Shown piece by piece: positions 1 to 32,871 of a stretch of DNA of 32,871 bases (its first letter is position 1; every line of letters begins with the position of its first letter). The stretch lies in IMG/VR virus record IMGVR_UViG_3300010430_000308, positions 1-32,871 of that record; one strand, written 5' to 3'. Both the position numbers and the translations under genes were made by a program. Under the pieces are notes generated by a model. That model saw nothing but the letters and a program-made list of their open reading frames with translations, was not told the origin of the DNA and did not search any database. The DNA comes from a virus.

Positions 1-1
1 A

Positions 2-130
2 TGTCGACCGGGTGTAGAGAGCTTTATAGCGTCTAAAGTGAAGAAAGATCGCTACACACTTTCAGAAATTCTTGAAGAAACAAAAGGTTCTTTTGGTGCT
101 GATCAATTTAGAAAAGTCGTAAGTACTTAA
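2..130 (+). CDS. 3' end of an unknown gene (partial)
   Basis: An open frame runs from the left edge to TAA at 128-130 and gives the last 42 residues of a protein. The tail is Lys/Glu-rich and ends in KVVST. It looks like a genuine C-terminus because the frame stays open to the edge and a well-spaced small gene follows on the same strand. No family is recognised and the start lies outside the window. Confidence 0.5.
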   Translation, partial: CRPGVESFIASKVKKDRYTLSEILEETKGSFGADQFRKVVST

Positions 131-161
131 TAGTAAATAACTGTAAACCAAGAGAAATAAG

Positions 162-335
162 ATGAAAACACAAAACTTAAAACAGATTAAGAAAGCACTG
201 CTGAGATTGCAGCTTGAGCTATTTAATAACGGTCAATATGAACTGTCCGATTTGGCAGGCGAGGCGTTGCAAAACCTTAAGCCGTTGGTTGAAGATAAAT
301 GGCACAAACAACTGAAAGGAAGGAAGATAAAATGA
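162..335 (+). CDS. Small hypothetical protein (57 aa)
   Basis: ATG at 162 opens a 57-codon frame that closes with TGA at 333-335, overlapping the next gene's ATG as ATGA. This coupling is the main support. The protein is helical and basic (start MKTQNLKQIKKALL, end KGRKIK) with no Cys, signal peptide or membrane segment. The upstream AGAGAAATAAG is a weak ribosome site. Function unknown; it belongs to the small-gene early block. Confidence 0.55.
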   Translation: MKTQNLKQIKKALLRLQLELFNNGQYELSDLAGEALQNLKPLVEDKWHKQLKGRKIK

Positions 336-604
336 TTGAAAAAGTGGAATTGAAAAACGCGGGCGCAAAATGGTGGCATACAAAAGATGGCCATTCTACA
401 AATTTAAGCAAAGCAAATTTAGGGCGTTTTTTTTACGCTATGTTGACCCGGGATGTCCAAATAGGTTCAATATGGGTTTTTAATAGAAGATACCCGCAAA
501 GTTCCGTTTATGTTTCTGTTTTTATGACAGAGGAAACTAAAAATGAAATTGAGGCGCAAACTGAATACAGGTTCAGACCACCTCAAAAAGTAAATTTGAA
601 TTAA
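332..604 (+). CDS. Hypothetical protein (90 aa)
   Basis: The start is placed at ATG 332 rather than the in-frame ATG at 299, because GGAAGG sits just upstream and the ATGA overlap links it to the preceding small gene. The protein is soluble-looking, about 90 residues, with aromatic-rich stretches (AKWWHTKDG, SIWVFNRRYP) suggesting a small beta-containing fold. No family is recognised. The next gene follows after 11 bases with its own AAGGAG site. Confidence 0.6.
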   Translation: MIEKVELKNAGAKWWHTKDGHSTNLSKANLGRFFYAMLTRDVQIGSIWVFNRRYPQSSVYVSVFMTEETKNEIEAQTEYRFRPPQKVNLN

Positions 605-615
605 GGAGAAATAAG

Positions 616-849
616 ATGAATATATCCAGTAGCACAAAAGAACTAACGATGAACGATTCTGGCGTGTACGAAGTCAAAATAATAAACCGATATTTCGATG
701 AGCCCAAAGTTACGCGCTTTACTTGCATACACCAAGAAGACGTTAGAACCCTAGCAGCTTGTTACTGCGGACATTATTCCGGTGATGAGATCGAGTGTTT
801 TATAAACGGGAAGAAGGCTGTTTTAGATAGGAACTTTGGTCTGTTATGA
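616..849 (+). CDS. Hypothetical protein (77 aa)
   Basis: AAGGAG at 603-608 precedes ATG 616 with normal spacing. The 77-residue product has two Cys in CIHQEDVRTLAACYCG and an acidic middle, with no recognised domain. Its stop overlaps the ATG of the zinc-finger gene at 846 (ATGA), so the two are probably translated together. An opposite-strand frame across this area is a shadow. Function unknown. Confidence 0.6.
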   Translation: MNISSSTKELTMNDSGVYEVKIINRYFDEPKVTRFTCIHQEDVRTLAACYCGHYSGDEIECFINGKKAVLDRNFGLL

Positions 850-1256
850 AAAAATGTAAGGAAATATATTGCTGCGGGTGCGAAAAAAAGGTCCAGGCGC
901 GACTTACGGACGGGCAGGAAATTTACCCACACAGGAGAGATTTGTATTGTCTGCCGTTTTGGAAGTGTGACGTGTGTAAAAACCACGTTGGATGCCATCA
1001 TAAGACGAAAAATAGAACGCAGCCTTTGGGGTGCATCCCAACAAAGGAGATAAAAAACGCACGGCAACATATCCACCGTATTCTTGACCCCTTGTGGAAG
1101 TCTGGACTTGCTACAAGAAACGAGATATACAAAATAATTTCTGATGAATTCGGCTTTAAATACCACACTGCACAAATAAGAAGTGTAGATGAGGCCCGTA
1201 AAATATACGCATTTATTTTAAAAATGCAGAAACAAGCAGAAATAAATAAGAATTAG
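846..1256 (+). CDS. DUF3268-like zinc-finger protein
   Basis: The 136-residue protein has an N-terminal zinc-ribbon-like region: Cys cluster C9/C10/C12 and a second knuckle C41-x2-C44 followed by C50-H51-H52. It also has the landmarks EIYPHR, LPFWKCD and GCHHKTKNR, then PLGCIPTKEIKNARQ. This arrangement matches the phage zinc-finger-containing family DUF3268. The C-terminal half is helical and rich in Lys, Tyr and Ile, plausibly a nucleic-acid or partner-binding segment. The biochemical role of the family is not established to my knowledge. It starts by ATGA coupling to the gene before it and is followed by a strong inverted repeat. Confidence 0.8.
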   Translation: MKKCKEIYCCGCEKKVQARLTDGQEIYPHRRDLYCLPFWKCDVCKNHVGCHHKTKNRTQPLGCIPTKEIKNARQHIHRILDPLWKSGLATRNEIYKIISDEFGFKYHTAQIRSVDEARKIYAFILKMQKQAEINKN

Positions 1257-1260
1257 CTAA

Positions 1261-1288
1261 ACCATTTTGGTGATGTTAACAAAATGGT
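1261..1288 (+). promoter_or_regulatory. Perfect 9-bp inverted repeat (hairpin) in gene gap
   Basis: ACCATTTTG at 1261-1269 is the exact complement of CAAAATGGT at 1280-1288, with a 10-base loop. It lies in the 51-base gap before the gene at 1308, just upstream of its AAAGGAG site at about 1291-1297. No T-run follows, so it is not a standard intrinsic terminator. It could be an mRNA processing/stability hairpin, a translational control element or an operator. Confidence 0.45.
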
Positions 1289-1307
1289 CTGAAAGGAGCA
1301 CTGACCC

Positions 1308-1556
1308 ATGAAAAAAGTACACTTTAAAGGCGATGGTGGGGATTTTATGATCTTTGATCTTGATAAGCACGGTCATGTTGTAGAGGTCCAGCCCACGCAA
1401 TACCGGGCATGGCTTGGAACTAAAGTTTTTAACCATAAAGGGCTAGTTGTTGGGGAGAGTGCGTACATGAGCTTTGAGGCCCCTAAAGGGACTTTTTGTA
1501 ATTCACAAATATCAATGAAAATTGAAAGGATCGAAGAGGATGAATATAACTTATAG
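1308..1556 (+). CDS. Hypothetical protein (82 aa)
   Basis: ATG 1308 has AAAGGAG about 11 bases upstream. The 82-residue product is predicted beta-rich (alternating hydrophobic strands, FKGDGGDFMIFDLDKHGHVVEV near the N-terminus in outline) and ends in an acidic tail EEDEYNL. No family is recognised. It follows the 1261-1288 hairpin directly, so that structure lies in its leader. It overlaps the start of the next gene by 17 bases. Confidence 0.6.
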   Translation: MKKVHFKGDGGDFMIFDLDKHGHVVEVQPTQYRAWLGTKVFNHKGLVVGESAYMSFEAPKGTFCNSQISMKIERIEEDEYNL

Positions 1557-1800
1557 AGGTGATCGCAGGTTTGCTTACTTGGTGTTGTTATTGCCCTTAA
1601 TTCTTGTCATGAAAATCGTTATTGAGGATAGTCAGGAAAAGCCAAGGCACGGAATCCCTATACCAGCGCACAAACCATATGCCCCATTAAGCGAGCACCG
1701 TATAAATGACTGCAAAGATCGTATTGCATACAACGAATATCAGCGTAAACAGGGGAGTGTTCAACGTCTTCCTGTAAGCGCGGATTGCGACAGAATTTAA
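1540..1800 (+). CDS. Small single-pass membrane protein
   Basis: ATG 1540 is preferred over an in-frame TTG at 1522, because GAAGAGG precedes the ATG and the TTG lacks a clear site. The 86-residue protein has a basic N-terminus, one hydrophobic helix (AYLVLLLPLILVMKIVI, about residues 12-28) and a soluble Cys-containing C-terminal region. It is most likely an inner-membrane protein with a periplasmic tail, or a secreted one if the helix is a signal. No family is recognised. Confidence 0.6.
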   Translation: MNITYRGDRRFAYLVLLLPLILVMKIVIEDSQEKPRHGIPIPAHKPYAPLSEHRINDCKDRIAYNEYQRKQGSVQRLPVSADCDRI

Positions 1801-1819
1801 CCTCAATAAGGAGAATATC

Positions 1820-1963
1820 ATGCTGAAAATTCAAGGCTACGAAATCAAAGACGGGCATCTCGAGCTTAAGGCTCAGAACATCACACAGATAAAAATTCCC
1901 CTATGGATGGTTCACAAGATTATGCAGAAAATATTTGATGTGGAGTTACGAAACAATGACTGA
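1820..1963 (+). CDS. Small hypothetical protein (47 aa)
   Basis: AAGGAG at 1808-1813 precedes ATG 1820. The 47-codon frame ends with TGA at 1961-1963, inside the start of the nuclease gene (ATG 1956), an 8-base overlap typical of this block. The product begins MLKIQGYEIKDGHLELKAQ and ends in an acidic segment. No domain is recognised. The ribosome site and the overlap support it as real. Confidence 0.6.
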   Translation: MLKIQGYEIKDGHLELKAQNITQIKIPLWMVHKIMQKIFDVELRNND

Positions 1964-2345
1964 CCCATTGATATTCCCAGATAATAAAGACTTCCCTTGG
2001 AAAGAGGAGCACCTCCAGAGGCATATATGCGATTGGTTACGCGTTCAACGTGATCAGGGTAAGCTTTCATACGATGTGGGTATGGAAGGGATAAAGCTCA
2101 GCATCGGCGTTGCCGTTAAGGCAAAGAAGAACGGAATGAATAAAGGGGTACCGGATTTAAAAATTAAGCTTGATGGCGGTGCTCTTGTGCATATTGAGCT
2201 AAAACTTGGAAAGAAGAAAGTCAGCGAATCCCAAGCCATAGAGCACGATCTCTTGCGTTCTCTGGGGCATACTGTCCACGTCGTACGCGGCGACACCCCA
2301 CAAGAGGCTTTGGAAAAAGTCATCGCGATTCTTGATTTGAAATAA
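1956..2345 (+). CDS. VRR-NUC domain nuclease
   Basis: The 129-residue protein carries a compact PD-(D/E)xK nuclease core. GVPD with Asp67 comes first, then IELK with Glu81 and Lys83, then SESQ with Gln93, and the closing strand LGHTVHVVRG. Glu17 in WKEEHLQ may be the first acidic residue of the fold. The spacing fits stand-alone phage VRR-NUC enzymes, which cut structured or branched DNA. A role in replication or recombination intermediates is inferred. ATG 1956 is chosen over ATG 1935 because TGGAG lies at a better distance and the overlap with the preceding gene is shorter. Confidence 0.85.
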   Translation: MTDPLIFPDNKDFPWKEEHLQRHICDWLRVQRDQGKLSYDVGMEGIKLSIGVAVKAKKNGMNKGVPDLKIKLDGGALVHIELKLGKKKVSESQAIEHDLLRSLGHTVHVVRGDTPQEALEKVIAILDLK

Positions 2346-2359
2346 ATTTAAAAAAGGGG

Positions 2360-2395
2360 TTGCATCCGTCTTATATAGGAGTATGTTAGTAACAT
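2360..2395 (+). promoter_or_regulatory. Promoter-like sequence with overlapping palindromic operator
   Basis: TTGCAT at 2360-2365 and TATGTT at 2382-2387 form a sigma70-like pair with 16-base spacing. The -10 overlaps a 13-base palindrome, ATGTTA-G-TAACAT, at 2383-2395. The site lies in a 78-base gene gap before the gene at 2424. A repressor binding here would block the promoter. I found no second copy, so the operator reading is inference. Confidence 0.4.
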
Positions 2396-2423
2396 GCTTA
2401 GAGCACAATGGAGGGTTGTTGCA

Positions 2424-2693
2424 ATGAAAAAGTCGAGAAAATTAGAGCACTTAAAAAGAGAGCACTACGAAGAAATCATTAACCTTAAGGACGGGGCCGA
2501 TATCATGGGCTGGCTGAATGCGCGTATATGTCGCGAAATCGAAGCTACGGAACCCGGATTCATCGAAATTGTAGACGCTCAAGGAGAATATGACGGAGTA
2601 GGGAAATTGCCTTATTTCGGTGCGATTGCTACCAAAGCGGTCCTTCATTTTGCTGAGCGCAGATTAAAGGCAATGAAGCAAGTAAAAATATAA
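2424..2693 (+). CDS. Hypothetical protein (89 aa)
   Basis: The start is placed at ATG 2424, which has GGAGG at about 2410-2414. The upstream ATG at 2394 lies in the operator palindrome and lacks a ribosome site at the right distance. The product is charged and mostly helical (KKSRKLEHLKREHYEEI), with Cys in ARICREIE and a basic end LKAMKQVKI. No family is recognised. It may be the first gene of a transcript from the promoter-like site just before it. Confidence 0.6.
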   Translation: MKKSRKLEHLKREHYEEIINLKDGADIMGWLNARICREIEATEPGFIEIVDAQGEYDGVGKLPYFGAIATKAVLHFAERRLKAMKQVKI

Positions 2694-2730
2694 ATAAATA
2701 TAAATAAATATTAATAAATATAAATAAAGG
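2691..2730 (+). repeat. AT-rich 10-bp tandem repeat, four units
   Basis: TAAATAAATA occurs at 2691-2700 and 2701-2710. A one-base variant follows at 2711-2720 (TTAATAAATA), then TAAATAAAGG at 2721-2730. The array begins at the stop of the preceding gene and runs into the GGAGG ribosome site of the Ntn hydrolase gene. Its period is close to one DNA helical turn. It may be a slippage product, an AT-rich leader that keeps the ribosome site unstructured, or an upstream element. Confidence 0.7.
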
Positions 2731-2746
2731 AGGAGTTTAAAATAAC

Positions 2747-3319
2747 ATGACCTGTATAGTTGGAATTGTGGATGATAGCACTGTGCATATCGGATGCGAC
2801 AGTATGAGCGGTTACGAAAATAATTGTACTTTTCATCCGAGAAAAAAAATATTCAAAAAAGACGATATGTTTTTATTCGGTATCTGCGGCAGTTACGCTG
2901 TTGCGGATGTGATTGAACATTTATTTTATCCGCCTAAATTACCCGAAAACCAAAACGCTGCTGTTTATATGAGGGTAAAGTTTATTCCTGAGCTCAGGCG
3001 CTGTTTAGAGGATTATGGAGTAGTAAAACATAATGAAGGTTCAAAAATATTCCCCGCGTCCTTTCTTATCGGTTTTGACGGCGTGTTGTTTTTAGTCCAA
3101 AATGATTTCTCAGTTCTTGAAATTACAGAAAGTGGCGGCGCAGTGGGTTCTGGTGAAGTATCGGCCAATGCTGTTTTGTTCGACTATCACAAACACCGCC
3201 CGGAATCTGTTAAAGCTACAGATAAGCTTAAGGCCGCACTAGAGGCTTCTGGCTATTGTGTTTTGGATGTTGGTGGTGATTTACACTTCGACAGCGTGAC
3301 AAAAATTTCATGTAAATAA
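2747..3319 (+). CDS. HslV/proteasome-like Ntn hydrolase
   Basis: The protein starts MTCIVGIVDD. Removing Met would expose Thr, the nucleophile of 20S-beta/HslV peptidases. In mature numbering Thr1, Asp17 (HIGCDS) and Lys33 (HPRKKIF) fall exactly at the family's catalytic positions. GAVGSGEVSANA further on matches the conserved Gly-Ser-Gly turn. The length of 190 residues is close to HslV. No HslU-like or other ATPase is visible here, so it may act alone, use a host unfoldase, or process a small phage substrate such as a scaffold; all of these are inference. GGAGG at 2729-2733 is rather distant from the ATG, but Thr at position 2 fixes the start. Confidence 0.85.
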   Translation: MTCIVGIVDDSTVHIGCDSMSGYENNCTFHPRKKIFKKDDMFLFGICGSYAVADVIEHLFYPPKLPENQNAAVYMRVKFIPELRRCLEDYGVVKHNEGSKIFPASFLIGFDGVLFLVQNDFSVLEITESGGAVGSGEVSANAVLFDYHKHRPESVKATDKLKAALEASGYCVLDVGGDLHFDSVTKISCK

Positions 3320-3351
3320 ATATTAATCAACCAAAGAAGGAGACTACGAAA

Positions 3352-3684
3352 ATGTTTGTAACGAGAAAGAAATATGACGCTCTTAGAGAGAAGCTGGAGG
3401 ACCGGATCGAAAAACATGTTTCTGATTTCGCTTATACGTCAAATATTCTAAATAAGCGATCTCATGACTTAACCCTTGCCAATGGTCAATTGAAATTCAA
3501 TTTGGCTGAGCTTGAAAGGGTGAAGAAGGCTAAGGGAATATCTGATAAGCGTGTCGCAGGGATGACCTCTCAAAGGAAAGCGTTGCAGGAGAAAATCCTG
3601 AAGCTGGAAAGCATTTCTGATCTCAAGAAACTGCAGAAACAAATCAAGGCTTCAATGCCCCATATGACAAAAAGGAAGAAATAA
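3352..3684 (+). CDS. Coiled-coil hypothetical protein
   Basis: AAGGAGA precedes ATG 3352. The 110-residue product is almost entirely charged helix with heptad-like Leu spacing (LREKLEDRIEKH, LKKLQKQIKAS) and a basic C-terminus, MTKRKK. It abuts the GapR gene with no gap (stop 3682-3684, ATG 3685), so the two are likely co-translated. A DNA- or partner-binding coiled coil is plausible, but no family is recognised. Confidence 0.6.
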   Translation: MFVTRKKYDALREKLEDRIEKHVSDFAYTSNILNKRSHDLTLANGQLKFNLAELERVKKAKGISDKRVAGMTSQRKALQEKILKLESISDLKKLQKQIKASMPHMTKRKK

Positions 3685-3945
3685 ATGACACAAGATAACG
3701 CAACAAAACAGCGTGTAAAATCATTTGTAGAACGCATCGAGCGTCTCGAGGCTGAAAAGCTTGAACTCTCAGAGGATATCAAGGAATTGTATTCCGAAGC
3801 CAAGGGAACCGGATTTGACGTCAAGGCTTTGAAGCGGATAGTTAAGCTGAGGGCGTCTGATAAGAATAAGTTGCAGGAGGAAGCGGCTATCTTGCAGCTG
3901 TACGCAGAGGCAATTGATATGCCGTTATTCGGGTTGTTGGTTTAA
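3685..3945 (+). CDS. gapR: GapR family (DUF2312) DNA-binding protein
   Basis: The 86-residue protein matches the DUF2312/GapR pattern nearly end to end: FVERIERLEAEK (residues 14-25), then IKELYSEAKGTGFDVKALKR (32-51), then IVKLR and LQLYAEAIDMPL. GapR is a nucleoid-associated protein of alphaproteobacteria that encircles overtwisted AT-rich DNA and helps replication and segregation. The length is close to host GapR. A phage copy could handle supercoils during phage replication or act on the host nucleoid. Family assignment is strong and the phage role is inferred. Confidence 0.9.
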   Translation: MTQDNATKQRVKSFVERIERLEAEKLELSEDIKELYSEAKGTGFDVKALKRIVKLRASDKNKLQEEAAILQLYAEAIDMPLFGLLV

Positions 3946-3978
3946 GAGTTGTTAATAAATCTACAAAGGAGAAGTAAA

Positions 3979-4419
3979 ATGACTGCAAGATTATTCCAAA
4001 ACCCGGATGGTGCGAGTGCTTCAGCACGCGCTGTTCTGGCTTATCTGTCTGGATATGAAAGAATAGAAAAAAGCTGGTGTCGCGATGTCAATATGTCTTT
4101 AGCAGAACCTTCGGTCGCACGTTGGGAAAATTGCCGAGAACAAGGTTATGTTGTGTATATGCGGGACTATACCTATACAAAGCAAATCAATATAGCGTTC
4201 TTTGGGCATCGCAACAGCACTAATCTGTGTTGTGTCGTTTTCGAAGGAAATACAATTAATTCGCCTACGATAAACGATGTGCACGTAACACACCCGTACT
4301 GGATCAAAGGTGAAGCTGATTATACTGTGGAGTATGAGGGCGCGGAAGAGATGGCAAGTTTCATATTTCAAAAATTAAAAAAGTTTTGGGTAGAAAATAA
4401 CACAGGAGAAATGAAATGA
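3979..4419 (+). CDS. Hypothetical protein (146 aa)
   Basis: ATG 3979 follows AAAGGAG and is preferred over an in-frame TTG at 3949. The product has three Cys in its central part, many aromatic residues (YVVYMRDYTYTKQ) and a helical, Lys-rich end, with no recognised family. An acidic segment, EYEGAEEMA, lies near the C-terminus. It overlaps the next gene through ATGA at 4416-4419. Confidence 0.6.
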   Translation: MTARLFQNPDGASASARAVLAYLSGYERIEKSWCRDVNMSLAEPSVARWENCREQGYVVYMRDYTYTKQINIAFFGHRNSTNLCCVVFEGNTINSPTINDVHVTHPYWIKGEADYTVEYEGAEEMASFIFQKLKKFWVENNTGEMK

Positions 4420-4484
4420 TTGATAAACTAAAAGAAGAAATTGAAGACAAAAAGGCTGAGCTAAAGGCACTGGAGGGTGAGTTG
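4416..4484 (+). repeat. Direct repeat, copy 1 (coding)
   Basis: This 69-base stretch encodes the coiled-coil start of the gene and is repeated in frame at 4707-4775, 291 bases (97 codons) later. The first 26 bases of the two copies are identical, and most later differences are synonymous or conservative. This points to a fairly recent tandem duplication. Confidence 0.75.
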
Positions 4485-5192
4485 CTGTGCATACAGTCCG
4501 AAGAATACATAAGAATATTTGGTGTCAGCCTGAAATTTGGCGACACGCCATCAACCCCTGAAAAAGAAGCGATTCGTGAGGCTTTTATAAAAGGCAAAAT
4601 AGATAAATATGAATTCGTTGATCGTTCAGAGAAGTATATTAAAGATCGTGGCTTAGCGAAAGCCGCAGGTCCGTATCCTTATCTAAAGGAAGTGATTGGA
4701 AAGAAAATGATTGATAAACTAAAAGAAGAAATCGAAAACAAAAAGGCTGAGTTGCAGGCCTTAGAGGCTGAGCTGAATAATGAGCTTGAGGCCTCGAAAA
4801 ATGCACGGTGGCCTAAGAAAGGCGATCTTTGTTATGGTGTAACGGAATACGGCAATGGCCTAAGCTTAGACCATGCATCGGACTTACCCCCGCTTGATCC
4901 AGTATTTAAAACAGAGGAACGCGCAGAATTATACCTTAAAATTGTGCGCCGTGTTCAAGAGCTTATCGGTGATTGGAAAGCTGACTGGGGCGATGGAGAT
5001 CAGGCAAAATGGTATATCGGGTTTTTCCATGGAATCCTTGAGGACGGTTCCTCTAACTATATTGCTATGATAGAAGCCTCGGGCCTTAAAGCCCAAGGTG
5101 TCACCTATATGACCGAGGAAGCCGCACAAGCGCTTATCAAAGAATTTGGCGATGATCTTAAAATCTGGATAAATGGCGGGGACGCGACATGA
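4416..5192 (+). CDS. Two-module protein with duplicated coiled-coil start
   Basis: The first 23 residues (MIDKLKEEIEDKKAELKALE and on) recur almost unchanged at residues 98-120, with an ATG at the same place (4707). The gene therefore looks like two related genes fused in frame, each starting with a coiled coil. The second module ends in a soluble region (residues about 130-258) with ERAELYLKIVRRVQELIGDW and DGDQAKWYIGF, a small domain pattern seen in many phage hypothetical proteins. Function unknown. GGAAAG before ATG 4707 could allow a separate 161-residue product. Coupled by ATGA at both ends. Confidence 0.65.
   Translation: MIDKLKEEIEDKKAELKALEGELLCIQSEEYIRIFGVSLKFGDTPSTPEKEAIREAFIKGKIDKYEFVDRSEKYIKDRGLAKAAGPYPYLKEVIGKKMIDKLKEEIENKKAELQALEAELNNELEASKNARWPKKGDLCYGVTEYGNGLSLDHASDLPPLDPVFKTEERAELYLKIVRRVQELIGDWKADWGDGDQAKWYIGFFHGILEDGSSNYIAMIEASGLKAQGVTYMTEEAAQALIKEFGDDLKIWINGGDAT
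4707..4775 (+). repeat. Direct repeat, copy 2 (coding)
   Basis: Second copy of the 4416-4484 segment. It retains an ATG at its first codon preceded by GGAAAG, so it may be the original start of the downstream module. Confidence 0.75.
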
Positions 5193-5497
5193 ACGAAAAA
5201 ATGAGACAGATAGATAGGGCGCGTGAGGAACTGATTTTTATATGCGGCCTTTACAATTTAAATTATAAGGAAATCATCTCAGAGGTGACTTACCCAAAGT
5301 CTGACCGGAGATTCGCAAAAATAGTCGAGGCCAGAAAGAGGATTGCTTGGAGGTTAAAATTTCTTGGGTTTTCATATCCTGTGATCGGAAACGTTTTAAA
5401 CAAAGATCACTCTACAATTATTTATTATTTAAATGATCTTGAAAAAAGGGACGCCAGCCTCAAGAAGGACAGATTAGGCGGTAAGTTATTGGATTAA
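5189..5497 (+). CDS. DnaA domain IV-like DNA-binding protein
   Basis: The 102-residue protein resembles only the C-terminal DNA-binding domain of the initiator DnaA. It has an entry helix, then EARKRIAWRL (residues 47-56), a turn and helix PVIGNVLNKDH, and KDHSTII (72-78), which matches the DnaA signature that reads DnaA boxes. The AAA+ ATPase and oligomerisation domains are absent. It could bind DnaA-box-like sites at a phage origin or compete with host DnaA; both are inference. It begins with an ATGA overlap and ends just before a promoter-like site. Confidence 0.8.
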   Translation: MNEKMRQIDRAREELIFICGLYNLNYKEIISEVTYPKSDRRFAKIVEARKRIAWRLKFLGFSYPVIGNVLNKDHSTIIYYLNDLEKRDASLKKDRLGGKLLD

Positions 5498-5517
5498 TAT
5501 TTGTTTTTGTGTATAAT
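5489..5517 (+). promoter_or_regulatory. Promoter-like site before membrane protein
   Basis: TTGGAT (5489-5494) and a perfect TATAAT (5512-5517) are separated by 17 bases. The -10 sits in TTTTTGTGTATAAT, similar to sites at 6121-6133 and 6285-6296. The site lies across the end of the DnaA-like gene and a 48-base gap, 29 bases before ATG 5546. Confidence 0.55.
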
Positions 5518-5545
5518 GGCGAAAACATGAGGGGGTTTATTAGAT

Positions 5546-6100
5546 ATGTTTTTATCAATCTTGTATAAATCATTTTTGACAGTCTTGGGAGCGGTTATGT
5601 TCCGAATACGCGGGGGACTAGCCCCGGCTTTACCGAGGCCCTTCGATCAATTGCTTTTCGCATTACCATTCGGCGCAATAGTTTTCAAGGCCAGTGATAG
5701 AAATGTATGGTGGTTTTTGGGTGTAATGTCCATAACCACACTCGCATTAACAACGGGGCACGGGCAATACTTCAACCTTGGGCGTATAACCCATGAGGGG
5801 AGCCCCGAGACGCTCGATTTTATTGTGCAGTTGTTTTTTGGGAAAGACCCGGGAGACAGCTTTTGGAGAGATGCCTTTGGGTTAGCATTAACTGGCCTAA
5901 TTGTAACGCTGCCCTGTGGGATCGCGCTATCTATACTCAAGCACCCGTGGGTAGGCTCAATCATCGCCATAAGCGGAACACTCAAGGCTCTGGCGTATTA
6001 TATTTCTTGGGAAATGGGGTATAATACCGAATTAGGGGAATATCTAACGGGCGCATTCCTTTGGTTACCAGTCATATTGCTTTGGAATAAGATTAAATAA
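5546..6100 (+). CDS. Polytopic membrane protein
   Basis: The 184-residue protein has several hydrophobic segments: residues about 1-17, 34-50 and 54-70, then about 110-130, 132-148 and 165-180. A conserved-looking loop, TTGHGQYFNLGR, links the halves. A GAGGGGG site precedes ATG 5546. Similar multi-helix proteins occur in phages next to terminase genes without a known role. It could be a holin-like or host-envelope protein, but it is far from the lysis cassette, so I do not call it a holin. A promoter-like site sits directly upstream. Confidence 0.7.
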   Translation: MFLSILYKSFLTVLGAVMFRIRGGLAPALPRPFDQLLFALPFGAIVFKASDRNVWWFLGVMSITTLALTTGHGQYFNLGRITHEGSPETLDFIVQLFFGKDPGDSFWRDAFGLALTGLIVTLPCGIALSILKHPWVGSIIAISGTLKALAYYISWEMGYNTELGEYLTGAFLWLPVILLWNKIK

Positions 6101-6107
6101 TCTCTAA

Positions 6108-6133
6108 TTGACTTATTGTTGTTTTTGTATAAA
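6108..6133 (+). promoter_or_regulatory. Weak promoter-like site before GcrA-like gene
   Basis: TTGACT (6108-6113) and TATAAA (6128-6133) lie in the 44-base gap before ATG 6145. The 14-base spacing is short for sigma70. The stretch TTGTTTTTGTATAA closely matches the one around 5500-5516, which is the main reason to list it. Confidence 0.35.
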
Positions 6134-6144
6134 TTCATTTAACT

Positions 6145-6342
6145 ATGAAATATAGTGCAGAAGCGTTTTTTAAAAATATAGAACTGGGTGGGTGCAAATA
6201 TATATATGGAGGACTAAAAGAAATGGGATCTATATGCACCCTTGAAAGGCAAAAGGGTAACCAATATTGCGCAAAACATCAAGATTTGTGTATAATAGAA
6301 CCCAAAGATATTAATCTGCATGGAATTGATTTATTGGTGTGA
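6145..6342 (+). CDS. GcrA C-terminal-like zinc protein
   Basis: The 65-residue protein has C17-x13-C31-x10-C42-x2-H45 with the text CKYIYGG, then GNQYCAKH. This follows the pattern at the C-terminus of the alphaproteobacterial cell-cycle regulator GcrA (C-K-W-P-x-G ... C-x10-C-x2-H). The N-terminal helix-turn-helix of GcrA is missing, so this is a stand-alone domain. In GcrA the C-terminal region contacts the primary sigma factor, so a phage protein of this shape could modulate host transcription; this is inference. No clear ribosome site precedes ATG 6145, and a promoter-like sequence lies just upstream. Confidence 0.65.
   Translation: MKYSAEAFFKNIELGGCKYIYGGLKEMGSICTLERQKGNQYCAKHQDLCIIEPKDINLHGIDLLV
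6267..6296 (+). promoter_or_regulatory. Promoter-like site before terminase genes
   Basis: TTGCGC (6267-6272) and a perfect TATAAT (6291-6296) have 18-base spacing. They lie inside the end of the GcrA-like gene and 50 bases before the terminase small subunit. TTTGTGTATAAT is identical over 12 bases to the site at 5506-5517. It may start the packaging/late transcript. Confidence 0.5.
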
Positions 6343-6345
6343 CGT

Positions 6346-6840
6346 ATGCGAAAAGCTTCACCCAAAATGCGTACAACAGGAAAGAGCGGGTTCATGAAAA
6401 AAAACAAAGATGTCGGGAGGCCTAAGGCTTTCGAAACCCCCCAAAAGTTGAAAGATAAATGCTCTAAATATTTTGCGTTCTGTGAGGAGCAAGGCAAAGC
6501 GAAAACAATGGCGGGGCTTATATGTTTTCTGGATATATGCGATGATACTTTTGGTAACTATCTCAAGGGCTTATATGACGCAAGTTGCGACCCTCAAAAA
6601 GACAATTTTTCCGAAACGATCAAAAAAGCTAGGAAATTTATTGAAAATGATAAGCTTGATAGAGCCCTAAGGGGCGAGTACGTCCCGTCTGTTGCTATAT
6701 TCGATTTGAAGAACAATCACGGATACGCGGATAAGGTTGAACAAACAACCACACATAAGGGCGAGGCTGAGGTTTCGCTTAATTTCGTGGACGCAGAAGA
6801 AGCGCAACGGGCATATCAGAAAGCGTTAAGGGATGAATGA
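6346..6840 (+). CDS. terS: Terminase small subunit
   Basis: The protein contains the small-terminase pattern in order: GRPKAFETPQKL, then TMAGLICFLDI with helix-turn-helix character, then ETIKKARKFIE and AIFDLKNNHGYADK. It recognises the packaging site on phage DNA and loads the large subunit. The large subunit follows with an 8-base overlap, confirming context. Start is uncertain: ATG 6346 (164 aa) lies 3 bases after the previous stop, while ATG 6394 gives 148 aa, has AGGAAAGAG upstream and begins MKKNKDVGRPK, closer to usual family starts. Confidence 0.9.
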   Translation: MRKASPKMRTTGKSGFMKKNKDVGRPKAFETPQKLKDKCSKYFAFCEEQGKAKTMAGLICFLDICDDTFGNYLKGLYDASCDPQKDNFSETIKKARKFIENDKLDRALRGEYVPSVAIFDLKNNHGYADKVEQTTTHKGEAEVSLNFVDAEEAQRAYQKALRDE

Positions 6841-8455
6841 TAAGGTATGGCCGCCTGATTACAGCGATGAAATAACGCGCAGGATAAAGCTTCTAAGAAA
6901 ATTAAATTCCGATCCTGACTTGCGCCACGCCGTAATGTCACATTATAAAAACAATCCTATCGACTGGATTAATGACTGGTCGATAACATATGATCCACGC
7001 AACAAATCCCCGAAACCTAAAATGCTCCCGTTCGTTCTTTTCCCGAAGCAGGAGGAGCTTATTTTATTCCTGCTCTCTTGCATAGATGAGGGGGAAAGCG
7101 GACTTGTGGAGAAATGCCGGGACATGGGGGCGAGCTGGGTATGTTGCGCGTTCTCTGTATGGTTGTGGATATTTAAGGATGGGGCAAGTGTCGGCTGGGG
7201 GTCACGCAAAGAGATGCTTGTCGATAAATTAGGCGATCCAGACTCAATCTTTCAGAAAATGCGTATAATCATACAAAACTTGCCTTTGTGGATGCTCCCT
7301 GATGGATTCAGCGAGCGTGAACACAGTAATTACATGAAACTTATAAATCCCGAAAGCGGCGCGAATATTGTTGGGGAGGCCGGGGATAATATCGGGCGTG
7401 GTGGTCGCTCCATGATTTATTTTAAAGATGAATCCGCTCATTACGAAAGACCGGAACTGATAGAGGCGGCTTTGGGGGACAATACGGACGTCCAGATTGA
7501 CATATCAAGCGTGCGCGGTACAGGTAACGTGTTTTATAGGCGTAGGATGGCCGGGCATATTTGGGAAAAAGATTCTGATATGGAAAGGGGGCGGACTAGA
7601 ATTTTTATCATGGACTGGAGGGACCACCCGCTCAAAACTCAAGATTGGTACGACAGGCGGCGTGCGAAGTGGGAAAGGGATGGGTTGCTGCATATCTTCT
7701 CTCAAGAAGTGGACCGTGATTATACGAGTTCTATGGATCGTATTGTAATACCCCAAAAATGGGTTAAGGCGGCGGTTGACGCTCATATTAAGCTGGGCAT
7801 ATCGGAAGACGGCGAAAAAGTAGCGGGCCTTGATGTGGCGGACGAGGGCGGCGATAAAAACGCTCTATCAATTAAATACGGGGTTATCCTTAAATATTGC
7901 GAGCACTGGGGTGAGGGGGATGTCGGGAATTCCGCGCGGCGTTCTTTCTCAAAATCAATGGAGATGGGCTGCACTTCATTTAATTACGATAGTGTCGGTG
8001 TAGGCTCCGGGGTTAAATCTGAGGCGAACCGGATGCGTGATGACGGTGTCTTGTCGCAAAATTTGATTATCAGTCCGTGGAACGGCGGGGCGTCTCCTCT
8101 CAATAAGGAGGAGCACTTAATCCAGAATGACCGAAATTCCCCGATTATTGGAGATTTTTTCTTAAACTTAAAAGCTCAAGCTTGGTGGAATCTACGCACT
8201 CGTTTTGAGAATACATATAAGGCAATTGTGGAAGGAGAAGACTACCCTCACGAGGAGCTTATAAGCCTCCCTAGTAGCTTACCGCGCTTGCATGAAATTA
8301 TGATGGAGCTATCACAACCACAAGTAATATATGATGGAAAGGGAAAGCTAAAGATCGATAAAAAGCCCGATGGCTCGAAATCCCCCAATCTGGCTGATTC
8401 TATTGTAATGTGCTACACATCAAATAAAATTATTTCTATCCTTGATGCTATATGA
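6833..8455 (+). CDS. terL: Terminase large subunit
   Basis: The 540-residue packaging motor has an ATPase domain followed by an RNase H-like nuclease. A deviant Walker A lies at EKCRDMGASW (residues 93-102) and Walker B at MIYFKDE (194-200, Asp199/Glu200). Nuclease acidic residues are Asp334 in GLDVADEGGD, Asp386 in NYDSVGVGSG and Asp522 in NLADSIV. It pumps DNA into the prohead through the portal and cuts the concatemer. Length and motif order are normal and no truncation is seen. Its start overlaps the small-subunit gene. Confidence 0.95.
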   Translation: MNDKVWPPDYSDEITRRIKLLRKLNSDPDLRHAVMSHYKNNPIDWINDWSITYDPRNKSPKPKMLPFVLFPKQEELILFLLSCIDEGESGLVEKCRDMGASWVCCAFSVWLWIFKDGASVGWGSRKEMLVDKLGDPDSIFQKMRIIIQNLPLWMLPDGFSEREHSNYMKLINPESGANIVGEAGDNIGRGGRSMIYFKDESAHYERPELIEAALGDNTDVQIDISSVRGTGNVFYRRRMAGHIWEKDSDMERGRTRIFIMDWRDHPLKTQDWYDRRRAKWERDGLLHIFSQEVDRDYTSSMDRIVIPQKWVKAAVDAHIKLGISEDGEKVAGLDVADEGGDKNALSIKYGVILKYCEHWGEGDVGNSARRSFSKSMEMGCTSFNYDSVGVGSGVKSEANRMRDDGVLSQNLIISPWNGGASPLNKEEHLIQNDRNSPIIGDFFLNLKAQAWWNLRTRFENTYKAIVEGEDYPHEELISLPSSLPRLHEIMMELSQPQVIYDGKGKLKIDKKPDGSKSPNLADSIVMCYTSNKIISILDAI

Positions 8456-8479
8456 TAAAATCAAAAAAAAGGGATTCTT

Positions 8480-9844
8480 ATGGGCCAGCTTGAACAGGGC
8501 GAAGAAATATTAAATGAAAAAGATGGCGGTCAAGAGGTTAGCAATTCGTTAACCGAGCTTTTTACGTCTTTAACCCGTGGCGGAAACTTGGGGGGCTCTC
8601 AGCTATCCCAAACGGACACGCAATATTTAAATCTTCGCTATTATCTTATATCGAATGATAGAAACTTACTATCATGGATGTATATGGAGCATGGGATTGT
8701 CCAAACATTAGTGGATCAGCCCGTCGATGATGCGTTTAGGGAGGGATTCAAATTAAAGACGAATCTTTTAGACCCTGATCAAATTCGAGAGCTTGAGCTG
8801 TACATGGAAAAAGACCGTGTCACAGAGTGCATCAAGACCTCATTAAAGTGGGTTAGACTTTATGGCGGCGGTGCCATCATTATTATGACAGATCAAAAAC
8901 CCGACACCGAGTTAAATATCGAGTCATTAGACGAATCATCCTGCCTTGAGTTTCGTTCGGCTGATTTATGGGAGTTGGTGGGGGATAAGCTGGGCACCGA
9001 GGGGTATTACAATGTCGAGCCGGACTTTTACAACTTTTACGGTCAACGAATCCATAAGAGCCGCGTTTATCGTCTGGAAGGTAAGCAGGCCCCATCGTTC
9101 TTGAAGCGCCGCCTTAGGGGTTGGGGGATGTCTGAGCTTGAAAAGCTAGTGCGCTCGATCAATCAATACATGAAAAATCAAAACGTTATTTTTGAATTGA
9201 TGGATGAGGCCAAAGTCGATATTTATCAGATCGAAGGGTTTAATTCAGCTTTAATGACAAAAAACGGAACGGACTCTCTCTCGAAGCGTATCCAGCTAGC
9301 GAACCAAATGAAGAATTTCCAGAATGCGCTAACGATGGATACGAGGGACGCATACTCTCAAAAGCAAATGAATTTCACAGGCCTTTCTGAATTGCTGAAA
9401 CAAATACGTGAGGGCATCGCCGCTGATTTAAAAATGCCTGTCACAAAGTTGTTTGGAATCTCCTCAGCAGGGTTTAATTCTGGTGAGGACGATATTGAAA
9501 ACTACAACTCGATGATTGAGAGCGAGATACGATCAAAGATTAAGTTTATTGTTCTGGATGTAGTGAATATCGTATGCCAGAAATTATTTGGGTTTATTCC
9601 AGAAGACTTAGACCTAGAGTTCCCCGAACTCCGTATGATGTCTACTGAGCAAGAGGAGATTGTAAAGACAAACCAATACAACAGAATTATATCTTCGTAT
9701 CAATCAGGGCTTATCAGCGGTCAAGAAGCTAAGCAGTCTTTAAACCAAGGTTCTTTATTGCCTATCATGATTGATGAAGATGAAGAAGTCGAGGCCCCTA
9801 TTCAAGGGGATTTTATAGCAAAAAATAAAGGAGTGGATGGATAA
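8480..9844 (+). CDS. Portal protein (DUF1073/Phage_portal_3 type)
   Basis: The 454-residue protein follows the large terminase and has portal-type landmarks: YLISNDRNLLSWMYMEHG, then VDQPVDDAFREG, then RLYGGGAIII and KLFGISSAGFNSGEDDIENY. These match the DUF1073 portal family. It forms the dodecameric vertex ring through which DNA is packaged. The DUF1073 label is sometimes linked to anti-CBASS Acb1 in databases, but length and position here support a portal. The C-terminal 60 residues are acidic. A GGGA site precedes ATG 8480. Confidence 0.9.
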   Translation: MGQLEQGEEILNEKDGGQEVSNSLTELFTSLTRGGNLGGSQLSQTDTQYLNLRYYLISNDRNLLSWMYMEHGIVQTLVDQPVDDAFREGFKLKTNLLDPDQIRELELYMEKDRVTECIKTSLKWVRLYGGGAIIIMTDQKPDTELNIESLDESSCLEFRSADLWELVGDKLGTEGYYNVEPDFYNFYGQRIHKSRVYRLEGKQAPSFLKRRLRGWGMSELEKLVRSINQYMKNQNVIFELMDEAKVDIYQIEGFNSALMTKNGTDSLSKRIQLANQMKNFQNALTMDTRDAYSQKQMNFTGLSELLKQIREGIAADLKMPVTKLFGISSAGFNSGEDDIENYNSMIESEIRSKIKFIVLDVVNIVCQKLFGFIPEDLDLEFPELRMMSTEQEEIVKTNQYNRIISSYQSGLISGQEAKQSLNQGSLLPIMIDEDEEVEAPIQGDFIAKNKGVDG

Positions 9845-9845
9845 C

Positions 9846-10154
9846 ATGGCAACACAACCAACAGATATCGAAAAATATCAATTAGATGCGGCAGCGGATA
9901 CGCTTTATTACGCGAAGAACAGCGGTAGAGGACAAGAGCGGCAGCGGAGTATTATCGAGGTTACGGGCGGGACTGTGAATGTTTTGGGCTCACTTCATAA
10001 GCCCGTTACGCCTCTCACGGATATGACGGAAACTGCGGCGGGGTTTTCAGGGATTGACACGTTCGCCTCTGTTCCAACATGGCTTTATTTCGAGACCGTG
10101 AGCGGTGCGCCAGTCGTCACATTATCATCTATTGAATTAGAATTGGCGGTGTAG
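9846..10154 (+). CDS. Hypothetical virion-type protein (102 aa)
   Basis: ATG 9846 is chosen because AAGGAG (9828-9833) is too close to the alternative ATG 9837. The product starts MATQPTDIEKYQLDAAADTLYYAK. Its second half is beta-rich (ATWLYFETVSG-like segment, then VVTLSSIELELAV). It begins one base after the portal stop and heads a run of beta-rich proteins, so a capsid or head-fibre component is the likely role. No family is recognised. Confidence 0.65.
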   Translation: MATQPTDIEKYQLDAAADTLYYAKNSGRGQERQRSIIEVTGGTVNVLGSLHKPVTPLTDMTETAAGFSGIDTFASVPTWLYFETVSGAPVVTLSSIELELAV

Positions 10155-10155
10155 T

Positions 10156-10497
10156 ATGTCAGTTTTTATTCAAGAGGAACTTTTCGGGGGCGCGTCTTTT
10201 GGTGATGGGTCCGTTAGGAAACGTTTAGCAACAGGCGTTGACGCGAACACAGGCGGAAATTCTATTATAGGGGTCACAGACACTTCGGTTCCTAGGACCA
10301 TTACTTTAAGCACTTCCGATTCTATAAATGGAAAAACTATTTTTATTAAGGATGAGAGCGGCGGAGCCGGAACGAATAATATAACAATAAATACACAGGG
10401 CGGCCAACTTATAGACGGCGCGGTATCAATAGCAATAATCGTAAATTATGGAGTCGGGCGGGTTTATTCGGACGGCACCAACTGGTTTACGTGGTAG
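10156..10497 (+). CDS. Beta-rich fibre-tip-like protein
   Basis: The 113-residue protein resembles a module often found at the ends of phage fibres: PRTITLSTSDSINGKTIFI, then NNITINTQGGQLIDG, then VYSDGTNWF. In other phages this module is usually part of a longer fibre, whereas here it stands alone between portal and MuF. It starts two bases after the preceding stop. A trimeric head-fibre or decoration role is inferred from composition and position. Confidence 0.65.
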   Translation: MSVFIQEELFGGASFGDGSVRKRLATGVDANTGGNSIIGVTDTSVPRTITLSTSDSINGKTIFIKDESGGAGTNNITINTQGGQLIDGAVSIAIIVNYGVGRVYSDGTNWFTW

Positions 10498-10509
10498 GAG
10501 AGATTAAAA

Positions 10510-11712
10510 ATGTCAGATTTAGCGCACAATTCAAATGAGGTGCCATCGGTGCCAACTGCATTGAACGCCATATATGTTGCCAAATATGGTAACGATTCTA
10601 ATAAAGGATTATCAGAGGAAAGCCCTAAACTTACAATCGGAGCGGCTATTACAGCTGCCAACGCTTTAATACCTTCAGCGAGCAATCGAATTGAAATACA
10701 TGTCCTTGATAGCGGAACTTATACAGAAGATGTTGTATTGCCAGCTTTTTTAGATTTAGACGCGCCATGCGTAACATTGGAAAGCGTGGGCGGGACTGCC
10801 TTGGATATGGGAGAGGATTCATCCGTACAGTTGCTATCCATTGATGTTTCGACTGGCGGTATTGGTCTTAAATACGAAAGCTCCTCAACAAACAAGGGGT
10901 TCGTGAAGATCAAGAGCATTATCGCGGGTGATACATCGGAAGCCGCAGTTCTTTTAGGGGGCCGGGCATCAATTGAAATAAATTCGATTAAGGTCGGCAG
11001 CGGAACAGGCGTAAGATTATCTCCAATTTTAGCACCTTTCCCAGCAATAAATGAGCATTCAATAAAATTTGATGAAATTGAATTGACCGGAGCCGGGACT
11101 GCATTGCAATTAAACGGGACGAATGATGATTGCTTGGTGATGGGGATTTCAATTAAATCTGTAGTCGCTGGGGCCAACGCGATTCATGTTAATAATGGTA
11201 AAATAGAATTTACTGGCTGCATTGTGGATTTGAACGGCGGGTTTGTTTGGGATGTGGAGCCTGCCGGGGAGTTAAATTTTATTTGTGGCAATGTTGTAAG
11301 GCAAAACACTTCTGGTGAATTTATTACTAAGGGTAACGTAAGCTCGTTTGTATCCAGTGAGGAAGTAAAGCGTTTTAAAATCCAAACAATAAGTACTGCG
11401 GATGTTGAGGTATATCGTGTGCCTCTCGCGGAAGGCGATATGTACGGATTTACAGTAGAGGCCGTTGGGTTTAGGGATACGGAAGATTCCGCATCTTATC
11501 AAAATGTACAGAATGCCTTTTTTAGGGATACAGGCGGTCTTACACAAAGGGTGGGCACTCAAGATGGAGATGGTATCAGAACTACAACGGACCCAAATTA
11601 TAAAATTCAATTTACCGTAGATGGCAATGACGCAGTCATTTCTGCTAGAGGAAGTCTATTAGATACGGTTAATTGGGATATAAAAATCAGGGAGGCGCGT
11701 AAGGATGGCTGA
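10510..11712 (+). CDS. Right-handed beta-helix protein (head fibre candidate)
   Basis: The 400-residue protein opens with a motif typical of pectate-lyase-like phage and surface proteins (IYVAKYGNDSNKGLSEESP). Repeating short strands with Gly/Asn turns follow over residues about 30-270, consistent with a parallel beta-helix. A separate C-terminal domain (about 280-400) contains FFRDTGGLTQRVGTQDGDG. Such helices bind or cleave polysaccharide in tailspikes, but no catalytic residues can be assigned here. GGAGAG precedes the ATG. It lies in the head-gene region rather than the tail, so a capsid-borne fibre or enzyme is the inferred role. Confidence 0.7.
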   Translation: MSDLAHNSNEVPSVPTALNAIYVAKYGNDSNKGLSEESPKLTIGAAITAANALIPSASNRIEIHVLDSGTYTEDVVLPAFLDLDAPCVTLESVGGTALDMGEDSSVQLLSIDVSTGGIGLKYESSSTNKGFVKIKSIIAGDTSEAAVLLGGRASIEINSIKVGSGTGVRLSPILAPFPAINEHSIKFDEIELTGAGTALQLNGTNDDCLVMGISIKSVVAGANAIHVNNGKIEFTGCIVDLNGGFVWDVEPAGELNFICGNVVRQNTSGEFITKGNVSSFVSSEEVKRFKIQTISTADVEVYRVPLAEGDMYGFTVEAVGFRDTEDSASYQNVQNAFFRDTGGLTQRVGTQDGDGIRTTTDPNYKIQFTVDGNDAVISARGSLLDTVNWDIKIREARKDG

Positions 11713-12076
11713 GATTAGTAACAGCGGAATACATGGCTCTGGTATAGGATTGACAATTGATGGTTTCCAACTTTACGGAGATACGAATAATTTAGATGTA
11801 AAGCTTAATAGTTTTGTTACGCTTAATAATACAAGCGGTGGGTTAATAAATTTAACGGGCGCTTATTTAGGCGCACCGAACGGGTCTTTCGCTCACAGCT
11901 TGATCGTTTACAATATTTCTAGCAATGACATCGTTTTGAAGCATAATGATATTTTATCAAGCATAGGCAATCGTTTTTTTAATAAATCTGGATTAGATAT
12001 TGTTTTAGGCTCATTGGAGCTGGCGTCATTCTATCATGTAGAATTGCCGGAGCGTCATGGATGGATACAAGCATAA
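11705..12076 (+). CDS. Beta-rich virion-type protein (123 aa)
   Basis: The start overlaps the beta-helix gene by 8 bases. The product is rich in Gly, Asn, Ser and hydrophobic strands (SGIGLTIDGFQLYGDTN, GGLINLTGAYLG) and has no Cys or signal peptide. It looks like a small fibre, cap or chaperone partner for the preceding beta-helix protein, inferred from the tight coupling. No family is recognised. Confidence 0.6.
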   Translation: MAEISNSGIHGSGIGLTIDGFQLYGDTNNLDVKLNSFVTLNNTSGGLINLTGAYLGAPNGSFAHSLIVYNISSNDIVLKHNDILSSIGNRFFNKSGLDIVLGSLELASFYHVELPERHGWIQA

Positions 12077-12112
12077 TTTAGATGAACCCAATATCATGCA
12101 GGGCTAATTAAC

Positions 12113-13051
12113 ATGAAAAGACTGGAGCCTATACGATTAAAGAGCTCTTATTATTCTGGGGTTGAGGAATCTATCAGAAAATTTTTTCTTGATACGATAT
12201 TCGCCCCGTTAATTTCGGAATTACGCGAAAGTAATATAGAAATAAAGAATGATACGGGCGGGGCCTTATTATCGGCCTTGAGGTCCGGGCGCGTATATTA
12301 CGAATCCGGGCTATTCCGTGGCGGGTTTAATTCTGAAATATCCAAAGAGCTAAAGTCCATCGGGGCTTCGTACGTTCGGTCTAAAAAAGCATGGAGGCTC
12401 GCGGACAGCAAGCTGGACTCGAACTTACGCGTTGGAGTGCAAATCGCAGAGCAAAGGCTTTTAGGCCTTCAGTCCCGCGTTATTAGTAAAATAGATGACA
12501 TTGATATTGATGGGGCTTTAAAGCAATTAAGCTTCAATTTCGATGATTCTGTCAAAAAGATTAACAAGGATTTGGGCAAAACTATCAAAAGCCTATCTAT
12601 TCCTTTCGAGCTTACGCCGGAGCAAAGCGAAATAATAAAAGAGCAGTGGCAGGAAAACTTAAAGATATTCGTAAAGGATTGGGCGGAAGAAAATATTCTT
12701 TCTATGCGAAATGAGATATTGCGAAACACAGAGTCCGGCTTTCGGGCGGCTGCAATGGAAAGAACGATTTCGAGAAAATATCAATCATCAAAGACAAAGG
12801 CGCGTTTTTTAGCGCGGCAAGAAACAAGCTTGTTGATGAGCAAGGTACGAGAAACCCGGTATCAGGACGCGGGAGTTTTTAGATATGAATGGCGAACGTC
12901 TCAGGATTCGCGCGTGCGGAGTAGGCATGCTGATCTTAATGGCAAGATATTCAGTTGGGGTAACCCTCCTATTGTTAATGAGGAAGGGGACAGGAAGAAT
13001 CCGGGGGAGGATTTCGAGTGTCGCTGCATAGCAATTCCTATTCTGGAGTAA
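12113..13051 (+). CDS. MuF-like head morphogenesis protein
   Basis: The C-terminal third matches the SPP1 gp7/Mu F minor head domain: FLARQETSLLMSKVRETRY, then EWRTSQDSRVRSRHADLNGK, then GEDFECRCIAIP at the end. The N-terminal two-thirds is helical and Lys-rich and may contact portal or DNA. Minor head proteins of this type are packaged with the portal. No toxin domain is fused at the C-terminus. The gene follows the beta-rich cassette, whereas in most phages it directly follows the portal. Confidence 0.9.
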   Translation: MKRLEPIRLKSSYYSGVEESIRKFFLDTIFAPLISELRESNIEIKNDTGGALLSALRSGRVYYESGLFRGGFNSEISKELKSIGASYVRSKKAWRLADSKLDSNLRVGVQIAEQRLLGLQSRVISKIDDIDIDGALKQLSFNFDDSVKKINKDLGKTIKSLSIPFELTPEQSEIIKEQWQENLKIFVKDWAEENILSMRNEILRNTESGFRAAAMERTISRKYQSSKTKARFLARQETSLLMSKVRETRYQDAGVFRYEWRTSQDSRVRSRHADLNGKIFSWGNPPIVNEEGDRKNPGEDFECRCIAIPILE

Positions 13052-13065
13052 AAAAATAAAACACT

Positions 13066-13093
13066 TTGAATTTTTTTTTTATGATGCTATGAT
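13066..13093 (+). promoter_or_regulatory. Promoter-like site before capsid operon
   Basis: TTGAAT (13066-13071) and TATGAT (13088-13093) have 16-base spacing, and the spacer includes a run of ten T (13071-13080). The site is in the 90-base gap between MuF and the protease/scaffold gene, the largest + strand gap in the structural region. It could boost capsid gene expression. Confidence 0.45.
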
Positions 13094-13141
13094 ATTCACA
13101 ATAATAATAAGTTCGCGTTAAGCGGCGGTAAGGTCATTCAT

Positions 13142-14212
13142 ATGAGTGAAAAAAGTGTATCCGTTTCGGATGGGGTCTCATCGGAGAAAAGCTTCAATGG
13201 CGGGGTTGTAAGCGAGATTTCTAATGCGTCACGCATGCCGGACGTTTATTATTGCAAGCATATGGTTTCAGGCTTAGCCGGATACGATGAAGAAACAATA
13301 CTTGTTGATCTCCCCGCTATCAAAAAAATGTCAAAAACATTTATTGGTAAGCCAGTTTATACAGAGCACAAACGAGTTAATCTCGAAAAAATCCAACAAG
13401 AAGCCGATGGCTATGTCACTGATTGCTGGTACTGTGAAAAGACAGGTTGGCTTTGGTCAAAATTTATCGCAATTTCAGACGAATCAAGGGCGGCCATCGA
13501 TAGAGGCTGGTCTGTTTCAAACGCGTACGATCCAAAAGAATGGGCTGACGGCGGCACCTACACGAACATATCCTATACGCGGGAGATTTTGGACGGTAAC
13601 TTTACTCATTTGGCACTTGTGCCAAATCCCCGATACGAATCGGCGGTTATTTTAGACGCTGAAAGTTATAAGTCATTAATGAGTGACCTTGACAATCAGA
13701 TTGAACTTAAAAACAGCAAAGGAAAGAGAAAACCTATGTTAAAATTTTTCAAAAATGAAAAAAAAGAACTTACTTCTCTTGATGACCTTGAGGGCGCGAT
13801 GATCGAATTGCAGAACGGTAAAACTGTTTCTGTTCAAGAGATGGTCAATGCCGTTGAGGACATGAAGAAGAAAGAAAAAGATATGGATGAAAAAACAAAT
13901 ATGGATTCCATGATCCGGGTTGGCGAAGAAGAAATGCCACTTAAGGAGCTTGTTAATAAATACATGAATATGTGTGAAGAGCGGGACAACGCTAAAGACG
14001 ACATGGATATGGATGAAAACAAGGAAAAAAAGAACGAGGACGAAGGCGAAAAAGAAGAAGACGAAAAAATGGAGAAGAAGAACTCCACGTCTAAAGATAG
14101 CTCTGATAAAAAGCATTTCGAAGAGCTTCGCAACGCTGGTGTTGGCTCTTTTGAGAAAACTTTGCCATATTCAAAAATTGACGGGTTGTCCGTTGGTAAA
14201 TCAAAATACTAA
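13142..14212 (+). CDS. DUF2213 prohead protease with C-terminal scaffold
   Basis: The N-terminal domain (residues about 20-180) has DUF2213 landmarks: KTFIGKPVYTEHK, then WSVSNAYDPKEW, then THLALVPNPRYESA. This family sits where prohead proteases sit. The C-terminal part (about 199-330) is a highly charged Lys/Glu/Asp helix, as expected for a scaffold, ending in a short region (FEKTLPYSKIDGL). An in-frame ATG at 13736 (residue 199) has AAAGGAAAGAG upstream, so a separate scaffold may be made from the same gene, as in lambda C/Nu3. Catalytic residues are not assigned with certainty. Confidence 0.85.
   Translation: MSEKSVSVSDGVSSEKSFNGGVVSEISNASRMPDVYYCKHMVSGLAGYDEETILVDLPAIKKMSKTFIGKPVYTEHKRVNLEKIQQEADGYVTDCWYCEKTGWLWSKFIAISDESRAAIDRGWSVSNAYDPKEWADGGTYTNISYTREILDGNFTHLALVPNPRYESAVILDAESYKSLMSDLDNQIELKNSKGKRKPMLKFFKNEKKELTSLDDLEGAMIELQNGKTVSVQEMVNAVEDMKKKEKDMDEKTNMDSMIRVGEEEMPLKELVNKYMNMCEERDNAKDDMDMDENKEKKNEDEGEKEEDEKMEKKNSTSKDSSDKKHFEELRNAGVGSFEKTLPYSKIDGLSVGKSKY
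13736..14212 (+). CDS. Putative internal-start scaffold product
   Basis: ATG 13736 is in frame with the protease gene, preceded by AAAGGAAAGAG at 13718-13728. It begins MLKFFKNEKKELTSLDDL, exactly where the protease-like part ends and the charged helical part begins. The 158-residue product would be a free scaffold for capsid assembly. Nested scaffold starts are known in other phages; expression here is inferred only. Confidence 0.45.
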   Translation: MLKFFKNEKKELTSLDDLEGAMIELQNGKTVSVQEMVNAVEDMKKKEKDMDEKTNMDSMIRVGEEEMPLKELVNKYMNMCEERDNAKDDMDMDENKEKKNEDEGEKEEDEKMEKKNSTSKDSSDKKHFEELRNAGVGSFEKTLPYSKIDGLSVGKSKY

Positions 14213-14224
14213 GGAGGTTTTTAA

Positions 14225-14665
14225 ATGGTACAATTACAAAATCAATTCATTCAAACCCCAGAAAAAGGACAGCTTACGCTTGACCCTAACTGGAGTTCTC
14301 TTAATGTCCAAGTTTCTACTAATGAGGCCGCTACACTCGTTCCGGGTCAAGCTGTTCTTATCGAGGATGCCGTAGGAAAACAAATTCCTGTTGTAAAGGC
14401 CGCATTGACCACAGACGCTATTTTCGGGTTCGTGACATTCAATGTTCGAACAGACGAGTACGTTGCGTTGGATCAAGTCAAGGTTGCCAAAACAAACGAT
14501 ATTATGCTTATGGAGGCCAGCGCAGCGATTGCTCGTGGTGCTTCTCTTGAATATGTTGTCACTGGTCAAAAAGTCGCGACAAAAGCGACAGGGACGACTA
14601 TTGGCGTAGCTTTGGATAAGGCCGCTGCCGATGGTGATCTTATCCGTGTTTTAATCACAATTTAA
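14225..14665 (+). CDS. Head decoration/structural cement protein
   Basis: AAGGAGG with ideal spacing precedes ATG 14225, suggesting high expression. The 146-residue protein is beta-rich (LVPGQAVLIEDAVGKQIPVV, IFGFVTFNVRT) and has a turn-rich end, TTIGVALDKAAADGDLIRV, similar to DUF2190-like capsid cement proteins. It lies between scaffold and major capsid, where decoration proteins are normal. It would bind the expanded capsid surface. Confidence 0.75.
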   Translation: MVQLQNQFIQTPEKGQLTLDPNWSSLNVQVSTNEAATLVPGQAVLIEDAVGKQIPVVKAALTTDAIFGFVTFNVRTDEYVALDQVKVAKTNDIMLMEASAAIARGASLEYVVTGQKVATKATGTTIGVALDKAAADGDLIRVLITI

Positions 14666-14683
14666 CAAGAAAAGGTTTTTAAA

Positions 14684-15679
14684 ATGTTAAATCAAATGAG
14701 TAAAGAGGCATTGTTTAATCACGCTAAGACACGTCTGTCCCGCGAGATACACAATGCGACAGGGTTCCAAATTGATATTGATACCCTTACAGGAATTAAG
14801 TCACGCGTAACAGAGCAGCGTTTTTACGAAATTGCCCCGTCTGATTATATGCCCGTTGAAGTGGGCCAAGACCCTTGGGCAGAAGACCGCTTGACATACT
14901 TAACTTTCGATACGTCAAACGACTTTGAAGCGGGTATTATTGAGACTGGCTCAAATTCTGGTCGTCTCGAGCGCACAGATACCCAAATTGAGGGTATTCG
15001 TGTTCCGCGTAAAGTTTGGGCGAAGGCGAATGATTACAATATTGCTGAACTCGCACAAGCGCAACGTTCCGGCAACTGGTCTTTGATCGAGCAGAAGGAA
15101 TCCTCACGCTTCCGTAACTGGCAGCTTGGCGTGCAGCGCGTAGCATTCTTGGGGCTTTCTGGCTCTAATGTAAATGGATTACTTTCCCAGCCGACTGTAA
15201 ACAGTGATTTAATCACAATTACAAAGAAGCTCAGCTCAATGACGGCGACTGAATTTCAAGCATTTTTGGCGAATGTACTGCCTTCTTACTATGCGAACGC
15301 TAACAGCACAATCTTGCCGGATACTTTTGTTATGCCAACAGATGATTTCTTGGGCCTCGGTAGCGCGGTTGACGAAACATTCAACATCAAGTCACGTCTC
15401 GAGCGTTTGATTGAGTCGTTCCAACAGATGACCGGGAATCCTGATTTCAAAGTTATGCCTCTTGCATATTCTCAAGTTGCTAACAATGATCTCGGCGTAA
15501 CACGTTATGCAATGTATCGCCGTAATGATGCCACGAGCTTGACAATGGAAATCCCAGTTGACTATACGACAACTATTTACGATACTGTTAACGGCTTTTC
15601 TTATAATTCGGTTGGTTACGGTCAATTCTCTGGATTGCAATCGTACAGACCTCTGGAAATGCTTTACTTCGACTTCTAA
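14684..15679 (+). CDS. Major capsid protein
   Basis: The 331-residue protein follows decoration and scaffold genes. It has the landmarks of the DUF2184 major-capsid group with HK97-type fold: an early RFYEIAPSDYMPVEVGQDPW, then RTDTQIEGIRVPRKVWAKA, then NWQLGVQRVAFLGL, and a C-terminal QSYRPLEMLYFDF. It assembles the icosahedral shell. There is no long N-terminal delta region, consistent with the separate scaffold upstream. AAAAGG lies before ATG 14684. Confidence 0.9.
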   Translation: MLNQMSKEALFNHAKTRLSREIHNATGFQIDIDTLTGIKSRVTEQRFYEIAPSDYMPVEVGQDPWAEDRLTYLTFDTSNDFEAGIIETGSNSGRLERTDTQIEGIRVPRKVWAKANDYNIAELAQAQRSGNWSLIEQKESSRFRNWQLGVQRVAFLGLSGSNVNGLLSQPTVNSDLITITKKLSSMTATEFQAFLANVLPSYYANANSTILPDTFVMPTDDFLGLGSAVDETFNIKSRLERLIESFQQMTGNPDFKVMPLAYSQVANNDLGVTRYAMYRRNDATSLTMEIPVDYTTTIYDTVNGFSYNSVGYGQFSGLQSYRPLEMLYFDF

Positions 15680-15694
15680 ACAAAAGGATTAATC

Positions 15695-15874
15695 ATGTTA
15701 GTTTTTAACAAAAGTAAACGCTCATTTGTCATTGGTAAGGAAAATGATGGAACTCATGTTTTCTTGAGGCCAGAGCAAACAATGGATCTAAAAGATGATT
15801 TCGCTAAGAAAATTTGCGAACGTTTTCCCAAAGATTTGGCTCTTGCTGAGGCAAAGAAAACCTCCAAAAAATAG
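15695..15874 (+). CDS. Small hypothetical head-region protein (59 aa)
   Basis: AAAAGGATT precedes ATG 15695, 15 bases after the capsid stop. The 59-residue product reads MLVFNKSKRSFVIG, then HVFLRPEQTMDLKDDFAKK, and ends in a Lys-rich tail. Short proteins of this shape commonly follow capsid genes in phages of this layout. The conserved position and ribosome site support it. The role is unknown. Confidence 0.65.
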   Translation: MLVFNKSKRSFVIGKENDGTHVFLRPEQTMDLKDDFAKKICERFPKDLALAEAKKTSKK

Positions 15875-15908
15875 GTGGGGCTTTAAAATAAATAAAAGGT
15901 AAAATCCC

Positions 15909-16481
15909 GTGCTGGACTTGGATACAATCACTACTACAGATTTTAAAAACCAATTCCCACGGGATTTTGCGTACTTGCCTGTATGGCTAAACACGACCAC
16001 ATATAACACGGGCGATGAAGTTTTCTATGATATCAATGGCCTATTTTATAGGGCTTTAAATGATGGCGTAACATCCATCCCCACGACAATAGCGGACTGG
16101 GTAAAGATCGAAGATGATGTTTTGAATTATATTCAGGATAGCGATATAGAGAGAGCTTTTGAGGAAGCTCAATTAAGCTATAACCAAGGGCTTTTCGGGA
16201 CTGATGCAGAGGTCACGCTTGTTTATCTATACATAACAGCTCATTATCTTGTGCTTGATTTACGGGCCGCCTCACAGGGCGTGGAATCATCTTCTGATTT
16301 TAACGTCCAGTCTCGAAGCGTTGGGAATGTATCGGAAAGCTATTCGATACCTGATATTTACGTAAATGACCCTAATTTTTCATTTTACACAAAAACCCAG
16401 TACGGCTTAAAATTCTTAAGCTTTGCCGTACCACGTATGCAAGGAAACGTTGTGAGCGTTCCCGGGGGGACGCGTGCATAA
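15909..16481 (+). CDS. DUF4054-like head-tail connector with inserted domain
   Basis: The GTG start at 15909 follows AAAGG. TTTDFKNQFPRDF opens a DUF4054-type connector and IQDSDIERAFEEAQLSYN, then LYITAHYLVLDLRAASQG continue it. These proteins bind under the portal as head-completion rings. Between them, residues about 24-67 hold a segment with spaced aromatics, WLNTTTYNTGDEVFYD, then FYRAL and PTTIADWVKI. It resembles a CBM5/12-type carbohydrate-binding module and appears to be an insertion. Connector assignment is good; module assignment is from aromatic spacing only. Confidence 0.8.
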   Translation: MLDLDTITTTDFKNQFPRDFAYLPVWLNTTTYNTGDEVFYDINGLFYRALNDGVTSIPTTIADWVKIEDDVLNYIQDSDIERAFEEAQLSYNQGLFGTDAEVTLVYLYITAHYLVLDLRAASQGVESSSDFNVQSRSVGNVSESYSIPDIYVNDPNFSFYTKTQYGLKFLSFAVPRMQGNVVSVPGGTRA

Positions 16482-16960
16482 TGCCAGTGAGTACAAAGGT
16501 AAGTTTCAATACAGATGGTCTATCTGATTTAATTTCAAAATTGACCACTCAGAAAAAAGCCCGTGTTGGTTTGTTCGGCAGGAACTCGCAGCGTGATAAC
16601 CAAGAAGGCGAGGCACCAATTGATAATGTAACGCTTGGGGCTATTCATGAATTTGGGAGCGAGACGAAGGGGATCCCGCCGCGTTCTTTTATAAGAATGC
16701 CCTTGGAGGAGAGAGCCAAAGATTTACGCGCCGATATAGTGCGCGAAATCGGGGATTACGTGCGAAATAATCAATCAGAGGAAACCGCCCTTAAAAGAAT
16801 AGGGATCGCCGCTGAAAATATTATCCAGAAGGCTTTTGATACAAAGGGATTCGGCAAGTGGCCAGCACTGAAGGCGTCCACGATTGCTAAAAAGGGTTCT
16901 GCGAGTCCTTTAATTGATACGGCAGAGATGCGCCGCGCGATAACGAGTGAGGTTAAATAA
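16481..16960 (+). CDS. Neck/virion morphogenesis protein (Mu gpG/HK97 gp10-like)
   Basis: ATG 16481 overlaps the preceding stop as TAATG. The 159-residue protein has LGAIHEFGSETKGIPPRSF in its middle and FGKWPALKASTIAKKG, then LIDTAEMRRAITSEV at its end. This is the pattern of phage virion morphogenesis/tail-completion proteins. It acts at the head-tail joint. Its neighbours on both sides are neck proteins with one-base overlaps. Confidence 0.8.
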   Translation: MPVSTKVSFNTDGLSDLISKLTTQKKARVGLFGRNSQRDNQEGEAPIDNVTLGAIHEFGSETKGIPPRSFIRMPLEERAKDLRADIVREIGDYVRNNQSEETALKRIGIAAENIIQKAFDTKGFGKWPALKASTIAKKGSASPLIDTAEMRRAITSEVK

Positions 16961-17346
16961 TGCCTAAAAAGTTAAATGATCTTTCAGGTATGCCGCGCAT
17001 GCAGGCTGCTTTTTCAGGATGGAAGAAGTCCGTTTCGCTTGTGAAGGTTACGGATTCGATTGATGCGGACGGGTTTAATGCCCCAATAGAAACTGTGTTT
17101 AATTTTAGGGGGTCTGTGCAGCCCATGAGTGCTGAGCAATTGCAGCTTAAAGATCAAGGCTTGAGAAGTTTCCCTTGGCTTATGGTGCATGTTCAAGTTA
17201 ATGACACGCGCCCTATTTATAAAGAATTAAACACAAAGGACATCGTTTTATATCTTGGCAAAAGATACGTTGTGAAAGAAAAGTTAGATTATTCCATAAA
17301 CAATTATATAGAATATCATATCATGGAGGCTGCGCAGAATGGATAG
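16960..17346 (+). CDS. Neck protein (128 aa)
   Basis: It begins with a TAATG overlap at 16960. The product is basic and mixed alpha/beta (KKSVSLVKVTDSIDADGFN, then FNFRGSVQPMSAEQLQLKD, then GKRYVVKEKLDYS). No certain family name can be given. Size, composition and place between the virion morphogenesis and terminator genes are those of a head-tail joining/stopper protein. Confidence 0.7.
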   Translation: MPKKLNDLSGMPRMQAAFSGWKKSVSLVKVTDSIDADGFNAPIETVFNFRGSVQPMSAEQLQLKDQGLRSFPWLMVHVQVNDTRPIYKELNTKDIVLYLGKRYVVKEKLDYSINNYIEYHIMEAAQNG

Positions 17347-17911
17347 GCCAACAAGCTCATATATACGTGATATTTTGATTCAGGAGATGCAAATCCCCGT
17401 AGGGAATATATGGATTCGAGACCAAAATACACGCATTCTAAACGAAACGGATACTTATATTTCTTTGGGTATGGTTGACACAGTTGTGATGTCAAATCGG
17501 ACTCTTTATAAAGATGATCCCGGCGGACTTCTAGAAACACAGCGCATCACAATGAAGGAAAATATTCAGATTGATATTTTCTCACGGGATAATAGCGCGG
17601 TGCTGCGGCGTTGGGAGGTACCCGCATCTATGACGAGTACGTTTTCAACGCAAGTTCAAGAAGAAAATGGTTTTAAAATATTTAGAATACCAGAGACTTT
17701 TGCTAATACGTCCGAAACAGAAGGTTCTGAGCGTATTAATAAATTTTCTATTATAATTCCAGCGTTTGTGTGGTATTCTAAGTCCAAACCTATCAACGCG
17801 CCTTCCGGTGATTTTTACGATGACTTCGATGCGCGTGTTGATGATGAGAATACAATAGGGCAAGTCGATGGCCTGATAGAATTTAATATAAAGGGTGACG
17901 TGATAACGTGA
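17339..17911 (+). CDS. Tail terminator-like protein
   Basis: It starts inside the neck gene (8-base overlap) and ends shortly before the sheath gene, the usual place for the tail terminator of contractile tails. The 190-residue product contains TMKENIQIDIFSRDNSAVLRR, trimmed here to its core IQIDIFSRDN, which resembles the strand-loop of terminator folds that cap the tube. The C-terminal part is acidic. Assignment rests on position, size and that motif. Confidence 0.7.
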   Translation: MDRPTSSYIRDILIQEMQIPVGNIWIRDQNTRILNETDTYISLGMVDTVVMSNRTLYKDDPGGLLETQRITMKENIQIDIFSRDNSAVLRRWEVPASMTSTFSTQVQEENGFKIFRIPETFANTSETEGSERINKFSIIIPAFVWYSKSKPINAPSGDFYDDFDARVDDENTIGQVDGLIEFNIKGDVIT

Positions 17912-17949
17912 CGAACAAATCTTTAAAACAAGCGATGAGGGGTTAAAAA

Positions 17950-19434
17950 ATGCCAACAAGTGTTTTACCAATATCAAATATTATTAACGTAAGCATTACG
18001 AATACGCCAAGCGGACTTGCAGAGAAAAATGTAAATTCTCTTGGTTTATTTACAACGGAAACCCCTCTGGGGATTGACCCGTTCGGTGTGTTTATTTCTG
18101 CCCAGCAAGTGGCGGATGAATACGGCACAAATTCTGTGACTGCGAAAATGGCTAACGCTATATTCGCTCAGACACCTAATATCAGGACAGGAAACGGACG
18201 GCTTGTTATTATGCCGCTTCTTTCCTCTGTGAGCGCGACCAGTGGTGATGCAACCACAGTGGATATATCCGCCAATCTTGCTAATATTTTAGCGACTGCG
18301 GACGGCGATCTACGCGCAACGATTGACGGTGTCGATTACGATATCACAGGATTGGATTTTACGAACGCCGCCGATTTGTTGGACGTTGCGAAAATTCTTG
18401 ATGATGCGTTTGTGAATGCCATTGTAACTTCACCAACGGCAGGGACATTAAAATTCCTTTCAAAGAAAGTCGGCGCGGCGTCAGACGTTATTTTAGCGGC
18501 TGTCCCGGCTGGGACTGGAACAGATTTGGCTGGGGCTGGATTGTTCAATGTTGCTTCGGCAATTAACACAGTCGGCACGGACGCAAGCGGCGAGACGATA
18601 GCGGACGCGATCACTAGAACTGAGGAATTGGTTTCATATGTGGGCGTTATCACAAACTTAGAGATGGAAGACGCAGTTTTAACAGCTCTGGCTAATACAG
18701 TGCAGGCCCAAGACCGAATCTTCTTGCATCATGTTTCCTCTACGGTTGATATCACGGCTGGGGTTGGGCAGACGATCCAGCAGGCAGGGAATACTCATTC
18801 TCGTATTTTGGGGTACACCGTATCACTCTCAGAGGCGAATCTATTTAAGGCGGCTTACGCGGGGCGTGGGTTCAGCGTGAACTTTACCGGGTCTGCGACA
18901 TCTCAAACGCTTAATCTAAAGCAACTCGCTACAATTACCCCGGATACAGGGATCACACAGACAGCATACACGCTTGCCGATACAAACGGTGTAGATTTAT
19001 ATGTGTCATATGATGGGGTCCCGTCTATCTTTTCAACTGGCGGGAATGATTTCTTTGATAATCCATACTCAGATTTGGCTTTAAAATTTGCACTTGAGAC
19101 TGGAGGCTTTAACTTCTTGCGTCAAACGAACACAAAGGTTCCCCAAACGGAATCCGGTATGAACGGGCTAAAAAGCGCATACACTCAAGTTATAGAGCGA
19201 TTTGTGAGAGCAGGTGTTATCGCTCCCGGCTCTTGGACTTCTAGTGAGACATTCGGTGACCCAGAAATCTTTAAAAACAATGTTTTAGAGCGTGGTTTTT
19301 ATGTGTTCTCTCAACCAATCACAAAACAAAGTGCAGTGGAAAGAGACGCAAGAAAGGCACCATTGATTCAAATTGCAGTTAAACGTGCGGGTGCTATTCA
19401 TACATCCGATGTTATTGTTTTGGTTAACGATTAA
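17950..19434 (+). CDS. Contractile tail sheath protein (DUF3383)
   Basis: The 494-residue protein starts MPTSVLPISNIINVSITNTP, matching DUF3383 sheath-like proteins. It has a central beta-rich insertion (residues about 90-205) and a C-terminal region with GAIHTSDVIVLVN. It forms the outer contractile tube and defines this phage as a myovirus type. It is followed by the tube gene, as expected. The ATG follows GATGAGGGG. Confidence 0.85.
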   Translation: MPTSVLPISNIINVSITNTPSGLAEKNVNSLGLFTTETPLGIDPFGVFISAQQVADEYGTNSVTAKMANAIFAQTPNIRTGNGRLVIMPLLSSVSATSGDATTVDISANLANILATADGDLRATIDGVDYDITGLDFTNAADLLDVAKILDDAFVNAIVTSPTAGTLKFLSKKVGAASDVILAAVPAGTGTDLAGAGLFNVASAINTVGTDASGETIADAITRTEELVSYVGVITNLEMEDAVLTALANTVQAQDRIFLHHVSSTVDITAGVGQTIQQAGNTHSRILGYTVSLSEANLFKAAYAGRGFSVNFTGSATSQTLNLKQLATITPDTGITQTAYTLADTNGVDLYVSYDGVPSIFSTGGNDFFDNPYSDLALKFALETGGFNFLRQTNTKVPQTESGMNGLKSAYTQVIERFVRAGVIAPGSWTSSETFGDPEIFKNNVLERGFYVFSQPITKQSAVERDARKAPLIQIAVKRAGAIHTSDVIVLVND

Positions 19435-19455
19435 AAATAATAAGGAGTTTTATTT

Positions 19456-19911
19456 ATGGCTACTGATACTATAACAGGTCAAGACACGCTCACTCTCTAT
19501 GATAGAGTATTCCTTGATCTTGCTGATGGGGACGCGTCCACAATAACATATCCGAATGATATGGTGGCGGTTTCTACTGGGAAGAATGGGAATACCATTT
19601 TCACCAAAAATGAAACAGGAAGTAACGCGGACGTTGTTCTTCGGCTTATCTTGGGTTCAAGTGATGATCGGTTTTTGCAGCAAAAGCTTTCTTTGCAGGA
19701 GTCCGATTTTGTAGGGCAGAAGCTTGCGGAGGGAGAGTTTGTAAAGCGTTCCTCGGATGGCGAGGGGAATGTTGTTCGAATTGTCCACACTATCAGGGGA
19801 GGGCAATTTATCCGTAGAGTGGACACAAAAGAAAATGTCGCTGGAGATACCGAGCAAGGGGTGGCAATTTACAGAATGAAATTTGCAAGAGCAACACGGA
19901 GTATTCAATAA
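19456..19911 (+). CDS. Tail tube protein
   Basis: AAGGAG precedes ATG 19456. The 151-residue product directly follows the sheath gene and has the usual tube size and beta-rich makeup (DTLTLYDRVFLDLADGDAS, then VLRLILGSSDDRFLQQKL). It would polymerise as hexameric rings inside the sheath. Similar to DUF3277-type tube proteins in position. The stop overlaps the chaperone gene start (TAATG). Confidence 0.8.
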   Translation: MATDTITGQDTLTLYDRVFLDLADGDASTITYPNDMVAVSTGKNGNTIFTKNETGSNADVVLRLILGSSDDRFLQQKLSLQESDFVGQKLAEGEFVKRSSDGEGNVVRIVHTIRGGQFIRRVDTKENVAGDTEQGVAIYRMKFARATRSIQ

Positions 19912-20324
19912 TGGAATTTAAAACTCAATCCGGGGCTGATGTAAATATATGCGTCTCTGATTTTGAGGCCGCAATGGCTTTAAAGGGCGCGGTTTCCTCA
20001 GAGCTTGCAAAGGTAGGAATAGATTTGTCGAGCATCAAGCTTGATAAGGATACGGAAGTATCGGAAGTTCTCACGCCATTAACGCAAGCTATTTTTACTC
20101 TTGATAGTTCGAAAGAAGTATATGAAAAATTATTCGTTTGTTTAGCTCGATGCACGTATAATAGGGAAAAGATCACGAAGCAAACTTTTGATGACGTAAA
20201 GGCCAGAGTTGATTTTTACGAGATCATGTACGCATGCTTTAAGGTTAATATTTTCCCTTTTTTCGAAGGGCCTCTTTCAAAGTTAAAAACGTTAGGAATA
20301 AGTTTCGAAAAAATCCTAAAATAG
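19911..20324 (+). CDS. Tail assembly chaperone (zero-frame G-type product)
   Basis: The 137-residue protein lies between tube and tape-measure genes, where tail assembly chaperones sit. It is acidic and mostly helical (FDDVKARVDFYEIMYACF). Its last part overlaps an open -1 frame, and T TTT TTC at 20258-20264 is in the correct zero-frame phase for slippage. Normal termination at TAG 20322-20324 gives this short form, while slippage gives a long form ending at 20503. The chaperones bind the tape measure while the tube assembles. Confidence 0.8.
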   Translation: MEFKTQSGADVNICVSDFEAAMALKGAVSSELAKVGIDLSSIKLDKDTEVSEVLTPLTQAIFTLDSSKEVYEKLFVCLARCTYNREKITKQTFDDVKARVDFYEIMYACFKVNIFPFFEGPLSKLKTLGISFEKILK

Positions 20325-20503
20325 ATATATCGGATGAGGCCCTTTTTATATCAATGCGTCTTGCAAAGGCTGGGTGGATGGGCGGAAGTCCGGAAGCTAT
20401 AATGAAGGCTAGGGCAGATTATGTTATAAATATGCTGCATTTTGAAAAATTTGAAAGTGAATTTTCAGAAAAGTATAGAGAGTTGAATAATGAAGATAGC
20501 TGA
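20249..20503 (+). CDS. Tail assembly chaperone -1 frame extension (T part)
   Basis: This -1 frame is open from 20249 (after a TAA at 20246-20248) to TGA 20501-20503. It has no suitable start of its own and no ribosome site. It encodes ISDEALFISMRLAKAGWMGG, then ARADYVINMLHFEKFESEF, a typical second-half pattern for tail chaperones. It is therefore expected as the C-terminal part of a G-T fusion made by -1 slippage at 20258-20264, about 197 residues in all. It overlaps the tape-measure start by 14 bases. Confidence 0.75.
   Translation, partial: YFPFFRRASFKVKNVRNKFRKNPKIDISDEALFISMRLAKAGWMGGSPEAIMKARADYVINMLHFEKFESEFSEKYRELNNEDS
20258..20264 (+). promoter_or_regulatory. -1 ribosomal frameshift slippery heptamer T TTT TTC
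   Basis: The heptamer is in phase with the zero frame (CCT TTT TTC) and inside the region where the -1 frame is open. A weak 5-bp hairpin may form directly after it (20265-20278). AAAA before TAG at 20318-20321 is an alternative, poorer slip site. Confidence 0.7.
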
Positions 20504-21815
20504 ACTTTTCGCAGAAATTGGAATAGAGCTAGACGAAAAGCCTCTTGAGAAATTTTCAGGATTACTAAAGTCTACCAAAGGCCTTATGGGCCTCTTAACG
20601 GTTGGGGTTATTGCTGGCGTCGCCGCAATTGACAAGTTCACTCAGAAAACGATTGACGGCGCGGCTTCATTGCGTGCATTCCGCATAGAGACGGGTCTTT
20701 CGACCAATGAGCTTCAGGGCCTCCAGACAGCGTTGCAATTAACTGATATCAAGGCCACACCGGAACAAATAAGCTCGAGTATTCAGGCCTTGGAAAGCAA
20801 TATTGCTAATATACGGCTTGGATTGGGTGACATAAACGCCTTTAATCTTGCTGGCATCGATGTATCGCCCGGTAAAAACGCTTTAAATGTAATCGATCAG
20901 ATTTTTAGTCGTAGAGAGGAGATATTAAGTTTTGGACGATCTACCGCTGGTAACTTGCTTGATAGAATGGGTTTGGGGAAGCAGTTTTTAAACCTTCTTG
21001 AATTATCAGACAAGGAATTCGATAAATTCAAACGTACATATATTTTATCGAGCGATCAGATCGACACTTTAACCGAAATGGGAACGGCGTTCAAGGATTT
21101 GGGGCTTTTCATCAAATTCGCGAAAGATGGTTTTGTTGCATTCATATCACCGACTCTAATCGCCGGGGCGAAGACGCTTAAAGAAATCATATCATTTTTA
21201 CTGATACCGTTTCGCGCCGTTGGTGGGATTATTTCATTCGTGGGCGATGTCATGGAAAAATTAGGGGTTAGCACTAAGCATATATTGCCGACATTCGAAT
21301 CATTGAAGATCGTAATAATTGCGCTTGCCGCTGTTTTCGCCCCGGCGATATCTGGCATGTTATTTTTCCTATTATTGCTTGAAGATTTTTTCGCTGCATT
21401 ACAGGGGAAAGACAGTGTTATATTTACAATATTTGATAAAATAGCAGAATTTGGGAAAAAAGCTTTTGCCTCAATATCAGATTCTTTTAAAGAAATGTTT
21501 TCCGGCGTTGGCGATTTTTTTCTTGAAGTTTTCCAGCCTATCGCTGATTTTATAGAGAAATTTATTAATGAACCTATGCGCGAGATCGTTCGGGCGGTTG
21601 CCGACTTACCCACTCCGGGGGATGTTATCGGTTCCGGGATTGACATTGTTGGGGACGCCGCGAGCGATTTAGGACGGTCTGTGAGTAATACATTTAGTAA
21701 TGTGTTCAATATCGTAACAGACAACCCCCAAGCCGCCGCTGATTTGGTTAGTAATGGGATGCAAGAGCAATTCAATATCGGGCTTACGGATATAAACAAC
21801 TCCGGGGTTCAATAA
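20490..21815 (+). CDS. Tape measure protein
   Basis: The 441-residue protein follows the chaperone, as expected. It is helical with hydrophobic segments at about residues 32-48 and 225-245 and a strong one at about 280-305 (IVIIALAAVFAPAISGM), typical of tape measures that insert during DNA ejection. By the usual rule of about 0.15 nm per residue it predicts a short tail near 65 nm (inference). No muramidase domain is visible. A long opposite-strand frame over this gene is judged a shadow. Confidence 0.85.
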   Translation: MKIAELFAEIGIELDEKPLEKFSGLLKSTKGLMGLLTVGVIAGVAAIDKFTQKTIDGAASLRAFRIETGLSTNELQGLQTALQLTDIKATPEQISSSIQALESNIANIRLGLGDINAFNLAGIDVSPGKNALNVIDQIFSRREEILSFGRSTAGNLLDRMGLGKQFLNLLELSDKEFDKFKRTYILSSDQIDTLTEMGTAFKDLGLFIKFAKDGFVAFISPTLIAGAKTLKEIISFLLIPFRAVGGIISFVGDVMEKLGVSTKHILPTFESLKIVIIALAAVFAPAISGMLFFLLLLEDFFAALQGKDSVIFTIFDKIAEFGKKAFASISDSFKEMFSGVGDFFLEVFQPIADFIEKFINEPMREIVRAVADLPTPGDVIGSGIDIVGDAASDLGRSVSNTFSNVFNIVTDNPQAAADLVSNGMQEQFNIGLTDINNSGVQ

Positions 21816-22603
21816 TGACAAGTGATATCAGTTTAATAAAAGATAATCTTGACCAATATGTCGTGAGGCCATTGAATGCATTCGGGTTGGCTGGTTTTCT
21901 TTTTGATATTGAGCTAGAATCAACAGTTAGCTTAAAAAATGATATAACAGATCACTTTGTAGAAGACAATACTTCTGTTCAAGATCATATCGCAATACAG
22001 CCCAAAAAAATCACATTAAAAAATCTTGTCGGAGAATTGACAGATATTGATGAGAGTAACCCGACCAGAATTTTTCAAAAGGTTGGACGGAAATTAACGA
22101 CTTTAGTTCCGTTAATTCCAACTTTTACCGCGGCGGGGACACAAGCATTCGATTTTTTAAAGAGTGTCCAAACGGGTGGTGTAGATGCTATTTTAGATGC
22201 TGAATTACCGTCTACAGAAGACTTGCTCGACTTGTACCAAATTGGGAAAAATTTTTTATTGCCTTCCACTAATCAGGCGGAAGTTTATCAATATTTTAAA
22301 GCATTGCGTGACCAGAAAATTCTTTTTAGTGTCCAGACACCCTTTGAATTTATGACGAATATGGCGATTGAGTCCTTGAGTGTCACGCAACCACGAGAGA
22401 CAAGGTTCGCGAGCGAATTTACTATGACATTAAAAGAAATAAGATTCGCGACAAGTGAAGTAGTCGAAATAAGTGCGGAAGGCAGGACTGCACGTCAAGG
22501 CGAATCTGAAAGCAATAGGGGAACGGTTGGCGGTAAAAGTAGTGTATTATTTGGGGAAATAAAAGGCTCTCTTGAAAAGCTTTTGCCCTCTTTGTTTGAA
22601 TGA
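21815..22603 (+). CDS. Baseplate/distal tail protein (DUF6046-like)
   Basis: TAATG coupling to the tape measure. The 262-residue protein begins with acidic helix, then has DHFVEDNTSVQDHIAIQPKK, a motif of tail proteins at the tube-baseplate junction that precede the hub genes. The second half is mixed alpha/beta (FSVQTPFEFMTNMAIESLSV). It probably links tube and baseplate; family name is tentative and position is firm. Confidence 0.7.
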   Translation: MTSDISLIKDNLDQYVVRPLNAFGLAGFLFDIELESTVSLKNDITDHFVEDNTSVQDHIAIQPKKITLKNLVGELTDIDESNPTRIFQKVGRKLTTLVPLIPTFTAAGTQAFDFLKSVQTGGVDAILDAELPSTEDLLDLYQIGKNFLLPSTNQAEVYQYFKALRDQKILFSVQTPFEFMTNMAIESLSVTQPRETRFASEFTMTLKEIRFATSEVVEISAEGRTARQGESESNRGTVGGKSSVLFGEIKGSLEKLLPSLFE

Positions 22604-22615
22604 TTGGTTTTTAAT

Positions 22616-22954
22616 ATGAATTTAATTGACAGATTAACGGATAGCGCGAACCAAAGGTTTACAATCTTTACGATTGACGAAGGCGAGCGCGTTGAATGCG
22701 TTTTGAAATTTTCAGCGTCACAATCATTATGGTTTTTGTCATTGACATATAATGATATTACGATAAACAATATTTCAGTGGTAAATAGCCCAAATATATT
22801 GAGAGCCCATAAAAATATTTTACCGTTCGGATTATTAGTCATAGTGCAAGACGGGTTTGACCCATATTTCATAACTGATTTTTTGAATGAAAGAGTTCGT
22901 ATGTTTATTCTTTCAAGAGATGAGGTTCGGGAGATAGAAGTTGCCTTCAATTAA
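22616..22954 (+). CDS. Baseplate plug-like protein
   Basis: ATG 22616 is chosen; an in-frame TTG at 22604 is possible. The 112-residue product has VECVLKFSASQSLWFLSLTY, then NISVVNSPNIL and GLLVIVQDGFDPYFITDF, a beta-barrel-like pattern of small baseplate plug proteins found between the distal tail and hub genes. It overlaps the hub start by 14 bases. Confidence 0.65.
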   Translation: MNLIDRLTDSANQRFTIFTIDEGERVECVLKFSASQSLWFLSLTYNDITINNISVVNSPNILRAHKNILPFGLLVIVQDGFDPYFITDFLNERVRMFILSRDEVREIEVAFN

Positions 22955-23816
22955 ATTTAACAGAAATTATAGGCTTTCAATTGATTTGAACGATGGGCAG
23001 GATGAAATTGTAATACAGCCGCCCATGACTATTGAGTTTAACATCTCGAGAGCGGCGAACGCTCAGATAAATCTTATGAATCTATCTATTTATAATTTAA
23101 AGGATTCCACGCGCCAAAGGATTTTTCAAGATAGATACAGAATAAAAGATTATAAGCGTGTCACTCTAGAGGCTGGCTATGGGGATGAATTGAATGTAAT
23201 TTATCAAGGAAGCATATACCAAGCCAGAAGCGTATTGAGCGGATCGGAAGTTAGAACGGACATAATCTCAAGGGATGGCGGTTTCGATTATCCAACAGCA
23301 CAAATAAACCAGACTTTTGAGGCCGGGACCACCCTTAAAGATGTTTTGGGGGGAATAATCGATACATTCCAATTCTTGAAACGTGGGGATATAGGCGGGG
23401 AAGATTATACGTTCCAACGTTCGGTAACGGTAGAGGGGAATTCATCGGAGCAATTGCGGAAATATAGTCGAGGAGATGCTTATACGGATTTGGAGAAAGT
23501 ATCCATCCTATCCCCTAATCAGATCACGAATGATCCTGTTTTCCTATTTAATTCGGACACAGGACTTTTAGAAACCCCGGAAAGAGAAGATAGCGTTTTA
23601 ACAATCACAACATTATTTGAGCCCCGCGTTAATATGGGACAAATTGTTGAAATTGAAAGCAGGGTCTCTCCTATTTACAACGGACAATATAAGGTGCAGG
23701 GCGTGACTCATTCTGGTACAATATCGGAAGGCGTTGGTGGAACGCTTATAAGTAAATTTAATTTATTCATAGGTACTCAGGTTTTCGGAAGGTTTAAAAA
23801 AGTTGGCTCAGAATAA
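22941..23816 (+). CDS. Baseplate hub protein
   Basis: Start is TTG at 22941, with GGGAGATAGAAG upstream, overlapping the preceding gene. The 291-residue protein is beta-rich, with IVIQPPMTIEFNISRAANAQ trimmed to its core MTIEFNISR, NLKDSTRQRIFQD, and a C-terminal YNGQYKVQGVTHSGTIS. It resembles the gp44-type hub ring of contractile tails. It sits directly upstream of the Gp138 spike gene, its expected partner. No lysozyme domain is seen. Confidence 0.8.
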   Translation: MPSIKFNRNYRLSIDLNDGQDEIVIQPPMTIEFNISRAANAQINLMNLSIYNLKDSTRQRIFQDRYRIKDYKRVTLEAGYGDELNVIYQGSIYQARSVLSGSEVRTDIISRDGGFDYPTAQINQTFEAGTTLKDVLGGIIDTFQFLKRGDIGGEDYTFQRSVTVEGNSSEQLRKYSRGDAYTDLEKVSILSPNQITNDPVFLFNSDTGLLETPEREDSVLTITTLFEPRVNMGQIVEIESRVSPIYNGQYKVQGVTHSGTISEGVGGTLISKFNLFIGTQVFGRFKKVGSE

Positions 23817-24531
23817 ACAAATAAACCCGCCGAATATGTCGGATATTTTGCAAAATCTTAAGGACGATGTTTTTAAGACGATGAATTGTATAAATATTGG
23901 TGTCATACAAAGCTTTGACGAATCAGACCAGACGGCGACTATTCGTCTCGCGTTAAAGCGCGTCCTGTCTATCTCAGAGGATGGCACAAGAGAAATACAA
24001 GAGCGTCCTATTTTAGTCAAATGCCCGGTCGTTACGTTATTTGGCGGCGCAACATTTATCAGTTTTCCAATATCAAAAGGGGATGAGTGCCTTGTTCTCT
24101 TTAATGATCGTGAGATTGATAATTGGTGGCATACGGGAGCCATTTCTACGCCGACAAGCCCTAGAACACATGATATAAGTGACGGAATAGCCCTTGTGGG
24201 CGTCCGTTCCTTGCAAAACTCTATACAAAATTATTTGACGAATGGGATCCGGTTATCTCACAGCATCGCTAAAATTGATATAACGCAAGATCAAATCGAT
24301 ACCGTGGCGAGTCTTTTTGTCCATACTGGGGATTTGCGCGTCACGCAAGATTTACGTATCGAGGGCGGTACGGAATTTGTTGGGAATGTCACGGGAGATT
24401 CAGGAGGGGTTATTAATTTAGGCTCTGATTTAACCCAGCAATCAGGGAAAGTTTTAAAGGCAGGAAACGGCGCTACGGGTAGCTTTACGAGCGTTACCGT
24501 GGCGGACGGGATCGTAACAGGCGGGACATAA
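23803..24531 (+). CDS. Gp138-type membrane-puncturing spike
   Basis: TTG start at 23803 overlaps the hub stop. The N-terminal domain (residues about 20-115) has the Gp138_N OB-fold pattern: CINIGVIQSFDESDQTATI, then ECLVLFNDREIDNWW. The rest is Gly/Thr/Asp-rich beta-helix likely to form a trimeric needle. It crosses the outer membrane at the start of infection. The extra tail after residue about 190 (GSDLTQQSGKVLKAGNGATG) looks like a fibre-derived cap. Confidence 0.85.
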   Translation: MAQNKQINPPNMSDILQNLKDDVFKTMNCINIGVIQSFDESDQTATIRLALKRVLSISEDGTREIQERPILVKCPVVTLFGGATFISFPISKGDECLVLFNDREIDNWWHTGAISTPTSPRTHDISDGIALVGVRSLQNSIQNYLTNGIRLSHSIAKIDITQDQIDTVASLFVHTGDLRVTQDLRIEGGTEFVGNVTGDSGGVINLGSDLTQQSGKVLKAGNGATGSFTSVTVADGIVTGGT

Positions 24532-24884
24532 TGAGATTCAGACAACTTGATTCGAGCGGTGACTTTCAATTTGGCAAGGGCAATAATGATATTGCTGTTC
24601 AAAATCGCGCAATAGGATTAAATATCAAAACTCGGATTTTATCATGGGTGGGGGATTGTTTTTTTGATACGCAGGCGGGTATTGATTGGATTAATCGAAT
24701 GGGTAGTAAAAACCAGCGTGATCTTTTGGAGTTGGATTTGAGGGGCATTATCTTGCGTAGCGAGGATGTAACGGGCATCCTTGAATTTAGCACTCAATTA
24801 AATAATCGAAATTTTACAGCCGATTATTCGGTCCAGACAATTTTCAGTAAAAGCTATACAGATAGCTTGGAGGTAACTTTATAA
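24531..24884 (+). CDS. Baseplate wedge protein (gp25/W-like)
   Basis: TAATG overlap with the spike gene. The 117-residue product has IKTRILSWVGDCFFDTQAG and a C-terminal pair of strands (FTADYSVQTIF), in keeping with gp25/gpW-type wedge subunits that sit between spike and J genes. It links the hub to the wedge. Position and size support the call. Confidence 0.8.
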   Translation: MRFRQLDSSGDFQFGKGNNDIAVQNRAIGLNIKTRILSWVGDCFFDTQAGIDWINRMGSKNQRDLLELDLRGIILRSEDVTGILEFSTQLNNRNFTADYSVQTIFSKSYTDSLEVTL

Positions 24885-26080
24885 TGCCAGATATTTTAGA
24901 CAAAGACGGTATCCAAGTTAAAAGCTTGACAGAAATTATCGCAGATTTGGAAGCTGGGTTTAAATCCATTTATGGAAACGATATCAATTTAGACCAAAAT
25001 TCCCCAGACGGGCAGATTATTAATATTTTTGCACAATCTGCGATTGATTTAAGGGAACTGGCTGTCACTATACATTCAAATATGGACCCCGATTTTGCCG
25101 TTGGACGTGTTTTAGATCAGCGTGTCGTTTATAACGGAATAGAACGTGCCGGGGGGACTTTCACAACACAACCCATAGATATAACGACTGATCGGACTGT
25201 AAGCCTGCAAGGTTTGGACGCCGCAGCGAATGACATAAACGGGACGGGATATACTGTCCAAGATGATGCAGGTAGTGAATTTATTTTAATTGATAGCGTT
25301 ATTTTAACCGCTGGGACAACAACGGTTAATTTCAGGGCAAGACAAATAGGCCGTGTCGAAACGATTGTTGGCACCATTAACACGCCCGTTACAATCGTTC
25401 TGGGGGTAACCGCAATAGATAATCCAAGTGCGGCCCTTGAGATTGGCCAAGACGAAGAAACAGACGCAGAGTTGCGGGCTCGGCGGCAGACATCCCCTGC
25501 CATAAATTCGAAGGGTTTTGTGGACGGCTTAAGAGCGGATTTGCTTAATCTTACAGGCGTGACCGATGCTAAAGTTTTCGAGAACGTGACGAATATCACC
25601 GATGCGGACGGGATACCACCTCATGCGATGTGGGCGATTGTCGAGGGCGGCGCGAATACTGAAATCGGCGATACTATATCAAAGAAAAAATCTATGGGCT
25701 CGAATATGAAGGGGGCGGAAACCGTAAATATTACAACAGATAGTGGGGCTATATTTGTTGCAAAATTTGATCGCCCACAAGCCGCGAACCTGTATATTCG
25801 TTTTGATATACAAACAACTATATTGGGCTCTGTTTTCAACCAACCAGCGATTAAGCAATCAATTGTTGACGCGCTTGATTTTAAAATTAATGATTTTACC
25901 GAAACCTCAGCGATCACTTGTATTGCAAAACAGGCTATCGATGATAACGGGGGCGGGGGTGTGCCTGTAAATGTTGAAGTATCGGACGATGATATAACAT
26001 ATGTAGATTTTCTGGCCTCCCCTACTCTTGATAGCCAGTGGGTAGTCGACACAACGCGCATAACGATTACGGAGCTATAA
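24884..26080 (+). CDS. Baseplate J-like wedge protein
   Basis: The 398-residue protein starts one base into the wedge gene stop and has Baseplate_J features: SLTEIIADLEAGFKSIYGND near the N-terminus, then ETDAELRARRQTSP with the typical acidic-basic helix, and LTGVTDAKVFENVTN. It forms the periphery of the contractile baseplate. The C-terminal 60 residues are mixed alpha/beta. It runs by TAATG into the DUF2612 gene. Confidence 0.9.
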   Translation: MPDILDKDGIQVKSLTEIIADLEAGFKSIYGNDINLDQNSPDGQIINIFAQSAIDLRELAVTIHSNMDPDFAVGRVLDQRVVYNGIERAGGTFTTQPIDITTDRTVSLQGLDAAANDINGTGYTVQDDAGSEFILIDSVILTAGTTTVNFRARQIGRVETIVGTINTPVTIVLGVTAIDNPSAALEIGQDEETDAELRARRQTSPAINSKGFVDGLRADLLNLTGVTDAKVFENVTNITDADGIPPHAMWAIVEGGANTEIGDTISKKKSMGSNMKGAETVNITTDSGAIFVAKFDRPQAANLYIRFDIQTTILGSVFNQPAIKQSIVDALDFKINDFTETSAITCIAKQAIDDNGGGGVPVNVEVSDDDITYVDFLASPTLDSQWVVDTTRITITEL

Positions 26081-26838
26081 TGGCGGCGGAAGACGATATA
26101 GCGGAATTCTTAGATTTTTACGAAAATCTTTTGATAATCCAATACCACGATAAGCCAAAGGCAAAGGCTACGATTCGCCTTTTGTCTGAAGAAATATTCG
26201 CTAGCGGGATTCTTTTAGATGTACAAGACGCGTTTAATCTTGATACTGCGGTAGGCGTCCAGCTTGATGTTATGGGTAAATATGCGGGCGTAGATAGATT
26301 CTTTTTCAGCGGGATAATTACAGATGATGTTTTTGGCTTTGCGGACGCGGTTTCTCCGGGGAGTGTATCTTCGAATATAATCGGCTTTGATGATGCCGAT
26401 GCTCCCGATAAAGACGGATTGTTTTGGGACGCCGAAAATATCGTTGGAAGTGATTTAAAATTAAATGACGATGCCTTTCGTGCTTTGATTAAATTAAAAA
26501 TTGCACAAAACAACTCCACCCATGATATTGTAAATATTACAGAGCTTTTGATACAAAGCTTTGGTTCTGATGTTATTGTCGTGGATAATTACGATATGAC
26601 TATGACATATCTATTTTCGAATATATCAGATCAATTAATACAGGCTGCAATAGATAAGAAGGTATTGCCGCGCCCGATAGGAGTCGGCACACAGTCTATT
26701 CTCGGTACTGAATTTTTTGGCTTTGCTGACGCGACAAGACTTGGTTCAATCGCTGGATTTGTCAACGGTTTTAACGACGCGGTTAGCGGTTTTACAAAAA
26801 TAGGTGGATTTTTAGACGCAAACAATGATATTCTTTAA
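26080..26838 (+). CDS. DUF2612-like baseplate/tail protein
   Basis: ATG 26080 (TAATG overlap) is preferred over a longer frame from 26038. The protein begins with acidic helix and FLDFYENLLIIQYHDKPKAK, a DUF2612 hallmark, and sits after J where tail protein I-type subunits are found. It has two copies of a GFADA/GF-DA motif: FGFADAVSPGSVSSNIIGF at about residues 83-101 and FGFADATRLGSIAGFVNGF at about 213-231. It likely joins baseplate and fibres. Confidence 0.8.
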   Translation: MAAEDDIAEFLDFYENLLIIQYHDKPKAKATIRLLSEEIFASGILLDVQDAFNLDTAVGVQLDVMGKYAGVDRFFFSGIITDDVFGFADAVSPGSVSSNIIGFDDADAPDKDGLFWDAENIVGSDLKLNDDAFRALIKLKIAQNNSTHDIVNITELLIQSFGSDVIVVDNYDMTMTYLFSNISDQLIQAAIDKKVLPRPIGVGTQSILGTEFFGFADATRLGSIAGFVNGFNDAVSGFTKIGGFLDANNDIL

Positions 26839-26858
26839 CGCAAACAAGGGCATAAGCA

Positions 26859-27899
26859 ATGGCGAAGATTAATAGAAAAACACAAAAAATTTATGGCTCC
26901 TCCGCTGGAGCTACTGGAATTACTGAATTTGGTAGTCCGGCTGGCGGAACTCCGGCTTATTCTACAGACTTGGACGCTATCCAAACAACAGAGTGGTTGA
27001 CCGGGTGGGCGGCTGCGGCGTTGGCGGGAAGCGAAATTCCTACTTTCCAAGATTTTAATGCTATTCATTTTGTTTTTGCAAATCAGATTGCATATACTCT
27101 GCAAGAGGGAATCCCTGAATTTGATATTGCAACAGAATACCACCAAAACAGTATTGTTAAAAAAACTGGGACATATGAGCTTTACGGGAGTTTGGTAAAC
27201 ACAAACACCGGGAATGCCCTACCTTCGCGTGCGACAGACGCGTTCTGGCAATATCTAGGGGCAATTGGTGAAAGCCAAACATTCATTTTTGATGATACTG
27301 GCCTCGCGAATGATTATGATTTAAATATCGCAGGCGGCCTTGGCAATCCAGCTCAGTATTTTGACGGGTTGACGGTTCTGTTTAAGGCCTCGAACGCTTC
27401 GAGTGCGGCAAGTGTTTTATCAATCGGTGCTTTAGCGGATAAAAGCTTAACGCTTCCAGACGGAAGCGCAATTTCAACTGAGATTGTTTCTGGCGAGTAT
27501 GTGGAGGCCGTTTACAGGTCTTTCCCGGATCGTTTCGAAATTACAAACGTAACGGCCGCGGGCGCACAAACTTTTGATTCTGGGGCCCAAACGATAACGG
27601 CGGGTGGGGCACTTGTTTTAGCTCACGGTCTAACTGCTTCACCAGATTTTATCCAGCCATATTTACAAAATGTAAATGCTGACGATGGATACTCTCCGGG
27701 TGAGATTCTATTTTTTAATTCCACAGGTTCCGGAAATGTATTAAACAGAGGATTATCAGTCGTTCCTGACGCAACAAATCTAAATATAAGGTTCGGTTCT
27801 GCTACAGAGCCTTTTGAGATTATTGATAAGGCTACAGGGGTTTTCCGAACGATTACTCCGGCAAATTGGGATTTCGGAATACGTGCATTTAAACTTTAA
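26859..27899 (+). CDS. Tail fibre protein
   Basis: The 346-residue protein follows the baseplate genes. Its N-terminal region is Gly/Thr-rich. Residues about 86-134 have EYHQNSIVKKTGTYELYGS and ATDAFWQYLG, the aromatic spacing of small carbohydrate-binding modules. A C-terminal beta-rich region starts at about 240 (AQTFDSGAQTITAGGALVL) and ends DFGIRAFKL. It is the best candidate for receptor binding. A fibre-associated protein follows. Confidence 0.8.
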   Translation: MAKINRKTQKIYGSSAGATGITEFGSPAGGTPAYSTDLDAIQTTEWLTGWAAAALAGSEIPTFQDFNAIHFVFANQIAYTLQEGIPEFDIATEYHQNSIVKKTGTYELYGSLVNTNTGNALPSRATDAFWQYLGAIGESQTFIFDDTGLANDYDLNIAGGLGNPAQYFDGLTVLFKASNASSAASVLSIGALADKSLTLPDGSAISTEIVSGEYVEAVYRSFPDRFEITNVTAAGAQTFDSGAQTITAGGALVLAHGLTASPDFIQPYLQNVNADDGYSPGEILFFNSTGSGNVLNRGLSVVPDATNLNIRFGSATEPFEIIDKATGVFRTITPANWDFGIRAFKL

Positions 27900-27912
27900 G
27901 GATTCGGAAGAT

Positions 27913-28248
27913 ATGAAAACAAAATTTTATGTTGATAAATTAGGTAATTATATAGGAGGTTTCTATGGGGCAGAGCCGCCTAAAGATTCTGTAGAAGTAG
28001 GAGAGCCCCCTATTGACTCAAAGCAAAAATGGGATGGTAAGGCATGGGGCCCGATTCCTTTGAGTTGGGAGGATATCCGAATAAAAAGAGATGACTTGCT
28101 GTCAAAGTCGGATTGGTCCGTTCTTGTCGATGCGCCCTTAACGTCCGCAAAAAAGACAAAATGGAAAGAGTACCGTTCTGCGCTTAGAAATATTCCTCAA
28201 GATTTCCAGAATGTCAAAGATGTTGCTTTCCCAGAAATTCCCGCATAA
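27913..28248 (+). CDS. Tail fibre-associated/assembly protein (Phage_tail_APC-like)
   Basis: ATG 27913 is preferred over an earlier in-frame start inside the fibre gene, as GGAAGAT precedes it. The 111-residue product ends with the well-known layout RDDLLSKSDWSVLVDAPL, then KEYRSALRNIPQDF and FPEIPA, which matches the Phage_tail_APC (PF16778) group found after fibre genes. It probably helps fold or attach the fibre. Confidence 0.85.
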   Translation: MKTKFYVDKLGNYIGGFYGAEPPKDSVEVGEPPIDSKQKWDGKAWGPIPLSWEDIRIKRDDLLSKSDWSVLVDAPLTSAKKTKWKEYRSALRNIPQDFQNVKDVAFPEIPA

Positions 28249-28256
28249 GATGCAAT

Positions 28257-28619
28257 ATGACTGTTCAACAAAAAGAAAGTCGCGGAATACTCGAAAGACA
28301 CTTCCAGAGCGGGATATTGACACTCTTACTCGCTCTTGTGGCATGGGGGACATCAAGCATATCTTATCAAAGCACAGAGATAGCACTCCTTAAGTTGACA
28401 GTAGCGAATTTAACATCTACCCTTGACAAATTAGCGGATCAGCCTTTTTTATCAAGAGATGATTTTTCAACTGAAATGAAAATTTATAACAATCGACTGG
28501 ACCTTGCGGAGCTTGACCAAAAAAAAATAAACAATACATTATCAGAAATAGACAACCGAATACGCCGGATAGAAACATATCGAATGTTTTTGGAGCATAA
28601 AAGAACACCAGAAAATTAA
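28257..28619 (+). CDS. Membrane-anchored coiled-coil protein of lysis cassette
   Basis: The 120-residue protein has one hydrophobic helix (GILTLLLALVAWGTSSI, about residues 18-35) and a long coiled coil after it, ending in a charged tail. It sits first in the lysis cassette. An XhlA-like holin partner, antiholin or i-spanin-type protein is possible; a separate spanin pair lies downstream. No motif decides between these. Confidence 0.65.
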   Translation: MTVQQKESRGILERHFQSGILTLLLALVAWGTSSISYQSTEIALLKLTVANLTSTLDKLADQPFLSRDDFSTEMKIYNNRLDLAELDQKKINNTLSEIDNRIRRIETYRMFLEHKRTPEN

Positions 28620-28633
28620 AAAAGAGAGGCAAC

Positions 28634-29116
28634 ATGATAGACCCGAAACAATTTCACGATCACGTCATCGAGCCCGCCTTAATCCATTTCTCAAAAACCT
28701 ACAAGCCATCAATCAATACGCTTGCCGCGCGCCGCATTCTTCTTGGCACTGCGCTTTGTGAGAGTAATTTGACGTATCTAAAGCAATTAGGCGGCGGCCC
28801 GGCGCTTGGCTTATATCAAATGGAACCGGATACGCATGACGATATATGGCGTAATTACGTGAATTACAGAGATCATTTACATGAGGCTTTAATCGGATTC
28901 GGGCAAATGAGCGATGGCATGATATCTGATCTGTCATATGCGACCGTGATGGCAAGAATGCAGTACTGGCGCGTAAAAGAGGAACTCCCTGATGCTAACG
29001 ACGCCCCCGGACTTGCTATGTATTACAAAAGACATTACAATACAGACTTAGGAAAGGCAGACGTTATAGACGCACTGCCAAATTTTCAAACTGCTATTGA
29101 GATTATACAGGAGTGA
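28634..29116 (+). CDS. Lytic transglycosylase endolysin
   Basis: The 160-residue protein has the SLT-type active-site layout: GTALCESNLTYL with catalytic Glu43, then GPALGLYQMEP (GxxLYQM) where the family has G-L-x-Q-x. It cleaves peptidoglycan glycan chains. It has no signal peptide, so it needs the holin to cross the membrane. Its position between the coiled-coil and holin genes confirms a lysis role. AAGAGAGG precedes the ATG. Confidence 0.85.
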   Translation: MIDPKQFHDHVIEPALIHFSKTYKPSINTLAARRILLGTALCESNLTYLKQLGGGPALGLYQMEPDTHDDIWRNYVNYRDHLHEALIGFGQMSDGMISDLSYATVMARMQYWRVKEELPDANDAPGLAMYYKRHYNTDLGKADVIDALPNFQTAIEIIQE

Positions 29117-29121
29117 TCAAA

Positions 29122-29331
29122 ATGGAATCAAAGAATTTTTTAACATCAAAGACAATTATAGGAATTGTTGTTGCTGGCCTTGCTCTAGTTGGCAATAAAT
29201 ACATGGGACTTGATATCACTGGCGGAATGGAATCTGAGCTATCAGGGCTTGTTACAGACGTTATAGGGATGTGTGGGCTGGCCTTTGCTTTGTTCGGACG
29301 CATCGTAGCAACAAAGAAGGTCAAGCTTTAA
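29122..29331 (+). CDS. Holin-like protein
   Basis: ATG 29122 has AGGAG (29109-29113) at good distance; a GTG at 29113 is the alternative. The 69-residue product has two hydrophobic helices (IIGIVVAGLALVGNKYMG and VTDVIGMCGLAFALFGR) and a basic C-terminal KKVKL, the general build of small class II-type holins. It follows the endolysin, which supports the call. Confidence 0.7.
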   Translation: MESKNFLTSKTIIGIVVAGLALVGNKYMGLDITGGMESELSGLVTDVIGMCGLAFALFGRIVATKKVKL

Positions 29332-29336
29332 GGTTT

Positions 29337-29507
29337 ATGAAGTGCTCTCGCGAATTAAAAAATATGATCTCAAAGGGCAAAAGATATTACGCTAAGAAAA
29401 AAACGTCATTTAACGGCGTTCTCCCATCGGAATTTTTTGACGGTGTAAGAATCAATAAACTTTGTGAAAACAAAAAGAAATATAATCATGATACTCGCAT
29501 GGATTAA
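29337..29507 (+). CDS. Small basic hypothetical protein (56 aa)
   Basis: ATG 29337 is preceded by AAGG and lies 5 bases after the holin stop. The 56-residue product is strongly basic (Lys-rich, KGKRYYAKKKTSF) with two Cys and no membrane segment. No family is recognised. Its 3' end overlaps the i-spanin start by 20 bases, fitting the packed lysis cassette. Confidence 0.5.
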   Translation: MKCSRELKNMISKGKRYYAKKKTSFNGVLPSEFFDGVRINKLCENKKKYNHDTRMD

Positions 29508-29682
29508 TTCGATTTTAAAGGTGGTGGGGCTTGCCCTGCCATTTTTTCTAGGTAGACAGTCCCAAAAACTGAAACAATCATCACAGGAGGCGGAGAATGC
29601 GGAAAAGGATGCTTCTAAATGGGCTAATCGCCCTCGTTCTTATGGCGATGCTGCTAAGCGGCTGCGCGACAAAATCAAATAA
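29488..29682 (+). CDS. i-spanin-like membrane protein
   Basis: From ATG 29488 the 64-residue product has an N-terminal hydrophobic helix (AWINSILKVVGLALPFFLG) and a charged periplasmic segment with RPRSYGDAAKRLRD at its end. It overlaps an out-of-frame lipoprotein gene (29597), the arrangement of Rz/Rz1 spanins. It is shorter than a classical Rz, so the role is inferred from architecture. Confidence 0.6.
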   Translation: MILAWINSILKVVGLALPFFLGRQSQKLKQSSQEAENAEKDASKWANRPRSYGDAAKRLRDKIK

Positions 29683-29836
29683 CATTATCTTGCCCGATTA
29701 CAGCGATGCGCATTATTTATGTGTCGCCGATGCGCTGGACAAGTACCAGATCGCAATTGAGTCGAACACACAACCTCCAGAGATGAACAAGTGCGTAGCT
29801 GATACGCTAGTGGACTGGGTTGTAATTACTGAGTAA
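29597..29836 (+). CDS. o-spanin lipoprotein (Rz1-like)
   Basis: AGGAGG precedes ATG 29597, which lies in another frame inside the i-spanin gene. The product has a basic start, a hydrophobic signal (LLNGLIALVLMAMLLSGC) and the lipobox LLSGC with acylated Cys23, giving a mature lipoprotein of 57 residues. The +2 residue is Ala, compatible with outer-membrane sorting. With the i-spanin it would fuse inner and outer membrane in the last step of lysis. Confidence 0.75.
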   Translation: MRKRMLLNGLIALVLMAMLLSGCATKSNNIILPDYSDAHYLCVADALDKYQIAIESNTQPPEMNKCVADTLVDWVVITE

Positions 29837-29848
29837 TGAGATAAAAAA

Positions 29849-29882
29849 AGGCCGCGCGTAAACGGAGGTAAACGCGCGGCCT
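29849..29882 (-). terminator. Strong GC hairpin terminator between convergent blocks
   Basis: AGGCCGCGCGT (29849-29859) and ACGCGCGGCCT (29872-29882) form a perfect 11-bp stem with a 12-base loop. Read on the - strand the stem is followed by a run of seven T (from A 29843-29849), so it is an intrinsic terminator for leftward transcripts. On the + strand it has no downstream U-tract but may still slow readthrough from the lysis genes. Confidence 0.85.
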
Positions 29883-30032
29883 AAACTCATAATGCGTAAA
29901 AATTAATATTGCACTATTAATTAATACTAATTTATATTTTTAAAACTTACTTTAACAAAGAATATCCCGGGTAAAATAGAATAAACCCGAATAAACACTA
30001 TACACGTAACTCAGAAATACGCAACAAAAAAA
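29883..30032. other. AT-rich intergenic stretch
   Basis: About 150 bases without a gene between the terminator and the small - strand gene. It holds AT-rich palindromic bits (TTAATTAA), a short inverted repeat CGGGT (29968-29972)/ACCCG (29985-29989), and two copies of GAATAAAC about 10 bases apart. No convincing promoter is seen. Confidence 0.5.
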
Positions 30033-30209
30033 TCAATATTTCGATATTTTTATATCAACAACGCTTTTAAGTGATCGCAGCATATCGATTTTATCTTTGA
30101 ATGCTTTTGGATGCCCGCCATTCGCTTTTATTTGACTTAGCAATTCCTCTTTACGCCCACTTTCATAGGTTATGACTGCTTTTATGTTTTTTACTTTGAA
30201 TAGACTCAT
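30033..30209 (-). CDS. Small basic hypothetical protein (58 aa)
   Basis: On the - strand ATG (30207-30209) overlaps the stop of the preceding gene as ATGA, the coupling used throughout this phage. The 58-residue product starts MSLFKVKNIKAVITYESG and ends in VVDIKISKY; it is basic and beta-alpha mixed. A weak AT-only hairpin with an A-run on + (30026-30050) lies at its end. It is the last gene of the leftward block. Function unknown. Confidence 0.6.
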   Translation of the reverse strand: MSLFKVKNIKAVITYESGRKEELLSQIKANGGHPKAFKDKIDMLRSLKSVVDIKISKY

Positions 30210-30502
30210 ATTGTCTCAAGCAATCGTGATATTGCATCTTCACCTAGATGCTTATCGATAATATCATTTATAGCTTTCGGGTTGCTATTTACAGCAAGCT
30301 CGGTCTTTAATTCTGATACATTTTCACTGATCGAATCCTCTACTGACGAAACTTCCATAACCCAGATACCATAAATATCAGCGTTAATTTCATTTTCAAG
30401 TTCGTTATTTTCCTCCGTAAGCTTTTTAATATCCTCGATTAACCCAAGCGCACGCTCATCGCCCAGTTTTCTGTAATGTAATTCGTGATCTAATAAATCC
30501 AT
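30206..30502 (-). CDS. Hypothetical acidic protein (98 aa)
   Basis: AAGGAGA precedes the ATG on the - strand. The 98-residue product is acidic and helical with a likely coiled coil (KKLTEENNELENEINAD, about residues 26-43), and a C-terminal region with IDKHLGEDAISRLLETI. It lies directly downstream of the SSB gene, so it may belong to the replication block. No family is recognised. Confidence 0.65.
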   Translation of the reverse strand: MDLLDHELHYRKLGDERALGLIEDIKKLTEENNELENEINADIYGIWVMEVSSVEDSISENVSELKTELAVNSNPKAINDIIDKHLGEDAISRLLETI

Positions 30503-30516
30503 AACTTTTCTCCTTT

Positions 30517-30954
30517 TTAAAATGGCATTTCGTCCTCAAGATCATCCATGGCCTGAGCCGGTGCTTGGCTAGAAGGATCCGATGCTTGATTTGATTGTGA
30601 CTGTGGCGAGCTTTCCTTTTCAATAGTGAATATATCACCACGAAACGGCTTTAAAACGATTTCAGTCGAATATTTCTTTTCTCCGTTCTGCTCCCAAGTT
30701 CTAGTTTTTAACTGCCCCGTGAGACAAACCCTATCGCCCTTTGAAAGCTTTTTACAGCGGGTGATTAGGTGCTGGTTAAACACAGACACCTTGTGCCATT
30801 CTGTTTCATTTTTCCATTCGCCTGTGTTTTTGTCTTTCCAGCCTTCTGAAGTCGCCACACTGAGATTACAGACTTCATCACCCGATTGCATGCTCCTGAT
30901 ATCAGGGTCTTTGCCAAGGCGGCCTAGCAGCCTAACTTCGTTTAATGTTTGCAT
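30517..30954 (-). CDS. ssb: Single-stranded DNA-binding protein
   Basis: The 145-residue protein starts with the SSB OB-fold text NEVRLLGRLGKDPDIR, then WKNETEWHKVSVFN and GDRVCLTGQLKTRTW. It is followed by a Ser/Gln/Pro-rich linker and an acidic tip DDLEDEMPF, close to the canonical DDDIPF that binds partners. It coats single strands during replication and recombination. Its ribosome site GGGAG lies inside the end of the preceding gene. Length is shorter than many host SSBs because the linker is short. Confidence 0.95.
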   Translation of the reverse strand: MQTLNEVRLLGRLGKDPDIRSMQSGDEVCNLSVATSEGWKDKNTGEWKNETEWHKVSVFNQHLITRCKKLSKGDRVCLTGQLKTRTWEQNGEKKYSTEIVLKPFRGDIFTIEKESSPQSQSNQASDPSSQAPAQAMDDLEDEMPF

Positions 30955-30955
30955 A

Positions 30956-31543
30956 TTATTCTCCCTTTTTTTGCTTTAAAATATCTTGAAACCGTTTAAT
31001 GACGCTGGTCATCTTTGATTTCGGCAACTCTGAAATACTCTCTATTTCCATAGCTTCGCAAAATTTTTGTGCGTCCATATCTACTTTCACGAGCCATTCT
31101 TTAATTGTGGTAACATCCTCAATTGTCACTAGCTCAGCCTTTGGTTGTTCTTGTATTCGCAGGTGATTTACCTTATAACCTTTTTTCATGTTTTTAGAAA
31201 ATGTAAGCATAAACCTATCATCATTTTTCATGTCAGACATATGAGATATACGAATACCGCCGACCTCCTCACCTGCCCAAGTGACCGTTTCATCTCTGAC
31301 AAGTGTCATTGATTTTCCGATGAAATATTTTTCATCCGCGCCCCATTTAAGTTCAATAACCCTACGCATAGATTTACAAGGCTTGTATGGCTTACCATTA
31401 TCACCCTCATAATATATAATGCCGCTTTGTGCATCATTAAGATTTATCTTTACATCTCTAATCTTTATCGTAATTGCGCCGGATATGAGATCGTCCGCGT
31501 TTAATTGATCAGATTTTGCTTTTGTTGTATTTGACCAGTTCAT
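30956..31543 (-). CDS. Unknown recombination-block protein
   Basis: The 195-residue protein lies between a YqaJ-type exonuclease and SSB, where phages usually encode a strand-annealing protein (RecT, ERF or Beta). It has KPYKPCKSMRRVIELKWG, then YFIGKSMTLVRDETVTWAG and VGGIRISHMSDM, a conserved-looking beta-rich first half, and a helical C-terminus (SVIKRFQDILKQKKGE). I recognise it as a type seen in other phages without a known role. It shares TAATG with the exonuclease stop. Confidence 0.7.
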   Translation of the reverse strand: MNWSNTTKAKSDQLNADDLISGAITIKIRDVKINLNDAQSGIIYYEGDNGKPYKPCKSMRRVIELKWGADEKYFIGKSMTLVRDETVTWAGEEVGGIRISHMSDMKNDDRFMLTFSKNMKKGYKVNHLRIQEQPKAELVTIEDVTTIKEWLVKVDMDAQKFCEAMEIESISELPKSKMTSVIKRFQDILKQKKGE

Positions 31544-32202
31544 TATAAGCCCCTTTCGTATTTTGCTTTAGGCATGTTTATGGAATTTTCGTAATATCGC
31601 TCTAAGTTAATTTTTATGCACTCCTCAAGATTAAGTGCGGCCTCCATGATTTTTTCATGTATTTCTTTGTCCGGGTAAAGCCTAACGATCCTTTGGCGCA
31701 TACCGTTAAAATGACCTATGTAATCGCACCATTTACGGCCCGTTATCATAAGGCCAGTTTGAGCCTGCATAATCTTAGTTTTTGGCTGAGAATTTTCACA
31801 AATTTCTTTTACGTGATTTACTTGGTTCGGACACATTATTTCCACAAGCCCATCTTCACCGACAAGGCCGTCCGGGGAATACCCTATGGAAAACTCTTTA
31901 TAATCAGCCCTAATAAAACCGCATTCATGAACATCCGCCACGCGCTTTGAGTACAAGTCTCTTGCGAACGGCTCGAATAAATGCCCTCTTCTTGTATGAA
32001 CGTTATCAATCTTTTCCTCTGCGCGTCTCGTTATGCGTTCGGCGACCTTTTGATAAACAATCCCCCTCGCATCATCATTTTGCGCGACCTTACCCGTTGG
32101 CGTTATCAGTGAAGCCATTTCACTTGCAGTTACGATTCCAAGTCTAGCCTTTAGCCATTCATCCGAACCCTGTGTTATGTCGTAAAAATATTCTAGTTTC
32201 AT
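31543..32202 (-). CDS. YqaJ/lambda-exonuclease family protein with altered motif
   Basis: The 219-residue protein matches YqaJ-type 5'-3' exonucleases: EWLKARLGIVTASEMA, then RGHLFEPFARDLY with Glu77, then SPDGL with Asp111 and VEIMCPN with Glu121, and QAQTGLMITGRKWCDY. The usual motif is E-x-K-C-P, but here Met123 replaces the Lys (ATG at 31834-31836). In lambda exonuclease the matching Lys is catalytic. The enzyme may be inactive or use another residue, or this may be a sequence error. Other elements look intact. Confidence 0.85.
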   Translation of the reverse strand: MKLEYFYDITQGSDEWLKARLGIVTASEMASLITPTGKVAQNDDARGIVYQKVAERITRRAEEKIDNVHTRRGHLFEPFARDLYSKRVADVHECGFIRADYKEFSIGYSPDGLVGEDGLVEIMCPNQVNHVKEICENSQPKTKIMQAQTGLMITGRKWCDYIGHFNGMRQRIVRLYPDKEIHEKIMEAALNLEECIKINLERYYENSINMPKAKYERGL

Positions 32203-32285
32203 TTCTTTTCTCCTAAAATGGCGGCGGGGCGATCGCGATCTTTAAGTGCGACTGGAGCGAATCCAATCCCTTGACACCCCGCCAT
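32199..32285 (-). CDS. Possible 28-aa leader ORF upstream of exonuclease
   Basis: In the 87-base gap before the exonuclease, a - strand frame runs from ATG 32285 to TGA 32199-32201, which overlaps the exonuclease ATG as ATGA. It encodes MAGCQGIGFAPVALKDRD and a Lys end. No good ribosome site precedes it, though it starts four bases after the pentapeptide-gene stop. It could be a coupling leader or chance. It spans the GATCGCGATC palindrome at 32231-32240. Confidence 0.3.
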   Translation of the reverse strand: MAGCQGIGFAPVALKDRDRPAAILGEKK

Positions 32286-32289
32286 AAGT

Positions 32290-32871
32290 TTAATCTGTAA
32301 GCTGTCTCTTTAACGTATTGAACAGGTCCTCGCTTATTTCGATTTCCTGATCACCAAGAATGATCTTTCTTTTTTCCTGTTTAAATGGGTTAAAGCCAAA
32401 AACTTCCTCAAAAACTTCTGGATCAAAATTAGGAAGAAGTTTTGTTTTGTCGCGGTCATCTTGTGTGGCTCTGCCCCAAGAATCAATATATGCATCCTTT
32501 AAACTTGCAAAACATTTAAGATAGCCGCCCACTGTAATATATGAAGGATAGGAATCTTTTTCTTTATCCGACATGTCAGATTCACGGATCCACCTCGTTA
32601 AGGAAATAAACATCCAATTTGGTTTATCAACAGAATCCCAATCAGACCTTTTCGCTGGCTTATTGAAAATTAGAATATGATCAGGCGTTACGCTATTACA
32701 ATAGCCAGTGTTCCAGTTTCCAGTGTTCCAGTCGCCAGTGTTATTGTCGCCAGTGTTCTTGTCGCCAGTGTTCCAGTCGCCAGTGTTATTGTCGCCAGTG
32801 TTCCAGTAGCCAGTGTTCCAGTAGCCAGTGTTCTTGTCGCCAGTGTTCCAGTCGCCAGTGTTATTGTCGCC
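32290..32871 (-). CDS. NTG pentapeptide-repeat protein (5' partial)
   Basis: The frame is open to the right edge and ends at TAA 32290-32292, giving the last 193 residues. The first 60 or so are repeats of N-T-G-D/Y/N-W/N/K, a pentapeptide class that forms a stacked solenoid. After NTGYCNS come DHILIFNKPAKRSDWDS, then WMFISLTRWIRESDMSD, then PSYITVGGYLKC and LLPNFDPEVFEEVFG, a conserved end seen in other phage pentapeptide proteins. Function is unknown. It heads the - strand block and its start lies outside the window. Confidence 0.8.
   Translation of the reverse strand, partial: GDNNTGDWNTGDKNTGYWNTGYWNTGDNNTGDWNTGDKNTGDNNTGDWNTGNWNTGYCNSVTPDHILIFNKPAKRSDWDSVDKPNWMFISLTRWIRESDMSDKEKDSYPSYITVGGYLKCFASLKDAYIDSWGRATQDDRDKTKLLPNFDPEVFEEVFGFNPFKQEKRKIILGDQEIEISEDLFNTLKRQLTD
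32704..32871 (-). repeat. 15-bp tandem repeat array (pentapeptide coding)
   Basis: Eleven full 15-base units and three further bases are visible, continuing beyond the edge. All units keep CCAGTGTT on the + strand and vary at only a few positions, mainly the codon for the third variable residue. The 45 bases 32749-32793 and 32824-32868 are identical, showing recent duplication within the array. Confidence 0.9.

Follow-up and report, generated by a model that had tools for sequence, protein, structure and literature searches.

Host GapR is a tetrameric clamp on overtwisted DNA that stimulates gyrase and topoisomerase IV. Its role in replication is known, and a 2025 paper presents the GapR of Erythrobacter phage R34L1 as the first one from a phage (PMC12185513). 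GcrA contacts sigma domain 2 through its sigma-interacting domain (SID) (PMC7403470), and phiCbK phages carry a full GcrA that is thought to alter the replicative state of the host (PMC3556154). Caulobacter GafY resembles domain IV of DnaA (DnaA-IV) and binds RpoD; together with GafZ it activates the gene-transfer-agent operon, which begins near terminase (PMC11150451). Rhodobacter GafA has its DnaA-IV-like domain at the N-terminus and binds upstream of the terminase small subunit gene, TerS (PMC9638019). Phage GapR, phage GcrA (PMC3556154) and stand-alone DnaA-IV (GafY; phrog_27829) are already known. In the open-licence literature we found no paper that describes stand-alone SIDs or the joint occurrence of GapR, DnaA-IV and SID, and both appear to be undescribed.

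In the hosts of alphaproteobacterial phages, replication and transcription are coupled to the cell cycle. Here we analyse a phage whose pre-terminase block encodes all three domains. Their host counterparts govern DNA coiling, the start of replication and cell-cycle transcription, and a sequence-only reading had marked the cluster as a possible module for takeover of the host cell cycle. The domain assignments of that reading are right and the rest of it is supported in part. Our preferred interpretation, which we put forward tentatively as quite possible rather than probable, is that the three proteins are accessory DNA-topology and transcription factors for the phage's own genome.

Layout of the locus

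The window (the whole 32,871-nucleotide stretch analysed, IMG/VR virus record IMGVR_UViG_3300010430_000308) comes from a phage with a contractile tail. On its + strand are the genes for terminase, portal, head, sheath, tape measure, baseplate and fibre; the - strand encodes SSB and a YqaJ-type exonuclease at the right end. Its GapR has its closest relatives in genomes of alphaproteobacteria and in their phages, among the latter Azospirillum phage Cd (66%), and we therefore take the host to be alphaproteobacterial.

The pre-terminase block starts with an HslV-like peptidase gene at 2747 and continues through the genes of Table 1. All three genes proposed for the cluster are in the ORF list on the + strand at the positions given for them; they are co-directional and, as claimed, lie within 2.7 kb. 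Three other genes are interleaved among them (3949-4419, 4416-5192 and 5546-6100), so that they form a loose set and no contiguous trio. Their placement just before terminase was confirmed, the SID gene ending 4 bp and the DnaA-IV gene 0.85 kb from TerS.

Table 1. Genes of the pre-terminase block and the terminase genes
Feature	Position	Strand	Evidence
110-aa coiled-coil-type protein	3352..3684	+	ORF list; no Pfam family
GapR homologue, complete domain (PF10073, UPF0335/DUF2312)	3685..3945	+	Pfam, PDB matches
phrog_6319-family ORF between GapR and DnaA-IV	3949..4419	+	PHROG E 2.8e-15
258-aa protein with internal duplication	4416..5192	+	ORF, repeats
DnaA domain IV only: a DNA-binding helix-turn-helix domain with no ATPase domain	5189..5497	+	PF08299, profile, AF2 fold, base-reading D-H-S-T motif
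Probable membrane protein (184 aa, hydrophobic), encoded between DnaA-IV and SID	5546..6100	+	ORF
Putative stand-alone GcrA-type SID, without DNA-binding domain	6145..6342	+	SID profile, shuffles
Terminase small subunit (TerS)	6346..6840	+	PF16677 E 4e-22, phrog_606
Terminase large subunit (TerL)	6833..8455	+	phrog_2; 53% to Rhizobium phage RHph_I65

The stop codon of the coiled-coil ORF adjoins the GapR start codon, and the phrog_6319-family ORF probably starts at an ATG at 3979. The duplication in the 258-aa ORF consists of two 77-nt copies with 84% identity, and both copies contain an ATG in frame. The membrane protein was tried as a synteny marker and rejected: its single viral relative is distant, is encoded away from DnaA-IV or SID, and lacks the three-gene set.

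GapR

The GapR protein matches PF10073 over positions 2-72 of 72 with 97.4 bits, against a curated cut-off of 22.6, and phmmer finds the GapR crystal structures at E 3e-22 (PDB chains 6cg8, 6jyk and 6ozz, E about 1e-22), which bears out the proposed homology. Phage GapR is common, occurring in 149 sequenced phage records.

DnaA domain IV

The 102-aa DnaA-IV protein scores 31.1 bits against PF08299 (E 2.4e-7), where the curated cut-off is 31.5. A profile built from it and 22 phage relatives matched only DnaA structures (1j1v, E 4e-26). Its AlphaFold (AF2) model has a pLDDT of 82, and the top fold match is DnaA-DBD 3pvp with a probability of 0.99 and a weak Foldseek E of 0.26. The suggestion that the protein is nothing but domain IV agrees with this evidence and with Pfam, which finds neither the ATPase (domain III) nor domain I; lacking the ATPase domain, it would be unable to initiate replication by itself. 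In an alignment with DnaA, the box-reading residues R399, P423, D433, H434 and T436 are kept, T435 is changed to Ser, and neither of the backbone contacts R442 and K443 is conserved. The residue roles follow published work in part (PMC9638019).

PHROG labels relatives of the protein 'DnaA-like replication initiation protein'. Clusters of DnaA boxes were rejected as its targets, because DnaA-box-like sites are enriched neither in the window (5 against 3.6 expected) nor in 21 DnaA-IV phage loci (9 seen against 17.5 expected), and no binding site for the protein was identified. The sequence TTTGTGTATAAT occurs both upstream of the membrane-protein gene and upstream of TerS, where it coincides in part with a -10-like TATAAT and with a relaxed DnaA box. 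We rejected it as a signal, since chance yields 12-mer repeats at this sequence size.

Stand-alone GcrA-type SID

The 65-aa product of 6145-6342 has no match to Pfam GcrA (PF07750) at E values up to 10, and single-sequence searches with it gave zero relatives; matches came from profiles alone. We built SID profiles from chromosomal GcrA sequences of alphaproteobacterial genomes and from phage GcrA sequences. With the chromosomal-only profile the protein scores highest of all window ORFs (11.5 bits), a value reached by 1 of 5000 shuffles. With phage SIDs included, and with the window protein and its nearest relative (L080, G020) left out of the profile, it is found at E 1.4e-5 among 26,334 ORFs. 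That nearest relative itself matches Pfam GcrA positions 103-148 at E 5e-5 and the GcrA-SID crystal structure 5yix at E 0.02. The window protein has a CCCH motif (C17-C31-C42-H45), and the N-terminal DNA-binding domain of GcrA is absent from it.

The AF2 model is poor (pLDDT 47, from an alignment of four sequences). Matches to the TRM13 zinc finger, also of CCCH type (Pfam E 0.005), and to a spider toxin in the PDB were set aside as chance likenesses in how the cysteines are spaced. If translation began instead at Met27, which follows a GGAGG, the first Cys would be lost; this start was rejected because the CxYI.G stretch is common to relatives. We take the protein as a stand-alone GcrA-type SID, the weakest assignment of the three, and by analogy with GcrA it should contact sigma70. 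The zinc domain recognized by the sequence-only reading is thus upheld by profile, though not by Pfam. Its view that two of the three proteins are truncated to the binding part fits DnaA-IV and SID; GapR is complete. Other stand-alone SIDs are found in Microcystis phage Mwe-JY25 (75 aa) and Mesorhizobium phage vB_MseS-P1.

Recurrence of the grouping

Among 41 terminase-relative records, GapR is found in 5, DnaA-IV in 6 and GcrA in 2, and GapR and DnaA-IV are together in 0/41. The trio as a conserved module of the lineage of the window phage was therefore rejected. Recurrence in related phages, on which the sequence-only reading had staked the grouping, is thus missing from the nearest relatives and is seen in scattered other phages.

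GapR loci were compared with 58 terminase-centred control loci, which are an imperfect match to GapR-centred ones. In IMG/VR, DnaA-IV is within 6 kb of GapR at 5 of 47 distinct loci and SID at 0/47, and the comparison of either domain near GapR with the controls (5/47 versus 6/58) gives p 1. Eleven loci from sequenced phages were picked by GapR only, disregarding their neighbours; in six of them DnaA-IV or SID lies no more than about 6 kb away (p 0.002 versus control), always on the same strand as GapR. Pooling gives 11/58 versus 6/58 (p 0.29). In the window itself, the proximity of GapR and DnaA-IV has p 0.03 under uniform placement and 0.6 if both are limited to a third of the genome.

The set is not unique to the window phage, since three other alphaproteobacterial phages have it. 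All three domains lie within 4.1 kb in Mesorhizobium phage vB_MseS-P1 (SID gp15, GapR gp17 and a weak DnaA-IV, gp23) and within 7.6 kb in Caulobacter phage GB2A (DnaA-IV-like gp041, weak, with DHTT; SID gp048; GapR gp055). The IMG/VR virus G020 also has all three, with GapR 15 kb off on the opposite strand and a DnaA-IV gene that overlaps a SID-only gene. The GapR and DnaA-IV genes overlap at two further loci, L037 and, in reverse order, L043. In Agrobacterium phage 7-7-1, left out of the counts because it was located via its SID, the GapR gene overlaps a gene for a helix-turn-helix plus SID. Overlapping gene pairs of every kind among the three domains thus occur in other phages.

Terminase context

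Small DNA-binding regulators before TerS are in a usual place of late activators. In two genomes (L294 and L296), GafY (115-119 aa, DnaA-IV) and GafZ are directly 5' of terminase, and the phage DnaA-IV profile matches these GafYs at E 5e-9 and 4e-8. A GcrA gene lies two genes 5' of TerS in Microcystis phage Mwe-JY13. GafZ (DUF6456) was not found among 20 Pfam-scanned window proteins, which include all the neighbours, and in terminase relatives DnaA-IV is 5-9 kb away from terminase. From the GafY-GafZ pair before terminase, the GafY match and the GcrA gene near TerS in Mwe-JY13, transcriptional control of phage genes is the better reading for DnaA-IV and SID.

Interpretation

In the accessory-factor interpretation that we tentatively prefer, GapR would most likely act as host GapR does, clamping DNA that is overtwisted in front of replication forks and RNA polymerases and aiding the host's gyrase and topoisomerase IV, in this case on rapidly copied phage DNA. 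DnaA-IV, to judge from its model and its base-reading residues, may bind a specific site, and by analogy with GafY it is most likely a promoter-binding regulator. The SID would most likely hold domain 2 of host sigma70. A second protein that binds DNA, perhaps DnaA-IV, would work with it in trans, the two forming a split GcrA-like cofactor that could raise transcription of the genes for packaging and structure immediately downstream. For this interpretation speak the domain identities, the overlap of DnaA-IV and SID-only genes in G020, and the closeness of DnaA-IV and SID to TerS. Against it stand the lack of GafZ among the scanned proteins and of a binding site, DnaA-box-like sites that are not enriched, H434 (DnaA-like, not GafY-like, and so fitting DnaA-box binding), the 5-9 kb between DnaA-IV and terminase in relatives, and the SID model with its pLDDT of 47.

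The three could instead be unlinked accessory genes, common alphaproteobacterial domains gathered by mosaic evolution that have separate roles and no shared programme. Their interleaving with three other genes fits this well, as do the absence of the set from every terminase relative, the frequency of GapR alone in phages and the lack of overall enrichment near GapR, in IMG/VR as in the pooled loci. The neighbours of GapR in 6/11 sequenced-phage loci and the overlapping gene pairs are harder to reconcile with it, and we consider this explanation doubtful, if by no means far-fetched. Takeover of the host cell cycle by decoys is improbable in our judgement. Here DnaA-IV would occupy host DnaA boxes without initiating, SID would compete with GcrA for sigma70, and GapR would retune topology. 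Truncation, the sole basis on which the sequence-only reading spoke of competitors or decoys, has indeed pared DnaA-IV and SID down to the binding part, but it fits split activators equally well and has spared GapR. Likewise, DnaA-IV keeps the box-reading residues but has lost the backbone contacts R442 and K443. The full GcrA of phiCbK phages, thought to alter the host replicative state (PMC3556154), offers a precedent; other phages or prophages, however, have full-length GcrA, or even a complete DnaA next to GapR, which is more than a decoy would need.

A further alternative assigns DnaA-IV to the phage's own replication origin, which it would mark or melt, with GapR assisting elongation and SID separate. 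The PHROG label, the GapR-DnaA-IV gene overlaps at L037 and L043 and the known replication role of GapR (PMC12185513) agree with it, but DnaA-IV has no ATPase domain and no DnaA-box cluster was found in the window or the 21 loci; we regard it as very improbable.

Within the interpretation that the three serve the phage's own genome, a narrower proposal, which we think unlikely, is that DnaA-IV and SID make up a sigma70 cofactor of two proteins, in effect a GcrA with a DnaA-type half in place of its own DNA-binding half, and that this cofactor, with GapR handling supercoils, switches host RNA polymerase to phage late genes. If true, it would be a phage regulatory system built wholly from host cell-cycle domains. 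A recurring kit of GapR, DnaA-IV and GcrA-SID, if real, would show phage entry into host cell-cycle control and would connect phage late-gene control with gene transfer agents. For studies of sigma70 activation, a stand-alone SID would be a minimal tool, and the presence of all three domains in Caulobacter phage GB2A, whose host is a laboratory strain, makes a direct test possible.

Comparison with known systems

The window GapR has the complete domain homologous to Caulobacter GapR CC_3319 (PF10073) and is of similar length, but it is phage-borne and its function is putative. With bacterial DnaA domain IV (PF08299), the window DnaA-IV shares the fold and the D-H-S/T-T base-reading motif; unlike bacterial DnaA it lacks domains I-III (helicase loading, ATPase) and falls just below the Pfam cut-off. 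The window SID has in common with Caulobacter GcrA (PF07750; SID structures 5yix and 7ye1) a CCCH-type motif, C-x(13-14)-C-x(9-10)-C-x2-H, of equal total span, with CKYIYG where Caulobacter GcrA has CKWPIG; it differs in having no DNA-binding domain and in lying below Pfam detection. The phiCbK-like phages likewise encode a GcrA family protein (PMC3556154), full-length there and SID only in the window. Like GafY and the N-terminal part of GafA (PMC11150451, PMC9638019), the window DnaA-IV is small, is essentially DnaA domain IV and is encoded close upstream of terminase, whereas it keeps the DnaA-type H434 where GafY has R, and the membrane-protein and SID genes intervene between it and terminase.

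Repeats and base composition

The 258-aa ORF, which lies between the phrog_6319 ORF and the gene for stand-alone DnaA domain IV (DnaA-IV), contains a 77-nt direct repeat whose two copies are 84% identical. Each copy has an in-frame ATG with an identical MIDKLKEEIE start, and by its sequence the ORF looks like a duplicated gene whose copies have been joined in a single frame.

The 12-mer TTTGTGTATAAT occurs twice, identically, 5′ of the membrane-protein gene and 50 bp 5′ of the terminase small subunit gene (TerS). It overlaps a hexamer that resembles a −10 element, as well as a relaxed DnaA box; its recurrence in the window is not beyond chance expectation. GANTC, the CcrM site, is rarer than expected in the whole window (93 observed versus 122 expected, sd 11). 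The phage also encodes an HslV/proteasome-like peptidase (phrog_1040; the Pfam Proteasome match is weak).

Coordinates of features in the window
Feature	Positions
HslV/proteasome-like peptidase	2747-3319
77-nt repeat, copy 1	4408-4484
77-nt repeat, copy 2	4699-4775
258-aa ORF (+)	4416-5192
TTTGTGTATAAT, copy 1	5506-5517
TTTGTGTATAAT, copy 2	6285-6296
Portal	8480-9844

Relationship to other phages

The portal is closest to that of Bdellovibrio phage phi1422 (47%), and the terminase to those of rhizobial and Pseudanabaena phages; since the two are nearest to different phages, the genome is, judged by such matches, strongly mosaic. GapR or GcrA is found in 'Microcystis' and 'Synechococcus' phages (PP395640, PP438406, PP438417, PP438432), whose real hosts may be associated alphaproteobacteria.

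In virus or prophage contigs (L058-L061) a full-length DnaA (domains I, III and IV) shortly follows GapR, which lies at about 8000, and at 2074-2343 in L060. Rhizobial phages or prophages (L024, L025, L027, L029, L195, L208) carry an N-terminal GapR domain in ORFs of 281-397 aa, where GapR is fused to a partner. Stand-alone DnaA-IV proteins also occur in a separate phage group (L003, L004, L007, L008, L009), in each case a short distance downstream of a helicase-like gene and a small putative VRR-NUC nuclease gene.
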